From: Polystyrenella longa
Lineage (GTDB): Bacteria > Planctomycetota > Planctomycetia > Planctomycetales > Planctomycetaceae
NCBI RefSeq assembly: GCF_007750395.1
Contig: NZ_CP036281.1
Coordinates: 3,061,001 to 3,125,000 of the forward strand
Reading direction: 5' to 3'
DNA length: 64,000 bases
Below the pieces are notes generated by a model. That model was not told where the DNA came from, made no database searches, and worked only from the letters and a program-made list of their open reading frames with translations. Every line of letters starts with the position of its first letter. Position 1 is the stretch's first letter. Shown here one piece after another: positions 1-64,000 of this stretch. The position numbers were made by a program, and so were the translations under genes.

Positions 1-2196
1 TTCGGATAAAGTATTCTGCCGGATAACGGTAAAGACGTTTAATCGACTACGCTGCATCCCATTTCCTAATGCCGTCAGAATACCAGCTCGAACAGGATCG
101 AATGTCGGTTCAGTTACTGTGGAAGCTTGTAGCAAATAACCGAGCAATTGCTCGATCTGGTTGGGTTGTTTGCGAATGCCAATCATTTCCGCCAATTGTT
201 CTGCAAATTCACGTCCTTCCGACTCCATAAACGCACGGTCAGCCATCATTCCAAACAAGAGCTCCGCTTCATGACCACCGGGTGAACTGAGGATAGCCGT
301 TCGAGTCCAGAGATCACCTGCGTCCTGCCTTGCGATCTCGGCCAAGCCTTTGCTAATGGCTTTGGAATAGCGTTCTTCAGTAACCCCGCCAATGGATAGC
401 GCGACTTGAAACCGAACTCGTGCGTTTTCATCCCGTGTCAGTGGCATTACGTGGTCCAATAACAGCTTCTGCTCTGGTATAGCTGCTCGGGATGGAATGG
501 GCCGAGTTTCGAGTAAACGAGTCTCGGCCAACAGGACGGCTTGCTCCCGTACGCGTGGGGACTCATCCTTAAGGGCCTGGACCACGTCGTCAAATTCGAG
601 TGCTCCCAACCCGTTCAGAGACCAGAGCGCATGGACTTTGGCGATGGGATTTTCACTTTGGTTCAGAATATTGCGTAATGGATCAACAGCAGCCTGATCT
701 TGTCGTTCGTAAATCAGGCGATGGGCAGTTTCGCGCCACCAGCTGTTGGGATTCTCCAATTCAGCGACCAGTTCACTAATAGTCGCACTTCCTAAGTGCG
801 GACGCCGGTGAACCTGATGGCCTTCCGGGTAGGATGGCGGCGCCAGTCGATAAATCCGTCCCCGATCGCGACCGCTCTCGAGGTCGAGATGAGCTTTAAT
901 GTCATCCGGAATCGACCAGGGGTGTTCGATCGTCTCGCGATACATGTCCAGAACATGGAGGGTTCCATCGGGGGCATTCACAAAGTTGACGGGGCGGAAC
1001 CAGTTGTCCGTCGATGCCAGGAAATCGACTTCATCCTGAGCCCGATTGGCAATAAATGTCGGACCAGCCGCTTCCAGCTGATAGCGCATCACCAAGTTTC
1101 CAGCGACTTCGGCAATGAATGCGTTTCCATAAAACTCTTCAGGATACGCAGCACCGCGATAAATCGTGATCCCACTGGACGAGGTCACATATCCCGTAGC
1201 AGCCATTTCACTCCGTGGAGATTTCTTCGTGGCATCTGACGCGAGTCGTTGGGCATTGATCACTCGCCAGGGTTCAGGAGGGCTGATGCGAAATACCTGA
1301 ATGGCGTCGCCTGCAACGGCGGAATCGTTAATTGCCTGACTGACGGGTAAGTCGGGATTCCGCGCGAGATATTTTTCCTGCAGGACGATATGCTGGGCGG
1401 GATTGCGAATGTTACAGATGTATCGATTTCCGAAATCATCGAACGTATTTCCAAACCGGGCGCCCCCAGTCAATACTTCAAACGAGTTGTCCGTCGGATC
1501 AATACGAAAATCATTTCGACGAAATTGAATCGGTTTGGCGCCGGGATCATCTCCCGGGGTAATGGAACCTCCATTACTTCCACCGGCAGCGTAGATTTTA
1601 TGATCGAGTCCCCACTTTAGATTGTTCATCACTGCTTGAACATTGAATTTACGGAAGCCAGTGAACACCTTCTGGCGGATATCGGCTTTGCGGTCCCCGT
1701 CGGTATCTTTGAAGTACCAGAGGTCGGGAGTGGCGGCGACGAAGATGCCCCCTTTCCAGAAGGCGACGCCCGTTGGCCAGGAAAGCTTATCGGCAAAGAT
1801 ATCACTCTTGTCGAACTTTCCGTCGCCATCCGTGTCTTCCAGAATCCGAACGCGTCCGATGGGGAGCGATGTTTGTTCCTGCCAGGCGACATCGTGTTCG
1901 GGCCCTGTGTAAGGGTAGTCGCTCATTTCTACGACATAGGCGAGGCCGTTTTCGTCATACTGCATTGCAACCGGGTCGTAAACCAAGGGTTCAGCGGCCA
2001 GCAGTTCCATCCGGAAACCCTGTTGCAAAGCGAACGATGATTCCGCCTCATCTGGTTCCAGGGGTTGGATGTGTGGCAGAGCTTCCGCCAATACCTCATC
2101 AGTCTCATCCGCAGCCGTGTTAGCAATGAACTCCACGGTGAAGAGAGAGAGAAAAGCAAGGGCTAGAAGTGAGACGATCGATTGTTTCGACATCAT
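1..2196 (-). CDS. PVC-type secreted dehydrogenase (partial, 3' end outside window)
   Basis: The frame is open from an ATG at 2196 to the window edge, giving 732 codons with no stop, so the C-terminus is missing. The N-terminus is a Sec-type signal (basic start, then a hydrophobic run LLALAFLSLFTV). It is followed by the segment ALQQGFRMELLAAEPLVYDP and repeated calcium-loop-like motifs (DTDGDGKFD, DTDGDRKAD). This pattern is typical of the planctomycete 'putative membrane-bound dehydrogenase' beta-propeller family, which often continues into HEAT repeats and a cytochrome c domain. The part near the window edge looks helical and HEAT-like. Substrate is unknown. It is the last gene of a probable operon with the two amidohydrolase-fold genes upstream, 47 bases away. 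An ATG at 2193 is an equally possible start. Confidence 0.82.
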   Translation of the reverse strand, partial: MMSKQSIVSLLALAFLSLFTVEFIANTAADETDEVLAEALPHIQPLEPDEAESSFALQQGFRMELLAAEPLVYDPVAMQYDENGLAYVVEMSDYPYTGPEHDVAWQEQTSLPIGRVRILEDTDGDGKFDKSDIFADKLSWPTGVAFWKGGIFVAATPDLWYFKDTDGDRKADIRQKVFTGFRKFNVQAVMNNLKWGLDHKIYAAGGSNGGSITPGDDPGAKPIQFRRNDFRIDPTDNSFEVLTGGARFGNTFDDFGNRYICNIRNPAQHIVLQEKYLARNPDLPVSQAINDSAVAGDAIQVFRISPPEPWRVINAQRLASDATKKSPRSEMAATGYVTSSSGITIYRGAAYPEEFYGNAFIAEVAGNLVMRYQLEAAGPTFIANRAQDEVDFLASTDNWFRPVNFVNAPDGTLHVLDMYRETIEHPWSIPDDIKAHLDLESGRDRGRIYRLAPPSYPEGHQVHRRPHLGSATISELVAELENPNSWWRETAHRLIYERQDQAAVDPLRNILNQSENPIAKVHALWSLNGLGALEFDDVVQALKDESPRVREQAVLLAETRLLETRPIPSRAAIPEQKLLLDHVMPLTRDENARVRFQVALSIGGVTEERYSKAISKGLAEIARQDAGDLWTRTAILSSPGGHEAELLFGMMADRAFMESEGREFAEQLAEMIGIRKQPNQIEQLLGYLLQASTVTEPTFDPVRAGILTALGNGMQRSRLNVFTVIRQNTLSE

Positions 2197-2243
2197 GAGT
2201 CAGATTCTAATTTCAAGAGAGTCAGTGTTGTCGTTCGGTTCTG

Positions 2244-3023
2244 TCAGGAGTCATTCCGAAAACGATGAGCATTCCCGAAGCTTATCGCTTCACGTTGAAA
2301 CCATCCCAGTTCCGATTCGACCATTTTTAATTGGGCCGACTCCAAATAAAAGAAGGGGCTATGCGAACCAAACAGAACGCGTTGGGGAGAGACTTTCTCC
2401 AATAGCTTTTCAACGCCCCCCACACCTTCCAGCATCGCAATGTCAAAACTGACGTTTTCAATACCTGTCAATGGGGCCAGCTTGTTAAGCGGAAGCGCAC
2501 GAAACGCATTCAGGATCTGTAATTTAAGCTTCGGCCGTATGGTTACTAAATCCGCGAGTGGGGCTGCATCAACATGCGGGACGGGCACCAGAGGATGGTG
2601 GGTTCGCTCGTCTTCCATGCTCAGGACCAGCTGAACGATCAAGTTCTGTTCCACTGCGAGATCAAGCAATTCGGCGAAGTCTGGTATAGTAAGATCGTAT
2701 CCATGATAATTGGGGTGTAAACGAATTCCGGGCATCGAGTAGTCTTCGCGACATCGACGAAGATCTTCTCGCCAGTCCGGAAGCATGGGATTCACTGATC
2801 CAAAGGGAACCAGCAACCCTTCGCCAGTTATGCGGCATTCTTCTGACAATCGTGCGTTGACACTGGCGATGTCGTGGTGAAACAGTCCGTCGAAACTTCC
2901 TGCCCACGCTTCGGTTACTCCCTTCTTTCTTAACTTGCCAATAAGCTTCGCAGTTTCATCACCCGGCAAGCGTCGGAACGGCCAACGGGAGAGATGGATA
3001 TTGGTATCAATGAGCTCTGTCAT
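2244..3023 (-). CDS. Amidohydrolase-2-fold protein with degenerate metal site
   Basis: A 259-residue TIM-barrel protein resembling the amidohydrolase-2 (PF04909) family. The N-terminus (LIDTNIHLSRWP) aligns with the usual D-x-H-x-H metal motif, but the first His is Asn. The C-terminal motif normally reading GSD-x-P is GSHSP, so the catalytic Asp appears lost. The middle motifs GIRLHPNYHGY and FDIAML are retained. No signal peptide is seen, unlike its partner. Its start codon overlaps the stop of the upstream Tat-exported paralogue by one base (TGATG), so translation is probably coupled. It may be a non-catalytic or altered-chemistry partner; this is inference from the missing ligands. Confidence 0.8.
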   Translation of the reverse strand: MTELIDTNIHLSRWPFRRLPGDETAKLIGKLRKKGVTEAWAGSFDGLFHHDIASVNARLSEECRITGEGLLVPFGSVNPMLPDWREDLRRCREDYSMPGIRLHPNYHGYDLTIPDFAELLDLAVEQNLIVQLVLSMEDERTHHPLVPVPHVDAAPLADLVTIRPKLKLQILNAFRALPLNKLAPLTGIENVSFDIAMLEGVGGVEKLLEKVSPQRVLFGSHSPFFYLESAQLKMVESELGWFQREAISFGNAHRFRNDS

Positions 3024-3979
3024 CAGGACGCGAATCCTTTCGTCTCCAGAATGGGTGACAGCAAACGCTTCAAGTTTCCGGCGAAGATCAACTGTTTCTC
3101 TTCATCGCTGATCTCGGCTCCATATACCTTCGCCAACTGGGAGGCAAAACTTCGTCCACCGGCGTCACTTCCATAGATAACACGTTCGGCTCCAAGTTCA
3201 CGTACTGCCATTTCGACGAGTCCGTTCGTAGGGTCAGATCCAGCTATGCCCAGAGAAACATGGGGGTAGTTGCGCACAGCACGAATTCCGAGTTCCCAGT
3301 TTCCACCCGCATGACCACAGATTAATTTCGCTTCCGGATGGCGTTCTGCCAACGCAATGAGATCTCCGGGTGTCGATTCCCCCGGTAGATTGCCTGTTGT
3401 TTTGATCCAGGTATGTTGGAAGACAACTGCGTTTAAGCGAGTCGCTTCAGTCACGATAGCATCGACGGCGTCATCATCCGCTCGTCCGGCGACCCATAAC
3501 TTCACACCGACCATCGGCCCCTGCTCGATACAACGCTTCATTTCGGCCAGACTCGTCTCTAAGTGTTGAGGGCTGACATAGACATAAGCAAGTGCCCGGT
3601 CTTCTCTCTCCTTAATAGCATCGAGAACCTGGTTGTTCTGGCGAATGAGTTCTTCTGCACTGGGAGTCGTCTGGAATGGCCAACCCATGTAGAGAACCAG
3701 CTTGGAGATACTCAATCGGTCGGCGTATTGAAACAAGTTATCCATTCGATCCGCCGGGGTCTTGCCTGTGACACCAGAAAGATGGCAATGCTGGTCCCAA
3801 ATTTCGAAGCGGGAGGGAGAGCCTGTATTGAGTTCCAAAGATTCTTTCGCGCCCTGCTCTGCAGCATCACTACTGCTATTGAAGGCGATTCCCATCGTCG
3901 CCGCCAGGGAAACATTCAGGCCCAGCCATTCGCGCCGAGTTAGTGGTAGATCGGATTCATCAGAAGAGTGAAATTGCAT
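3023..3979 (-). CDS. Tat-exported amidohydrolase-2 family protein
   Basis: A 318-residue protein. Residues 15-35 carry a twin-arginine signal (TRREWLGLNVSLAATMGIAF) followed by a short linker. The mature part starts with WDQHCHLSG, an intact HxH metal-binding motif. Further along are VFQHTW, KLICGHAGG and VIYGSDAGG, the other conserved metal or catalytic positions of PF04909 enzymes. It is therefore likely an active exported metal-dependent hydrolase or decarboxylase of unknown substrate. It is the first gene of a three-gene minus-strand unit with the degenerate amidohydrolase (one-base overlap) and the PVC-type dehydrogenase. Confidence 0.85.
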   Translation of the reverse strand: MQFHSSDESDLPLTRREWLGLNVSLAATMGIAFNSSSDAAEQGAKESLELNTGSPSRFEIWDQHCHLSGVTGKTPADRMDNLFQYADRLSISKLVLYMGWPFQTTPSAEELIRQNNQVLDAIKEREDRALAYVYVSPQHLETSLAEMKRCIEQGPMVGVKLWVAGRADDDAVDAIVTEATRLNAVVFQHTWIKTTGNLPGESTPGDLIALAERHPEAKLICGHAGGNWELGIRAVRNYPHVSLGIAGSDPTNGLVEMAVRELGAERVIYGSDAGGRSFASQLAKVYGAEISDEEKQLIFAGNLKRLLSPILETKGFAS

Positions 3980-4205
3980 ACGCTTCGCTCAATTGGCTTA
4001 CAGCGGTGTCGGTTCAAGGGGGGCATTTCAGATCATTCCACCTTAGCCCACTAAATGACCCCACGCAAGCAACTGAAATGAGAGAAACGACTTGCGGCGA
4101 TCTTCAAATTCGTGCAATTGTTTCGAGATTACTCCGGATTCCATGAAAGATTCCCGCAGGGAGAGTGTGTTAATATATAGACCGCCCCACCATCTGAAAG
4201 TCGTT

Positions 4206-4817
4206 ATGAATATTCCTGAAACCCGAGCGAGCCTGATTCTCCGATTGTCCGACAAAACTGATGTCGAGGCGTGGGATGAATTTGTCACCATTTACCAACC
4301 GCTCGTCTACCGGTTGGCGTTAAAAAAAGGATTTCAGGATGCCGACGCACACGAATTAGTACAGGAAGTCCACCTGGCCGTTTCGCGAGCGGTGGATCGA
4401 TGGGAGCCGATTTCAGGCGGCCCCCGGTTTCGAGACTGGCTGTTTCAGATCGCCCGAAATCTGATGATCAATTTTATGACTAGACGCAAGTATAAACCCT
4501 GGGCAACGGGCAGCCCTCAAATCGAAGCTCTATTGAACGAGCATGCCGATCCCCATGGTGAAGAATCCCGGTTATTCGATTTGGAATTCAGACGCGAAGT
4601 TTTCCAATGGGCAGCATGTCAGGTCGAAGAAAACGTTCAACCCAGTACGTGGCAGGCATTCTGGATGAGTAGCGTCGAAGATATTCCAATTCCTGAAGTT
4701 GCCGAACGACTGCAAATGACCGTCGGAGCCGTTTACATTGCCAGAAGCAGAGTAATTGGTCGTATTCGCAACCACGCCCACAAATATGCAGAAGTTAATG
4801 ACAGGAGCAACGGATGA
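4206..4817 (+). CDS. ECF-type RNA polymerase sigma factor
   Basis: 203 residues from the ATG at 4206 (MNIPETRASLILRL); an ATG at 4092 is in frame, but the intervening residues look non-coding and GAAAG precedes 4206. Region 2 is visible as WDEFVTIYQPLVYRLALKKG, ADAHELVQEVHLAVSRAV and FRDWLFQIARNLMINFMTRR. Region 4 is visible as WQAFWMSSVEDIPIPEVAER followed by an HTH (QMTVGAVYIARSRVIGRIR). This is the planctomycete ECF type that sits beside a Ser/Thr kinase instead of a classical anti-sigma factor. The stop overlaps the kinase start (ATGA at 4814-4817), so the two are translationally coupled. It probably directs transcription in answer to the kinase's signal. Confidence 0.9.
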   Translation: MNIPETRASLILRLSDKTDVEAWDEFVTIYQPLVYRLALKKGFQDADAHELVQEVHLAVSRAVDRWEPISGGPRFRDWLFQIARNLMINFMTRRKYKPWATGSPQIEALLNEHADPHGEESRLFDLEFRREVFQWAACQVEENVQPSTWQAFWMSSVEDIPIPEVAERLQMTVGAVYIARSRVIGRIRNHAHKYAEVNDRSNG

Positions 4818-6367
4818 GTAATCAACAAGTGCATTGTGACGACATGCAATTGAATTTGCTGCTTTCGGGAGACATAGACAGCAACGAAGTACAACTGTGG
4901 ACAACTCATATCGATCATTGTCAGCAGTGTCAGGATCGACTGACGGCAAAAGCATCGGATGAACAAGGTTGGCAGGATATTTCTGCGTTTCTTCGCGAGG
5001 GCTATAAAAGTGATCGTGGCATTTCACATGAACAACGTTCCCAAACCAGAGCGTTCGTTCCCGACCTTAATTTTCTGGAGAAACCTCCTCACCCTGAGTT
5101 GCTCGGTCAATTAGGTCGATACCAAATTGAAAAGGTGATCGGTTGCGGAGGGATGGGGATCGTCCTGAAAGGGCATGACACCGAGTTGAATCGACCCGTA
5201 GCGGTGAAGGTACTTGCGGCCTATCTGGCGAACAGTGGCGCCGCCCGTCAACGGTTCGCCCGCGAAGGTCGCGCGGCTGCAGCGATTGTTCATGAACATG
5301 TCGTCGGAATCCATAACGTCGAAACGCAGACAGAAGTTCCCTATCTAGTAATGCAATACATCCCCGGCGATTCCTTACAAACACGGGTTGATCGCCAGGG
5401 ACCATTAACGGTCACCGAAATTTTACGTATCGGTATGCAGGCAGCAGCAGGGTTGTCCGCCGCCCATGCTCAGGGTGTAGTCCACCGCGACATCAAACCA
5501 TCCAATATTCTACTGGAACAGGGAGTCGACCGAGCGATGCTGACCGACTTCGGACTGGCCCGCGCCGCAGACGATGCCACTTTGACCCGTTCCGGCATCA
5601 TCGCCGGTACACCGCATTATATGTCACCGGAGCAAGCCTCTGGCCTGACGATCGATCATCGTTCGGATTTATTCAGCCTGGGAGCCCTGCTCTACTTTAT
5701 GGCAACGGGACATCCTCCTTTTCGTGCAGAACAACCACTCGCAGTGCTGAATCGCATCTGCAATGATCGTCACCGGCCTGTCTGGGAAAACAATGCCGAC
5801 ATTCCGGATGACTTGTCTGACGTTATCAATCAGTTATTACAGAAAAAACCAGAGAAGAGATTCGCTACGGCGGCACAGGTGCAGGAAGCCTTACGGCAAC
5901 TCCTCGAAAAGTCACAACAACCCGGTGCTTTCCGACGCCGAACTCCGATCAGAAGGTGGTTGAACAATCATAAAACACCCCTCATCAGTTCATTACTGAT
6001 GGCAGGACTGCTTGCTTTAGTAGGAATCAATTGGTATCTGGCAAAAGGGCCCACCCAGCCTCCATTCGTTCTCCTGGAAAGCGATCAGACCCCTGAAGAA
6101 GTAACAAGTAAGTCTCCTCAACCCGTATTTGTTGCCCCCCGGAATCCATTCGATGTCGAAGCAGCCACGATGGCGATTCAATTTCTCGATATACAACCCA
6201 GCCAGCAGTTTGCAGCCGATTTACTTCTTACACAGCAGCAGTTGGATCAACTCGAAACCATGCAGTCAGAATCCGTTCTTTCTTCTCCAACGTCTACAAC
6301 TAATCCGGAATGGACACAAGAATTGGATGAGATCGAGAACAGTTTGAATAACCTCGAACAGAACTAA
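4814..6367 (+). CDS. Membrane Ser/Thr protein kinase with N-terminal anti-sigma-like zinc finger
   Basis: 517 residues. Residues 8-40 hold an H-x3-C-x2-C element (His32, Cys36, Cys39), the signature of zinc-binding anti-sigma domains. The Hanks-type kinase domain spans about 100-370: G-loop GCGGMG (111-116), Lys133 in AVKVL, HRD (225-227) in VVHRDIKPSN, DFG (246-248) and SPE (272-274), so it looks catalytically intact. One membrane helix lies at about 390-410 (LISSLLMAGLLALVGINWYL). A roughly 105-residue Gln/Pro/Ser-rich tail would be extracytoplasmic. The gene overlaps the upstream ECF sigma gene by four bases. A direct role as its anti-sigma or activator is inferred from the zinc finger and the coupling. 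Confidence 0.9.
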   Translation: MSNQQVHCDDMQLNLLLSGDIDSNEVQLWTTHIDHCQQCQDRLTAKASDEQGWQDISAFLREGYKSDRGISHEQRSQTRAFVPDLNFLEKPPHPELLGQLGRYQIEKVIGCGGMGIVLKGHDTELNRPVAVKVLAAYLANSGAARQRFAREGRAAAAIVHEHVVGIHNVETQTEVPYLVMQYIPGDSLQTRVDRQGPLTVTEILRIGMQAAAGLSAAHAQGVVHRDIKPSNILLEQGVDRAMLTDFGLARAADDATLTRSGIIAGTPHYMSPEQASGLTIDHRSDLFSLGALLYFMATGHPPFRAEQPLAVLNRICNDRHRPVWENNADIPDDLSDVINQLLQKKPEKRFATAAQVQEALRQLLEKSQQPGAFRRRTPIRRWLNNHKTPLISSLLMAGLLALVGINWYLAKGPTQPPFVLLESDQTPEEVTSKSPQPVFVAPRNPFDVEAATMAIQFLDIQPSQQFAADLLLTQQQLDQLETMQSESVLSSPTSTTNPEWTQELDEIENSLNNLEQN

Positions 6368-6409
6368 ACCAATTGATTCCACTTTTCACTACCAAAGGAA
6401 AACGGACAA

Positions 6410-7120
6410 ATGAATAAGAAATCTATTGTTGCGATCGCCATGATCGGCTGCCTTTCAGTCTTCTTTGCCTGGGAAGTCCGAGCCATCGCTCAACAGTTAA
6501 AAAGTGTCGAATCAACCGGACCAGTACCGGAAGAGGTTCCCGTTAAACAACCATTTCAGGGGGCCGATGAACCTATCTTTGGTACACCTTTCAGTAATCC
6601 CCCATTCAGTGACAATCCCCCTCCAATTGTAGATAACTTTGAAGGGAGCTCTTCTAAAGAAAGATCCATACCACAAAACGTTATTTCACATTCTGTTAAG
6701 ATTTCGCAATCTGTTTCCAATCTCCACTCAGCCAAAACAGATGAGGAAAAGAAGCAAGCGGAGACAGAACTGTCCGCAGCCCTCTCTGCCTACTTTGACA
6801 ACGACTTGAAAGCCCGCGAACGAGAAGTCCAGGCCGTGCAGGAACGTGTCAAAAAGCTTCAAGATAAACTCGATACAAGACGAGAAGCAAAAGAAGAGAT
6901 CGTCAATCTACAACTACAGCTCATGGTCAATGAAGCCAACGGATTGGGCTTCTACAATGGGGCTAGCAATGTACCCGGTCAATTTAATCCACAGCCAGTA
7001 CCGTATAGATCGTTTAACAATGATCAAGTTAACGAGGAATGGGAGCCATCGTCCAAGAAAGCACCCTTTCAAGAACACCTCGACTTAGATGATCCATCAG
7101 AGACTGATCCTTTTGGATAA
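6410..7120 (+). CDS. Exported coiled-coil protein of sigma/kinase cassette
   Basis: 236 residues. An N-terminal hydrophobic helix (IVAIAMIGCLSVFFAWEV, about 5-23) acts as signal or anchor. A Pro/Phe-rich linker follows (about 40-75). Residues 111-175 form a charged coiled coil (for example REREVQAVQERVKKLQDKL), ending in an LQLQ...NEANGLGF segment that I associate from memory with planctomycete proteins next to ECF/kinase pairs. It lies 42 bases after the kinase with a purine-rich AAGGAAAA upstream of its ATG, so it is probably co-transcribed. It may be the periplasmic sensor or scaffold for the kinase tail; this role is inferred from context only. Confidence 0.8.
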   Translation: MNKKSIVAIAMIGCLSVFFAWEVRAIAQQLKSVESTGPVPEEVPVKQPFQGADEPIFGTPFSNPPFSDNPPPIVDNFEGSSSKERSIPQNVISHSVKISQSVSNLHSAKTDEEKKQAETELSAALSAYFDNDLKAREREVQAVQERVKKLQDKLDTRREAKEEIVNLQLQLMVNEANGLGFYNGASNVPGQFNPQPVPYRSFNNDQVNEEWEPSSKKAPFQEHLDLDDPSETDPFG

Positions 7121-7237
7121 AAATCCGGGTTAATCGAATGACGGAATGTCCACTCACCTGGTAACGATATAACATTGCTAACAGAACGAGCTTTATGATC
7201 GAGAATTCAGGTCTTACAAACCAACGAACCTCAACAC

Positions 7238-8368
7238 TCAAGCAAGTTGAGGTCGCGGGCTGGAGAGCATGACTGTCTTCGCGAAGCGGCGGAACAGCAA
7301 TGCCACCTCACCGATCAACCAGAGGCAAAGACAGGGAATTGTCAGCCAGCCGAAGGGATCGAGATATTCACGGGTGACACGTTCCACCATTTCACCGAGC
7401 GTTCCCTTATAGAGACCTTTACCCAGACCGATGAAAGGATGCGGACGGAGCAGGCGGTATTTCCCTGTGCGGAACCAGGCCATGCCGCGGTCTCCTCGTT
7501 TAGCGGCAATCACGAGGGCGTCATCGACCTTCTTGCCCGACTTGACTAACGCATTGACTCCTTCTTTTCCGGCGACGTGCAGCGTATACCCGCCCGCCGG
7601 AGTTCGTTTCATAAAGTCCGCTACGATCTCCAACTGCTTGGGATTATCGATGTGCCTCATCAATCGCAGCATCCCCGCGGGTGTCGACTGTTTGGCAATG
7701 ACTTTTACATTCGTAAACAGTTTGGTAACCGCCGTGTAATCACCTGTGTTTTTCGCCCGTTTCAAAATCGCCACAACCGACTTGGACATACCCGCTGTCA
7801 GAGAACCTGTTTTACGAGCCACTTTAAGCAAGGCAGCGATCCAGTCGACTTCTGGAAGCAAAGTGGTTGCCAGACCCACGGCAGAGAGGGCCAGAATAAC
7901 TTCGTCAGAATCGCCATCGACGACTTGTTTCGTTCCTTGAATCACCAAGTCGCGCACGTCGCCCACAATAATAAAATCGGCCGAGACCGCCCCGATCAAA
8001 GCTTCGACCGAATCCCCTTCGCCGATAACCGCTCCACGCAACAATTCACCACCGCGGCGCAATAGACTATCCCGCTCATCAACGACATTCTGGCGGACAT
8101 ACTGCAATCGCTGCAGTTGATCGCCTGAGAGCTCCTTCACACCCACATCCGCCACCATGATCGCCTCGGCGTATCGATTTTCTTCCGCCAACTGCTGGAC
8201 TTCAGCGATATAGTCCGCGGGGGGAATCATGTTTAGCTGCAACCGGGCGAGACGGTAAGGATTGTCGTCGATAAAAATCCAGAGAAGGTACACAACCAGA
8301 CTCAAACGGAGCAGGTTCCATTTACTTATCCAGACCAGCTTTCCCAGATGGAAGGGTGAGCGGTTCAT
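7238..8368 (-). CDS. Membrane protein of unknown function, two terminal helices
   Basis: 376 residues. A transmembrane helix near residues 18-34 (LLRLSLVVYLLWIFI) is followed by a helical segment that reads like a single TPR-type unit (EVQQLAEENRYAEAIMVADVG). A central Gly/Ala/Val-rich region (GDSVEALIGAVSADFIIVGD, LALSAVGLATTLLPEVDWIAAL) could be weakly membrane-embedded. A second clear transmembrane helix lies near the C-terminus (LTIPCLCLWLIGEVALLF). No catalytic motif was recognised. It follows the 8394-9122 gene by 25 bases on the same strand, so the two are probably an operon. Confidence 0.72.
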   Translation of the reverse strand: MNRSPFHLGKLVWISKWNLLRLSLVVYLLWIFIDDNPYRLARLQLNMIPPADYIAEVQQLAEENRYAEAIMVADVGVKELSGDQLQRLQYVRQNVVDERDSLLRRGGELLRGAVIGEGDSVEALIGAVSADFIIVGDVRDLVIQGTKQVVDGDSDEVILALSAVGLATTLLPEVDWIAALLKVARKTGSLTAGMSKSVVAILKRAKNTGDYTAVTKLFTNVKVIAKQSTPAGMLRLMRHIDNPKQLEIVADFMKRTPAGGYTLHVAGKEGVNALVKSGKKVDDALVIAAKRGDRGMAWFRTGKYRLLRPHPFIGLGKGLYKGTLGEMVERVTREYLDPFGWLTIPCLCLWLIGEVALLFRRFAKTVMLSSPRPQLA

Positions 8369-8393
8369 CGGTTTTCCTTCCTACCCTCGATAA

Positions 8394-9122
8394 TTATAGC
8401 TTATTCTCGTAGCGAACATTCACGTAGGCCCGCTCACCTACGAAACGACGAACCAAATCTTCAATCTGTTCCTTCGTTGTGTCGTGGACTTTTTTCATTT
8501 CCTCTTCCGAGAGTGTCTCTTTTTTGGCTTGTTCGTAGAGTTTCTTTCGGGCCAATCCCAGGTAGTACTCTCCTGCCCGAGTACGAAACCGGGTGCCAGT
8601 GACCTGAACGACTTCATCAATCGGGTTACTCCCATCGACTTCTACCGCGATTCGCTTCGGGCGTGGGACCTCAATATCGTAGCCACCAAAGACCTTTCCA
8701 GCATGAAACGCATTTGGCTCCAGATTGGAGAGATCAACGCCATAGACATAACGAACAGGGGCTTCGACGACTGCGGACACATCGCCCCTCCAGGAATCCG
8801 CACTCATTCTTACTCGTACTTTGGAATCGATTACGACTGTGACTAGATTTAGGGACCGAGTAATCTCAGCAACCTCAGATAGTGGACGAAGTCTCCCCGT
8901 TTCATCAATGTGGGACGCCATACTCGTCTCGGTCAATGTCTTCTGCTGCTGCGAATAAAGCAGACTGGCAACGCCAGCGAAGAGGAGAATCGCAATGAAG
9001 CCGAAAAGACCGTTAAACACCAGCGAAATCGTGCGGGCCTGACCTGTTCTCAGAAACGAATCATCGGTATGGTTGGTCGCCTCAAGTGAGCCAGCGACAT
9101 TGTGCTCGGTCGATTGAATCAT
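8394..9122 (-). CDS. Single-pass membrane protein, DUF4230-like
   Basis: 242 residues from the ATG at 9122, preceded by a good Shine-Dalgarno (AGGGAG). The frame continues upstream to 9401, but that part reads as non-coding. One membrane helix near residues 38-58 (LVFNGLFGFIAILLFAGVASLLY) leaves most of the protein outside the cytoplasm. The segment with TVVIDSKVRVRMSADSW and APVRYVYGVDLSNLEP, then a beta-rich stretch, resembles DUF4230 domains (Val-rich sheet with a G-V-D-L element); this is motif resemblance only. The C-terminal 60 residues are a charged helix. It is the first gene of a two-gene unit with the 7238-8368 membrane protein. Confidence 0.7.
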   Translation of the reverse strand: MIQSTEHNVAGSLEATNHTDDSFLRTGQARTISLVFNGLFGFIAILLFAGVASLLYSQQQKTLTETSMASHIDETGRLRPLSEVAEITRSLNLVTVVIDSKVRVRMSADSWRGDVSAVVEAPVRYVYGVDLSNLEPNAFHAGKVFGGYDIEVPRPKRIAVEVDGSNPIDEVVQVTGTRFRTRAGEYYLGLARKKLYEQAKKETLSEEEMKKVHDTTKEQIEDLVRRFVGERAYVNVRYENKL

Positions 9123-9401
9123 CGGGCACTCCCTGAAGTGGAGAGAAAGATATGCAGGCTCAAACGCCTTATCGCGAACACAGCCGGTAGTGGCAGCCCA
9201 ATACCACTTTCTGAATAGCTGGTCGCTTTTCCAAGTCGTTACTCTGAGCACTGATAATTGTAGCGCCGTAAGTCCCGTCTGGTACGATATTTTAACAAAT
9301 TCTGGAATTGAACCAAGAACTTGGAATTCGATCTGGAAATCGCTGTCGTGCAGATTAGCCCGAACCTGTTTTTGAGTATAGGGGAAATTCTGGTCTCCCA
9401 T

Positions 9402-9800
9402 TCACAGACACATATTATGTGAACTTACAGCCGCAGCACAAAAAAAGCCCCGGTCATCCGTGGAAGACCGGGGCTTTAATATTTTGGACAACAGGATATG
9501 TAACCTGCTGTAAGCTCCCTTTAAGATGGGTTGATGTAAACGTTCGATCTGAAATGACTTCTCCCCGAATTCACGCCGGAGAAACCCAACGAAGAGACGA
9601 TTCAAGTCACGTCCGACCGGACCATCAGACTTGATCACACAGCTGTGGAGTTCCGCGTCGAATGCGTGTGCGGCTTCAAGTCTCACCTGTGATTCACCGT
9701 GCAGTGCTTCGGTCGCAAAGATTGCGAGCAACAACGAAGCTTCCACATCGGTCATCTCTGCTGATTCGTGAAAGGTGTATTTGATGAGAGGAGCTACCAC
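9402..9800 (-). CDS. Small island protein, possibly frameshifted near its 3' end
   Basis: The frame starts at a GTG (9800) with AAGGAAG five bases upstream and gives 132 residues. The first ~88 residues look like genuine protein (EMTDVEASLLLAIFATEALH, VGRDLNRLFVGFLRREFGEK). The last ~40 residues read straight through a strong terminator hairpin and look random. In the next frame a TAA occurs at 9531-9533, just upstream of that hairpin. This suggests a single-base frameshift has lost the natural stop. The family was not identified. It lies downstream of the sigma-like gene on the same strand and is probably part of the same mobile unit. Confidence 0.6.
   Translation of the reverse strand: MVAPLIKYTFHESAEMTDVEASLLLAIFATEALHGESQVRLEAAHAFDAELHSCVIKSDGPVGRDLNRLFVGFLRREFGEKSFQIERLHQPILKGAYSRLHILLSKILKPRSSTDDRGFFCAAAVSSHNMCL
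9438..9486. terminator. Bidirectional rho-independent terminator
   Basis: A GC-rich stem (GCCCCGGTC / GACCGGGGC) is flanked by a run of A on the left and TTTAATATTTT on the right, so it can work both ways. It separates the 8.4-9.1 kb pair from the accessory island and lies inside the nominal 3' end of the 9402-9800 frame. Confidence 0.85.
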
Positions 9801-9874
9801 GATTGCTTCCTTGAACTAGCTGATTAAAAGTCATTACTAAACACATACGCGAGCGTTCGCGCAGTTGTCCGCGA

Positions 9875-10540
9875 TTACAAATATTTTTGAAGCCCCTCGT
9901 CTTCGAAGAGCTGGCGTAGCTCGGCTTTCGTTTTCGCCACCTGTCGCCGCGACCAGCCTGGACGCCGGCTGATGGCGTTGGGCGAAGATTCCTGTAAAAG
10001 CTGCATGAGTTCACGTTGCCTAGAGGAAAGCTTTGACCAGATCGAAGCGAGGTCTTCTTTCAACTGAGCTGATTCAAGATGATCACGAGGGCTTTGTCGC
10101 GTATGTCTTTTTGCCGCTGTTTCGGACAGCACCAATGAATGTTCGACGCATTCACCGTGTCCGTCCGGCATCGATGCATTTAGGGACGCAGAATTACGGC
10201 GGTAGTCGCGCATGGCGGCTGTGCGCGATCGAATCATCGACGTCGCCTTATTCTTGATGAGGCGATCAATGAACGTCGTGAGTTGCGCCCGACGTGGATC
10301 AAATTTGTCGACCTTCTTCAGGACTTCGAGAGCCAGTTCCTGTTCGATGTCCTGCCGATCTGCCTCTGAGAAAGCGGAATGGCGAATCAGCTGTCGCGTC
10401 TGGACGCAAATGACTCTCCGGAGGCGCGAACCGGAACCCTGTAATGATTCCGGCAATCCACGCGGCCAGGTATCAGAATTCTCAACCGATTGATTCTCAG
10501 GGCATCGTGCCGAAATCGTCGGGGGGGGAACCTTTATCAA
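9875..10540 (-). CDS. Sigma-70-like factor of the mobile island
   Basis: 221 residues from a TTG at 10540, chosen because AAAGGAG lies seven bases upstream; the frame is open further to 10606. Residues near SEADRQDIEQELALEVLKK and FDPRRAQLTTFIDRLIKNKA match sigma region 2 (core binding and -10 recognition helix) of short sigma-70-like proteins. The C-terminal SSRQRELMQLL ... SRRPGWSRRQVAKTKAELRQ is a region-4-like HTH. Such small sigma-like genes recur near recombinases in planctomycete islands (from memory). It may switch on island genes or act as an excision regulator; that is inference. Confidence 0.7.
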   Translation of the reverse strand: MIKVPPPTISARCPENQSVENSDTWPRGLPESLQGSGSRLRRVICVQTRQLIRHSAFSEADRQDIEQELALEVLKKVDKFDPRRAQLTTFIDRLIKNKATSMIRSRTAAMRDYRRNSASLNASMPDGHGECVEHSLVLSETAAKRHTRQSPRDHLESAQLKEDLASIWSKLSSRQRELMQLLQESSPNAISRRPGWSRRQVAKTKAELRQLFEDEGLQKYL

Positions 10541-10622
10541 CGCTAAACTCCTTTCGCAGATGGAACCCGCCGGAGTGGCGATTCCTATGCGATGGAGTTT
10601 TGCCAATTTTGATAGATAGTTC

Positions 10623-10644
10623 GGTGCCTTATTGGTGCCTTATT
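10623..10644. repeat. Tandem 11-bp direct repeat at gene end
   Basis: The 11-mer ggtgccttatt occurs twice head to tail, and its right copy contains the TAA stop of the 10640-11398 gene. On the minus strand each copy carries AAGG, so it could present alternative ribosome sites, but no function is evident. Confidence 0.6.
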
Positions 10645-11398
10645 GGTAATCCTCTTTATTCATAGAGTATTTCAAGATCTTTGCTCTCGCATTCCCTTTT
10701 TCCGAAAGCCAATAACCTCCGCGCGGACCAGTACTAGCGAGGATGAACCCTCGTTTCTTTAACTTAGAAAATACAGATTTTAATGCGTTAGAATCGCAAG
10801 TCGGACCGAATGCCTTTTCGTCAATTTTCGCTTGGGTTTGGCGGGAGTCAGAATCAGTCGACTGCATTTCGAACATCGCAATCAATATATATTGTTCGTT
10901 GGGAGACAGTATTTCATCGGACTGCCGTTCCTGCGCTCTAATGTGCTGGACACCCGACGAAGTTGCCTTCATATGACCTATCCTCTTACTCCTGGTCTTG
11001 ATCACTTGCATTCCATTCCGCACCTCCACGGATGCTCGGTCGAGAGAAGGCTGAGGTTCCGAATTTGAGGCATGTTTTTTTGAGCGGCGAAAAAACTGTA
11101 TTCCTTCAGCGGTCGCATCGTAAAACCACACAATTTTACTTTTTCTAAGCTTGATTGGTCCATCACCAAGGTATTGAACACGCGGGCAGTCTTGGAGGAT
11201 TATCGTTCGGCGCGTCAGTGTGATCAGTTTCAAACCTAGTAAATAAATCAGAATCCCTCGGAAACGAGATTGTGAAATATCCGAGACTTCTTTGTAAAGT
11301 ATATGTTTTTCCATTCCAGTTGCCCCCTGTTGAGATTGCTCTACAAGAATGCCCAGAGTTTTTAATTCGTCCTCTTCCAACTCCAATTCGTCTGTCAT
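10640..11398 (-). CDS. Two-domain winged-helix-like protein, unknown role
   Basis: 252 residues from the ATG at 11398; a TTG three codons upstream is also possible. The N-terminal ~65 residues (DELKTLGILVEQSQQG ... ILIYLLGLKLITLTRRTIIL) and C-terminal ~75 residues (SPNEQYILIAMFEMQS ... LKKRGFILASTGPRGGYWLS) each look like a winged-helix unit, with a recognisable beta-hairpin GPRGGYWLS in the second. A basic linker joins them. It may be a DNA-binding regulator of the island. No named family was recognised. It precedes the sigma-like gene on the same strand, about 100 bases away. Confidence 0.62.
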   Translation of the reverse strand: MTDELELEEDELKTLGILVEQSQQGATGMEKHILYKEVSDISQSRFRGILIYLLGLKLITLTRRTIILQDCPRVQYLGDGPIKLRKSKIVWFYDATAEGIQFFRRSKKHASNSEPQPSLDRASVEVRNGMQVIKTRSKRIGHMKATSSGVQHIRAQERQSDEILSPNEQYILIAMFEMQSTDSDSRQTQAKIDEKAFGPTCDSNALKSVFSKLKKRGFILASTGPRGGYWLSEKGNARAKILKYSMNKEDYQ

Positions 11399-11499
11399 AT
11401 TTACCAATCTTTACATCCAAAATATCAAAACCCGGACAACTTACGATCTGTCGACGTATATGAAAAGGAGACATTTCTCTGTTAACCAGAAGGTGAAAA

Positions 11500-11742
11500 A
11501 TGAATTCTCCTATTTCCAGTCTCGAATTGGAATACTCCTCTGACATAACTGCGTCGGAAATTCGCCGAAGGAAACTGGCATCTCTGCTGGCAACCGGAAT
11601 CCGTCGGCACAATTCCCACCGGAATTTGAAGACTCCCAGTTCTGAAATCTCCTCGGAAGAACCCGCGAACCGACTTGTAATCTCACGCGAAACGAGCCTC
11701 ACTGTGACCAGTGGTTCACAAACTGAGAGTCCCAGAGAGTAA
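11500..11742 (+). CDS. Small island protein upstream of DUF2924 gene
   Basis: 80 residues, starting at an ATG preceded by AGAAGGTG. It is polar and charged, with SDITASEIRRRKLASLLATG as its most structured part and a Ser/Thr/Glu-rich tail. No family was recognised. It ends 10 bases before the DUF2924 start and its stop overlaps that gene's AAGGAG ribosome site, a spacing that supports a real, co-translated gene. It probably heads the plus-strand recombinase operon. Confidence 0.55.
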   Translation: MNSPISSLELEYSSDITASEIRRRKLASLLATGIRRHNSHRNLKTPSSEISSEEPANRLVISRETSLTVTSGSQTESPRE

Positions 11743-11752
11743 GGAGCAACGC

Positions 11753-12256
11753 ATGGCATTGAACATCAAGAAAGAACTCGCGGTAATGGAGCGAAAATCT
11801 GTTCGTGAACTGCGAGAGGTATACGAGGACGTGTTTGGGGAGGCGTGCCGATCTAATCACAAGCAATGGATCATCAAGCGGGTCGCCTGGAGAATGCAGG
11901 CCAACGTAGAAGGCGATCTGTCCGAGCGGGCGCGGAAACGGGCCGAAGAACTCGCCAAAGATGCTGATCTGCGAATGAAATCGCCCGTAAATCGATCCCC
12001 TGCGGAACCGCAAACCGGAATGCGACGCGTGACTGGAAAGATCACTTCATCGCACGACCGTCGTCTTCCCATGCCCGGGACGGTTCTCATCCGAGATTAC
12101 AAAGGAGAAGAAATCCAGGTTATGGTCCTGCCCAACGCTTTCGAATACCACGGTGAGACCTTTAAATTTCTTACCGCAGTGGCCCGCGCCGTTACGGGAT
12201 TGCACTGCAACGGGTTCCGCTTCTTCAATCTGACGGATAAGAAAGCAAGCAAATGA
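11753..12256 (+). CDS. DUF2924 family protein
   Basis: 167 residues from the ATG at 11753 with AAGGAG six bases upstream; a longer frame from 11711 lacks support. The N-terminus MALNIKKELAVMERKSVREL is helical. The C-terminal half (PGTVLIRDYKGEEIQVMVLP, FEYHGETFKFLTAVARAVTG, CNGFRFFNL) matches DUF2924, which is found almost always next to large serine recombinases in prophages and islands. The stop overlaps the recombinase start (ATGA), so the products are likely made together. A role as recombination partner or directionality factor is suggested by linkage only. Confidence 0.85.
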   Translation: MALNIKKELAVMERKSVRELREVYEDVFGEACRSNHKQWIIKRVAWRMQANVEGDLSERARKRAEELAKDADLRMKSPVNRSPAEPQTGMRRVTGKITSSHDRRLPMPGTVLIRDYKGEEIQVMVLPNAFEYHGETFKFLTAVARAVTGLHCNGFRFFNLTDKKASK

Positions 12257-13797
12257 TCGATGTGAAAAGCCCGATCCGGTGTGCCATCTACACTCGGAAA
12301 TCCACGGACGAAGGGCTCGACAAGGAATTTAACAGTCTGGATGCCCAGCGTGAATCTTCTGAAGCCTACATCGCCAGTCAAAAGAACGAAGGCTGGTTGT
12401 GCCTTCCGGCCCGGTACGATGACGGCGGTTTCACCGGAGCGAACATGGAACGCCCCGCCTTGCGTCGCCTGCTGAATGACATTGAGGCAGGAAAGATCGA
12501 CTGCATAGTCGTCTACAAGGTCGACAGGCTCTCCCGATCGCTTATGGATTTTTCCCGGATTGTGGAGACCTTCGACAAGCACGGCGTTTCGTTTGTTTCG
12601 GTGACTCAACAGTTTAACACAACCAGTTCAATGGGCCGGTTGACCCTCAATATCCTATTGTCCTTCGCGCAATTCGAACGAGAGATTATCTCGGAACGAA
12701 CGCGCGACAAAATGGCGGCCGCTCGACGAAAAGGGAAATACGTCGGTGGTGCACCGATACTGGGGTACGACATTGATCGTGCCGCATCCCGACTGGTCGT
12801 GAACGAACTGGAGGCAATCCAAGACCGAGAGATATTTGACATGTATCTCGATCACCAATCTTTATTGTCCACCGCCAACGAACTCACTCGCCGTGGTATC
12901 GGGACGAAGGAGTGGACCACCAAGAAAGGTACGACCAGAGGCGGAGCCGTATTCAACAAGACGAATCTATATGGTCTGCTAACGAATGTTGCCTACATCG
13001 GAAAAACCAGATACAAGGACGAACTTTTCGAAGGTGAGCACGATGGTATCGTTGATCCAGAGATATTCGAAAAGGTGCAGGGCATCTTAAAGTTAAACTG
13101 CCGTACTGGTGGAAAATACGTCCGGAACAAGTTCGGAGCCTTATTGAAAAGGCTGCTCTACTGCACTCCCTGTGATTGCGGCATGGTTCATTCAATAACC
13201 AAAAAGGGGAACAACCGGTACCGGTACTATGTCTGTAGCAATGCCCAGAAGCGAGGATGGACGAACTGCCCGACCAAGTCAGTGCCGGCAGCCGAAATCG
13301 AAGCCTTCGTCATCAACCAAATCCGGGCCGTGGTGGCCGATCCCAGCATGATCGCCCCCACATTAGCCGCGGCACGGAGTGAAATTGAAGCGTCAAAAGA
13401 GTTAAAGGCGGAACAACGGGCCACAGAACGCGACCTGTCACAAGCAGACAAAGAGATCCGGACACTCGTCGCAGAATCAACAACACAGATTCCGGCCTCA
13501 CGTCTCGCTGATCTGCATGACCGGATCAAAGCAGGAGAACAACGCTTACTCGAGATCGACGACGAAACGGAACTATGCCGCAAGGAACTGGTATACGAAG
13601 AGGTTGTTTCACAGGCTCTTCAGAAATTCGATCCCATCTGGGAGAACCTGAGTGTGCGCGAGCGGGTTCGCTTGGTCGAGCTTCTGATTGAGCGGGTCGA
13701 CTACGATGGGGTGGAGGGGACGGTATCGGTCACCTTCCATCCAACAGGGATTATGGAATTCGCCGAAAAACAGGAGCTGGTGGAAGAAGTAGCATGA
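12253..13797 (+). CDS. Large serine recombinase (site-specific integrase/excisionase)
   Basis: 514 residues. The N-terminal resolvase domain contains YTRKST with the nucleophile Ser17, then YDDGGFTGANMERPALRRLL and VYKVDRLSRSLMDF. A recombinase domain follows (about 170-280, including GAPILGYDID and LTNVAYIGK). A zinc ribbon is present (CTPCDCGM ... YYVCSNAQKRGWTNCP). A coiled-coil stretch at about 360-440 (QRATERDLSQADKEIRTLVA) completes the architecture of large serine integrases. It would catalyse insertion and excision of the island between att sites. It overlaps both neighbours by four bases (ATGA). No truncation is visible, so the element could still be mobile. Confidence 0.93.
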   Translation: MIDVKSPIRCAIYTRKSTDEGLDKEFNSLDAQRESSEAYIASQKNEGWLCLPARYDDGGFTGANMERPALRRLLNDIEAGKIDCIVVYKVDRLSRSLMDFSRIVETFDKHGVSFVSVTQQFNTTSSMGRLTLNILLSFAQFEREIISERTRDKMAAARRKGKYVGGAPILGYDIDRAASRLVVNELEAIQDREIFDMYLDHQSLLSTANELTRRGIGTKEWTTKKGTTRGGAVFNKTNLYGLLTNVAYIGKTRYKDELFEGEHDGIVDPEIFEKVQGILKLNCRTGGKYVRNKFGALLKRLLYCTPCDCGMVHSITKKGNNRYRYYVCSNAQKRGWTNCPTKSVPAAEIEAFVINQIRAVVADPSMIAPTLAAARSEIEASKELKAEQRATERDLSQADKEIRTLVAESTTQIPASRLADLHDRIKAGEQRLLEIDDETELCRKELVYEEVVSQALQKFDPIWENLSVRERVRLVELLIERVDYDGVEGTVSVTFHPTGIMEFAEKQELVEEVA

Positions 13798-14198
13798 ACA
13801 AGTTGAAAGTAACATCGAAGGTCTATTTCAAGCAGGGAAGACGCAGTCGGAAACAGATGTGTCTAGGTGAGAAACCGAAAGCTCCCCCCGGTAGAATCCC
13901 GCGTGTGGCCAAATTGATGGCTCTCGCTATACGGTTCGACAACTACATCGCGTCGGGCGTCGTCGAAGACTATGCGGAACTGGCGCGACTAGGACATGTC
14001 ACGCGAGCCCGAATCACCCAAATCATGAACCTACTGAACCTCGCCCCCGACATTCAGGAAACTATCCTTCACCTGCCGCGGGTCGAGTCCGGACGGGACA
14101 CCGTTACCGAGCGGGATCTGCGACCAATCGTGCTGCAGGAGGACTGGCGACAGCAGCGGAGGATGTGGAATGCTTTGGCCCCCAAAGAAGGTTCGTAG
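13794..14198 (+). CDS. ParB-like HTH protein of recombinase operon
   Basis: 134 residues. The N-terminus is basic (VYFKQGRRSRKQMCLGEK). Residues 60-95 (YAELARLGHVTRARITQIMN followed by LLNLAPDIQETILHLP) form a helix-turn-helix of the KorB/ParB type. No ParB nuclease or CTP-binding motif is visible. It overlaps the recombinase stop (ATGA), so it is the last gene of the four-gene operon starting at 11500. It probably binds DNA at att or promoter sites; the precise role is unknown. Confidence 0.75.
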   Translation: MNKLKVTSKVYFKQGRRSRKQMCLGEKPKAPPGRIPRVAKLMALAIRFDNYIASGVVEDYAELARLGHVTRARITQIMNLLNLAPDIQETILHLPRVESGRDTVTERDLRPIVLQEDWRQQRRMWNALAPKEGS

Positions 14199-14321
14199 TT
14201 ATCAGCAAACGCAAACTAAAGCATCTAGGCGATTGCATTTAAGGCGGCGGTACATAGCCTCATACCTTCGGCGGCGCCTGAATGTACACACGTGATCATA
14301 TCCCTCGTTTCCGATTACTGG

Positions 14322-14356
14322 AGCCCCCAAGTTTCAGAGAGCTTGGGGGCTTTTTT
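14322..14356 (+). terminator. Rho-independent terminator of recombinase operon
   Basis: The perfect 10-bp stem AGCCCCCAAG / CTTGGGGGCT with a 10-base loop is followed by a run of six T. It lies 123 bases after the ParB-like gene and before the AbiE operon. Confidence 0.9.
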
Positions 14357-14488
14357 CGCTGTTATTACGCGTTACTGCGATCCACGGCCCGTCACCAATT
14401 GTCTCTCGTACGAGTGAAAAGATTTCGCACTAAGGCAACTGGTGTGTGCTCTCGCTTTTGGTCGCAGAAGAAGTTTCAAAAGAAGAAT

Positions 14489-14534
14489 GGATAAAAACGC
14501 AGCCACTTGTTAACATTTGGCTGCGTTTTTATCC
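14489..14534. promoter_or_regulatory. 17-bp perfect inverted repeat upstream of AbiE operon
   Basis: The arms GGATAAAAACGCAGCCA and its exact complement are separated by 12 bases (cttgttaacatt). The repeat ends 27 bases before the AbiEi ATG. AbiEi antitoxins are known to repress their own operon by binding inverted repeats, so this is a candidate operator. The CGCAGCCA arm followed by T5 could also act as a two-way terminator. Confidence 0.65.
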
Positions 14535-14561
14535 AAAAAGAGAAAGAAAAAAAGAGAAAAA

Positions 14562-15164
14562 ATGCAGAAAACAAGTAAAAAAGCACTAAAAATAATATCA
14601 AAAAAAGGAGGAATAATTCGGACGAGAGAGGCTCTCGAATACGGAATTCACCCACGAACCCTCTATTCGCTACGAGACCAAGGCGACCTCGAAATCATTT
14701 CGCGAGGACTGTACAAACTGTCGTCTCTACCGCCTGTAGGTGACCCGGATCTGGAACTGGTGGCCGGACGCATTCCCCAAGGCATCGTATGCCTAATATC
14801 CGCACTTGCGATCCATGAACTCACCACGCAGATACCGCACGAAGTTCATCTCGCCATCCCAAGGACGGCACGATATCCCGTCTGTCATGAAGTCCCCATA
14901 AAGATCTATCGATTTTCCGATCTCGCATACAAATCGGGAATCATCCAAAAAGAAATCGATGGCTTCAAGGTTAAGGTCTATGACTCGGAGAAGACCCTCG
15001 CGGATACATTCAAGTATCGGAATAAAATCGGGCTCGACGTCTTCCTCGAGGCACTCAACAACTACCAGAGACGTAAAGATTCTTCACTGCAGAAGGTACT
15101 GGAATACGCCAAAATCGATAGGGTTTCGAAACAGATCCGTCCATATCTGGAGGCCACAACATGA
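14562..15164 (+). CDS. AbiEi-type antitoxin / transcriptional repressor
   Basis: 200 residues from the ATG at 14562, preceded by a purine-only stretch; the frame extends to 14517, but that part encodes the inverted repeat and a Lys run. The N-terminal winged helix (GGIIRTREALEYGIHPRTLY ... LEIISRGLYKL) and the body (CLISALAIHELTTQIPHEVH, YDSEKTLADTFKYRNK) match AbiEi family antitoxins of type IV toxin-antitoxin systems. Its stop overlaps the AbiEii start by four bases. It likely represses the operon through the upstream inverted repeat and neutralises the toxin effect without direct binding, as known for the family. Confidence 0.88.
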   Translation: MQKTSKKALKIISKKGGIIRTREALEYGIHPRTLYSLRDQGDLEIISRGLYKLSSLPPVGDPDLELVAGRIPQGIVCLISALAIHELTTQIPHEVHLAIPRTARYPVCHEVPIKIYRFSDLAYKSGIIQKEIDGFKVKVYDSEKTLADTFKYRNKIGLDVFLEALNNYQRRKDSSLQKVLEYAKIDRVSKQIRPYLEATT

Positions 15165-16054
15165 CCAAAAACATCGCAGCCTCTGTACGACAGAAACTTT
15201 TAAACATTTCCCGCGAAAGGAAGCAACGTTTCAACGAACTCCTCTTACGATATGCTCTGGAGCGGTGGCTCTACCGGTTATCCCAAAGTCGCTATTCAGA
15301 GAAGTTCGTGTTGAAAGGAGCCATGATGCTGACAGCATGGCAAATACCGACGACACGCCCAACCAGAGACATCGATATGCTCGCCCAAATATCCAACGAC
15401 TTGGATGCCGTACTAGGAGTGATCATAGAAATCAATCAGACTGAGACGGAACCCGATGGATTGATTTTTGATACCGAGAACATAATAACGGAGCGAATCG
15501 CCGAAGACGCGTTGTACGAAGGAGTGCGCGCCCGATTTCGAGGCAATCTGGATTCCGCGCGACTGGATATGCAAATCGACATTGGATTCAGTGACATTGT
15601 TACTCCCGGGCCGGTGGATATGACCTTTCCAACGATTTTGGACCAACCCGCTCCCCAACTGAATGCCTACAACCCAGAGACCGCCATCGCGGAGAAATTT
15701 GAAGCGATGGTCAAGTTAGGAGAACTCAACAGTCGAATGAAAGATTTCTATGACATATGGGCACTGTCACAATTCCATTCATTCACTAAATCGTTGCTCG
15801 ATAAAGCAGTCCGGTCCACTTTCCGACGCCGGGACACAGAACTGGATACGAATGCATCGTGCTTCTCTAAAGAGTATGGCACATCTGAAAACAAGCAGAA
15901 GCAATGGCAGGCATTTTTGAAGCGAAGCCAACTGAACGAGGTCGCTCCCGCAAATTTTGAAGATGTTTGGAAAGCTACGATCAAATTCCTAGAGCCGATT
16001 ATTCACCCGCAAGAGGACGAACTAAAATGGGAGGCAGGTGGCCCCTGGAAATAA
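15161..16054 (+). CDS. AbiEii-type nucleotidyltransferase toxin
   Basis: 297 residues. The motifs are KFVLKGAMML (family KG motif), TRDIDML (DxD nucleotidyltransferase metal site), NAYNPETAIAEKFEAMVKLG and SRMKDFYDIWAL. This set defines the AbiEii/AbiGii DUF1814 nucleotidyltransferases, toxins whose family members modify tRNA acceptor ends. Length is normal for the family. It forms an overlapping operon with the AbiEi gene and is likely phage-defence or island-stabilising cargo. Confidence 0.9.
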   Translation: MTKNIAASVRQKLLNISRERKQRFNELLLRYALERWLYRLSQSRYSEKFVLKGAMMLTAWQIPTTRPTRDIDMLAQISNDLDAVLGVIIEINQTETEPDGLIFDTENIITERIAEDALYEGVRARFRGNLDSARLDMQIDIGFSDIVTPGPVDMTFPTILDQPAPQLNAYNPETAIAEKFEAMVKLGELNSRMKDFYDIWALSQFHSFTKSLLDKAVRSTFRRRDTELDTNASCFSKEYGTSENKQKQWQAFLKRSQLNEVAPANFEDVWKATIKFLEPIIHPQEDELKWEAGGPWK

Positions 16055-16096
16055 TAGACGGTCATTCCCATCCACTGGAAACCTCAAATCGCTTAA

Positions 16097-16291
16097 TCAA
16101 CACCGTCTCTTTTCCTGTCCTCTCCGAACCTGCTGTTGCGTGATTCGCAAAGACTTTGCTCGCGGGACCTCATCCACACCGAGCCAGGTCAGAAAGGGAC
16201 GGAGCAGACTCGGTTCCAACTGCAGGACGGTAGCGAGCGCATGTGTCATTCGGTTCTCAGGCTGTTGGTATTGATCAAAGATATTTCGCAT
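16097..16291 (-). pseudogene. Truncated N-terminal remnant of a gene at the island edge
   Basis: From the ATG at 16291 the minus frame gives 64 residues beginning MRNIFDQYQQPENRMTHAL and running to LRITQQQV. It then diverges into a short basic tail and stops. From memory, that opening resembles longer proteins found near defence and mobile loci; the rest of such a gene is absent here. It lies between the AbiE operon and tRNA-Asn, so it probably marks an insertion or deletion breakpoint. The identification is tentative. Confidence 0.4.
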
Positions 16292-16538
16292 GCCGCAAAT
16301 TCTTTCTAACCGTTGTCCTCGGGCACCGAACCGAACGATGGTGTTAACCCAAACGCCTCTCCAATGCAGAGACACAGAGACTTTTCGAGGGTTGCTCTCG
16401 GTGTTCTTACCGAAAAGGTACTGTTTCTCACGGGCTCCCGTATCTCTGATTCGAAACAGAGAAAATAAGGCTATGGAAGACCGGTTAGAGACCGGCAGCT
16501 GAAACACTCCATACTAAGGGTGAATTCCAACTGCGCAC

Positions 16539-16575
16539 AAAAAAACGCTGACCACTTTCGTGATCAGCGTTTTCG
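16539..16575 (-). terminator. Terminator downstream of tRNA-Asn
   Basis: An 11-bp stem with one mismatch (ACGCTGACCAC / GTGATCAGCGT) is followed on the minus strand by a run of seven T. It lies 41 bases beyond the 3' end of the tRNA. Confidence 0.8.
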
Positions 16576-16615
16576 TAAACCTATGAGGAGCGAAGATTCG
16601 CTCTTCCTTTTAAAG

Positions 16616-16688
16616 CTCCCCCGCAAGGACTCGAACCTTGAACCTAGCGGTTAACAGCCGCTCGCTCTACCAATTGAGCTACAGGGGA
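16616..16688 (-). tRNA. tRNA-Asn (anticodon GTT)
   Basis: A 73-base cloverleaf is readable on the minus strand. The acceptor TCCCCTG pairs with CGGGGGA, with discriminator G. The D-arm is AGCTCAATTGGTAGAGC. The anticodon arm is AGCGG-CTGTTAA-CCGCT, giving anticodon GTT. The T-arm contains GGTTCGAGTCC. CCA is not encoded. Its 3' end faces the accessory island. Confidence 0.95.
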
Positions 16689-16908
16689 ATATGTCGCGTA
16701 TTGTAGCAGCGTAACCCTTTGAGTCAAGCAATCTTAGCTGGTCTGTTCTGAAATAAAAAACAGGTTGCTAATCGCTCGATTTTTCCCAAAGCCTGGGCGG
16801 TTTACTGCTCCAATCGAGTAGATACAAATAGACGAATCGAGGTTCGCTTGCAAGCCAAACCACAGCCGGTTTTCCCGGTTTTCGACGAAATCGTCCGTGA
16901 TTTACGGT

Positions 16909-17334
16909 TCATTCTGCCGGTTCGGTCGACCGCTGCTTTTCCATCACAACCCGTCGTCCTCTGTCCTCGTATTCGCAGGAGGTCATATAGGCCCGGATCA
17001 GCATGATTCCACGACCAGAGGGGCGTTCCAGATTTTCCAACAAGGTTGGATCGGGGATGTCGCTGGGGTCAAAACCAGGACCTTCGTCCTCAATCTGGAT
17101 GCGGACTGCGTCGTCATCGATTTCCCAATCGATGTGGACTTGTTTATCCGTCGCGTATTTATTGCCGTGCTTGATGGCGTTGACGATCGCTTCTTCCAAT
17201 GCCAGCTTGACCCCGAAGACGTCTCGCATCGTGTAGTCTCTTTCCTCGAGCATGCTCACGATGCGTTCCTGTATCGCCTGTCCTTCAGCAATATCGCTGG
17301 GAATCGTTACCTGGAATGATTCGCTAGCTGACAT
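16909..17334 (-). CDS. RsbW-like anti-sigma regulatory Ser/Thr kinase
   Basis: 141 residues from the ATG at 17334; a GTG seven codons upstream is also open. The HATPase_c fold is shown by the N-box LALEEAIVNAIKHGN and the G-boxes DEGPGFDPSD and SGRGIMLIRAY. It is compact and lacks any sensor, as in RsbW/SpoIIAB anti-sigma kinases, which phosphorylate STAS anti-anti-sigma proteins. A STAS gene lies 262 bases upstream on the same strand, its likely partner. The target sigma factor is not in the immediate neighbourhood. Confidence 0.88.
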   Translation of the reverse strand: MSASESFQVTIPSDIAEGQAIQERIVSMLEERDYTMRDVFGVKLALEEAIVNAIKHGNKYATDKQVHIDWEIDDDAVRIQIEDEGPGFDPSDIPDPTLLENLERPSGRGIMLIRAYMTSCEYEDRGRRVVMEKQRSTEPAE

Positions 17335-17595
17335 AACAGGGAATACCTTGATCACTGGTTTGAATAAACCAATTCAATACAAACAGTGGAAAAGAGAGAC
17401 GGCATGAAGGGAAAGTAAGGCAGATGCGTCGAGTTTAACTTCGATATCAATGGAGAGCGAAGTAATATTCAGACGAAAATATTCATTGCTGGAATCAGGA
17501 TAACTCGTCGAAGAGAGATTGAGTAAGTCTTTCTTATCAATTTTCTGACCTGCTCACGCAGGTAACAGTCCTAAATCTTATACACAAAAGTTCAC

Positions 17596-17955
17596 CTAAA
17601 ACGATTGGAGTGCTTCATCAGAATCATCACAAATCGTGAAGACCTGATTCAGTTTCGTGATCGCAAAAACCTCGTAAATCTCGGGGCGAATACTACACAG
17701 CCGCAAGTTGCCCTGAGCGGCTTTCACTTTTTTCTCCATGGTAATCAGCTTGCCCAATGCGGCTGAGGAGAGATATTCGACGCTCGAAAAATCGAGAATG
17801 ATTTTCTTGCGTCCATCCTGCTCAACCAGAGCGAACAACTGATTGCCAATTATCTGGATGTTTGTTTCATCGAGAATTTTATTATCTATGAATTTGGCGA
17901 TTGTGATATCGCCGAATTCGTCTATATCAATTCTTCGGAGACCACCGCTCGACAT
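17596..17955 (-). CDS. STAS-domain anti-anti-sigma factor
   Basis: 119 residues comprising a single STAS domain: IDIDEFGDITIAKFIDNKIL, then KKIILDFSSVEYLSSAALGK. In family members the Ser in the D/S-S-x-x-L/G turn is phosphorylated by an RsbW-type kinase, so Ser in YLSSAALG is the likely site. It sits upstream of the RsbW-like gene on the same strand, forming a partner-switching module. An inverted repeat lies 39-62 bases before its start. Confidence 0.88.
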   Translation of the reverse strand: MSSGGLRRIDIDEFGDITIAKFIDNKILDETNIQIIGNQLFALVEQDGRKKIILDFSSVEYLSSAALGKLITMEKKVKAAQGNLRLCSIRPEIYEVFAITKLNQVFTICDDSDEALQSF

Positions 17956-17993
17956 CTTTATCTTCCGTTCAATGAAGCCAGCCAGGGATACAC

Positions 17994-18017
17994 TTACTGA
18001 AGCGACAAGTTCAGTAA
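17994..18017. promoter_or_regulatory. Inverted repeat upstream of STAS gene
   Basis: TTACTGAA and TTCAGTAA are separated by eight bases, with arms that extend imperfectly by one or two bases. It lies 39-62 bases before the STAS start and could be an operator or leader hairpin. Confidence 0.4.
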
Positions 18018-18450
18018 AGTGGGTGAGATGTTTCGTAAAGGTTAGTTCAAACCTGCGAGTAAGCGAATCCGTGAGGTTTCTCAGGACTCATACACGCAAA
18101 GTAAGACGAGACTGGAATAATTGCTGAGAAAGGAACCGTAGGTTGAACATGACTAGATACGTCCTGTTCTGAAAGGCTCTGCGTACAGGAAATCCTGTGT
18201 TGTCTTCCACTTACGAGGTAGACACCTATGATCGCCCTTTCGCGCGTACCTGTCAAGCAACTTCAGCTTATCACATGATTTGCGCCCAGCCAGCGGAAGT
18301 CCACCGAATCGATGCAAATCGCTCAGGTTTATTTGCTGTAGTCCGGTCAGGTAAAACGGACACGAGCGCGCAACTACCCAGCTTAGGGATAGAGCGACTG
18401 CTATAAGTAAGGGTTCACCACATTCTGATTTAAGAGAAAACACGCTGCGG
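18018..18450. other. Gap between STAS gene and typA, no gene seen
   Basis: Short frames exist here on both strands, but none has a ribosome site with plausible composition. No RNA gene was recognised. It should carry the STAS promoter. Confidence 0.5.
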
Positions 18451-18489
18451 CCGCTGATATAATATGCTGTGATATTATATTGTCAGCGG
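18451..18489 (-). terminator. AT-rich hairpin after typA, possible terminator
   Basis: CCGCTGATATAATAT can pair with ATATTATATTGTCAGCGG with a three-base bulge. It lies 33 bases beyond the typA stop. The U-run is not canonical, so termination is uncertain. Confidence 0.4.
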
Positions 18490-18521
18490 GATCGCAGATG
18501 CACAGTCTCAAAGTATCAGGA

Positions 18522-20336
18522 CTATTTTACGCGTGAACTTCGCTTACGAGCGTTTTCCGTAAGATGCATCTTACGTAATCGAATGATGGTTGGAGTGACT
18601 TCGACGAATTCATCATCTTCGATGTATTCGAGAGCCGCTTCCAGCGTCAGTTTTCTGGGTGGTTTCAGCACGATCGCGTCATCAGCACCTGAAGAACGTA
18701 CGTTGGTCAGTTTTTTCTCGCGAACTGGATTAACGACCATGTCCGAGTCGCGTGAGTTTTCACCCACAATCATACCTTCGTACACTTCTTCGCCAACATT
18801 CACGAACATTTCTGCACGATCCTGCAATTTCCAGAGGGCGTAACCGACAGATCTTCCAGAAAGCTGAGAGATCAGAACACCATTTTTACGATGGGGAACT
18901 TCTCCTTCGACCCGTTTGTAGCTATCGAACTGGTGATGGATCACCGCTTCGCCTCGAGTTGCGTTTAACAGACGTGTTCTGATACCAATCAGACCACGAG
19001 CTGGAATGGAAAACTCGAGGTGAGTCAACCCGGTGTCGCTCGCTGTCATTTCCACAATTTGTCCGCGTCGGTTACCAGCGATTTCCATCACGGGTCCCAC
19101 ATCGGCGGTCGGCACATCGACAACGAGAACTTCGTAAGGCTCGTGCCAGACACCGTCGACTTGTTTGCGAATGACTTTTGGTTTTCCAATCGAAAGTTCG
19201 TAACCTTCTCGTCGCATTTGCTCGATCAGAATCGACAGGTGCAGAATACCACGGCCGGACACATAAAAAGAGTCTCGGTCTTCTGCCTCTTCGACGCGTA
19301 GGGCGACGTTCGATTCGAGTTCACGTTTTAGTCGGGCTCGCAGGTGACGAGTCGTGAGGAACTTTCCGTCTTGTCCGGCCAGAGGAGAGGTGTTGACTGT
19401 GAACAGCATCGACAAAGTCGGTTCGTCAACGGAAATTCGCTCCAGAGAGGCTGGATTGACGGGACAGGAAATGGTGTCGCCAATTTCCGGATCAGGCAGA
19501 CCAGTCAAGGCGACAATGTCTCCCGCTTCGGCTCGATCGACCTCGGTGCAACCCAGTTTGTCGAAGACTTCCACGCGGGTGACTTCGCCGGTATCGTGCC
19601 GACCATCTTCACGCATCACGACGACCTTCTGGCCTTTTTTCACACTTCCACTGGCGATGCGGCCCGTAACAACTCGGCCGACGAAGTCGGACCAGTCGAG
19701 GGTAGTACACATCATCTGGAATGGACCGTCCGGATTAACATCAGGGCCAGGAATCTGTGCGAGCACCATATCGAGCAATGGCTCCATGTTTCCTTCTCGA
19801 AGAGCAGGATCTTCACTGGCATAACCATCGCGGCCACTGGCAAACATGAACGGAAACGAGAGTGCCTCTTCCGAAGCGCCCAATTCGACGAACAATTCGA
19901 AGGTTTCGTCGAGGACTTCTTCCGGACGGGCATCAGGTCGGTCAATTTTATTGACAAGTACGATCGGTTGCAGACCGCATTCGAGGGCTTTCTGAACGAC
20001 GAAGCGTGTCTGAGGGCGTGGACCTTCGAAGGCATCGACCAGGATCAATGCTCCATCGGCCATTCGCAGGACGCGTTCCACTTCTCCACCGAAGTCGGCG
20101 TGACCAGGGGTATCGATGATATTAATCTTTACCCCTTTATAATTCACGGCGATATTCTTGGAGAGAATCGTGATCCCTCGCTCGCGTTCAAGATCGTTGG
20201 AGTCAAGAATACAGGCTTGAGATAACTGCGTATCTCGAAACTGACCCGACTGGCGCAGCAGGCTGTCAACTAAAGTTGTTTTGCCATGGTCAACGTGTGC
20301 AATGATTGCAATGTTGCGTAAATCGTTGCGGAGCAT
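18522..20336 (-). CDS. typA: Ribosome-associated GTPase TypA/BipA
   Basis: 604 residues, the normal family length. The GTPase motifs are AHVDHGKTT (P-loop), RGITI (switch I), DTPGHADFGGEV and NKIDRPDA. EF-Tu-like domain 2, EF-G-like domains and the BipA-specific C-terminal segment (RRGQIVEMTASDTGL, GYALWKLQDRAEMFVNVGEE) follow. It acts on the 70S ribosome as a translational GTPase important under stress and cold. It is separated from the next gene by a 320-base divergent promoter region and appears monocistronic. Confidence 0.96.
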   Translation of the reverse strand: MLRNDLRNIAIIAHVDHGKTTLVDSLLRQSGQFRDTQLSQACILDSNDLERERGITILSKNIAVNYKGVKINIIDTPGHADFGGEVERVLRMADGALILVDAFEGPRPQTRFVVQKALECGLQPIVLVNKIDRPDARPEEVLDETFELFVELGASEEALSFPFMFASGRDGYASEDPALREGNMEPLLDMVLAQIPGPDVNPDGPFQMMCTTLDWSDFVGRVVTGRIASGSVKKGQKVVVMREDGRHDTGEVTRVEVFDKLGCTEVDRAEAGDIVALTGLPDPEIGDTISCPVNPASLERISVDEPTLSMLFTVNTSPLAGQDGKFLTTRHLRARLKRELESNVALRVEEAEDRDSFYVSGRGILHLSILIEQMRREGYELSIGKPKVIRKQVDGVWHEPYEVLVVDVPTADVGPVMEIAGNRRGQIVEMTASDTGLTHLEFSIPARGLIGIRTRLLNATRGEAVIHHQFDSYKRVEGEVPHRKNGVLISQLSGRSVGYALWKLQDRAEMFVNVGEEVYEGMIVGENSRDSDMVVNPVREKKLTNVRSSGADDAIVLKPPRKLTLEAALEYIEDDEFVEVTPTIIRLRKMHLTENARKRSSRVK

Positions 20337-20657
20337 AGAATGTCACCAGAAAATGTTTTTGGAAAATCCGCGGGGTATTATCCCGGGGAGGGAAATATAA
20401 GGGGCAAAAGCGGTACGGTATGACGGTGGAGAACTATCTCTGGGAATGTCCGTCTGTCCGGAGGGTCGATTAGGCGGGAACCTGTAGACTCCTTGTTAGC
20501 ACGACTGCCAGCGCTGAGCGAGCGGCGGAGTTTAGCAGATTTCCCGGGGAAAGAGATAGTCCCAATTTGCCTCATAGCCCCTATAGGGGAGGAAAATTTA
20601 CCTATTCTGGCTCCGGAATCGTCTCGACATACCAGGTAATGGAAACTGTACATCAAA
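20337..20657. promoter_or_regulatory. Divergent intergenic region typA / mfnB-like
   Basis: A 321-base region between divergent genes, so it must hold both promoters. It contains a perfect 12-bp palindrome CCCCTATAGGGG at 20578-20589, 69 bases before the plus-strand start, a possible operator. No small gene is visible. Confidence 0.4.
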
Positions 20658-21455
20658 ATGACCACTGAAAAGCCCCATCTGGACCGTTCAGCAGCATCTC
20701 TTCCTCTAAAAAGGCAGAGCAAACACTCAAATCGACCTGCTCTCCTTATTTCGGTCCGCAATGGAGCGGAAGCCAGAATTGTTTTGGAAGGGGGAGTCGA
20801 TTTTCTCGACGTTAAGGAACCCCTGAACGGCCCCCTGGGAGCCGCTTCCAAGGAGACACTGAACGAAATCAGTGTCTTAATGGAATCCGCCCCTGATATT
20901 CATTTTAGCGCCGCCCTCGGAGAACTCCAGAACTTTCAGGACGAACGGAATGCATTCTCACTCCCGGAGGAGGTCGATTTCGTCAAACTTGGGCTCTCTG
21001 GATGCCGGTCCCGAGCCGAGTGGGAAAGTGACTTCCGCCAGCTCCAAAGTGACATAAGTGGCTTAACTTCACGTGGCCAGCTAAATTGGGTCGCCGTTGC
21101 CTACGCCGATCACGGGACCTGTGACGCACCCACTCCGGACCAAGTACTGACTCTGGCAATCGAAACCGGTTGCGTAGGATTACTGGTTGATACCTACTCC
21201 AAAAACGGCCTGTCCACTTTCGATTTCATGAGTGCTGCTGAATTGAAACGTCTCCGTCAAAGCTGCCAGAGTCACGATTTATTTTTTGCGCTGGCGGGCT
21301 CTATCAGGCCAATTCACCTTCCACAGATTCGTGACGTCGATCCCGATATCATTGCCGTTCGCGGAGCTGTATGTAAAACAATGGACCGCACAGGAGAGAT
21401 CAGCCTCGCTGCAATTGAACAGTTTAAGGCGTCTCTGCGTGCCGTCGCATCATAA
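20658..21455 (+). CDS. (5-formylfuran-3-yl)methyl phosphate synthase-like protein (MfnB family)
   Basis: 265 residues, with a ~25-residue basic N-terminal extension before the TIM barrel. The family signature PALLISVRNGAEA then GGVDFLDVKEPLNGPLGAA is present. The lysines used by archaeal MfnB for Schiff-base and general chemistry have counterparts in DVKEP, DFVKLG and the DTYSKNG segment. MfnB makes the furan precursor of methanofuran from two triose phosphates. Planctomycetes that carry H4MPT-dependent C1 genes encode homologues. No other C1 gene lies in this window, so the pathway assignment rests on the protein itself. Confidence 0.82.
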   Translation: MTTEKPHLDRSAASLPLKRQSKHSNRPALLISVRNGAEARIVLEGGVDFLDVKEPLNGPLGAASKETLNEISVLMESAPDIHFSAALGELQNFQDERNAFSLPEEVDFVKLGLSGCRSRAEWESDFRQLQSDISGLTSRGQLNWVAVAYADHGTCDAPTPDQVLTLAIETGCVGLLVDTYSKNGLSTFDFMSAAELKRLRQSCQSHDLFFALAGSIRPIHLPQIRDVDPDIIAVRGAVCKTMDRTGEISLAAIEQFKASLRAVAS

Positions 21456-21461
21456 TGCAGG

Positions 21462-21486
21462 ATGGCTTTGCAGCAGCCATTTTGCA
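21462..21486 (+). terminator. Weak terminator-like hairpin after the MfnB-like gene
   Basis: A six-bp stem ATGGCT / AGCCAT is followed by TTTT, seven bases after the stop and between two convergent genes. Confidence 0.35.
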
Positions 21487-21515
21487 ACATTTGCCTCATG
21501 TGGAACAGAATGCTA

Positions 21516-22562
21516 CTACTGCACGTCGCCGAGTTGATAGTCGTCGATCTTCTTATGCAATGTATTTCGATTGATCCCGAGTTTTGTCGCGGCTTTGGTC
21601 TGTGTTCCCTGTGACATTTGCAAAACCTGGAAGATCAACTCTTTCTCTACGAGCGACACGATCCGTTGATGCAACACACCATCAGCGTTAGCGTTCTCGA
21701 CCATCCCCTTAGTGACGAGATCGCGGCAGAGGTCTTCCAGATTTTTACCGCTGGAACGAGTTGTTCGAACAGGAGCCAAACCACGTACATGGGGGGGGAA
21801 CAGTTTTTCTTCCAGAACTTCCCCCTGTGAGAAAACGATCGCGCGTTCGATATAGTTCTGAAGTTCCCGTACATTTCCAGGCCAGGAATATTTCTGCATA
21901 CAATTCATCGCCTGGCGATCTGTCGTGGAGATCTTTTTATTGTTCAGCTTTGAATATCGTTCTACGAAATAATCAACCAGCGCGGGGATGTCATCGGCCC
22001 GTTCGCGCAAGGGGGGAATGTCGATCGGAATGACATTGAGGCGGTAATACAGGTCTTCCCGGAAGGTCCCCTCTTCAACCAAATCGAGAAGATCCCGGTT
22101 GGTAGCGGCAATGACCCGGCAATCGACCTGGATCGTCCGGGTATCCCCTACTCTCTCAAATTCATGTTCCTGAAGCACACGGAGCAATTTTACTTGAAGC
22201 TTATAGCTGACAGAGTTGATCTCATCGAGAAAGATGGTACCTCCATGGGCGGCTTCGAATCGGCCTGTTCGATTTTCGTGAGCAGAGGTGAATGCCCCCT
22301 TTGTATGCCCGAACAGCTCACTTTCCAGCAGGCTCTCTGAAAGCGCCCCACAATTCACTCGAATAAAAGGGCCAGTCGCCCGATTGCTGAGTTCGTGAAC
22401 TGCTCTCGCGATCAATTCCTTTCCTGTACCTGTTTCTCCCGTCAGCAAAACCGTCGCCTGGGTAGGCGCCGCCTGACGCGTAAGTCGATATACATCGCGC
22501 ATCACATCGCAGTAACCGATCATGTCGGGAAGAACAGGAGCATCAGATAGCACATTATCCAT
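21516..22562 (-). CDS. Sigma-54-dependent transcriptional activator, no sensory domain
   Basis: 348 residues. The AAA+ domain starts almost at the N-terminus: Walker A GETGTGKE (43-50), the sigma-54 loop reading GAFTSA (89-94) instead of GAFTGA, Walker [10 protein letters not shown] (107-115), and the R-finger region [11 protein letters not shown]. The C-terminal Fis-type HTH is [18 protein letters not shown]. There is no receiver, GAF or PAS domain, so activity must be controlled by expression or by a separate protein, as with PspF-type activators. The gene stands alone. Confidence 0.92.
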
Positions 22563-23076
22563 CTTGTCGTTTGTATACTTCTATAGTGTAAAACGGCCAC
22601 GAGTTGACTTGCGGACATTCTAGGCAGTAATGCTTCGGAAATCATTATCAAAAGTAACGATACATTTTATGTTTTTTAAATACGCGGGATAATTCATGTT
22701 AAGTTGCAAACAACCTGCTCACGCATCGACCCATTTGCCCCCTACGCAGACCTAACTGCCCATTAATGTGGCACCCCATGTGGTTGAAACGCAGTTTTAG
22801 CCCGTTTTTTTACTTACCATGCTAAAAGCAAAAACCGAACCACGATGCGGTTGAAGTAGAGAATATCCAATCCAAAAGCAGTGCAGGACGAGAAGACTGC
22901 ACGTAAGCAAAGCTCATTTAGCGGCTTTGGGCCATAGAGAGAGGCGGGCAAATCAGGAAACGAGACACAGGTCCGACTAGATCCTATCCAGGATAAGTAT
23001 GGCGGCTATCGGTCCTTAAAGCCCTTAAAAACAGTAGGCTACGCCGCCAGAACACGTTACGGTTATCTGGAATGAT
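22563..23076. other. Intergenic region, no gene seen
   Basis: 514 bases upstream of the sigma-54 activator and downstream of the HEAT gene. A small hairpin is present (GTGCAG / CTGCAC, 22881-22902). No convincing frame, terminator or tRNA was found. A TGGCAC near 22769 is not followed by a proper -12 element, so it is not called a sigma-54 promoter. Confidence 0.45.
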
Positions 23077-25326
23077 CTAGCGTAAAACTTCGCCCAGACG
23101 TTCGCTGGTGAATTTCTGGAGTAGCTGCCCCGTTTTCACTCGGTCTGGTTTGAGTTGGCCCATAACAGATGAAATGCCGTTGGAAACTTCCGGTGCCAGA
23201 ATATCTTTCCGGCTCTGTTTGAGCAGGACAATTTCTCGATCCGTCAGTAGTAGACCGTACTTTTGGATATGCAGTTTCAGCTGACGAGCTGCTTCCGCAC
23301 GAACCCGGTCTTCCCTTTTAGGAACATAAATTTGCCGGGCAATCGCTGACTGAGCATTGTAGGTGCCGACATGGGCCAAGCTGATCAAAGCGTTTCCAAC
23401 GAGGCGCGGATTCGTCAAACTGTTGATTAATACCGCTTCGGCAGTACGCAGGTCGTACAATTCGGCTGAATGAAACTGGCCGATTTGGGCCAGCCAGTAA
23501 GCTGCGAGCTCTTGTTGTTTCTTTTGATCAACCTGGTGAATAGCAGAATGCAGTTTGTGGTTTTTTGCCAAGCTTTCGACGACAGGTCGCATTGTAATTG
23601 AATCATTAGTCTCCTGTACGTAATCAATTCCAGGATATCGACTCGCCAAAGTCTCGGCCACATCGCGTATTTCCGGTGGACCGTAGATTACGATGGGAAT
23701 CATTTTAGTTCGAGCGTCGGCACGCAAATTGGCAATAGTGGCACTCAATGGCCACCGAATCGTGTTCGGCCGCAGGACAACGAGTTGCACGCCTCGATTC
23801 TGAGCAGCTTGCCTGAAACCTTCCCGGCCCGTTGTGACGGCGATCGTATCGTATTGAAGCTGATCGAACAGGTTCGCAGTCATGAGAGTCGTCTCAACAC
23901 CCGCTCCCACCACCACCGCTTGTTTATGTCCATCATCCAGTAACGTTTCAGACAATACAGGTACGACACGGTGTGAATTTTGGAATGGTTCCGTTGGACG
24001 AAACTTCAAGATTGTCTCTGCTGCCGCGAATTGCACAGCGCGATCAGGGGAGTTCAGCGATGCGGTGATCGAAGATCCTAGCTCGTAGAGCAACTCAGCT
24101 TTGCCAATTTCCCCTAACACCTGCAGGGTTGCATACGCCGCCTGGTGATAATTTGCTTCCAGTGCCTGACCCAATGAACGTGTCACAAGCTCCGGACCGA
24201 GGGAGAGAGCAAGATCATGAGCCGACCCTTGACCGGTAATATGAGGAGTATCGTCTCCGTTACGCCGTTCTGCGGCTAGCATGAAGCCCAACATTAACGC
24301 TTGCGATTCGGGAGCATTCGGGCTGATCGACAGCGCCTGATGAGCCTGCAGCAAGCCTTCGTACTGGGCTCGCTCATATGGAGTGACCAGCCGGGATTGG
24401 ACGGTCTTCTTTTCGACATCCCAAGTCCATAGTTCCACTTGTTTCGAATTAAGCTGTGGCGTCTGTTTGAAATTGTTGTGGGCCAATTCAGTCAATTGGG
24501 CCGCCGCCATTTCCGCTTTGGATTCCTCCGAAGCAATACTGTTGGAGACATTCCACTCCTGTAACGTTTCCCGAGCAAGAAGCTGGATACCTGCAGGTGA
24601 GTTCGCACTGTAGGCCAATGGCAAAATGGCGGGAACGGCTTCTTTCGCTTTCAGGAAGCGAAGAACTTCCAGAGCCGTCACTTGAACCTGTTCATTCGAG
24701 GACTGCAGGGCTGCCATCATCGCTGGAACGGCCCGCTTTCCCATTAAGATGAGAGTCGTGGTGAAGACTTCACTGCCCAATGTTCCATCATTCGTTCCCA
24801 GGCGAGAAACAAGGTAAGGAAGCGTCACATCGCTGTTATTTTTGAGTTCCAGTTGAGCAATCTGTTGCTGCTCGGGGGGGCCACCAAGTTGATCTATTAA
24901 CGCATTGATTCGTACAGGATCGTTACGTGATTCCTGTAAAGCGGCTGTGACTTTCTCCAGGATCTGAGTCGATTCTGGTTGCAAACTTTCTGTTCGCGAC
25001 ATTCGTAATACGGCCGTACTACCCGTGTGCTCGTATATTTCTCGCCAGGTTTCGAAGGATAATTCGAGAGCCAGAAGTTTAGTCATATAACCACGAGCTT
25101 GCTCAAATCGACCAAGTCGAGTCATCAGGAAAGCGGTGTCCAGCAATTCCGTGGGAGTTTTGGGTTCTTGCAGCAACAGGTCGGCATCAAGATCAGGCGG
25201 CAGCGCAGATGTATCCGTTCCGGCGGCGGATGACGGATTTCCTTCCCCCTGTGCGACGGCACGAAGGCTGAAACCGACCAGCAGCAGTGACAAGATTATC
25301 AACGAGCACCAGATCAATCTGGGCAT
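23077..25326 (-). CDS. Secreted HEAT-repeat protein with embedded receiver-like domain
   Basis: 749 residues from the ATG at 25326, preceded by GGAG; a longer frame begins at 25374. A Sec signal is clear (RLIWCSLIILSLLLVGFSLRAVA). Helical repeats follow, with TPR-like (LDTAFLMTRLGRFEQARGYM) and HEAT-like segments (KRAVPAMMAALQSSNEQVQV). Residues about 468-584 form an alternating beta/alpha unit starting AVVVGAGVETTLMTANLFDQ with VQLVVLRPN and KMIPIVIYGP, which looks like a response-regulator receiver without its acidic site. More helical repeats close the protein. Function is unknown; probable periplasmic scaffold. Confidence 0.8.
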   Translation of the reverse strand: MPRLIWCSLIILSLLLVGFSLRAVAQGEGNPSSAAGTDTSALPPDLDADLLLQEPKTPTELLDTAFLMTRLGRFEQARGYMTKLLALELSFETWREIYEHTGSTAVLRMSRTESLQPESTQILEKVTAALQESRNDPVRINALIDQLGGPPEQQQIAQLELKNNSDVTLPYLVSRLGTNDGTLGSEVFTTTLILMGKRAVPAMMAALQSSNEQVQVTALEVLRFLKAKEAVPAILPLAYSANSPAGIQLLARETLQEWNVSNSIASEESKAEMAAAQLTELAHNNFKQTPQLNSKQVELWTWDVEKKTVQSRLVTPYERAQYEGLLQAHQALSISPNAPESQALMLGFMLAAERRNGDDTPHITGQGSAHDLALSLGPELVTRSLGQALEANYHQAAYATLQVLGEIGKAELLYELGSSITASLNSPDRAVQFAAAETILKFRPTEPFQNSHRVVPVLSETLLDDGHKQAVVVGAGVETTLMTANLFDQLQYDTIAVTTGREGFRQAAQNRGVQLVVLRPNTIRWPLSATIANLRADARTKMIPIVIYGPPEIRDVAETLASRYPGIDYVQETNDSITMRPVVESLAKNHKLHSAIHQVDQKKQQELAAYWLAQIGQFHSAELYDLRTAEAVLINSLTNPRLVGNALISLAHVGTYNAQSAIARQIYVPKREDRVRAEAARQLKLHIQKYGLLLTDREIVLLKQSRKDILAPEVSNGISSVMGQLKPDRVKTGQLLQKFTSERLGEVLR

Positions 25327-25797
25327 GCATCCACTCCAAAAACTGTGAACAGAGATTTCCTGGAAATTCTCCAACTCATGCCGAGGCCAGAAATTGGAAA
25401 ATCAGGGCAAGCCGCTTCTGCAGCGAAACAATCTCTGATCGAACCGAACCCGCATGCTCAACCAACCTGGCAGAAACCACTCTTCACAGATTAAACGAAA
25501 CCGGAATCAAAGGGCAAATGAAAAGACTGGCAAAACAGGAAGTCTACGAAGGACTCCAGGCTGGTCGAATGCCCCATTAAGCCTGAAGTCGTGGATTCCT
25601 GTTCTGTAAGTCCGTAACTCTCGTCGGGTTAACAAAGAGTCCTGTATCGTCAATATCGAAAGTTGCACCGAAGAGCTTGAACGGGAACTCGCTATCCGAA
25701 ATCGACACGACAGGATTCTTCCGTCCAGCCGTTAAAGTTTAACTACCGGCTACAAATATGTGTTTGATTCGACTTCATATAGAACAAAAAGCCAGTA
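25327..25797. other. Intergenic region, no gene seen
   Basis: 471 bases between the HEAT gene and the nucleotide-sugar dehydrogenase gene. Plus-strand frames here have unlikely composition and no ribosome site. It should hold the HEAT gene's promoter near its right-hand start. Confidence 0.45.
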
Positions 25798-27117
25798 CTA
25801 GGCCTTATAGATTTTGTCTCGGCCTTCGGTCACATTCTTGGTCGCATTTCGAGTGTCCAGGACCATTTGAGCGTGCTTTACGATGAAATCGTAGTCGTAA
25901 GCAGAATGGTCCGTGGCAATCAGGACGCAATCCTGAGCGGCGAGAAATTCCGACGTCAATTCCTGGCTTGCCAAGTCAGGGACATCATGATGACGCATTG
26001 GAGGCAGGCGGGGAACATGCGGATCGTTGTAGGTCAGTTCGGCTCCTCGCGACCGAAGAAGGTCGATCAGCACAAAAGCGGGACTTTCCCGTGGGTCGTC
26101 GACGTCCTTCTTATAAGCCACGCCCAACAGCAAGATTTTGCTCCCTTTAATCGGCTTACCCGCATCGTTCAAGAACTCATAAAGCCGAGAGATGACATAC
26201 TCGGGCATCCGGGAGTTCACCTCGCCGGCAAGTTCGATAAAGCGAGTATTAAGCCCCTGTTTACGAGCCAGCCAGGTCAGGTAAAACGGATCGATCGGAA
26301 TACAGTGTCCGCCCAGTCCCGGACCAGGGTAGAACGCCTGAAATCCGAACGGTTTCGTTTTGGCAGCGTCTACGACATCCCAGATATCGATATTCATACG
26401 GTCGAAGAGTGTCTTCAACTCATTGACCAAGGCGATATTAACGGCCCGATAGGTGTTCTCCAGAATTTTGCAAGCTTCGGCAACCTCTGGAGTGTTGACT
26501 GTGACGATCTTTACAATCGCGTGGCTGTAAAGATCGGAGGCCAATTTGCCACTGACGGGATCCATTCCACCGACGACTTTGGGAATCCCTGCTGCTGTAA
26601 AATCGGGATTGCCCGGATCTTCCCGTTCAGGGCTGTAAGCGAGGAAGAAATCTTCGCCTGACTTGAGACTGGTTTTCTCCAGAATCGGAAGGAGTACGTC
26701 ACGTGTGGTTGACGGATACGTGGTTGATTCCAGAACGACCAACTGATCCTTTCGCAACGTGGCGGCGATAGCTTCAGCGGTTTTGACGATGTATTGCAGG
26801 TCCGGATCACGACTGTCGGACAATGGAGTGGGCACGCAGATCAACAGCGCGTCTGCCTCTGAGAGACGGCTCATGTCGGCTGTGGGTTCACAGCGATCTT
26901 CGTCGATCCAATGAGCGATTTGCTCTGAAGGGATTGTTTTGATGTAGCTTTTCTTAGCTTTCAGCATATCGACCTTCTGCTGGTCGACATCGAAGCCCAT
27001 CGTTTTAAAGCCGGCGTTTACGAATGCGTTGATCAAAGGCAGACCGACGTAACCGAGACCGATGACTCCTACGACCGCTGATTTGTCTGCGATCGCCGCT
27101 TCCAACCGTTGCGACAT
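25798..27117 (-). CDS. UDP-sugar 6-dehydrogenase (WbpA/UDP-GlcNAc dehydrogenase type)
   Basis: 439 residues from the ATG at 27117, which has GGAG upstream and gives the short N-terminus usual for the family; a GTG at 27174 is also open. The Rossmann motif GVIGLGYVGLPL is followed by VPTPL, ESTTYPSTT and the catalytic-Cys motif GGHCIPIDPFYL. The C-terminal domain includes ILLLGVAYKKDVDDPRESPA. The layout matches NDP-N-acetylhexosamine dehydrogenases of polysaccharide biosynthesis more than UDP-glucose dehydrogenases. It would make a UDP-uronic acid in the cytoplasm for exopolysaccharide or surface glycans. No glycan operon is adjacent. Confidence 0.9.
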   Translation of the reverse strand: MSQRLEAAIADKSAVVGVIGLGYVGLPLINAFVNAGFKTMGFDVDQQKVDMLKAKKSYIKTIPSEQIAHWIDEDRCEPTADMSRLSEADALLICVPTPLSDSRDPDLQYIVKTAEAIAATLRKDQLVVLESTTYPSTTRDVLLPILEKTSLKSGEDFFLAYSPEREDPGNPDFTAAGIPKVVGGMDPVSGKLASDLYSHAIVKIVTVNTPEVAEACKILENTYRAVNIALVNELKTLFDRMNIDIWDVVDAAKTKPFGFQAFYPGPGLGGHCIPIDPFYLTWLARKQGLNTRFIELAGEVNSRMPEYVISRLYEFLNDAGKPIKGSKILLLGVAYKKDVDDPRESPAFVLIDLLRSRGAELTYNDPHVPRLPPMRHHDVPDLASQELTSEFLAAQDCVLIATDHSAYDYDFIVKHAQMVLDTRNATKNVTEGRDKIYKA

Positions 27118-27312
27118 CTCCCGGAATTCTCCTTCATGTTCCGCTGCGAATGCTGATGAATTGCCTGGAATCACATGGCCGGCTCAAGATTGAATCGGCC
27201 AGAGCCACCCGCTTACGAGTTAGCAGTTAATTGCGATTTCCTATGCTAAGAGGATCGGTCGACGCCCGAACCAAATCTGTCGTCCTTAAGGACGTCAAAG
27301 TCTCTTTGAACC

Positions 27313-29451
27313 TTAGCTTCCCTCATCTGGTTTGGCAATAGTGACAAAGAGGGGCTCACTGCTGAAGGTCGACTTCATTACAAAATTCAGGGAGATATTC
27401 GCCATCACAGCGACCTGCTGACGGGCTGAAGGGGCCGCTTTCGCGTCCGCCTGCAGGACGATATGTCCTTTTGTTTCTTTGCCAGTCAACAATGTTTTAC
27501 TCTCTCCGCTGACAACAGAAACGCCAGGCGGAAGAGTGTTACCGTATACCGCAGAGAGGTGCTGAAAGAGCGGATCGAGGCTGACATTTTTGTCGAAACT
27601 TTCCGCCCGCTCCAATTCAATATCGATCTTTATTTTTTCCCCCGGTTTCAAAGTGATGTCATATTGGCTGAGGGTCACCTTCCTTATGTCACCGGGGGCA
27701 TTGATGGAAATGGTATTCATCACCATCGGCCAGTGCCCTCGGCCTCCTCCCGGACGATAAATCTCCTGAAGAGGAACCGCGGTGATTTCTAATGGTTCTG
27801 AGTCTTCTGCCGCAGCAGAGTGCTTTCCTGTTCCTCGAATAACGACATTACTGACATTCTGTTTCGCCTCGGGCCTGGCGACGAGAATAATATTCGCATC
27901 CGCCATATTCTTATTAAGAAACTGTCCACAGGTCGCTGCCACGCCTTCCGGCAGATTGTCGATATGTAGTTGTATATCTCCATCAAAGCCATTTTTGCGA
28001 ATTGCCCGGACAAAAATGACTCCGGCTGTACCGGGAGTCAATTGAGTTTTGTCCGTGTCCACGTACAAATCGAAACGGGGCTCTGCGATTTCCGTCTGAA
28101 TGGCGTAAGCATAAGTCGATCCACCTCGCAGGTGGAGGTCACGAATTTCAAGGAAATAGTTGCCATCAGCCGGAACCGTCCAGTTTTCAATGAGGGAATC
28201 ACTGTAGGTCATGCGAAAGAGAGAGAGGTCGTCCCCTTCTTGCAACGGATTTCCATTGGTATCCAGAATGCGAATGATGGAATCGATCGAGGACTGCAAG
28301 CGGCGAGCTTTAACCTCAAAGGAGAAGATCTGGCCCTTAGTGGCTTCAAACCGATAAAGATCGATTTCCCCTTCCTTGCTGATGACTCCCGCCAGGTATC
28401 CAGGCACAATCACTGGCTGTGCCGTCTCCAGAGTTTGGTGCGCGTCCAGTGTTTCCAGGATCGGAGGTTCCTCAGTGACCCATACCTGCACTGGATTCGT
28501 TATTCGATCCCCCAGAGATATCGAAACTTCCTTTTCGCCAGTCGATGTATCCGCTGGGAGATCAATTTTTGCGCGAGTATTTGCGGGAACTGAGTCTCCC
28601 AATAATTCGATGTCGGATTCGCCCCCCTTCGCGACTACGAGCGGATGAATCAGCGAGATCAAAGGTTGATCGTTGATTTCGACTGCGTATTGCCAGTACT
28701 TATTTCCCTGGTATCGAACGTCGCGAATTTCGAGCAAATACTCACCGGCCTCGTCGAAGTGATAGCTCAGAAGAGGATCCGCGAAGAAATGGTTGTCGGA
28801 AACGGCCAGTGTGCCGCCCGCCGGAGATCGTAGTGTAATGATGGGGTCTACGTGAGATTGCAGATCGTGGATTTTATCCTGCAAACGCATGGCCCGAACA
28901 TGAAACGTCCAGTCCCCCGGTGCTCCGATATTGAACTTGAAATAGTCCACATCTTCATTACTCTCGATGGAGCCGCACACCGTCGCGGGAACCGAGATTT
29001 CTCGGGCAACATCAATCGTGTTGTTGTTCTCTTTTGCCTGATCTGCGACGACGGGGAAGGAAGTCACCACGATTTGACCGACGGTACTTACCCCCTGCGG
29101 TGTTGCGATCCGAAAATCACGGACGCCAGTCAGGGCATTCTCATGAGCCGTGAACTTTATTTTGATTCTGGGAAGCGAAGGTTCATTCCCATCCTTGTCA
29201 GGTTTCATCTCCGTCGTAATTTCGCCCTTAACGCCCTCCCCTGAAACCAGAACCTGATACGCACCGTACATGTTATAGCGTGACTCGACCATCATTTCTG
29301 ACGATTGCCCCACCTGCACCGCTACCGGGTCCAATGACATAATCATCGGATAACTGACCTGAGCGTGCACGTTCGTCATTGGCAGACATGCTAGAGGGAT
29401 GGCCAGCAAAAACGACGTCATAACGGAATAGGAAATCGAGACTCGAATCAT
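27313..29451 (-). CDS. Secreted pre-peptidase (PPC) domain protein
   Basis: 712 residues from the ATG at 29451; the frame runs back to a TTG at 29502. A Sec signal is visible (VMTSFLLAIPLACLPMTNVHA). Two PPC-type beta-sandwich domains can be seen: one with NTIDVAREISVPATVCGSIE and DVDYFKF, another with HQTLETAQPVIVPGYLAGVI and IDLYRFEA. Ig-like or NEW-type beta segments follow, with a late GGGRGHWPMVMNT stretch. The protein is beta-rich and has no catalytic motif. It lies 54 bases after the DUF1549/1553 gene, the usual planctomycete pairing, and is probably exported with it. Confidence 0.85.
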   Translation of the reverse strand: MIRVSISYSVMTSFLLAIPLACLPMTNVHAQVSYPMIMSLDPVAVQVGQSSEMMVESRYNMYGAYQVLVSGEGVKGEITTEMKPDKDGNEPSLPRIKIKFTAHENALTGVRDFRIATPQGVSTVGQIVVTSFPVVADQAKENNNTIDVAREISVPATVCGSIESNEDVDYFKFNIGAPGDWTFHVRAMRLQDKIHDLQSHVDPIITLRSPAGGTLAVSDNHFFADPLLSYHFDEAGEYLLEIRDVRYQGNKYWQYAVEINDQPLISLIHPLVVAKGGESDIELLGDSVPANTRAKIDLPADTSTGEKEVSISLGDRITNPVQVWVTEEPPILETLDAHQTLETAQPVIVPGYLAGVISKEGEIDLYRFEATKGQIFSFEVKARRLQSSIDSIIRILDTNGNPLQEGDDLSLFRMTYSDSLIENWTVPADGNYFLEIRDLHLRGGSTYAYAIQTEIAEPRFDLYVDTDKTQLTPGTAGVIFVRAIRKNGFDGDIQLHIDNLPEGVAATCGQFLNKNMADANIILVARPEAKQNVSNVVIRGTGKHSAAAEDSEPLEITAVPLQEIYRPGGGRGHWPMVMNTISINAPGDIRKVTLSQYDITLKPGEKIKIDIELERAESFDKNVSLDPLFQHLSAVYGNTLPPGVSVVSGESKTLLTGKETKGHIVLQADAKAAPSARQQVAVMANISLNFVMKSTFSSEPLFVTIAKPDEGS

Positions 29452-29504
29452 TTTAGGATTCACTTTTTGATTGAGAGTCAGATTGGACGAAAGCGAACGC
29501 AATA

Positions 29505-32024
29505 TTAATGCACGAACAGAAAGTCTTTAGAATTCAACAGGGCCCAGAAGAGATCTTCATAGGCTTGTTTGTTGTGTTTTTCCTGTTCCAGAAACTGCTG
29601 ACACGCTTGTTGTTCCGCCGTTCGGGGCGGGCGATTGAGGGCTGTTAAATACAGTTCGGAAATAATTTCTTCTGATGGAGTCTTACTATCGAGCAACTGC
29701 GTTAGCGTCCCCTCTTTGGAGGAGACTTTTTTCGCGATCGTTTCACCGTTCAATGTGTGCAGAGCTTGGGCCAGATTTTCATCGGGGATCCGTTCACATT
29801 CACAAACAGAGGCACGGCGGGGTTTTCCGAAGGTGTTCAGGAACTCATTTGGATATTCGGCGTCCGGCAGTGAAATCGCCCGGGTGCCGAGTGGTAAGTT
29901 CTTAAATTTTGTTTGATCCCCCGTCGCCAAATCAATGGCATCCAGAAGTGATTCAGCCGTCATTCGTTTCACTTTATAATGACTGTAGAAACGGTTATCG
30001 GGAGCATTCTCCGCGGTCGGTTGCGAACTCAGTTGGTAAAGCCGAGATTTCATGATTGTCCGCATCAACTCTTTCACGTTGAAATCGTTTTCCACGAAAG
30101 ACTTCGTCAGTTTGTCCATTAATGCCACATTACTGGGCGGGTTGGTAGCACGCATGTCGTCAATCGGTTCGACCAAACCATGCCCGAGCAGATAACCGAC
30201 GTATCTGTTGACGACTGATTTTGCGAAGTAAGGATTCTCGGGAGAGGTCAGCCATTCCACCAACGGGATACGACGGTCGAGTGGATGGTCAACCTCTGCT
30301 CCTTCCAGCAGTTTAGGCTTCAGTACTTTGCCTGTTTTGGGATGTTTCACTTCTCCGCCAGACTTGACCATCACGATCGATTCACGACCGAACAAGCCAA
30401 ACTCCTGACTGTTCTTCGTTCCGATGCGGGCGAAGAAGGCGGCGAAGCTGTAGTAATCTTCCTGGCTGTATTTTTCCATCGGATGATGGTGGCATTTCGC
30501 ACATTGTAGTCGGACTCCCAAAAAGAGTTGGGCCGTCGATTCCGCGAGATCAGAACTGTTCTTGTTGATTTTGTAGTAGTTTGCCGGACCATTCATATAG
30601 ATCGAGCCCTTGCCTGAGACTAACTCTGCAACGAAGGCGTCGAACCGCTGATTCTCTCTAAAGGATCCAAGCAGCCAATTGTGTAGAGCCCACATTCCCT
30701 GGTCACCCAGATCGCGGCTTTGATTACGAATAAGGTCGGCCCATTTGAGTGTCCAGTACGAAGCATAGGCATCCGTGTGTTTTTGACCTGCTTCTCCTTC
30801 GGCGAACCCAAGTAGCTCGTCGATGACAAGATCTCGTTTTTCTGGTTCATCCGAGGCAAGAAACCGACGTGTTTCTTCAACTGAGGGCAATGAACCCGTT
30901 GCATCCAGATACGCACGCCTCAGGAAGGTGGCGTCATCTGCTAAAGGAGAAGGTTGAAGCCCCAGTTCTATGAATTTCTTAACCGCCAGTTCATCGACAA
31001 AGTTATTGCTTTTCCAATCGGCCAGTTCGATTGATTCACTGTAGGGAGCCAGGAAGGTGGCGATTTCGGCCTGTCCCTCAAATCGGACTAATGTGGTCGC
31101 CTGTCCCTTGCCAGTGATCGTGACCACACCTGCATCGTTGATCGAAACCACCGCTTCGTCCATCGAATCGTACTTTGACCAGGCGGTTACATCGCGAGTT
31201 TTACCATTGGCGAAGTGCGCGATGACCTGTAATTGTTGTTCGGCTCCAGGTTGGAGTACGCGTTCATTCGGAGTGACTTGAAGGCGGACTATTTCAGACG
31301 TTTCCGCTGCTGGCCCGGGAGCTCCCTGTCGGACCCAGTCGGTCAGAATACGGTAGTCGACATCGTCTGTCGTCATTCGTTTGCCGCCACCATGAGGCGC
31401 CCGCAATGTCGCTTTTTGAAGAAAGAGGCTATCTTCCGGTACCATGTAGTTAATACGTCGCTGCTGTCGCTCGCGGGTCAGTGCGAGATGATCCTCTTTC
31501 GGATTGAATCCGAAGACCGACAGCTTAAATCCTCCTTTGCCATGCTGACTGGCATGGCAAGGCCCCATGTTACATCCCGACTTACTGAGGATCGGGAGGA
31601 TGTCTTCCATAAATTGAAAGTGCGGTTCGTCGGTTACCCCCTCTACGGTAATGGGAACGGTTAAGCTTTGACCTTCCCATGAAAGCGTCACGGTCGTCTC
31701 GCCATTGGCGAGTGCCAGGATTTGTCCCTCCGCGTTTACAGTCGCAACATTCGGATGAGCTGAAACGTACTCCACTTCCCGCGTTGCATCCTGCCAACCA
31801 TCGCGGGCCACTTGTTTCGAAACGGATCGGCGAACCAGCAACTGAGCGCGTTCCAGATTCCCTTCCAGAGTCACAGCAGCGGGTGTGACTTCCAGTACGG
31901 ATTCATTTGCTCCCAGAACGATTGAGTTCAGTAAGAAAACGAAACTCAGAACCAGCCCCCAGCACAGGAAGAAGAATCGGAGCATAAGACTTCGGTTCAA
32001 TATTAACGATCTCGCAGGCAACAT
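29505..32024 (-). CDS. DUF1549/DUF1553 cytochrome-like secreted protein with Ig-like domains
   Basis: 839 residues from the ATG at 32024 (GGGAG upstream). After a long hydrophobic signal or anchor, an Ig-like (Big_2) domain is followed by GCNMGPCHAS, a C-x4-CH haem-like motif. A second Ig-like domain comes next (VTPNERVLQPGAEQQLQVIA). DUF1549 starts at FVDELAVKKFIELG with FLRRAYLDATGSLP. CAKCHHHPMEKYS gives a normal CxxCH. DUF1553 follows (LVEWLTSPENPYFAKSVVNR, VCECERIPDENLAQALHTLN). The family is abundant in planctomycetes and thought to take part in extracellular redox or polymer degradation. It leads the operon with the PPC protein. Confidence 0.93.
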   Translation of the reverse strand: MLPARSLILNRSLMLRFFFLCWGLVLSFVFLLNSIVLGANESVLEVTPAAVTLEGNLERAQLLVRRSVSKQVARDGWQDATREVEYVSAHPNVATVNAEGQILALANGETTVTLSWEGQSLTVPITVEGVTDEPHFQFMEDILPILSKSGCNMGPCHASQHGKGGFKLSVFGFNPKEDHLALTRERQQRRINYMVPEDSLFLQKATLRAPHGGGKRMTTDDVDYRILTDWVRQGAPGPAAETSEIVRLQVTPNERVLQPGAEQQLQVIAHFANGKTRDVTAWSKYDSMDEAVVSINDAGVVTITGKGQATTLVRFEGQAEIATFLAPYSESIELADWKSNNFVDELAVKKFIELGLQPSPLADDATFLRRAYLDATGSLPSVEETRRFLASDEPEKRDLVIDELLGFAEGEAGQKHTDAYASYWTLKWADLIRNQSRDLGDQGMWALHNWLLGSFRENQRFDAFVAELVSGKGSIYMNGPANYYKINKNSSDLAESTAQLFLGVRLQCAKCHHHPMEKYSQEDYYSFAAFFARIGTKNSQEFGLFGRESIVMVKSGGEVKHPKTGKVLKPKLLEGAEVDHPLDRRIPLVEWLTSPENPYFAKSVVNRYVGYLLGHGLVEPIDDMRATNPPSNVALMDKLTKSFVENDFNVKELMRTIMKSRLYQLSSQPTAENAPDNRFYSHYKVKRMTAESLLDAIDLATGDQTKFKNLPLGTRAISLPDAEYPNEFLNTFGKPRRASVCECERIPDENLAQALHTLNGETIAKKVSSKEGTLTQLLDSKTPSEEIISELYLTALNRPPRTAEQQACQQFLEQEKHNKQAYEDLFWALLNSKDFLFVH

Positions 32025-32345
32025 GCAGTATCTCCCATCAAATCGCAATGGATCAGATCACTGGGGATTGTGGTGAGGAGTGAGTTATTGGAGGAACGTC
32101 AGAAATGAATGCGAATAAGAATCGGAGGGGATAATCGAGATAAAGAAGGAGGCCGCATGTCCACGAGGAAACTCGCGAAACGGCATGGCGTACTCGCTAA
32201 GGATGAGAACGCACCGGGTGGGATTCAGATAGGGTTGATCAGAGATGCTCTCTGATTATGGCAGGATCAAAACAGGAATACCACACTAAATTCCGTTGAG
32301 AACGGCACTTGAGTTAAATCCATGACCTGCAGAAGACGGGATAAT
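32025..32345. other. Intergenic region, no gene seen
   Basis: 321 bases between the UbiD-family stop and the DUF1549/1553 start. It must hold the promoter of the latter. No hairpin with a U-run and no small gene was found. Confidence 0.45.
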
Positions 32346-34175
32346 TCAGATAATTCCGTGTAACGGACCACCTGTTACCGCCAGAGCATCAACACGACGG
32401 GAGATGTCTGAATCTTCGACGAGTGGTTCCTGATGATGCGGTTTTAAGCGAGCATCAATCACGAGCGAACCATGGCAGCCCCAATGTTTCTGATCCGTAA
32501 AGGAATCAATCCCTTCGATGTCTGTGGCGGGATTGGAACGTGTAAATGTCGCCCATAGGAAGTTATTCAATGTCGCCGCCAAAAAGGACGCGTCGTCCAC
32601 GATGACAATCAATGGAAACTGATTGATGGTCGCATCACGGTTATAGAACTGACAGAACTGTTTCAGGTCATCGTTTCCATCTACATACTCAGGCCCCTGC
32701 ACTGCCAAGGCTCCCGGAAGGACAAACTGCGCATCGGTGAACCTGTCTGGAAGCACAATTCCGCTGGGCATTTCTGTGGGAAGTTCGCGTTTTACTTTTC
32801 CAGCAGCGGCGATCACCAACTTAGAACCCGCGTTTAGGCCAGTGCCGGAATAATCGAGTGTGTCCATGGTAGTACGTGTCTGGAAATGTAAGTCGCGCGT
32901 CCAATCGACTCTCGACAGAAGATGGCTCAGGAAGTCGGGAATTTTGTGAATGTCGAGTGCCGGGTTGTCTTCCTTCGCGACGATGAATAAATACTTCGCG
33001 AGCGAAAGTTGCCCCTGACCTAAAATTGCGTTGGCACAGGTCAATAATTCCTGAGGGGTGCGATCCTGTGCGTAGGGGACGTACCGCTCACTTCCAATCG
33101 CGAGTAACAAAGGATGCACTCCTGAGGCATCCACCGCATTAACGGCATGAACACCTTTAATCACAGAGGGAATCGCGGGGCCGGTGATCTCGTGAATCAG
33201 AGCTCCAAATGAAGTGTCCTCCTGAGGTGGGCGTCCGACGACGGTAAAGGGCCATACTGCTCCGTCGCGATGATAGACGTGTTCGACTTTCAACACGGGG
33301 AAATCATGTGTGTCGCTGTAATAACCCAGATGGTCTCCAAATGGGCCTTCAGGAAGAACTCGATCTGGATCTATCGTACCGGTGATGCAGAAGTCCGCTT
33401 CACCATAAACTGCGGGACCAACTCGTTGAGGCACCATTCGAATTGATTTTCCCGATAACGCTCCGGCAAAGGTGAGCTCCGACATTCCTTCCGGTAAAGG
33501 CATCACCGCGGCTAATGTCATCGCTGGCGCACCACCAACAAAGATATTCACCCGGAGCGGTTCCCCCTTCTCAATTGCTGCGGCATGATGCACACCGATG
33601 CTGCGATGGATCTGATAATGCATTCCGATTTCTGTATTGTGAGCGTATTCATTCCCCGACAACTGGACTCTGTACATTCCTAAATTGGAGTTCATCAGTG
33701 AAGGCTTATCGGGATGCTCAGTGTAAACCTGAGGGAGAGTGATGAAGGGTCCCCCATCTTTGGGCCAACTGACGAGTTTCGGAAGTTGATCGATGGAGGT
33801 CCGGTTTTTGAGGACTGGTCCGGTGAATGCCTTCCGAGGTAGCATGTGTAAGGCAGGGCCTAAGACATCCCTGTATTGCCAGGGATGTCTCATAAATTGC
33901 ATCGGATCGATTTTCAGATCGACTAGATGACGAACCGCATCTAAAGTGTTTCGAAAGATCCAGCGGGTGCGCTCGAGAGTGCCGAAAAGATTAGACATCA
34001 TGGGAAAACGGCAATCTTTAACATTCGTAAACAGTAACGCCGGACCACTTGCCTGGTAGACACGGCGTTGTATTTCTGCCATTTCGAGATACGGATCAAT
34101 TTCCTGGTCGATACGAATCAATTGACGGGTCTGTTCCAGATCGGTCAGACAACGGTTTAAATTTGAATATCCCAT
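32346..34175 (-). CDS. UbiD-family prenylated-FMN decarboxylase
   Basis: 609 residues, the long form typical of menaquinone-type UbiD enzymes. Visible family motifs are EIDPYLEMAEIQRRV, SNLFGTLERTRWIF, HYQIHRSIGVHHAAA and PEGPFGDHLGYYSD, the last being the conserved UbiD core. GSLVIDARLKPHHQEPL lies near the C-terminus. These enzymes remove the carboxyl group from aromatic or unsaturated acids using prenyl-FMN. It could be the MqnL-type decarboxylase of the futalosine menaquinone route, but no mqn gene is next to it, so the substrate is not fixed. Confidence 0.88.
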   Translation of the reverse strand: MGYSNLNRCLTDLEQTRQLIRIDQEIDPYLEMAEIQRRVYQASGPALLFTNVKDCRFPMMSNLFGTLERTRWIFRNTLDAVRHLVDLKIDPMQFMRHPWQYRDVLGPALHMLPRKAFTGPVLKNRTSIDQLPKLVSWPKDGGPFITLPQVYTEHPDKPSLMNSNLGMYRVQLSGNEYAHNTEIGMHYQIHRSIGVHHAAAIEKGEPLRVNIFVGGAPAMTLAAVMPLPEGMSELTFAGALSGKSIRMVPQRVGPAVYGEADFCITGTIDPDRVLPEGPFGDHLGYYSDTHDFPVLKVEHVYHRDGAVWPFTVVGRPPQEDTSFGALIHEITGPAIPSVIKGVHAVNAVDASGVHPLLLAIGSERYVPYAQDRTPQELLTCANAILGQGQLSLAKYLFIVAKEDNPALDIHKIPDFLSHLLSRVDWTRDLHFQTRTTMDTLDYSGTGLNAGSKLVIAAAGKVKRELPTEMPSGIVLPDRFTDAQFVLPGALAVQGPEYVDGNDDLKQFCQFYNRDATINQFPLIVIVDDASFLAATLNNFLWATFTRSNPATDIEGIDSFTDQKHWGCHGSLVIDARLKPHHQEPLVEDSDISRRVDALAVTGGPLHGII

Positions 34176-34400
34176 TGGGAGCAGAACTTCTAAATATCAA
34201 ACAGGAAATACAGTCAATAATATATCGGCAGACAAACAGCACTTAGATGCCTAAGATGATTATAGTCGCCTCGCATCCGATTGCGCACTGCGACGTTATC
34301 ATCATTTATGCTTTCCTGTTAATCAATAAATTGATGACAATCAACGATGGCGATTTCCAGGCATACACTTTAATGGAATGAACTGATCTTGAGGGACAAT

Positions 34401-35249
34401 GTGACAATCGAAAACAATGTGTCTGTCGAAAGTAATCAGGGCAAACCAAACGAAGCTCATTCCGAACAGGTAATCGTTCTGGGAGCCAGCAACGTTGCGA
34501 TCTCGCTCTCCCGGCTAGTTCATTCCATACGAAAATCGATTCCCGCCGAAAGACCTCTGAACCTGTTGATCGCCGGCGGACATGGACGATCTTATGGTAT
34601 GACTTCGCGTGTTCTAGCCCGGTCGCTTCCCGGTATCCGGAATTGTGGCATCTGGGATGCCCTGGAAACAATTCGACAACAAGAACCCAGAAATTCCTCC
34701 CTCCGTCCCAAGGCATTACTCACTGATGTGGGAAATGACTTGATCTATGGCGTGGCGGTAGAACGACTTGTAGGCTGGGTGGAGACGTGTCTGGAGCGGT
34801 TGCAGAAATATCAGGCGGACATCGTCATGACAGGAATTCCGCTACAGAGTCTGGCTCGGCTCTCCCCATTGCGGTACACAATGACTCAGAAAATGTTTTT
34901 TCCGACGAATTCGAGTGAGCATGGAAAGATGGTCGGCCAGGCAACCGAACTCAACGAACAACTCGAACTCCTTGCAGAAAAGTATCATGCCGCTTTCGAA
35001 CCGCAACCGGGAGACTGGTTTGGGTTTGATCCGATTCATTTCCGAGGTCGGCAGCGACCGTTCATCTGGCAGAAACTTTGCCAACACTGGTCTGAATTTG
35101 ATGCTGAACGAACAGACTGGAAGTCCAATCCATTCCAAACGGCACAAAGTTGGCGATGGAAACCGGCGCAACGTGGGTTGTTCGGAAAATCACAAACAAC
35201 CCATCAACCTTGTTTCGAAGACCAGCAGATGAAGCTTTACTTGTACTAA
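34401..35249 (+). CDS. SGNH-hydrolase-like protein
   Basis: 282 residues from a GTG at 34401 with GAGGGA upstream; an in-frame TTG lies at 34389. Three blocks fit the SGNH/GDSL hydrolase fold: block I VIVLGASNV with a Ser nucleophile position, block III LLTDVGNDLIYG with Asn, and block V FDPIHFRG, the D-x-x-H pair. No signal peptide is seen, so it is cytosolic. The substrate is unknown, possibly an ester or acyl group. A thioesterase gene follows 34 bases later on the same strand. Confidence 0.68.
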   Translation: MTIENNVSVESNQGKPNEAHSEQVIVLGASNVAISLSRLVHSIRKSIPAERPLNLLIAGGHGRSYGMTSRVLARSLPGIRNCGIWDALETIRQQEPRNSSLRPKALLTDVGNDLIYGVAVERLVGWVETCLERLQKYQADIVMTGIPLQSLARLSPLRYTMTQKMFFPTNSSEHGKMVGQATELNEQLELLAEKYHAAFEPQPGDWFGFDPIHFRGRQRPFIWQKLCQHWSEFDAERTDWKSNPFQTAQSWRWKPAQRGLFGKSQTTHQPCFEDQQMKLYLY

Positions 35250-35283
35250 CATCGGTTCCAGATCAGAGATTAAAACGATCAAT

Positions 35284-35721
35284 ATGAATGACGAATCCCT
35301 TCCCGGTCTGGGAACGCGTGATGTCCCTTTTCTTGATTTGCTCGGTGCTCGTCCCGTCAAAAGAGAAGACGGAACCTACGAACTTCATCTAAAAATCGAA
35401 CGAAAACACCTGCGCCCACATGGCATAGTTCATGGAGGTGTCACGGCCAGTCTGCTGGATACCGCCCTTGGATTAACAGCAGGTGCGGCTGCCGATACAG
35501 ACCATCATATGGTGACAGTGCAATTGAATATCAATTACATCCGTCCTACCTGGGAAGGGGAAGATGTGATTGCTCGCGGAGAATTGCAACATCGTGGTAG
35601 CAAAACGGCCGTCGTCCGTGGTGAACTTCGGAACGCTGATAATCAGCTCATCGCCACGGCTACAGGCACATTCATGTACCTACCGTTACCCAAAGGAACG
35701 AAGGTTGAAAAACCGAATTAA
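35284..35721 (+). CDS. PaaI-type hotdog thioesterase
   Basis: 145 residues with a single hotdog domain. The signature HGIVHGGVTASLLDTALGLT includes the catalytic-loop H-G-G-x and Asp region of PaaI/YdiI-like acyl-CoA thioesterases. TVQLNINYIRPTWEGED and VIARGELQHRGSKTAVVRGE complete the fold. It would hydrolyse aromatic or other acyl-CoAs in the cytoplasm. It likely forms a two-gene unit with the SGNH-like gene. Confidence 0.88.
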   Translation: MNDESLPGLGTRDVPFLDLLGARPVKREDGTYELHLKIERKHLRPHGIVHGGVTASLLDTALGLTAGAAADTDHHMVTVQLNINYIRPTWEGEDVIARGELQHRGSKTAVVRGELRNADNQLIATATGTFMYLPLPKGTKVEKPN

Positions 35722-35748
35722 TGATAATCCTCGATGTTCCAGGTTACC

Positions 35749-36921
35749 TCAATTCGCGGCGATTTGTTTTTTCCAGTTTGCGTATTCGCTGAAGAGAACG
35801 TGCGCCGGCTTGTAGGTGTACCAACCGTATCCAGTACGCCGTTCCAGATGAACATCGGAAAGTTGATAGACTTTCTTCCCGTCTCGATTACAGAAGAAGG
35901 GCTGATTCGTATCGATTTCGTAATACCGCGCCCAGATGGGGGGAGCGTCGGGATCGGACACGACGATTCGGTCAAAGGTCGTGGTGTGGTGCTCAAACAC
36001 AATTGGATCGATCGATATCTTTTGCACGCGAATTCCTTCAATCTTCACTTCATCAATCCAGGCAACGGCGGCACCAACAGCGGCAATGACGTCTTCGCTC
36101 GGATTAGGCAAAGTCATCAGGAAGCGAACCACCTCGGTGCTTTCAGAAGGAGTGATCGAAGGAAGTTCATAGGCGCGGGCCTTCGTTGCTTTTAACGTTT
36201 TATGATCGTGCTGCTGGCACCAGGCTGTTTTCTTTCCGTTCACTTCAATCTGACAATCAAGCGTCACCTGTATCGCGCGGGCGAGTGAAGTCTCCAGTTG
36301 ACTACGAAGTTCGGAATTAATCCATTCGAATTGGGATTCCTGATTTCTGATTTGCAGAAGCAATCGCATCACGCCCGTCATGACATCATCGTTGTACGTG
36401 ATTGCGTCGACATCTTTACCACGCCAACCGCCAGAGGCATTCTGTTCATTGAGAATGTATTGTAAACCTCGTTCGGCCCCTTCCCGATATCGATCGAGAC
36501 GGGTTATTTGGTAAACCTTCGAGAGATAGTCGATCTGCGGGTAGGTGTTTCGGTTATCGAGGGTACTGGATCCCATTGCCCCGCCGCGGATTTTTTGAAT
36601 CGCTTGCGTATCGGCTTTGGTCAACCAGTCGACATTCTTAGCCCAGCCCCCATCTTCGTTCTGGAATCTGAGGAAGTTCTCGGCAATGTGCACGATTTGG
36701 TCAGGGCGATAGCGATCGAATTGATGCACTCGACCATCCTTGGTTTCCCAGTGTCCGATGCTGTCTCGAAACAAACTGAGATCCAGCGGTTCGTACTGTT
36801 TCTCCATAGCAAGCTGAAGCGGTTTGGCCTGCGAATCGTCAGCTTTCTCGGCGACCAGAGGGAGACAGAGCGAAAACATCCAACCGAATAACAGCACACC
36901 GAGTACAAACAAACGACGCAT
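35749..36921 (-). CDS. pelA: Pectate lyase, polysaccharide lyase family 10
   Basis: 390 residues with a Sec signal (LFVLGVLLFGWMFSLCLPLVA). The PL10 alpha/alpha toroid is shown by ENFLRFQNEDGGWAKNVDWL, TLDNRNTYPQIDYLSKVYQI, GGWRGKDVDAITYNDDVMTG, CQQHDHKTLKATKARAYELP and TGYGWYTYKPAHVL. PelA enzymes cleave polygalacturonate by beta-elimination, with an arginine acting as base. Secretion fits polysaccharide scavenging, a common planctomycete lifestyle. It converges with the thioesterase gene. Confidence 0.92.
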   Translation of the reverse strand: MRRLFVLGVLLFGWMFSLCLPLVAEKADDSQAKPLQLAMEKQYEPLDLSLFRDSIGHWETKDGRVHQFDRYRPDQIVHIAENFLRFQNEDGGWAKNVDWLTKADTQAIQKIRGGAMGSSTLDNRNTYPQIDYLSKVYQITRLDRYREGAERGLQYILNEQNASGGWRGKDVDAITYNDDVMTGVMRLLLQIRNQESQFEWINSELRSQLETSLARAIQVTLDCQIEVNGKKTAWCQQHDHKTLKATKARAYELPSITPSESTEVVRFLMTLPNPSEDVIAAVGAAVAWIDEVKIEGIRVQKISIDPIVFEHHTTTFDRIVVSDPDAPPIWARYYEIDTNQPFFCNRDGKKVYQLSDVHLERRTGYGWYTYKPAHVLFSEYANWKKQIAAN

Positions 36922-37033
36922 TGCGTAAACCTTTTCACCTGGAGAAATTGAAAGTGATTTCCAAGTGTTCAGTCTACTGGAGCGTAGGCGGCCAAGTCCA
37001 TTACGAAAGTATCTGGGCTTCGATCCAGGTAGC

Positions 37034-37414
37034 CTAGTTCAGTTCGGGCGCATGCTGATCGAGCGGCTCAGGTACGGGAACTTCGTGAAGATCTGGATTC
37101 GAGTGCGACTGTAATGCAGACTCTTGTTCGACCCGCATTGCCTGGTTCATACCGATTTGGACAGCGTCTGGTTCCCAACTTTGTCGGTAGAGGTCGTTCT
37201 CATACAGATAGTCCTTGTAAGTCTGACTGAATCCGGCCGGCTGTTTGTATTGAGGGATTATAGAGGGGCTACACGTTTTTTTTCGCACGGAGACAGGACT
37301 GCGCCGCAAGCAGGCAATTTTTTTGTCTCGTTCCACGCGCAGGTAGTAGCAACCGGTCTGCCCGAAACAGACGGAAACTCCGAGGATTAGCAGTATCAGC
37401 TTGGAATATCGCAT
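37034..37414 (-). CDS. Small lipoprotein of unknown function
   Basis: 126 residues. The N-terminus is a lipoprotein signal ending in FGQTGC, with Cys22 as the likely lipidation site. The mature part is Lys/Arg-rich then acidic and Pro-rich (VPVPEPLDQHAPEL). A Tyr-rich middle (YKDYLYENDLYRQSWEPD) resembles small planctomycete envelope lipoproteins. No domain was recognised. Confidence 0.65.
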   Translation of the reverse strand: MRYSKLILLILGVSVCFGQTGCYYLRVERDKKIACLRRSPVSVRKKTCSPSIIPQYKQPAGFSQTYKDYLYENDLYRQSWEPDAVQIGMNQAMRVEQESALQSHSNPDLHEVPVPEPLDQHAPELN

Positions 37415-37504
37415 TGAACTTCGACGGGATGGTAGCTGGGGTTAACTTTAACGATTATGCCGCCTGTTCGTTGTATCGTCCTTCCAGCCTCGTAAACTCA
37501 AGGC

Positions 37505-37543
37505 ATAAAAAAAGAAGCGTGCTATTTGCACGCTTCTTTGATC
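37505..37543 (-). terminator. Terminator of superoxide dismutase gene
   Basis: A 12-bp perfect stem (AAAGAAGCGTGC and complement) with a five-base loop is followed on the minus strand by a U-run. It lies about 31 bases after the sod stop. Confidence 0.9.
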
Positions 37544-37573
37544 GTTCTTAAATAGATCAACTCGACTCAGCCG

Positions 37574-38182
37574 TTATTTGGCGGCTGCGTATCGCTCGGC
37601 GACGGCGTCCCAATTGACGACCGCCCAGAAAGCGGAGATGTAGTCGGGACGTCGGTTCTGGTAGTTCAGGTAATATGCGTGTTCCCAGACGTCCAGGCCG
37701 AGGATCGGGGTGCGACCTTCGGACAGGGGAGTATCCTGGTTGGGAGTACTTTCGATTACCAGTTTGCCACCATCGACGGACAACCAAGCCCAACCACTAC
37801 CGAAACGAGTGGCTGCAGCATCGCCGAATTTGGTTTTGAATTCGTCGAAGCTTCCGAAGGTTGATTTGATAGCATCTGCTAGTTCGCCAGTGGGTTCGCC
37901 ACCTGCGTTAGGTCCGATAACGGTCCAGAACAGAGAGTGGTTCGAGTGTCCGCCACCATTGTTGCGGACGGCACCGCGGATTGCTTCGGGAACGGCATTC
38001 AGATCGCTCATCAAGTCGTCGATCGACTTGTCAGCCAGTTCGGGATGCCCTTCCAAGGCGGCATTTACTTTAGAGATGTACGCCTGGTGATGTTTCCCAT
38101 GGTGAATCTCCATCGTTTTTGCATCGATGTGAGGTTCCAGGGCGTCCTGTGCGTAGGGTAGATCAGGAAGACTATAGGCCAT
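37574..38182 (-). CDS. Superoxide dismutase, Fe/Mn family
   Basis: 202 residues, the usual length. Metal ligands are visible in [14 protein letters not shown] (His27 region), [11 protein letters not shown], and [14 protein letters not shown] (Asp and His). The GGG-H-x-N-H form and the surrounding residues suggest the Mn or cambialistic type. It converts superoxide to hydrogen peroxide and oxygen in the cytoplasm; no signal peptide is present. It is monocistronic, with GAGGAGCG before the ATG and its own terminator. Confidence 0.96.
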
Positions 38183-38800
38183 AACTTCGCTCCTCTTCAG
38201 TAATCTTGATTGGGATGGTCTTTATTATCTTACCAGCCAGATGATTCGAGCCGTTTTTATACGAGCGATGCTTATTCATTACAAACAGCTGCTGAGAGCA
38301 CGCCCTATACAGGTGCTCGCTCGTTAAAAAGTACGCGTAATCAAACTCCGGATAAGGGAGGGGGGAGATTGCGTATCTATATTGTATTCTAGAACTTACT
38401 TTCGAACCCTCAACTAACAGAGTGCAGTAAATCGTAAAAGTTCCTGATACTGGATCGCCAGGTCAGATTGATTTTGAGTCAGTGAAACCTGTTTTCAGCC
38501 GGATTCGTTGTTTTTCAACTGTCCAGCTTGAATTTATTGCTGCAAGTTTTGTTAAGATAGTATGTTAGAGCCCTTATTTCCGCCCGAGATTTGCCCCGGA
38601 TCATTGCCTGCCTAGAATCTGTTCAATGTGCCGAAATAAGAATCCTGATGAATAAGGTCTGGTTTTCCTGTAAATCATAAGTAGGAAAACAGCGTGAAGT
38701 GAAGAACCGCAGACTCTGTCCTTATATACAGGACGTTTTCACTCGCATCAGAATTCAGACAAGCCATCGAACTACTATGGGATCAATCAAGGAACACTAT
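38183..38800. other. Divergent intergenic region, no gene seen
   Basis: 618 bases between sod and the GT2 gene, holding both promoters. A six-bp hairpin GAGCAC / GTGCTC sits about 110-130 bases upstream of the sod start. Frames upstream of the GT2 start have no codon bias. No RNA gene was identified. Confidence 0.45.
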
Positions 38801-39610
38801 ATGTCATCCTGCCGATACCTGACCGCCCTTCCGGTTTTCAACGAAGTCAATCACGTCCGTGGCGTTCTCGAAAAGGTAAGCGAATTCAGCCAGGATATCC
38901 TGGCAGTCGATGACGGTTCGTCCGACGGTACCTCCGCGGTACTCGACGATCTCGCTCAAAGCAATTTACCGGTCGCTTCCAAGCTGACCGTGGTGCGACA
39001 TCCCCAGAACCAAGGGTATGGAGCGGCACTGGTAACCGCGTTCAACTACGCCATCGAGCACGGCTACGACGGATTGGTCACGATTGATTGTGACGGACAG
39101 CATCAACCGCAGTTGATTCCCGAACTGGTTGCGGCTCTCGAATTCGAGTCGAATGATCCCTGGGACATCGTGTCTGGCAGTCGCTATCTCAAACAGTTTG
39201 ACGGGGACAGCACCCCACCCATCGACCGTCGTCGCATTAACATCTTTATCACCGAACAGTTTAATCAGCAGTTCGGATTAAATTTGACAGACACCTTCTG
39301 CGGATTTAAGGCTTACCGCACCGAAGCTCTGAAAAAGCTGAACATTACCGATACCGGTTATGCCATGCCACTGCAGGTTTGGGTGCAAGCTGCTTTGCAG
39401 AAACTTCGGATCACTGAGTTCGCGATTCCACTGGTTTATCTCGACGAAGAACGTTCATTTGGCGGTTCTTTGGATGATTCCAATAAACGGCTGGCCTATT
39501 ACCAGGAGGTCATCGATCAGGAACTGGCGAGGATGAATCAGAGCGAAAAATCTCAGTTTGATTCTTCTGCCACGTCTTGTGGATCTCACCCCTGTGACGA
39601 AAATATTTAG
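38801..39610 (+). CDS. Family 2 glycosyltransferase, dolichol-phosphate-mannose-synthase-like
   Basis: 269 residues from the ATG at 38801 with AAGGA upstream; an in-frame start at 38699 is unsupported. GT-A motifs: TALPVFNEVNHVRGVLEKV, VDDGSSDGTSAVLDDL, and VTIDCDGQHQPQLIPELV with the DxD-equivalent D-C-D. FCGFKAYRTEALKKL is the DPM1/GT2 acceptor segment. No membrane helix is present, so it is cytosolic or peripheral. It transfers a sugar, probably to a polyprenyl phosphate. Confidence 0.9.
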   Translation: MSSCRYLTALPVFNEVNHVRGVLEKVSEFSQDILAVDDGSSDGTSAVLDDLAQSNLPVASKLTVVRHPQNQGYGAALVTAFNYAIEHGYDGLVTIDCDGQHQPQLIPELVAALEFESNDPWDIVSGSRYLKQFDGDSTPPIDRRRINIFITEQFNQQFGLNLTDTFCGFKAYRTEALKKLNITDTGYAMPLQVWVQAALQKLRITEFAIPLVYLDEERSFGGSLDDSNKRLAYYQEVIDQELARMNQSEKSQFDSSATSCGSHPCDENI

Positions 39611-39702
39611 TCGACGCTCGCCGGCAAATCGCATTTAGGCCAGATTTACCGTACAATCTGGGCTGATTTCTCGTTCATACATCGAAAACTGAATGTCGAC
39701 TG

Positions 39703-41379
39703 ATGCCCTGCTCTATGGTTTCGACTCCCTCTTCCCGGACTACACTGAAGCTCACCGTTCCCCGTACGGACAATTCGCTCCTGGTGGCTCCGAGCTGGCA
39801 GGAACTCCCCTGTACCCTTGCCTGTAATCAGGCGGAGCTGGCTAAAGGGAGTCTCTGTTTTCTGGGAAAATCGGAAGCAGAGCTGCGAAATGAGGCACGA
39901 ACTTCAGTCGTCTGTGCAGCACAAGCTTATCTCGATTCGCTCGGTATTGACCAATCGCCACAGTCGGCAGACGGGCCGATTCTCATGGGGGGCCACCAGC
40001 CGACGTTGTTTCATCCGGGTGTCTGGGTGAAGAATTTCGCGATCGCGGAACTGGCAAACATAACCGGTGGCACGGCGATCAATCTGGTGATCGATAACGA
40101 TCTCGCCGAATCGACCCGCTTCAACTACCCCGACGAAGTGAATGGTCACCTGAAAACGGGGGCGATTGATTTTGGCTCCCGCCTGATTCCCCAGCCTTGG
40201 GAAGAATTGTCCGTTCCTGCTGAGTCGCTGCTCGATGACTACGCAGATGCATTGTCTTCCCTATTGGGAAAATGGGATGTCACACCGGCCATCAAATCTG
40301 TTTGGCAAGAGGCCTGCCAGAAGGCCCCCCACAATCTGAGTCAGATTTTCACAACGGCTCGTATCCTGCTCGAGCGGCAGTTGGGAGTGAACAATCTCGA
40401 ATTGCCCATCAGCCTGTTGTCAGAAGAAGAACCTTTTCTTCGTTTTTCTCTGCATCTGATGGTGAACATCGAACGCTTCCGTTCCGATTACAACCAGCAG
40501 CTTGCGGCTTATCGCCACCGCAACAAAATCCGAAATGAACAGCATCCTGTTCCCGATCTAGCCGTAGAGGGTGTCTGGCAGGAAGCCCCTTTCTGGATCT
40601 GGAAAGCAGGCGCGACCCATCGACATCATGTATGGATTCAGATTACTGACGAGGCAATCCTGTTATCGGATGGTACAGAGGAGCTGGCACGGATTCCTCA
40701 TCCGAATGCAACCAGTCCCGAGCAGGCGATCCAATCACTCGCCGCGCTCGCTGCCGAAGGCATCCGCTTTCGCCCCCGTGCGTTGACGACAACGCTTTAC
40801 GCCAGGTTGTTCCTCTGCGACCTGTTTATCCACGGCATAGGTGGGGCAAAATATGACGAAGTCACGGACGATCTGATTCGAGAATTTTATCAGCACGAAC
40901 CACCCGGTTATCTGACTCTCTCTGGCACGATCTGGTTCCCGCTGCATCGTAACATTGACGTCGCCGCAGAGGATATGGAGTCTCTGAAGGATCAGATTCG
41001 CGACCTTCAATATCATCCCGATCAACACCTGAGTAGTGCCCAGCAGGAGACTGCCCGTACGTTGCTAAAAGAACGGGAACAACTTGTCGAAGAGCAGAAT
41101 GGCTACAAGAACTTAAGCAAGGAAGAGAAACGACACGCGTCAGACCAGAATCGTATTCGCTTTCAAAGATTGAAAGAGATCGCACGCGAACTGACTTTGC
41201 TCGTCGCACCGGAACAGAAACGTTTGCAAGCCGAGCTGAAACGGCTCGAAGCACTCTGGGAAGAACGCCAGGTGCAGATCAACCGGGAGTATCCGGCATT
41301 ATTTTACCCGGTCGAGAAGTTGATAGAATTCACTCAACACTTGCAAGATGAAATCCGGATCGGTTTCTCTGCTTCCTGA
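39703..41379 (+). CDS. BshC-like protein
   Basis: 558 residues. GGHQPTLFHPGVWVKNFAI resembles the nucleotide-binding opening of bacillithiol-synthase BshC (normally GQQ-x-GL...). A C-terminal coiled coil (PEQKRLQAELKRLEALWEE) fits the BshC layout. The segment FIHGIGGAKYDEVTDDLI is characteristic of a related planctomycete group. BshC joins cysteine to glucosaminyl-malate to form bacillithiol; no bshA or bshB is nearby, so the substrate is unproven. A cupin gene starts 19 bases after its stop and is probably co-transcribed. Confidence 0.55.
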   Translation: MPCSMVSTPSSRTTLKLTVPRTDNSLLVAPSWQELPCTLACNQAELAKGSLCFLGKSEAELRNEARTSVVCAAQAYLDSLGIDQSPQSADGPILMGGHQPTLFHPGVWVKNFAIAELANITGGTAINLVIDNDLAESTRFNYPDEVNGHLKTGAIDFGSRLIPQPWEELSVPAESLLDDYADALSSLLGKWDVTPAIKSVWQEACQKAPHNLSQIFTTARILLERQLGVNNLELPISLLSEEEPFLRFSLHLMVNIERFRSDYNQQLAAYRHRNKIRNEQHPVPDLAVEGVWQEAPFWIWKAGATHRHHVWIQITDEAILLSDGTEELARIPHPNATSPEQAIQSLAALAAEGIRFRPRALTTTLYARLFLCDLFIHGIGGAKYDEVTDDLIREFYQHEPPGYLTLSGTIWFPLHRNIDVAAEDMESLKDQIRDLQYHPDQHLSSAQQETARTLLKEREQLVEEQNGYKNLSKEEKRHASDQNRIRFQRLKEIARELTLLVAPEQKRLQAELKRLEALWEERQVQINREYPALFYPVEKLIEFTQHLQDEIRIGFSAS

Positions 41380-41397
41380 TTCATATGAGGCCGGCGG

Positions 41398-41733
41398 GTG
41401 CAACAGAATCTTTTTGGCAATATCCCCTCATCGCTTCCCGACGAGTTGATCGAGACTCTCGCTTCAGGCGATAAGGTGCGGGTCGAGCGAATTGTGTCGC
41501 AGGGACATCACAGCGCCGAGGACTTCTGGTACGATCAGGAAGAGGCAGAGTGGGTTCTCTTACTAAAAGGGAACGCCCGGTTAGTCTTTCAAGATCCTGC
41601 GGAAGCAGTGGAGTTGCAACCGGGGGATTATGTTCTCATTGCAGCTCATCGTAAACATCGTGTCGACTGGACCGCCCCAGATACGCAAACGATCTGGCTG
41701 GCGGTCTTTTTCAGAGAGTCGACAGACGATTAA
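41398..41733 (+). CDS. Small cupin-domain protein
   Basis: 111 residues from a GTG. The core motifs ERIVSQGHHSAEDFWYDQEE, EWVLLLKGNARL and LQPGDYVLIAAHRKHRVDW are those of a single-domain cupin with the HH/E and H metal-binding positions. It is often annotated as a phosphoribosylaminoimidazole carboxylase-like or sugar cupin; the function is unknown. Its stop overlaps the stop of the convergent ceramidase-like gene by a few bases. Confidence 0.85.
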   Translation: MQQNLFGNIPSSLPDELIETLASGDKVRVERIVSQGHHSAEDFWYDQEEAEWVLLLKGNARLVFQDPAEAVELQPGDYVLIAAHRKHRVDWTAPDTQTIWLAVFFRESTDD

Positions 41734-43253
41734 AGTCCTTTCAGGATCTCAACCGCTTTGTTCTCGTAAATCTTCTGCCAGCCCGGAGCGAGGATACAGT
41801 CGCTATCTTCCTGGGCGCCTCCTACGTTCAGCAGTTGCTCATCGGTTGGCGCATAATAGATGTATCCGTTGGTGTAACCGGCGACAAAGCTGAGATCGCT
41901 GGGAGCTTCCTTTTTGATGTGGAGGCCAATTCGAACCGTCAGTTCACCCGGGAAGGTGGTCATCAGGAAGTTGCCCACGCGAAAGCCAACCAGTTCGACT
42001 TCGACTGTTCGCGAACCCGCTGCGATGTTCTGTGCTTGATGCTTTTTGAGTAAACGCAGGTTCGCGTTCAGGCGGGTCATCTTTTCCATTGTAATGATGT
42101 TCTCGGTATACCGCTCCATGTTCCCCCGATTGATGCGGTCCATCTCCGTCATATGATTGCGGCCCAGTTTTTCTTCGTACAAATAACGGTGCGAGTAATA
42201 ACTGGGAAAATCATTGTTCAAGCTGTATTTGACCACAAGCGGCATATAGGTTTTCAGGCTCAAGCTGGTTCCGTTGAGAGAGTTAACCAAACGTAATTGT
42301 TCCCGCTCCAGATGGGCAATTTTCTCGGCCAGATCGGCACGTGGAAGTTTCAGTTTTTCGTTGACGACTTTCAAACGACCATCGTTTGTCGTCTCGATTT
42401 TGCGGACCCCTTCCAGCGTACTCAGTCCGAGCATGTTTCCGAGAGGTTCACCATCACGGGGATGATCGACGTCTTTATAAAAGACTGGGTTAATGTCTCC
42501 CCCGCATCCCTGCACAAAAAGAGCGACAGATCCTTCGCCGAGATTGTCTTCGATGACTTTCGATGAGAAGCCGGTGAAGTCGGCCGTGTTACCTCCACTT
42601 GCCGCTCCTTGAATGGGATGACAGGCAAAGTTGTACATGACCGCAACCGGTTTACCACTTTCATCATCGAGTCGCAGGATACCGATTTCAGGATCGATCG
42701 GGCCGACTTCGGCCACATCTTCATCAGGAGGAAGTGCGTAGGCGTGTCGCACGTCGATTTCGGTTCCGTCTTTCATTTTCAAACGACGATTTTCTTGAAC
42801 CCGATTTTCATGTCCGATTCCTGCTCCGACTTGAACTGGGACTAGATTGGCGGCCGCCTCTTTAATCGCCTGGATCGTGCGTTCGTCTGTGTCAGCGACA
42901 GGTGTACCGTGACAGTGACTGGCGTTGACCATGATGTTTGTCTCGGGGATATTCAAATCCGCTTTGATTCGAGAACGAACTGTGGGCAGAAAATCGTCTT
43001 TGATGTATCCAATCTCTCCGATCGCAACGACGTCCAAGCTACAGATCACCAGTGTTGTTTGTTTGTCGGTAATCACGAGCGCCCGAGTATATAACGGATC
43101 ATTTACAGGGCCCGCATCGCGTTCGGTGATATCAACTTTCGCCGCTCCTGCCCAAAGCTGCGGAGCTGCTGCTAAGAGCACGTGCGACGCATTACTCGTT
43201 AGAAACGCGAGGATAAGAATGAGAAGAGGAAACGATTTTCGAAGACTAAACAT
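41730..43253 (-). CDS. Secreted neutral/alkaline ceramidase-like hydrolase
   Basis: 507 residues with a Sec signal (LLILILAFLTSNASHVLLAAA). LWAGAAKVDITERDAGPVND is the classic start of the neutral ceramidase N-terminal domain. The zinc-site region NIMVNASHCHGTP and FACHPIQGAASGGNTADFTG, and FVQGCGGDINPVFYKD, follow. The family includes sphingolipid N-deacylases, but many planctomycete members have unknown substrates. It lacks the separate ceramidase C-terminal Ig-like domain, so it is shorter than true ceramidases. Confidence 0.88.
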   Translation of the reverse strand: MFSLRKSFPLLILILAFLTSNASHVLLAAAPQLWAGAAKVDITERDAGPVNDPLYTRALVITDKQTTLVICSLDVVAIGEIGYIKDDFLPTVRSRIKADLNIPETNIMVNASHCHGTPVADTDERTIQAIKEAAANLVPVQVGAGIGHENRVQENRRLKMKDGTEIDVRHAYALPPDEDVAEVGPIDPEIGILRLDDESGKPVAVMYNFACHPIQGAASGGNTADFTGFSSKVIEDNLGEGSVALFVQGCGGDINPVFYKDVDHPRDGEPLGNMLGLSTLEGVRKIETTNDGRLKVVNEKLKLPRADLAEKIAHLEREQLRLVNSLNGTSLSLKTYMPLVVKYSLNNDFPSYYSHRYLYEEKLGRNHMTEMDRINRGNMERYTENIITMEKMTRLNANLRLLKKHQAQNIAAGSRTVEVELVGFRVGNFLMTTFPGELTVRIGLHIKKEAPSDLSFVAGYTNGYIYYAPTDEQLLNVGGAQEDSDCILAPGWQKIYENKAVEILKGL

Positions 43254-43369
43254 GTATCAAACCTTAGTTCGCGAGAGTTTCGAATGTTCGAAGCATTCGT
43301 CGGTATAAGAATAGTCAGATTGTTATTTTGAGTTTACAGGGAGACTTCATTCAACGGCAACAGGTTTAC

Positions 43370-44926
43370 TCAGTCCGCCATCTGATGAAAACGGTACGAA
43401 TACAGATCGCCATCGGACAGGACGAATCGCAAACGGACGGGAGTACCGGCGAGCTTGCCAATATCGGTTTCGGAATTCCAGGTAACCTGCTGGGACGTGC
43501 TGTCACCAAACAGTTCAGGACAATCATCCAGCGAAAATCCGGGAATAGGCTGGCCACTGGCATCTTGTAATTCCACTCGAAGGCTACCCGCCGCTGAAGT
43601 GGCATAGTTGATTTCGAGCTTGTTCCCTTTGAAGATCACCGGCTTAGTGATCAGCTCGCCGCCCGCATATTTCGCATTAAGTGAGACGAAGCCATCCAGT
43701 CGAACGGTGTACCGCCGCAACTGATGTTCGTTTTCCCGCCAATAGCCTTCGCTGAACTGGGTCGAAAGTTCCATTCCGCCACCCGGTTCGGCAGATTCCG
43801 TTTCCCAAACACCATAAGTCTGATAGTTGTCGCCATAAATCCAACGCCCTTCCCCTTGCGGACCGGGTCGGAAAAAGGCTTCATCCCAACGATTAAAAAC
43901 TTGCCCATCGCGACTCGTCATAAACAGACCGTCCGTCAGATCCGTTCCGCCTCGCTCATAGAGGTTAAGAAAATCACTTCGAAGATCGAGCGGAGGGAGG
44001 GAGGCAACGTGTTTGGTATTGGAACGCGCCACATATCGAGTCGGAAACCCCATCAAGATGTGTGGAGCGCGATGATAGGGAAGCACATGGTTTGTATACA
44101 TCTGCTGAGGGGGAGAATCGGGATATTCGAGTTCGACTGGCTCGGTCCAAGTCTTAAAGTCTTCCGAATAGGCAACCATCACCAAGCGGAGATCTCGGGC
44201 AACATGTCTAATGTAAATGCAATACCGTTCATGGACGGAGTCCCAGAAACAGGTGTTGTGCGAGTCGAACGGCCCCTGCGTGATGATCGGTTTCGTGCTT
44301 AACTTCGACCAGTGAATTCCATCGGCCGACTGGAACGAGTAAATCCCTTTCGACGTAATGGTGCCCCCGACAGCCTTAAATCTTGTCTGAGGGTCAGCGG
44401 CTGGATTGGTGTCAATGAAAGGGGAAAAGTTGTGATTTTCCGCTCCGCCCAGCCAGACAATATTGTTCTTTTCGTAATTCCCCCATTTGAAGAGATTCAG
44501 ATTGGGTTTGCTCCAGTGAATGCCGTCCCTGCTTTCTGCGTAGCAGGTGACTTCGGAGTGCTCCATCCGCAACGGAGGATCATCAGGGTCCACAACGAAT
44601 CGGTGACCACAGTAATACATCCGGAAGAGATCGCCATCTTTGATGACGGTCGGATATCCACTACTGTTCCCCTCCCAAGGTTCGTTGAGCGTCAACGCGA
44701 CCTCGCGGGCAACGGGATGATGCAGACGAAGCTCGACCTCACCACTCATCTTTTCGGTCAAAGCGTGGTCAATCAGAAGTTCACGGCGGTCGCCAATGTC
44801 GATGGCATCTTCAGCACAGACTGGGAATGATGACAAGCAGACGACCAACATGGTGAGCAGGCGTAGTGGTGTCATGGGTGGGAATCTCATCGGGTGGGCG
44901 AGAAGGAGGTTGGATACCTTTATCAT
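43370..44926 (-). CDS. Secreted five-bladed beta-propeller, GH32/43/68-superfamily-like
   Basis: About 518 residues from the ATG at 44926 (GGAAG upstream); ATGs at 44890 and 44875 and a TTG at 44944 are also possible. A Sec signal is visible (LLTMLVVCLSSFPVCA). Repeated blades contain DGDLFRMYYCG, TCYAESRDGIHWSKPNL, YSFQSADGIHWSK, VAYSEDFKTWTEPVE and LFMTSRDGQVFNRW. This 'DGxxW' blade pattern is typical of glycosidase-like propellers. The C-terminal ~120 residues form a beta-sandwich. It may act on polysaccharides; no catalytic triad was assigned. A ceramidase-like gene lies downstream on the same strand. Confidence 0.75.
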   Translation of the reverse strand: MIKVSNLLLAHPMRFPPMTPLRLLTMLVVCLSSFPVCAEDAIDIGDRRELLIDHALTEKMSGEVELRLHHPVAREVALTLNEPWEGNSSGYPTVIKDGDLFRMYYCGHRFVVDPDDPPLRMEHSEVTCYAESRDGIHWSKPNLNLFKWGNYEKNNIVWLGGAENHNFSPFIDTNPAADPQTRFKAVGGTITSKGIYSFQSADGIHWSKLSTKPIITQGPFDSHNTCFWDSVHERYCIYIRHVARDLRLVMVAYSEDFKTWTEPVELEYPDSPPQQMYTNHVLPYHRAPHILMGFPTRYVARSNTKHVASLPPLDLRSDFLNLYERGGTDLTDGLFMTSRDGQVFNRWDEAFFRPGPQGEGRWIYGDNYQTYGVWETESAEPGGGMELSTQFSEGYWRENEHQLRRYTVRLDGFVSLNAKYAGGELITKPVIFKGNKLEINYATSAAGSLRVELQDASGQPIPGFSLDDCPELFGDSTSQQVTWNSETDIGKLAGTPVRLRFVLSDGDLYSYRFHQMAD

Positions 44927-44983
44927 GCCTCTTCCGTCGATCAATGTACACCCATTACACGGAAACTGCCGCCAAAGGCAGTC

Positions 44984-45454
44984 CTAGAGAATGAAACGCT
45001 GTGCCCGTTCTTCAATCTCTTCCAGAGTAAAAAAGTCGCCTTTGCCTGCTCCAGGGCAGTCTCTTTTTACGTGCCGCCACATATCTTCCGAAGAGATATT
45101 CGAACTCCAGAAGGGCCAGGTCTGGCATTGGATGGGGCGGACGGGGTAGATCGTGCAACCTCGTGATTCTCCGTCGAAAAAGACACAATCCCCGTTGGCG
45201 TATTCCCGTAAGGAAAGCCGATTGCCTATTAACCGGGTGTGCATCAGCCGAAATTCTCCGGTGGTCAGTTCCAGGTGATCAGCCATCGCTTTGACCTCTT
45301 CATCACTGATCCAGACGGCACCTGGACCGCCTGTGCAGCAGTTACCGCAGCCGGTGCATTTGAATTTCAACCCGTCGGCGTACCAAGGTTTCGGCTTATC
45401 GGCATCGGAGTCTGATTTTTCTGGTTCGTTCTCGGAATTGTTCATGAAGAACAT
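44984..45454 (-). CDS. YkgJ-type cysteine cluster (Fe-S) protein
   Basis: 156 residues. Cys motifs [17 protein letters not shown], then [20 protein letters not shown] and CQTWPFW, are the YkgJ family zinc/iron-chelating pattern of eight Cys. It probably binds an Fe-S cluster or zinc. The N-terminal ~25 residues are acidic and disordered. An ATG at 45445 is an alternative start. Divergent from ispG. Confidence 0.9.
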
Positions 45455-45586
45455 TTTAAGAGTTGTCGGACAGCATCACAATTGCAGATCCGCAGTAGTT
45501 TTTTGTTAAAACTTTCCGTACAATCCGGTAGATTCCCGAGGAAGGGATCCTTCCCGTTTATTATCGATTCATTGAGGAGTTTTACC

Positions 45587-46735
45587 TTGGATTTGCCGCG
45601 TAATCCAACCCGGGCAGTGGTGATTGGAAATGTCATCATCGGTGACGGTAATCCGATTGCCGTACAGAGCATGACTGCAACCAAAACAGCGAATATCGAT
45701 GCCACCGTCGAGCAAATCCACGCCCTGGAAGAAGCGGGAGCCGATATTGTCCGGATTGCGGTCGACAATAAAAAAGAAGCGGCAGCCCTCATCGAAATTA
45801 GAAAACAGACGAAAGCAAACCTGTCTGTCGATTTGCAGGAAAACTACCGTCTTGCGGAAGTCGTAGCCCCCTACGTGAATAAGCTACGCTACAACCCCGG
45901 GCACCTTTACCACCACGAGCGGGAAAAACCGTGGCAGGACAAAGTTCGCTACATCGCCGGGATCGCTGCCGATAACGATTGCGCGATGCGAGTCGGGGTG
46001 AACTGCGGCTCAGTGGATCCGGCGAAGCTGGACAAGTACAACCCGGAAGATTCCATCTCACCTATGCTCGAAAGTGCATTCGACCATTGTGAATTTCTCG
46101 ATTCCATTGGTTTCACTCGCTACTGTGTCTCCCTGAAAGATTCCGATCCGCGGAAGGTGATCGAAGTCAATCAACGCTTCGCACAGGAACGCCCCGAGAT
46201 TCCAATTCATCTGGGTGTGACGGAAGCGGGCATGCCGCCCGATGGAATTATCAAAACGCGAATTGCTTTCGAGCAATTGATCAGCCAGGGCATTGGTGAC
46301 ACATTACGAGTTTCGTTGACATTACCTAATCCGCGTAAACATGAAGAAATCGCCGCCGGTCGTGGAATTCTGGAAGACATTGCCAACGGACGCGTTCGCA
46401 CGGTCGTCGATTTTGGCACTAATACACTCAACATCATCAGCTGCCCCAGTTGCTCGCGTGTTGAGAACGAAGCCTTCGTCGATCTGGCTCAAGATGTCCG
46501 CACCATGACGGAATACGCGAAAGAATACGCGATCACCATCGCAGTAATGGGCTGCCGTGTGAACGGTCCCGGTGAAACAGATGATGCAGACCTCGGACTC
46601 TGGTGTGCCCCCAATTACGTCAACCTTAAACGGGGTGGCGAAGCATTAGGCGCTTTCCCCTATGACGAAATCCTGCCCAAGCTGAAAGCCGAACTTGACT
46701 CGTTGATTGAAGAACGATCGAAAGAAATGGTGTAG
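45587..46735 (+). CDS. ispG: 4-hydroxy-3-methylbut-2-en-1-yl diphosphate synthase IspG
   Basis: 382 residues from a TTG at 45587, chosen because GAGGAG lies eight bases upstream and because the residues before it are non-coding in character. The signature blocks are [63 protein letters not shown] and [10 protein letters not shown], the last two holding the three 4Fe-4S Cys ligands. It performs the sixth step of the MEP isoprenoid pathway in the cytoplasm. It is monocistronic. Confidence 0.96.
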
Positions 46736-46803
46736 CGGATGTTGCAGTTTTCAGGTCTTGCTTGTTAGGAAACTGGTGATTCAACAACAGACTGAGACAT
46801 CAA

Positions 46804-47724
46804 TCATATCTCTGTTCGTTTCACCTGTGCGGCAAGATTCCGAACACGTCGTTCATTAAGCTCTGCGGGAAGAAGTTGTTGCAAGTTATCTGCCGCCGCG
46901 GCGATACCGAATGGAACGGCGTCAGGAACTGACATTCCCGCGTCGAGTGCCCAGGCGAGTCCGCCAGTGAAGCAGTCTCCGCAACCGATGGCATTGACGA
47001 CAGGGACAGCCAGCGAGCTATATTTATAACTTTTGTTTATCGACGCAAGGTACAAGTCCTCTCCCCCTTGAGTAACCAGAACCCACTGTGCTCCCGCTTC
47101 CAATAGTTCCTGCATCCCCGCAAGAAGGTCCGTTTCGGATTCAAGCGGACGTCCCAAAGTCATTTCAAGCTCGGAGCGATTCGGTTTCACGACGAGCGGA
47201 TTCATATCGAGAATCGCTCTCAAACCCGGTCCTCGAAAATCGCAAATAGCCGGTTTATCGCATTTTTCCAGAATCGACCGGTAGTAGTTAGGATCGGTGG
47301 CTTCAGGAAGCGACCCAGTCAGCACGAACAGATTGAAGTCATCGGCTGCTTGTTCAATGCAGCTGAGATACGCATCCAACTCCTGCTGTGGCATATTGCG
47401 GGAATTCTCGACGAGTTCCGTGATCCTGTTATCTGTCTGGGAAATAACAGTCGTGCACACGCGTGTTTCGACAGTGGAATCGATCCAGACGGCGCGGGCT
47501 CCTGATTTTTCAAACCGACGCTTCATTGCTTCACCGTTCATCCCACCGGCGGGAGAGAAGGTAACCGCGTTACCGCCGAGGCTGTGAATCGCCAGACCGC
47601 AGTTGAGGACTTTGCCAGAGGCGCACCAATGCACTTCGGTAGCCCGATTGACATCATCCAGCTTCAGGTCATTGAAAACCATAATCTGCTGCCAGGCAGG
47701 GGTCAGTCCGACCACACCAATCAC
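46804..47724 (-). CDS. PfkB-family sugar kinase, 1-phosphofructokinase type
   Basis: 306 residues. VVGLTPAWQQIMVFNDLKLD opens as in the FruK/LacC 1-phosphofructokinase group. SGKVLNCGLAIHSLGGNAVT and NAIGCGDCFTGGLAWALDAG, with the catalytic D in GCGD, follow. Substrate could be fructose-1-phosphate, tagatose-6-phosphate or a related sugar phosphate. Its start overlaps the upstream alcohol dehydrogenase stop (ATGA), so it is likely co-expressed. Confidence 0.88.
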   Translation of the reverse strand: MIGVVGLTPAWQQIMVFNDLKLDDVNRATEVHWCASGKVLNCGLAIHSLGGNAVTFSPAGGMNGEAMKRRFEKSGARAVWIDSTVETRVCTTVISQTDNRITELVENSRNMPQQELDAYLSCIEQAADDFNLFVLTGSLPEATDPNYYRSILEKCDKPAICDFRGPGLRAILDMNPLVVKPNRSELEMTLGRPLESETDLLAGMQELLEAGAQWVLVTQGGEDLYLASINKSYKYSSLAVPVVNAIGCGDCFTGGLAWALDAGMSVPDAVPFGIAAAADNLQQLLPAELNERRVRNLAAQVKRTEI

Positions 47725-48935
47725 AAGTTCGCCTCCAGAATGGAAAGGAGTTCTGTATCAGACAGCTCTCTCGGGTTCCCGTTCATGCTGTTTCCACGGG
47801 AGCTTTGCACGATGGCGGGAAGTTGGTCGCGCGTAACGCCGATCTCGGATAATTGGGAGGGTAACCTCAGTGCGGCATTGAGGTCCTGGATATCGGTGAT
47901 CAACCATTCGGCGTTATTCGTGTCGCTACTGACGCGTTGATTGGCTTTCATGCGGCCCATCTCGGCGAGCTTGGCGAGGGCTATCTCGCGATTTGCTTGA
48001 AGGGCGATAGGTAATAACAGAGCGCACGCCCGACCATGATTGACGTTGGCGTGAACACCCAGAGCTGCTGCGACACCGTGTGCCATTCCCAATCCCGAGT
48101 TCGCCAACGCAATGCCGGAGAGGAACGCAGCATGTGCCATCTTTGCACGGGCGGTCCGTTTTTCTTCCTCATCGCATTTGTGTGTGAACTTCTCCATGGC
48201 ATTGAAGGCAAGCTTCAGTCCCTCCCGGCAGATCATTTCTGTCATCGGGGTCGCTCGACAGGAGATGAAGCTTTCAATCAACTGAGTAATCGCATCCATC
48301 CCACTTTCGGCTGTTGGCTGGGGAGGGAGAGTCATCGTTGCTTCGGGATCGATGATGACCCACCGGGGTACCATTTTGCTGGAGCGAAGTGATTTTTTGA
48401 AAGGGGGATCGTAGTTGGAAATTACGGCGTTTTTTGTCGCTTCTGCACCAGTTCCCGATGTCGTAGGCAGCGCGATGATTGGAAGCGGATCTTCCTTAAG
48501 CTGATAACCTTTGCCAACTCCTTCGAGGTAATCTTTAACACTCTCCCCTTCTACATTGGTCGCCATCGCCGCAACGGCCTTGGCAAGATCCATGGCAGAG
48601 CCTCCTCCAATGCCGAGGACCGCATCCCCTTTTACTGGGCTTAATGCACGAAGTTTGGTTGTTGCCTCGTCGACATCCTCGACGAGTGGTTCCCGGCTGA
48701 TGTTCGCCAGTGGTTTTGTATCGATCCCGGCGTCATTCAGTGACAGAAGAAGCTCTTGAATATACCCGTTGCTGTTCAGCTTTTTAGATCCAGAAACAAC
48801 AAATACTCGTTTGATATCTCCTTTGATCAATTCGGCCAATTCAAAACGACGATCCCATCCGAACAGGACGTGCGCAGGTGACACCCAGTCGTACTGTGGA
48901 TTGAAGGATGAAGTTGAATGAGAAAATTGATTCAC
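47721..48935 (-). CDS. Iron-containing alcohol dehydrogenase
   Basis: 404 residues. GGGSAMDLAKAVAAMA is the NAD(P)-binding motif. PLPIIALPTTSGTGAEATKNA, MDAITQLIESFISCRATP and the metal-site segments GLGMAHGVAAALGVHANVNH identify the group III Fe-ADH family. It oxidises an alcohol or reduces an aldehyde. The coupling with a PfkB-family kinase (four-base overlap) suggests a short sugar-alcohol or three-carbon route; this is inference. Confidence 0.92.
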   Translation of the reverse strand: MNQFSHSTSSFNPQYDWVSPAHVLFGWDRRFELAELIKGDIKRVFVVSGSKKLNSNGYIQELLLSLNDAGIDTKPLANISREPLVEDVDEATTKLRALSPVKGDAVLGIGGGSAMDLAKAVAAMATNVEGESVKDYLEGVGKGYQLKEDPLPIIALPTTSGTGAEATKNAVISNYDPPFKKSLRSSKMVPRWVIIDPEATMTLPPQPTAESGMDAITQLIESFISCRATPMTEMICREGLKLAFNAMEKFTHKCDEEEKRTARAKMAHAAFLSGIALANSGLGMAHGVAAALGVHANVNHGRACALLLPIALQANREIALAKLAEMGRMKANQRVSSDTNNAEWLITDIQDLNAALRLPSQLSEIGVTRDQLPAIVQSSRGNSMNGNPRELSDTELLSILEANL

Positions 48936-48980
48936 CGAAAAGTAATCCCAAGTCAGGAAGTGATGAAAACGACCAGTAAG

Positions 48981-49760
48981 CTACTCGCTTTTCTCAGGGA
49001 GAGGGTCTCCTTCTCCGATTTCTTTTTCGAGGAGGCTCATGGTTGGGCTGCGGAAGTGAAAGTCGACGACTAAGGGGAGGTGGTCGGAAGCGTCGCGAGT
49101 TTTAAGCGAGCGAACCATATGGGTATGTTTTATCTTGAGGCCATGATTAACGAAAAGTTTATCGAGCGATCCCATGGGCATGTACGCGGGGAAGGAACGA
49201 AACTTTGACGCAGGTCGCGTGATGTGACGGAAACCTTGATGAGCGAACGGTCCATTTGCCAGGTTATTCCTCCAATCGTTGGTGTCGCCAATGATTAACG
49301 TGGGGTGTTCAGCATACTTTTTGAAGGATGTGTGCATCAACAGTTTGCGTGCTTGCCAGATTCGTTCTTTCTCGGCCAGTCCAAGATGCCAGTTGACCAG
49401 ATGCAGTTTTCCTTCGGGAGTATCGACGACACACATCTGGGCGCCTCGATTCTTTTTCTGATTCAGCTTAAGCGAAATTTGCTCTGTCTCCTGAAACTTC
49501 CAACGAGACAAGACCAGGTTGCCGTATCCTCCCGCTTTCAGTTTGACGTTGAGCTGAAACAGTTTGTGGTCGAGGGAGAAGTATTTCGCAAACAGCTCGG
49601 GTTGATCGTGAAACTTAGATCGCCTGGCATTGGTATCGACCTCTTGCAGGCAGACCAAGTCCGGATTCTGTTCTTCAATGACTTCGCAAATTCGTTCCAG
49701 ACGGTAGCGACGGTCCCTCCCTCCGATTCCTTTATGGATATTATAACTCAGCAGTCGCAT
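48981..49760 (-). CDS. Endonuclease/exonuclease/phosphatase family protein
   Basis: 259 residues, full-length EEP domain. The catalytic motifs are YNIHKGIGGRDRRYRLERIC, QNPDLVCLQEVDTN (Glu), LVNWHLGL, IIGDTNDWRN (Asp/Asn) and DASDHLPLVVDFHF (His). No signal peptide is seen. Family members cleave phosphodiesters in nucleic acids or lipids. It precedes the alcohol dehydrogenase gene on the same strand by 45 bases, so the three may share a transcript. The start has GGAAGAG upstream. Confidence 0.92.
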   Translation of the reverse strand: MRLLSYNIHKGIGGRDRRYRLERICEVIEEQNPDLVCLQEVDTNARRSKFHDQPELFAKYFSLDHKLFQLNVKLKAGGYGNLVLSRWKFQETEQISLKLNQKKNRGAQMCVVDTPEGKLHLVNWHLGLAEKERIWQARKLLMHTSFKKYAEHPTLIIGDTNDWRNNLANGPFAHQGFRHITRPASKFRSFPAYMPMGSLDKLFVNHGLKIKHTHMVRSLKTRDASDHLPLVVDFHFRSPTMSLLEKEIGEGDPLPEKSE

Positions 49761-51675
<1,915 letters not shown>

Positions 51676-51936
51676 AGCTTGTCCCCGACAAGCACGATGT
51701 GATCCAGCACGAGTCGCAGCTTATTTGAGACCGATTAATTGCGACTAATGCTGTCAGATTTGGTAAGATAGTACATAGGCGACGGGCGGTTCCTGGCAGT
51801 GAATACCTGTCAGGATCCCGCCTGACCTTTGTGCCCGTTTTTCTGTGATACACTTCGTGATTCGAAATCAGGAAAGCGACGCTGCTCATCGAGATCAGCA
51901 AATTCGATTTCAGTCCTCTACCGGCAAGCGAACCTG

Positions 51937-52938
51937 ATGATTAAATTTGGTGTTCTGGGGGTGGGGAACGAGTGGGATTCCACCTTTCAACCCGCACTTC
52001 AACAACTTCGGCAGCGCGTTCAGGTCCGCGCGATCTTTGATCCGGTATCGGCTCGCGCCATGATGGCCGGTCGTCAGCTCCAGGCAATGTTGTGCGACAG
52101 CGTCACCTCGCTTCTTTCTCTGCGAGAACTGGACGCCATTCTTGTTCTGAACAGCAGTTGGTACGGTGAATCGCTCTTGCAATTCCTGCTGCATTTCGAG
52201 AAACCCTGCTTCCTGGCAAGCAACATTTCTGTCCGGCGTAAATCGTTACGCAAGATGCATGGCGTGGCGATCTCCCAGGGCCAGACGTTGATGCCCGCCC
52301 TCAAAATGAGATACACACCCAGCAGCGGTCGATTACAGGAATTGATGGAAACCACACTTGGTCCTCCCAGCCAAATAGAAGTCCAGATTCCCGGCAATCT
52401 GGCAACATGTACATCCTCCGACAAAATACTGTGCCCTCAAGATGAGATGGTTGTTTGTCTATTTGACTGGTGCCAGCACATTCTTAAAGCAGTTCCACTC
52501 CTTGTATCTCCCAGAGACCCTGTTCATACGATTCAGCTCGACGAAGTGAATCGCTCTTTTCAGATCTCTTATTCTCCCTGCCGTCGAAAAAACGCTGACT
52601 CGACGTCGATGACGCCCCAGTTAATTCTCAATTTTATGCCTGTCGACCAAAACACGACTGAATTCCCGCGAATTGAGGTCACCTGCTCTCACGGCAAAGC
52701 TGTATTACCTGACGCTACGCACATCGAGTGGAATACGGAAAATGTATCCGAACGGGAATCTCTGGTATCAGATCGTTCTGAGTTTGAAGTCATGCTCGAT
52801 CACTTCTGCCGACGTGTCGTAGGAGGATTGATACCAGTGGCTGATCTGGCCGACTATGAACGATCCCTCCGACTCCATCAGGCCTATAAACTGAGCCGCG
52901 AAAGAGAGTCTTCTGTATCCCTGCTGGGAAAATCGTGA
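51937..52938 (+). CDS. Degenerate Gfo/Idh/MocA-type oxidoreductase-like protein
   Basis: 333 residues from the ATG at 51937; the frame runs back to 51829. It starts with KFGVLGVGNEWDSTFQPALQ, a Rossmann G-x-G-x-x-x motif, and RVQVRAIFDPVSARA follows as in the Gfo/Idh/MocA family. However, the usual EKP motif reads FEKPCFLASN, and the C-terminal catalytic Lys/His region is not obvious. It may have lost or changed activity. No operon partner is evident. Confidence 0.6.
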   Translation: MIKFGVLGVGNEWDSTFQPALQQLRQRVQVRAIFDPVSARAMMAGRQLQAMLCDSVTSLLSLRELDAILVLNSSWYGESLLQFLLHFEKPCFLASNISVRRKSLRKMHGVAISQGQTLMPALKMRYTPSSGRLQELMETTLGPPSQIEVQIPGNLATCTSSDKILCPQDEMVVCLFDWCQHILKAVPLLVSPRDPVHTIQLDEVNRSFQISYSPCRRKNADSTSMTPQLILNFMPVDQNTTEFPRIEVTCSHGKAVLPDATHIEWNTENVSERESLVSDRSEFEVMLDHFCRRVVGGLIPVADLADYERSLRLHQAYKLSRERESSVSLLGKS

Positions 52939-53083
52939 TTCGGCTTTGCTTTCCCTTTTCTGCAGCTGGTACGATTGAAGGCTGACTCCAATCAACCCAC
53001 CACGCAAAACCAGTGCGGCACTACCGTGCTGGTCTCAAATCGAACTCACCACGCCACCCGGATTTGCTACAAGGAACTGCTCC

Positions 53084-53974
53084 ATGTCTTCATTGAATCG
53101 ACGCCACTTTCTGAAAACCTCGGGATTGCTCGGTGCCGCTGCTGCCGTCGGAAGTAGCTTGCCGGCTGCCGAAAACGAATCCAAACCGGGACAGACTGCG
53201 AACACCAAGTTTGCAGTGAACGTCGAAATGTGGTGGCGCAAGCTCCCCTTTGAAGATCGAATCAAAGCGGCTTCTGAACTTGGATTTCCGGGGATCGAAT
53301 TCTGGCCATGGCGGAATAAAAATATCGATGCCGTCGCTGACCTGACCAAGTCGTTAAACCTGGACGTCGTTCAGTTCACCGCATGGGGCTTCAGCCCAGG
53401 CCTGAATGATCCGAAAAATCACAAAGCCTTTGTTGAAGAAATCAAAGCAAGTTGCCCGATTGCTCATCAGCTCGATTGTAAAATGATGACGGTCGTTGGT
53501 GGGAATGATCAGCCTGGAATGACGCAGGAAGAGATGCACCAGAACATCATCACTGGTCTGAAGCTCGCCGCACCAATTGCTGAGGACAATGACATTATGC
53601 TCATTCTGGAGCCAATGAACATCCGCGTCGATCACAAAGGGCATTGTCTCTACGGTAGCGCACCTGCGATTCGGATCTGTAATGAAGTTGATTCCAGCCA
53701 TGTGAAAATCAACTGGGACCTCTACCACATGCATATCACCGAAGGGGATTTATGCGGACATTTGAAAGAGGGAATGGAAGCGGGCCAGATTGGCTACCTG
53801 CAGTTGGCCGACCATCCCGGCCGTAATGAACCTGGTACGGGAGAGATTCATTACAACCGCGTTTTAAAAGAAGCGCACGCTCTCGGCTACGATGGCTATG
53901 TAGGGCTGGAGTGCAATCCGCTGACGGACGAAGTCACCGCCGCAAAACGGGTGGCTGCCGCCGACATCTGGTAA
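53084..53974 (+). CDS. Tat-exported hydroxypyruvate-isomerase-like TIM barrel
   Basis: 296 residues. Residues 5-30 carry a Tat signal (NRRHFLKTSGLLGAAAAVGS). The sugar-phosphate isomerase/epimerase barrel contains FEDRIKAASELGFPGIEFWP, the glutamate motif ILEPMN, HVKINWDLYHMHITEGD and GYVGLECNPL. The Glu, Asp, His and Glu metal ligands of hydroxypyruvate isomerases appear present. Family members isomerise or epimerise small sugars; the exported form is common in planctomycetes. Confidence 0.9.
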   Translation: MSSLNRRHFLKTSGLLGAAAAVGSSLPAAENESKPGQTANTKFAVNVEMWWRKLPFEDRIKAASELGFPGIEFWPWRNKNIDAVADLTKSLNLDVVQFTAWGFSPGLNDPKNHKAFVEEIKASCPIAHQLDCKMMTVVGGNDQPGMTQEEMHQNIITGLKLAAPIAEDNDIMLILEPMNIRVDHKGHCLYGSAPAIRICNEVDSSHVKINWDLYHMHITEGDLCGHLKEGMEAGQIGYLQLADHPGRNEPGTGEIHYNRVLKEAHALGYDGYVGLECNPLTDEVTAAKRVAAADIW

Positions 53975-54009
53975 CGCCGAATGCTGTTCATAGTTCTGGA
54001 GGACACGTG

Positions 54010-54035
54010 CGTTATCCAATATTCGTTATCCAATA
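54010..54035. repeat. Direct repeat of 12 bp at gene end
   Basis: The 12-mer cgttatccaata occurs twice with two bases between copies; the right copy overlaps the stop of the receiver-like gene. The function is unknown. Confidence 0.55.
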
Positions 54036-54394
54036 ATAGCGTCAACGAGATTTTGAGCCTCGGAACTATTCAGGGCCGATTTGCCAAATCCAGGCACGGC
54101 CCCCGCTTTGACCGCTTCTTCCTGCGCGTCCGCGTAATTGGAAATCATCATCACGGGCATATTGCTGTATTGCTCATGCGACTTGAGCGATTCGATGATT
54201 GCCTGTCCTTCGGTATGATCCTGGTCCATCAATCTGTTGACGAGGATCAGGTCATACTTGTTGGCCGACAGCAATCTTTCGGTGTCGGTCCAGCCATGGG
54301 TCCGGTCGACTTCCACTTCCCAATGGGACTCGAGAAATCGGGTGATATTGGAATGATCGTAGTTACATTGGCCAATGTCTAAGATGCGTTTCAT
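54026..54394 (-). CDS. Receiver-domain protein lacking the phospho-acceptor Asp
   Basis: 122 residues, a single CheY-like receiver domain. The first acidic site is RILDIGQ. The strand normally ending in the phosphorylated Asp reads YDLILVNRLMD, with Asn53 in its place. The conserved Lys is present (GFGKSAL, Lys105), and MMISNYAD marks the switch strand. It may therefore be a pseudo-receiver regulated by binding or expression. It stands alone. Confidence 0.85.
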   Translation of the reverse strand: MKRILDIGQCNYDHSNITRFLESHWEVEVDRTHGWTDTERLLSANKYDLILVNRLMDQDHTEGQAIIESLKSHEQYSNMPVMMISNYADAQEEAVKAGAVPGFGKSALNSSEAQNLVDAIIG

Positions 54395-54477
54395 GGTGTG
54401 AATTACTTTCGCGGTAGAACTAAGTCATTTTTTTTATCAGGCGACTGCTAGTTAATATCCTGCTTCGAGCGTTTCCA

Positions 54478-54867
54478 TTAATCGGTTGAGGAAGAATTCT
54501 CCTGCACGCTGATCAACGGATGAGGCGCAACAAGAGTCCTTTTCAGATTTGATGTGTCGGTTGCTTGCGCGTGGGATACTTGCTCAATGTTGGATAAGTC
54601 CCCTTGAGCGATCCGGGCAGCAGTGGCAATAGAGCCGTAATCATTGATCAGTTTGTTTTGCGCCAGAGCATACTCATGCTCTGCGATAATTCCTTCGTCT
54701 TTGATCTTTTTCAGCTCTGTTAATTCCTGAGCAAGTGTTGGTGACGAGTAATTGTGAGTATGAGTGTGATTGGTCGCGCCTTGGGTACCGCCTAAGGTCA
54801 GACCGAAACAGCCCACACTACAGAGAACACCTGCAAATATTGCCAACGCCGAAATTTTGACAAGCAT
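54478..54867 (-). CDS. SHOCT-domain lipoprotein
   Basis: 129 residues. A lipoprotein signal ends in LCSVGC with Cys19 or 20 lipidated. ELTELKKIKDEGIIAEHEYA then LAQNKLI match the short C-terminal SHOCT domain (Leu-x-Lys-...-Gly-x-I-x-x-x-E-Y/F). The rest is Thr/Ser/Asn-rich. Such proteins are anchored in the envelope with an unknown role. Confidence 0.78.
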   Translation of the reverse strand: MLVKISALAIFAGVLCSVGCFGLTLGGTQGATNHTHTHNYSSPTLAQELTELKKIKDEGIIAEHEYALAQNKLINDYGSIATAARIAQGDLSNIEQVSHAQATDTSNLKRTLVAPHPLISVQENSSSTD

Positions 54868-54980
54868 GGAGACCAGCTTTCAAAACGGGAACTGATTATC
54901 GATGATATAGGGAGTGGGTGGAGAGGGCCAGAGTTATCTCCGCTCATCACTTCTCTGTCAATACGAGTAGCAGGTCCACG

Positions 54981-55019
54981 AAAAAAGCGAACCCGCAACC
55001 GGCAGGTTCGCTTTTAGTG
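54981..55019 (-). terminator. Terminator of SIS-domain gene
   Basis: An 11-bp stem AAAAGCGAACC / GGTTCGCTTTT with an 11-base loop lies 51 bases after the SIS-gene stop; the U-run works on the minus strand, and the sequence is also T-rich on the other side. Confidence 0.85.
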
Positions 55020-55066
55020 TATTTAACCGATCACCTTTTATAGCAATCACTTGTGATCAGACAGGC

Positions 55067-55630
55067 TCAGTCTGCTTCCATAAAGGCGTAGCAGAGAACG
55101 TGTGACATAATGAAGAAGCTGTCTTCAAGATGCCCCATGTGATTGGAGGGCAATGTGAGTGGAATGTCGACGAGGTCTTTCAGTTTGCCCCCATCACCCG
55201 TAGTCAGACCGACGGTAGTGACACCGATTTCATTCGCGTATTCGGTGGCTCGCAGCACGTTAGCGCTATTGCCGGAACCGCTGATCGTGATCAACATGTC
55301 CCCTTTGACGGCGAAGTTTTTGAGTGGTTCCAGGAAGACGATGTCATACCCGACATCGTTAGCATAGGCCGAAAGGGTCGACATGCTGTCGGTCAGACCG
55401 ATCATTTTGAAGCGTTTCTTTTTCTGGTAAGAAGCGCCTTTGACAATGTCGACGACCATCTGTGAAGCGATCGAAGCGGAACCACCGTTGCCGCAAATGT
55501 AGATAGTCTTGTCGTTGTCGCGAACTTCTCGCATTTTCGCGATGGTCTGACCCAGCTTTTCGCGGTCGAGTTTAGGAAGAAGTTCGGTCAATTTGCTCAG
55601 GTAATTTTCTGCGAATGCAGTATCAGACAT
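55067..55630 (-). CDS. SIS-domain sugar phosphate isomerase, GmhA-like
   Basis: 187 residues. CGNGGSASIASQMVVDIVKG is the GmhA/SIS phosphate-binding region. ITISGSGNSANVLRATEYAN is the second SIS loop. The canonical GmhA zinc ligands near the first helix (His/Glu) are not evident, and the end motif HMGHLEDSFFIMSHVLC has Glu where GmhA has Gln. It likely isomerises a ketose phosphate to a heptose phosphate or similar. It is in the same direction as the HldE-like kinase and HAD genes upstream. Confidence 0.82.
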   Translation of the reverse strand: MSDTAFAENYLSKLTELLPKLDREKLGQTIAKMREVRDNDKTIYICGNGGSASIASQMVVDIVKGASYQKKKRFKMIGLTDSMSTLSAYANDVGYDIVFLEPLKNFAVKGDMLITISGSGNSANVLRATEYANEIGVTTVGLTTGDGGKLKDLVDIPLTLPSNHMGHLEDSFFIMSHVLCYAFMEAD

Positions 55631-55818
55631 GGTTTCGGATCCTTTTGGCCTGCTGGGCCGGGACTGAATTATGTAATCGACAACAAACGGTGGTTATCGA
55701 GAATAGACCAGTAAGAAATGACGTCCAAAGAAGCCATGAACTTTTATTGGTAATTGATGCTGTTTATATGTTGTGACGCGAATCGGAACAAGTGCGAGGC
55801 AGAACCCGCCAGTCAGCT

Positions 55819-56856
55819 TTACGATTCGTTTTGTGATTTCCACATGATCAGGCGTTCGCTTACCTGTTCCTGCGATGCTGTTCCAGTAGTGCCCAGTTGT
55901 TTAACAGTGATCGAAGCGACCAGCATACCGACGAGCGCAGCTTCCGGGAGAATTGCCCCCGAGGCCAGAGTCAGTACTAATCCAGCGGAGACACTGTCGC
56001 CCGCGCCAGTGGTGTCGACAGGACCTTCCAGTTTAATCCCCGGGATTGAAGTCAATTCAGGATCGCTGACGATAATACCATTCGCTCCGCGTGTGACACA
56101 AATGGGAGCATTCGCCGTGTTTCTTAATCGTGGGATTGCCTCTTCCAGTTGAGTCAGCTCCACCTGATCGCCCGGTAGCGGATTTTCGTGACCGACCGCT
56201 TCAAATTCGTTCGGTTTGATGATCATGTTGCGGAAGTGATGGATATATCGCCTCGAATCCGCATAGAAGATGACATTCGGGTTATTCTCCGCCCGTTCAG
56301 CCAGAGCGTCCCGCGTTTCCGCCGTCAATACGCCGCAATTCTCTTCCTCCACTTGATCGAGAACGATAACGGCATCGAGTTCTGGCAACAGTCGATCGAG
56401 GACTTCCAATGCTTCATTGACCAACCGCTGAGTCATCGTTTTACGATTTTTAGTGTCGTATCGCTCATGTTCACCTTCGAGTCCGGGAACGTCTTTATTG
56501 AGCGGCTTGAGATAGGTCGGGGTCATCAGGTTGGCCGATTGGATCAGCCCTTCTGTATTACATCCACGCCGATTGAGTTCTTTTTTCAGATCGTAACCCT
56601 GTCCATCATCACCTACGACCCCAATGGCGAACAGTTCACCGGCACCTAATGCCGCCAGATTATTGACGATGGTTCCGGCCGCACCGGGAGCGTTTCGAAT
56701 GTCGACGACCTGATGCGCGGTCTTACCGGTTTCGATACTCTTTTCGGCAAGTTGAGGATCCGTTACCAGGTAACGGTCCAGGAAATAGTCACCGAGCACA
56801 GCAATCCGGCGGGAGCCAAACTTGCCTAGCAGTTCTTCCAGTCGTTCCGTTTCCAT
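55819..56856 (-). CDS. HldE N-domain-like (PfkB) sugar-phosphate kinase
   Basis: 345 residues from the ATG at 56856; a TTG ten codons upstream is possible. RRIAVLGDYFLDRYL, then RNAPGAAGTIVNNLAALGAG, GPVDTTGAGDSVSAGLVLTL and ASITVKQLGTTGTASQEQV identify the RfaE1/HldE kinase domain. There is no nucleotidyltransferase C-domain. HldE kinases make heptose-1,7-bisphosphate from heptose-7-phosphate. Context with a GmhA-like isomerase and a HAD phosphatase points to a heptose-like sugar route. Confidence 0.86.
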   Translation of the reverse strand: METERLEELLGKFGSRRIAVLGDYFLDRYLVTDPQLAEKSIETGKTAHQVVDIRNAPGAAGTIVNNLAALGAGELFAIGVVGDDGQGYDLKKELNRRGCNTEGLIQSANLMTPTYLKPLNKDVPGLEGEHERYDTKNRKTMTQRLVNEALEVLDRLLPELDAVIVLDQVEEENCGVLTAETRDALAERAENNPNVIFYADSRRYIHHFRNMIIKPNEFEAVGHENPLPGDQVELTQLEEAIPRLRNTANAPICVTRGANGIIVSDPELTSIPGIKLEGPVDTTGAGDSVSAGLVLTLASGAILPEAALVGMLVASITVKQLGTTGTASQEQVSERLIMWKSQNES

Positions 56857-56945
56857 GCGCGGGGGAACCCACTCTAAATATCTCAAGCTGTTTAGTTAGA
56901 TAATCGTCCCCTGCCAAGAAGTTGACCGGGACCTGTTCGAAGACC

Positions 56946-57836
56946 TTATTCTTTCCAGAGGTATTTGAACAAGGTGTCGATCTGCTGGTAGTCGGGAATG
57001 ACGATGTGGGCACCGACACCGATGAGTCGGGTCCGTTTCCATTCATCAACGGAACCATCCTTCGCCGATTCGTTACTAGCCACGGCAATGGCGGTTCCGC
57101 CTGCTTCGTGAATGTTGTCGATCTCAACGAAGCCGTCGCCAAAGCCGATCAGATATTTCCCTTCGACGTTGTTCTCACGCAGAATACGTTCGATAACCAT
57201 CTGCTTGGAGAAACTTTTGTAATCGTCCTGGGCACCGTAGATATGAGGGCCGAAGTATTTGTCTACCTGTAACAGTTCACACTCTTCGCGAACGAAATTC
57301 TCATCCGTTCCCGAGGCAAGGAAAACTTCGACGCCGCGATCTATTAGACCTTGCAGCACTTCGAATGAACCGGGGACCAACATTTCGCGAGGATCGGCTT
57401 TCCCATTGCGGAGGTCTTCCCGACGAGACGTAATGCGTTCCATCAGCAGATCGTGGTATTTGTGTTTGTAGAATGAGGGGTCTTCGGCTTTGCCGCCCCG
57501 TTTTTCAATCTCTTCGACGAGTCGAATCATCTGGTAAATTGTCTGTTTACCATTGAGTTGCATGACAAAATCGTAAGAGATTTTGCTCAATTCTTCCTCG
57601 GACTCACTGGTTCCGGTTTTTTGAAGTTCCTCGATCATCATCGGAACCATCACTTCGGGCCAGCCTTCACGCACACAGCTCAGGGTGCCGTCGAAATCGA
57701 AAACAGCGAAGCGAGGTGGATCGGCCAGATCGACGTCGTGCACAATCTCGACAGAGGAATCGGGTAGGAAACGGGTTTCGCCCACTTCTTTAACCCGGAG
57801 TTTGTAATCAGCTTCATGGGAGGCATCGGCAGACAT
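56946..57836 (-). CDS. HAD-family phosphatase
   Basis: 296 residues. A ~40-residue N-terminal extension precedes motif I FAVFDFDGTLSCVR. The cap domain is helical (residues ~65-160). Motif II is FLASGTDE, motif III includes SKQMVIERIL, and motif IV is IGFGDGFVEI. It hydrolyses a phosphate monoester. Its position before the HldE-like kinase (89 bases) suggests it takes the place of GmhB, to which it is not closely similar. It is unusually long for that job. Confidence 0.86.
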   Translation of the reverse strand: MSADASHEADYKLRVKEVGETRFLPDSSVEIVHDVDLADPPRFAVFDFDGTLSCVREGWPEVMVPMMIEELQKTGTSESEEELSKISYDFVMQLNGKQTIYQMIRLVEEIEKRGGKAEDPSFYKHKYHDLLMERITSRREDLRNGKADPREMLVPGSFEVLQGLIDRGVEVFLASGTDENFVREECELLQVDKYFGPHIYGAQDDYKSFSKQMVIERILRENNVEGKYLIGFGDGFVEIDNIHEAGGTAIAVASNESAKDGSVDEWKRTRLIGVGAHIVIPDYQQIDTLFKYLWKE

Positions 57837-58082
57837 GAAAGATAAATACCTGTGACGACGGAGAAGGAAGAATTCATGGCCACCGGCATTAAAACAATAC
57901 CGGCAGTGACGTGTAGAAGAGCATAAGTCATGCTTTCCAAGGCCCGATTCTATAGGTCACCGATGCTGAATGGTAGTGAATCAGTCCGTTTTCAGCCCTT
58001 GGGCGATGTATTTCGGACGTGGATACCGTTTAAAGGGACGCATTTCATCAAAACTGAACAGACTGGCTGAATTAGGAGCCTG

Positions 58083-58622
58083 TCACGAGGTAATTGCCTG
58101 CTGAACCAGCTGCAGGTAATCAGGACGGTCTCCTGCATTCTTATGTTGATACCGATATAAAACTTGACCAGTTCGAAGAACGATGACACCGGGCATCTGA
58201 CGAACGTTCCCTTCCGGTTTGCCAACACCATGACCTTCGAAGATACAGGCTTTCATTCCATTCCAGAGAACAGACGGTCCCATCAACTGAGCAAGCCCGC
58301 CCGTCCCGAATTGGAAGTGTTGATACAAGATTCTTGCTGGATCACTTACGGCAATGGCTTCGGGGAGCTGATATTTTTTAAGCATCGATTGCAACTCTTC
58401 CTGCTCGCTCATGCTGACGACTACAATTTTCGTATTCATGTCCCCCAGGTCGCCTTCGATTTTGTGAAGATCGGCCAAGGCCTGACGACAAAACGAGCAG
58501 CCTGAATGCCGTAAAAACACAATCAAGAGCGTCTGATCTTGTGACAGATCCGCCAGAGATTGCCCTGTTGAAGTCATTACTGACGGAATCGAATCAGAAT
58601 TCAGGGGGGCTGTTTCTGTCAT
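58083..58622 (-). CDS. Peroxiredoxin-like (AhpC/TSA) redox protein
   Basis: 179 residues. TLLIVFLRHSGCSFCRQAL has a C-x2-C active site in thioredoxin-fold position, like the PRXL2/SelL-type peroxiredoxin-like family. VLWNGMKACIFEGHGVGKPE and GVIVLRTGQVLYRYQHKNAG follow as in that family. It would reduce peroxides or act as a thiol oxidoreductase in the cytoplasm. It is monocistronic. Confidence 0.85.
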   Translation of the reverse strand: MTETAPLNSDSIPSVMTSTGQSLADLSQDQTLLIVFLRHSGCSFCRQALADLHKIEGDLGDMNTKIVVVSMSEQEELQSMLKKYQLPEAIAVSDPARILYQHFQFGTGGLAQLMGPSVLWNGMKACIFEGHGVGKPEGNVRQMPGVIVLRTGQVLYRYQHKNAGDRPDYLQLVQQAITS

Positions 58623-58726
58623 GGTCGCTCTCTCTCGATTTGGAAATAAAAACCTGGACTGTCATTCGTCATTCTACGCAAACCGTTCTCATGAACCAGT
58701 GTAGGCCTGTTCGAATGTCTTGAAAC

Positions 58727-58762
58727 TAAAACAGGCGTTCGATAAATCAATCGAACGCCTGT
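58727..58762 (-). terminator. Terminator of the membrane acyltransferase gene
   Basis: A 13-bp perfect stem (ACAGGCGTTCGAT and complement) with a six-base loop is followed on the minus strand by TTTTAGTTT. It lies 48 bases after the acyltransferase stop. Confidence 0.9.
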
Positions 58763-58810
58763 GAAGTCTTAGGGCAAATAGTCCCTCTTATAAAAGAGAA
58801 ACAATGAGAT

Positions 58811-60946
58811 TTACATGCGAATGTAAATCTTATTCTTCTCGAGGCTACGGATGACGACGTACATCAGGTACATACCGATCACCCAGCTGCTCCAACCGTA
58901 CCACGCGGGAGGATCCCTGGGGACGAAGTTCTTGACTGCCCCACAAACCAATTCAAAAAGTACGTAGCTGGCAAGCGCGTTCGTCCCCCAGGTTCGGAAG
59001 AGTCCAATCTGGAATCCCCAGATATCGGTGAAGATATAAAACAAGGTGTATACGAACAGGGAAAATCCACCAGCGAATATCAGGTAAGACATCGTTCCTG
59101 CCCGTTGGCTCATCATCCAGGCATTCCAGTAGAATTCATATCGTGGCTGGTACTGCACAATTTCTTCGTTCTGCTCATCTGGTGAATCAAATGGGTTCCG
59201 ACCGATAAAGTCAGTCCAACTCATGCCGCTGAGTTTCTCCATGCGTTTTTCGTTTGGAATAACGGGATCGATGGCGAGTTTCAGGTCGCGGCGTTCTCCT
59301 GTTGGAAGCTTAGTCCACTCAATCTCGACGAGCGTTTCCAAGTGATCGGTCAACATCTTCTGGGCCTGTTGGCTCTGACGCAGGGTGTCAAATTCTTCTC
59401 CCTGCGTTGCAGCCAGTTCCGTGGCTATCTTTTTATTGATCTCTTCGGTTGGCGTGTCCGCTTCCGGATCCAACCCCGCTTCGGTAAGCAGTCGGTTGGT
59501 GATTTCGTTCTTAATTGCCGTTTCCTGTGTGGTGAAATCAGCAGTAAGAGATTCCAATGTGGCCTTCTCCGTCTGGTAGCTATCGTAGTAAACCGAGTCC
59601 ATTTCAAGGTAAGGCACTTTGGCTTCCTGAACCTGCTCTCGCAACTCTACGATTTCAGCACCGGGTTCAGCTTGAAAAGTTTCGTTCACTTTCTTGTTGA
59701 TAGCATCCGTCGGTTTGTCATTTTCAGGATCGAGTTCCGCCTCCACCATGAATTGATTCTGCAGTTCTAACTTCCGATCGCGCTCGGCTAGAATCAACGA
59801 TTCTACCTTGCGAGCCAAGTCTGTTTTGGTTTTTAGCTGCTCGTCGTTTAAGCGAATAATCTCTGGAGTGAGTGCCTCCTCGTACCGTTCCAGACGTTCC
59901 CGCAACTCCAGTAATTCCGGAGAGGGACTTGTTTCGAATTCATTAATCACTTCCACGTTGAGGTATTTCGGAGGGTACTGCAACTCGGGATCTAAGCCCG
60001 CTTCTACCATCTTTTCATTAACGAGAGCTTGTTTGTATTCAAACCCTTTGTTTGTGTATTCAGTTCGTAGCTCACCCACGACTTTGTTGAAAGGTTTCAG
60101 CTTTTCGTTGAGTGGTTTAACCGCTTCACCTGTGACATGATTCACATGATCGCGATCTTTGTATTCGGTGTCTTTCAGAACTTGCATTTCCTTGGGGGAA
60201 ATATCCCAGAGTCGGGCAGGCCAGGTAATCATCCAACCGAGCAGCATAATGACGATTGACCAGAGAAACATCTTGACCAAATTAGGGTGCTTATGTTTCT
60301 CTCGAGCATCTTGTACCCAGTCGCAGGTAATCGTTCCCAGCAGGGCCGGAGTTGTCCAGGTAAGGAACCCGAGCGGACCACCATCAATCGCATTAGGGCT
60401 GGAGTTCGCATACAGGAAATACCCGTAATAACAAGCGAGATGGTGAGCCAGGGCACAGGTAATCATCACAATAATTCGAGTAAGAACGCTGGTTCGCATC
60501 CAAGGCAGAATCCAGAGTGACGTCAAGGCAATGTGCCCGAGTGTCTGGAGCCAAACCCGCTTCATGGGTGTCTCGAAGATTTCCCAGAATGTCATCTGGG
60601 TAAGTTGATCCCAACTGTTGGCTACACGACCGATGTGATAAACCGAAAAAGTGACCACCATCAATCCCAAAATACGACGGACGACTCGCCAGTGTGCTGC
60701 AGTCAGCCCTCCCTCGTGTCGTTTCCGACCAAAAGAAAGCCGAAAAGCAAAACCTACCGCAAAAATAAAGTGCGGCATGATCGTATCGGCGTACGAGCAA
60801 GAGATGTTGTGGTGCAACAGGACCGGATGAACAAACGTCTTATACGATCCCATATAATTCACAAGGAACATTCCCAGAATCGTGTAACCACGAAACTGGT
60901 CCAGTGAATGAATACGATTTGGAAGGGGTTGCGATGCTGTCGCCAT
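58811..60946 (-). CDS. HGSNAT-like membrane acyltransferase with inserted triple repeat
   Basis: 711 residues. The N-terminus RIHSLDQFRGYTILGMFLVN is the start signature of the heparan-alpha-glucosaminide N-acetyltransferase/DUF5009-type family. About six to seven membrane helices lie in residues 18-245, and two or three more lie at about 617-700. Between them sits a large soluble insert (about 255-600). Residues 294-554 form three repeats of exactly 87 residues, each with an EAxLDPE motif (315, 402, 489), charged and helical. The soluble insert makes the protein about 1.8 times the usual length. The enzyme probably acetylates an envelope glycan; the insert's function is unknown. Confidence 0.85.
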   Translation of the reverse strand: MATASQPLPNRIHSLDQFRGYTILGMFLVNYMGSYKTFVHPVLLHHNISCSYADTIMPHFIFAVGFAFRLSFGRKRHEGGLTAAHWRVVRRILGLMVVTFSVYHIGRVANSWDQLTQMTFWEIFETPMKRVWLQTLGHIALTSLWILPWMRTSVLTRIIVMITCALAHHLACYYGYFLYANSSPNAIDGGPLGFLTWTTPALLGTITCDWVQDAREKHKHPNLVKMFLWSIVIMLLGWMITWPARLWDISPKEMQVLKDTEYKDRDHVNHVTGEAVKPLNEKLKPFNKVVGELRTEYTNKGFEYKQALVNEKMVEAGLDPELQYPPKYLNVEVINEFETSPSPELLELRERLERYEEALTPEIIRLNDEQLKTKTDLARKVESLILAERDRKLELQNQFMVEAELDPENDKPTDAINKKVNETFQAEPGAEIVELREQVQEAKVPYLEMDSVYYDSYQTEKATLESLTADFTTQETAIKNEITNRLLTEAGLDPEADTPTEEINKKIATELAATQGEEFDTLRQSQQAQKMLTDHLETLVEIEWTKLPTGERRDLKLAIDPVIPNEKRMEKLSGMSWTDFIGRNPFDSPDEQNEEIVQYQPRYEFYWNAWMMSQRAGTMSYLIFAGGFSLFVYTLFYIFTDIWGFQIGLFRTWGTNALASYVLFELVCGAVKNFVPRDPPAWYGWSSWVIGMYLMYVVIRSLEKNKIYIRM
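59285..60067 (-). repeat. Three tandem 87-residue (261-bp) protein repeats
   Basis: Within the membrane acyltransferase, residues 294-380, 381-467 and 468-554 align with a fixed 87-residue period. Shared positions include (M/L)xEAxLDPE, P-x-x-x-(I/L)N-x-x-(V/I) and an ELRE/DTLR segment. DNA copies have diverged, so this is an old duplication under protein constraint. Confidence 0.85.
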
Positions 60947-61854
60947 GCGTATCCGCTTTCTTGATTGCCAATCAGTTATTCAGGCTGAAGTGCTACTGTT
61001 GGAGTGGAAGAGCCTGCTTTCAAAGCGAATCGATTCCAGTGGATTCGCTGGAGGCGGATCGATACGCCTTCCTCCTTTAAAATGGACACTTTCTGGCAAA
61101 ATAGCAGGTCTAGAAGGTGTCATCAAAATGGAAGAACAATGGCCTTGCGAGCCTATCAACTCCAAACGGAATTACGATCAAGATCTCTTGATCATAAATT
61201 GTACCGGTCAAAGTGACTAAAGCAGGGAATGGATTGATCGAGTGCGTGCTGAAGAAAGATTTAGCAGAGACGCCAGCGCCTGACCTTCAACTGATGAAAA
61301 CCCAGATCGGGTAGGAAATACAGTCATTGCGATAAAGTCGTGGGGCGGATTTCTCTGTGTTCAGATCAAAACCGATGAAATGTTGGAATTGTCCGTGAAG
61401 GGTTTATCGTACCGCTCGCTGGATTGAGCTTCAAGCGAGTTGCAGATCGAGAAATAACGATTCTGGTCGTGTGACAGAAAAATGTTTGATTGAATTTTGT
61501 TCAGGAGTGCGACTCTTCTTGACGTTCTCTCAAAATGGGAAAGACGCTCTGGATTGAGTAAATTTGATTGCGCGACAGGCCCTCTACCGTGAGCCGGAAA
61601 CGCCTACCACCACACCTCTTGGCTTTACACTGTTTGTGTAATTTACGTAGACTGAGACAGTACTTCATAAGCTCTTATTGCATTAGATATGTAAATCCAG
61701 GTAAGCTGCGTATGCATGAAAATCTCCCCAAAGTGGAACATTAATGGCGTATTGGGTTGAAAACAGCGGTTGTAATGGATATTTGTGTAATTGTAGGTAG
61801 GCCACGTAATTGGCCTGAGACGTCTTATATTTACATTTTGGAAGGGTAGACAAC
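60947..61854. promoter_or_regulatory. Long non-coding region upstream of the Cys-rich gene
   Basis: 908 bases between divergent genes with no credible gene. It contains a palindrome GATCAAGA-TC-TCTTGATC (61176-61193) and a leader hairpin AGGCCA / TGGCCT (61799-61816) 38 bases before the Cys-rich gene. A ribosome site GGAAGGG is at 61841-61847. The size suggests a long leader or distal regulation. Confidence 0.45.
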
Positions 61855-62388
61855 ATGGATTTCAGTTCTCTGAATCGTCGTAGCTTTGTCACCAAATCCA
61901 TGGCTGCTTTCGGTGGCTTGGCTTTGGTTTCTGGTATTTCTCGCAAAGCTGAAGCTGGACACGGACATTGGGGCGGCGGATGCGGCTCTTATTCTTCTTG
62001 CAGCTCAATTTCTTCTTGCAGCTCTGTTTCTTACCAAGCTTGCTGTGCTCCTGAGCCCAGCTGTGGATGCAGCACTCCTGAGCCTAGCTGCTACGCTCCT
62101 GCTCAAAGCTGTGGTGCTCCTGCACCTAGCTGTGGCGGACACGTATCCAGCTGTGGTGCTCCTGCTCCTAGCTATGGTTGTGGCGCTCCTGCTCCTAGCT
62201 GTGGTTGTGGTGGTGGTTCCAGCTACGGAACTAGCTATGCACCATCTCACTCTGCTCCTGCAGCACCAGCAGCACCAGCTGCTCCAGCAGCTCCTCCAGA
62301 AGCACCTGCACCTCCGATGGGCTACAACGTCCGTCCGAACCGCTACCAGCGCGTAAGCTACCGCGTTCTGCGCGTTCTGGAACGCTAA
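61855..62388 (+). CDS. Tat-exported Cys-rich repeat protein
   Basis: 177 residues. A Tat signal (NRRSFVTKSMAAFGGLALVS) is followed by a Gly/His patch. Residues 43-118 hold 14 Cys in an array of about six short copies of a motif like APAPSCG/TPEPSCY (64-120). A low-complexity Ala-Pro tract follows (SAPAAPAAPAAPAAPPEAPA), and then a basic C-terminus (NRYQRVSYRVLRVLER). The pattern suggests an exported protein that could bind metal or form disulfide-linked surface structure. GGAAGGG gives a strong ribosome site and a terminator follows, so it is probably well expressed. No family was recognised. Confidence 0.8.
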   Translation: MDFSSLNRRSFVTKSMAAFGGLALVSGISRKAEAGHGHWGGGCGSYSSCSSISSCSSVSYQACCAPEPSCGCSTPEPSCYAPAQSCGAPAPSCGGHVSSCGAPAPSYGCGAPAPSCGCGGGSSYGTSYAPSHSAPAAPAAPAAPAAPPEAPAPPMGYNVRPNRYQRVSYRVLRVLER

Positions 62389-62445
62389 ATTGATATCTGG
62401 AGCAACCACGTGTTCGCTCTGGATACAATAATAGATGAAGCATAA

Positions 62446-62480
62446 AACCCATCCTGGATAGTTTTCCAGGATGGGTTATT
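62446..62480 (+). terminator. Terminator of the Cys-rich gene
   Basis: A perfect 13-bp stem (AACCCATCCTGGA and complement) with a six-base loop lies 57 bases after the stop; the following T-tract is short (TTATTTC), so strength is moderate. Confidence 0.85.
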
Positions 62481-62574
62481 TCATGTGATGACCATTACTG
62501 GTATATTTTTATCTCACGCCAAATCAATCTCTTCACTCGGCAGCAGTTACGTTTTTGTATTCAGGAAAAGTCAT

Positions 62575-63657
62575 ATGTCTCGGATTACCAATGTTCCCCG
62601 AAATGAGTGGGAACTGTTCAATTATGGTCAACGAGACTTTCATCGATTCTCCGTGAATTCAAAAGAGCGAGAAGTCCCCTTCACAATACCGATTCGAGTC
62701 TCTGAACGATACGAGATACAGGACACGCTCGCTCGGGGAGGCGGTGGGGTCATTTTCACTGCGATTGATCTCCATACACAAAACAAGGTACTGATCAAAA
62801 CGATCGCCGGATACCAGATACCTCGAGGCTCACTGGAAGAACCGTTAGACGAAGTCGTGGACTCGATTCGCCGGGTCCGGCACCATTTGCAAACCGAACG
62901 ACGTATTCTCGTGCAACTTCGAAAACTGGGTTGCAACAATGTCCCTCATCCACACGATTACATTTTCGACTGGAACCCTGCCCTCGCTGGTCCATACCGG
63001 ACTCCCAAGGACGAACTATGGTCTTTTGAGGATGTCGAAGTACTGAAATCGGAACCTTACCTGGTCATGGAATGGGTCGATGGCTTCAGCGGTAAAGAAG
63101 TCCTTCAGCGATTCTATCCTCAAGGAATTTCTGAGCAGCAGGCGTTGTATCTGGTTGATCAAGTTGCAGCCGTGATCGAGACAATGCACCAATCCTGGCA
63201 GATGCCGAACGATATGACCTGGGATCTGGTTTATCAGGACTTGAAGCCATCAAACATTCTGATTGACGATTTCGGGCACGCCACCCTCATCGACTTTGGG
63301 GGATGTCAGATCGTCATTGACGGGGAATTAATCCTGCATGGTTCCCACTCTCCGGGATACGCCGCGCCGGAATGTGGACTCAATAAAACGCCCATCACCC
63401 CCGCGGCAGATGTCTACAGCTTGGGCACGACATTATATAGCCTGGTCACTGGCATCAATTTGCGGCGAGAATTACAGCGGAAACAACAATCGGACGAGAC
63501 TGCACGAGCGGTTGAGCTCGATTTTTCCTCCGATAATCGAATTTCCTCTGAGGTGCGGGAACTGATTTGTGACTGCACTCAACTTGATCCAACAGAACGA
63601 TTAAGCACGGCCATCGAATTTCGAGAACGCCTCAAACCGTTGATCCACGAATTCTGA
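62575..63657 (+). CDS. Unusual Ser/Thr-kinase-fold protein
   Basis: 360 residues from the ATG at 62575 with AGGAAAAG upstream; the frame goes back to 62485. The kinase domain covers about 45-355: G-loop LARGGGGVIF, Lys in NKVLIKTIAG, an insert near KLGCNNVPHPHDYIFD, catalytic loop YQDLKPSNILID (Tyr-Gln-Asp instead of HRD), DFG in LIDFGGCQIV, and PGYAAPEC then ADVYSLGTTLYSLVTG. The catalytic Asp, Lys and Asn are retained, so activity is plausible. There is no membrane segment. It is followed 174 bases later by another gene of similar type. Confidence 0.85.
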   Translation: MSRITNVPRNEWELFNYGQRDFHRFSVNSKEREVPFTIPIRVSERYEIQDTLARGGGGVIFTAIDLHTQNKVLIKTIAGYQIPRGSLEEPLDEVVDSIRRVRHHLQTERRILVQLRKLGCNNVPHPHDYIFDWNPALAGPYRTPKDELWSFEDVEVLKSEPYLVMEWVDGFSGKEVLQRFYPQGISEQQALYLVDQVAAVIETMHQSWQMPNDMTWDLVYQDLKPSNILIDDFGHATLIDFGGCQIVIDGELILHGSHSPGYAAPECGLNKTPITPAADVYSLGTTLYSLVTGINLRRELQRKQQSDETARAVELDFSSDNRISSEVRELICDCTQLDPTERLSTAIEFRERLKPLIHEF

Positions 63658-63831
63658 TGACTTTTCTTTATCGATGCTGCTGACTTAACGTATCTCTATG
63701 GCATACCATACAGCCAATCCCCATCAGCAAGCACATTGATACTGATGTTTAAGGTGAGCCGGGAATTGAACCGCGGGCCCATTGTTTTTACGTAACGTCC
63801 TGTATTACTGATTGAACTGGCAAAGAGCTTA

Positions 63832-64000
63832 ATGACTTTGGACTCCGGACAACGACTTCCCGGTTTGCGCTGGTCACATTATCAAATTGACCAACTAAAG
63901 AGTGGTGAAGACTATTCCCCTTTGTATTCCGCTTTCAAGATCCTGTTTAACCATCGCTATGATGAACAGGAATTCTACGAAACTGCGCCGGAAGAATGGT
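63832..64000 (+). CDS. Start of a second kinase-like protein (partial, 3' end outside window)
   Basis: 56 codons open from an ATG at 63832 (AAAGAG upstream) to the window edge. The opening LPGLRWSHYQIDQLKSGEDY then LFNHRYDEQEFYE resembles the N-lobe start of planctomycete kinase-domain proteins that lie next to the previous type. Too little is present to confirm motifs. Confidence 0.55.
   Translation, partial: MTLDSGQRLPGLRWSHYQIDQLKSGEDYSPLYSAFKILFNHRYDEQEFYETAPEEW

Follow-up and report, generated by a model that had tools for sequence, protein, structure and literature searches.

A membrane acyltransferase of the TmAT superfamily has, in its ECL4-equivalent loop, a helical repeat that is real, old, and restricted to one lineage. 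The protein (P0001, 711 amino acids) is encoded at 58811..60946 on the minus strand of the window, by which we mean the whole 64,000-nucleotide stretch of Polystyrenella longa DNA that was analyzed; its open reading frame has an ATG start codon. We think it fairly probable that P0001 is a planctomycete TmAT that transfers acyl groups from acyl-CoA to a periplasmic acceptor, and that the arm in its ECL4-equivalent loop was built by tandem duplication and docks or selects the acceptor or a partner.

The membrane body and its family

An earlier reading of the DNA letters alone (the sequence-only reading) had proposed that P0001 is an HGSNAT-like membrane acyltransferase. Its assignment to the HGSNAT/AT3 type is supported by its motifs, by the Pfam matches of its relatives, and by its top Foldseek matches. 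The defining residues of the TmAT superfamily have been described (PMC12423673), as has the active site of HGSNAT, with an oxyanion Asn and a His-Asp dyad (PMC11199644). In our alignment of P0001 with its relatives (alignment A1), P0001 has the DxxR motif of TMH1 (D16-Q-F-R19, which is near invariant), the FxxxxG motif of TMH2 (F60-IFAV-G65), and the RxxR motif of TMH3 (R87-VV-R90). Gly204 in TMH6 and Tyr661 in TMH9 are conserved as well; these two were placed by sequence, not by superposition. Asn286, His297, and Asp307 of HGSNAT are matched by N30, H45, and D54, with a His-Asp spacing that is one residue shorter. H45 (codon at 60812..60814, minus strand) is thus the proposed counterpart of the catalytic H297, as aligned with one gap. 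H45 is invariant in relatives and paralogues, and among the nearby histidines it alone is kept in the paralogues from the same genome. Apart from Y661, these residues lie in TM1-TM7 (residues 1-245; 60212..60946, minus strand). Y661 lies in TM8-TM10 (residues 607-711; 58814..59128, minus strand), which was delimited by alignment A1 and hydropathy and which also contains YWNAWMMSQRAGT. Judged by its sequence, the body fits the TmAT (AT3/HGSNAT) superfamily.

P0001 itself has no match in Pfam and none in NCBIfam, and thus is not above the gathering cut-off of HGSNAT_cat (PF07786). Its shorter relatives match Acyl_transf_3 (3.3e-11), HGSNAT_cat (8e-6, or 2.4e-7 for L019), and DUF5009. For HGSNAT_cat, L019, L020, and L014 are above the cut-off of 22 bits, and the paralogue L011 scores 21.2 bits. 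Human HGSNAT aligned to residues 7-75 of P0001 with E = 0.005 (0.004 if the family profile was used), and HGSNAT is the best PDB match of P0001 both by sequence and by fold (PDB 8jkv, 8vkj). In a Foldseek search with the full P0001 model, HGSNAT took ranks 1 and 2 (probabilities of 0.99 and 0.93) and GWT1 took rank 5; the best E-value of 0.14 is not significant, since the full-length AlphaFold model, made with ten sequences, is poor in its membrane body, where pLDDT is low.

Hydropathy analysis gave nine segments (residues 55-73, 88-106, 131-149, 154-172, 190-208, 223-241, 622-640, 657-675, and 681-699). TM1, near residues 15-33, falls under the hydropathy threshold yet is a predicted helix in the AlphaFold model, and we take it to be the known first transmembrane helix of the superfamily. 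If the N-terminus is inside, then the basic loops at 74-87 and 209-222 and the C-terminus are on the cytosolic side. The insert lies between membrane segments, as had been claimed, and more precisely between TM7 and TM8, on the membrane face where the catalytic His is placed; so it would be periplasmic, as would H45.

P0001 and HGSNAT (heparan-alpha-glucosaminide N-acetyltransferase; PDB 8jkv, 8vkj; PF07786) have in common the active-site Asn, His, and Asp, the DxxR motif, and the order of the transmembrane helices. Only HGSNAT has an N-terminal luminal beta-sandwich domain and an extra TM1, which are absent from P0001 (it has about 15 residues ahead of TM1), whereas only P0001 has a helical repeat in the ECL4-equivalent loop. 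The AT3 enzymes OafB and OatA (PF01757; PMC12423673) are like P0001 in that a TmAT core, with 10 TMs in those enzymes and probably also in P0001, is joined to an added extracytoplasmic part, which in OafB and OatA is thought to act in acceptor transfer (PMC12423673). OafB and OatA carry a catalytic SGNH domain as a fusion, whereas the addition in P0001 is a non-enzymatic-looking helical repeat within the core.

Three units with a period of 87 residues

The sequence-only reading placed three tandem 87-residue units at 59285-60067, which correctly corresponds to residues 294-554, and this repeat is borne out. Its EAxLDPE motifs begin at residues 315, 402, and 489, or exactly 87 residues apart. 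The self-alignment that had been suggested as a check gave a single outstanding lag: in an ungapped self-scan of P0001, a lag of 87 scored 183 (residues 305-444 against 392-531). A lag of 174 (twice 87) scored 82, and the next best lag was 32. Across 1,000 composition-preserving shuffles of the insert, the maximum score over all lags was 63, which rules out a chance repeat due to coiled-coil composition.

From the self-comparison and an alignment of the units, unit 1 is residues 286-372 (59831..60091), unit 2 is residues 373-459 (59570..59830), and unit 3 is residues 460-546 (59309..59569), all on the minus strand. They are preceded by the first part of the TM7-8 loop (residues 246-285; 60092..60211, minus strand), which is the first half of a 65-residue helix in the AlphaFold model (predicted at 251-315). 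They are followed by a conserved distal segment of the loop (residues 547-606; 59129..59308, minus strand; LAxDPVxP...GRNPF), which in alignment A1 is also present in relatives without the insert.

A shared core, KxxLxNxLMxEAxLDPExDxPTxEINKKIxExFxxxPGxELxxLR, is kept in all ten unit copies that we compared. Within P0001, the units are 22-30% identical in amino acid sequence over all 87 residues and 29-42% identical over a 52-residue core (40-42% for neighbouring pairs). At the DNA level, the units are 40-43% identical to each other, as compared to 62-66% for orthologous units in the sister species, which rules out a recent duplication of DNA. Because the units have diverged in sequence, the repeat is real but old.

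The sister species (L001/L018) has all three units with a period of exactly 87 (self-score of 146 at lag 87), and there is no indel relative to P0001 across 596 aligned residues. Counterpart units are identical at 59-72% of residues. For the insert, pN is 0.22 and pS is 0.80, which is near saturation, and pN is well below pS in each of the three units. As the repeat is in register without an indel, with pS near saturation and low pN, it is older than the split of the species and is under purifying selection. This selection is weaker on the insert than on the membrane body: for TM1-7, identity to the sister species is 89% and pN is 0.07, so that nonsynonymous change is about three times faster in the insert.

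We ran AlphaFold on the full-length protein and on the insert alone, and both runs predicted nearly one pattern in all three units: a helix of 35-65 residues that ends at EAxL; an 11-residue LDPExxxPT loop; a helix of 13-14 residues; a break of 2-3 residues at PG; and then a further helix, of 13-29 residues. Local pLDDT in the units is mostly 78-94, and pTM is 0.47 in both models. The insert had been proposed to form a helical array reaching away from the membrane and to position a glycan or partner protein. The helical repeat is supported by the equal predicted helices in each unit, but a rod-like reach is not supported, with the pTM of 0.47, and the positioning role is hypothetical.

The insert is 35% charged and is rich in Glu, Leu, and Lys, with Trp and Cys nearly absent. 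Among solved (PDB) and viral (BFVD) structures, we found no significant fold match to the arm; its weak matches were generic long-helix proteins such as HlyD. When known helical repeat families from Pfam were compared to the 10 units, there were only weak matches of one member each (the best being DUF4142, E = 0.0079). A match of the unit profile to IF1/mS47 (E = 0.005) was read as a match of helix composition. Hence the profile and structure searches linked the unit neither to a repeat family already described nor to a fold already solved.

Copy number and loop lengths among relatives

The same type of insert is found in L011, a paralogue from the same genome (G000:C1:333170-335239; 55% identity to P0001), and in L007, from a metagenome-assembled genome. 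These have two units spaced 91 residues apart instead of three at 87. Both have units 1 and 2 only; unit 3 is absent or eroded, with a shorter stretch in its place (Glu/Lys-rich in L011). In a tree of the units, unit 3 falls outside all of the copies of unit 2 (57% support), which, at that support, favours loss of a unit in L011 and L007 (from three to two) over gain. The contig of L007 (PABI01000075.1) is labelled as Anaerolineaceae; its protein is nevertheless 64% identical to the planctomycete paralogue L011, so mis-binning is likely and the assignment of the bin is doubtful.

The sequence-only reading raised the prospect of 1-5 copies in planctomycete HGSNAT-like proteins. We found two or three copies within the genus and did not find one, four, or five. 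A ten-row profile of the unit found five copies in the P. longa genome (3+2) and zero in the other 391 planctomycete genomes sampled, and a search with the sequence of the insert found matches only in that genome and the sister species (among 170 genomes sampled from the order); as these searches sampled species and scored limited candidates per genome, they may miss rare copies.

To put the insert in context, we compared anchor-to-anchor distances in an alignment of 43 relatives, a few of which are redundant or truncated. The active-site loop ECL1 (25-27 residues) and the cytosolic loops (26-27, 11, 19-27, and 16) are near constant, whereas ECL4, the TM7-8 loop, ranges from 35 to 366 residues, ECL2 from 31 to 203, and ECL3 from 21 to 46. 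The ECL4 of P0001 is the longest, at 366, and several relatives have TM7-8 loops of 150-345 residues without the P0001 repeat. The suggestion that a soluble insert between the membrane halves is unprecedented therefore has to be dropped: across this planctomycete family, the TM7-8 loop is hypervariable. The arm of P0001 is the longest sampled instance of a family-wide habit and is a lineage-specific elaboration of it. At the other extreme are uncharacterised HGSNAT-like proteins of about 400 amino acids (L002-L006) from Gimesia and other planctomycetes. These are ~50-55% identical to P0001 in TM1-7 and 44-47% identical in TM8-10 and share the conserved distal ECL4, but their TM7-8 anchors are 63 residues apart (versus 366) and they lack the repeats. 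A literature search found no paper on the acyltransferase family of P0001 in planctomycetes.

Other long loops were seen in this comparison. L019 (G073) and L020, L027, and L037 (G151, G150, and G152) have ECL4 loops of 239-343 residues with unrelated sequences. In the latter three there is a borderline internal lag of 71, and the sequence differs from the P0001 repeat. Homology of the repeat to these four loops is unsupported: hhalign aligned no more than about the initial 60 residues, and its probabilities against the repeat insert were under 10%. Two other paralogues in the P. longa genome, L012/L015 (G000:C1:1016270-1018198) and L013/L016 (G000:C1:4241169-4242959), have long helical-looking inserts between TM3 and TM4 rather than between TM7 and TM8, giving ECL2 lengths of 203 (L012) and 164 (L013), and L065 (G096) has a similar TM3-TM4 insert. 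In other genera of the family, we saw tandem arrays of three TmAT-like genes (L070, G134:C19:1457800-1463800; L071, G144:C37:13800-18600), in which differing ECL4 lengths lie side by side.

Possible roles of the arm

In the mechanism that we favour, acyl-CoA (probably acetyl-CoA) would enter the membrane pore from the cytosol, and the acyl group would then be handed over near H45 and D54, where the pore opens into the periplasm; a sugar is the most likely acceptor. By position, the TM7-TM8 loop would be the ECL4 of HGSNAT, beside the acceptor cavity, and tandem duplication of a helical unit of ~87 residues would have lengthened it into a periplasmic arm. Lying outside of the conserved catalytic core, the arm would most likely dock or select either the polymer that accepts the acyl group or a partner in the periplasm. 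The strongest argument that the arm serves acceptors or partners, rather than the handling of acyl-CoA, is that elaboration is confined to the acceptor side. A broader and more tentative proposal is that one constant acyl-transfer core is combined with interchangeable periplasmic ECL4 or ECL2 arms that determine which acceptor or partner is used, with the arm being, in this case, a new helical repeat family that varies between two and three copies among paralogues.

The arm might instead be mainly for self-association (a dimeric or oligomeric coiled coil), or it might be a tether or spacer that reaches the outer membrane or the cell wall, with no direct role in acceptor choice. The charged, Glu/Leu/Lys-rich composition, the long predicted helices, and the weak matches to proteins such as HlyD would suit such a role, and HGSNAT is a dimer (PMC11199644). 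However, the contacts in that dimer are from ECL2 and ECL5, not ECL4 (PMC11199644), and a conserved LDPExDxPT loop and a PG break in every unit are atypical of a plain coiled coil; we view this role as rather unlikely. Near-neutral padding of a permissive surface loop, in which units are duplicated or lost with little function, seems to us improbable. It would be in keeping with the wide range of loop lengths in the family, the missing or eroded unit 3 of L011 and L007, and the threefold faster nonsynonymous change in the insert, but the insert has no indel between the sister species at saturated pS, pN is below pS in all three units, and the core is conserved in all ten copies.

It is also conceivable that the body is a degenerate TmAT that carries out no acyl transfer and merely anchors the arm in the membrane, as P0001 lacks a significant Pfam match and relatives in the same genome could supply the activity. 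We give this very little credence: P0001 has kept the residues of the acyl-CoA site and of catalysis, and the sister species shows strong conservation of TM1-7.

Acceptor choice by TmAT enzymes is largely an open question. A family whose cytosolic and active-site loops are near constant, while those next to the acceptor cavity range from tens to hundreds of residues, is a natural experiment on this choice, and an arm that is divisible unit by unit offers a handle for testing it.

Downstream of the acyltransferase gene (55067-58622 of the window, minus strand) are genes for a peroxiredoxin-like protein, a HAD hydrolase, a PfkB kinase, and a SIS-domain protein; the latter two resemble enzymes of heptose biosynthesis. 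The order of these genes is syntenic in the sister species (L064). They were not seen beside the paralogue or beside the more distant relatives that we checked (L002, L004, L008, and L009), so we rejected reading a pathway or an acceptor from the gene neighbours. On the plus strand, at 61855-62388 of the window, is a 177-amino-acid open reading frame with a Tat-like signal at its start and a low-complexity body that is rich in Cys, Ser, Gly, Ala, and Pro (CGAPAPSCG repeats).
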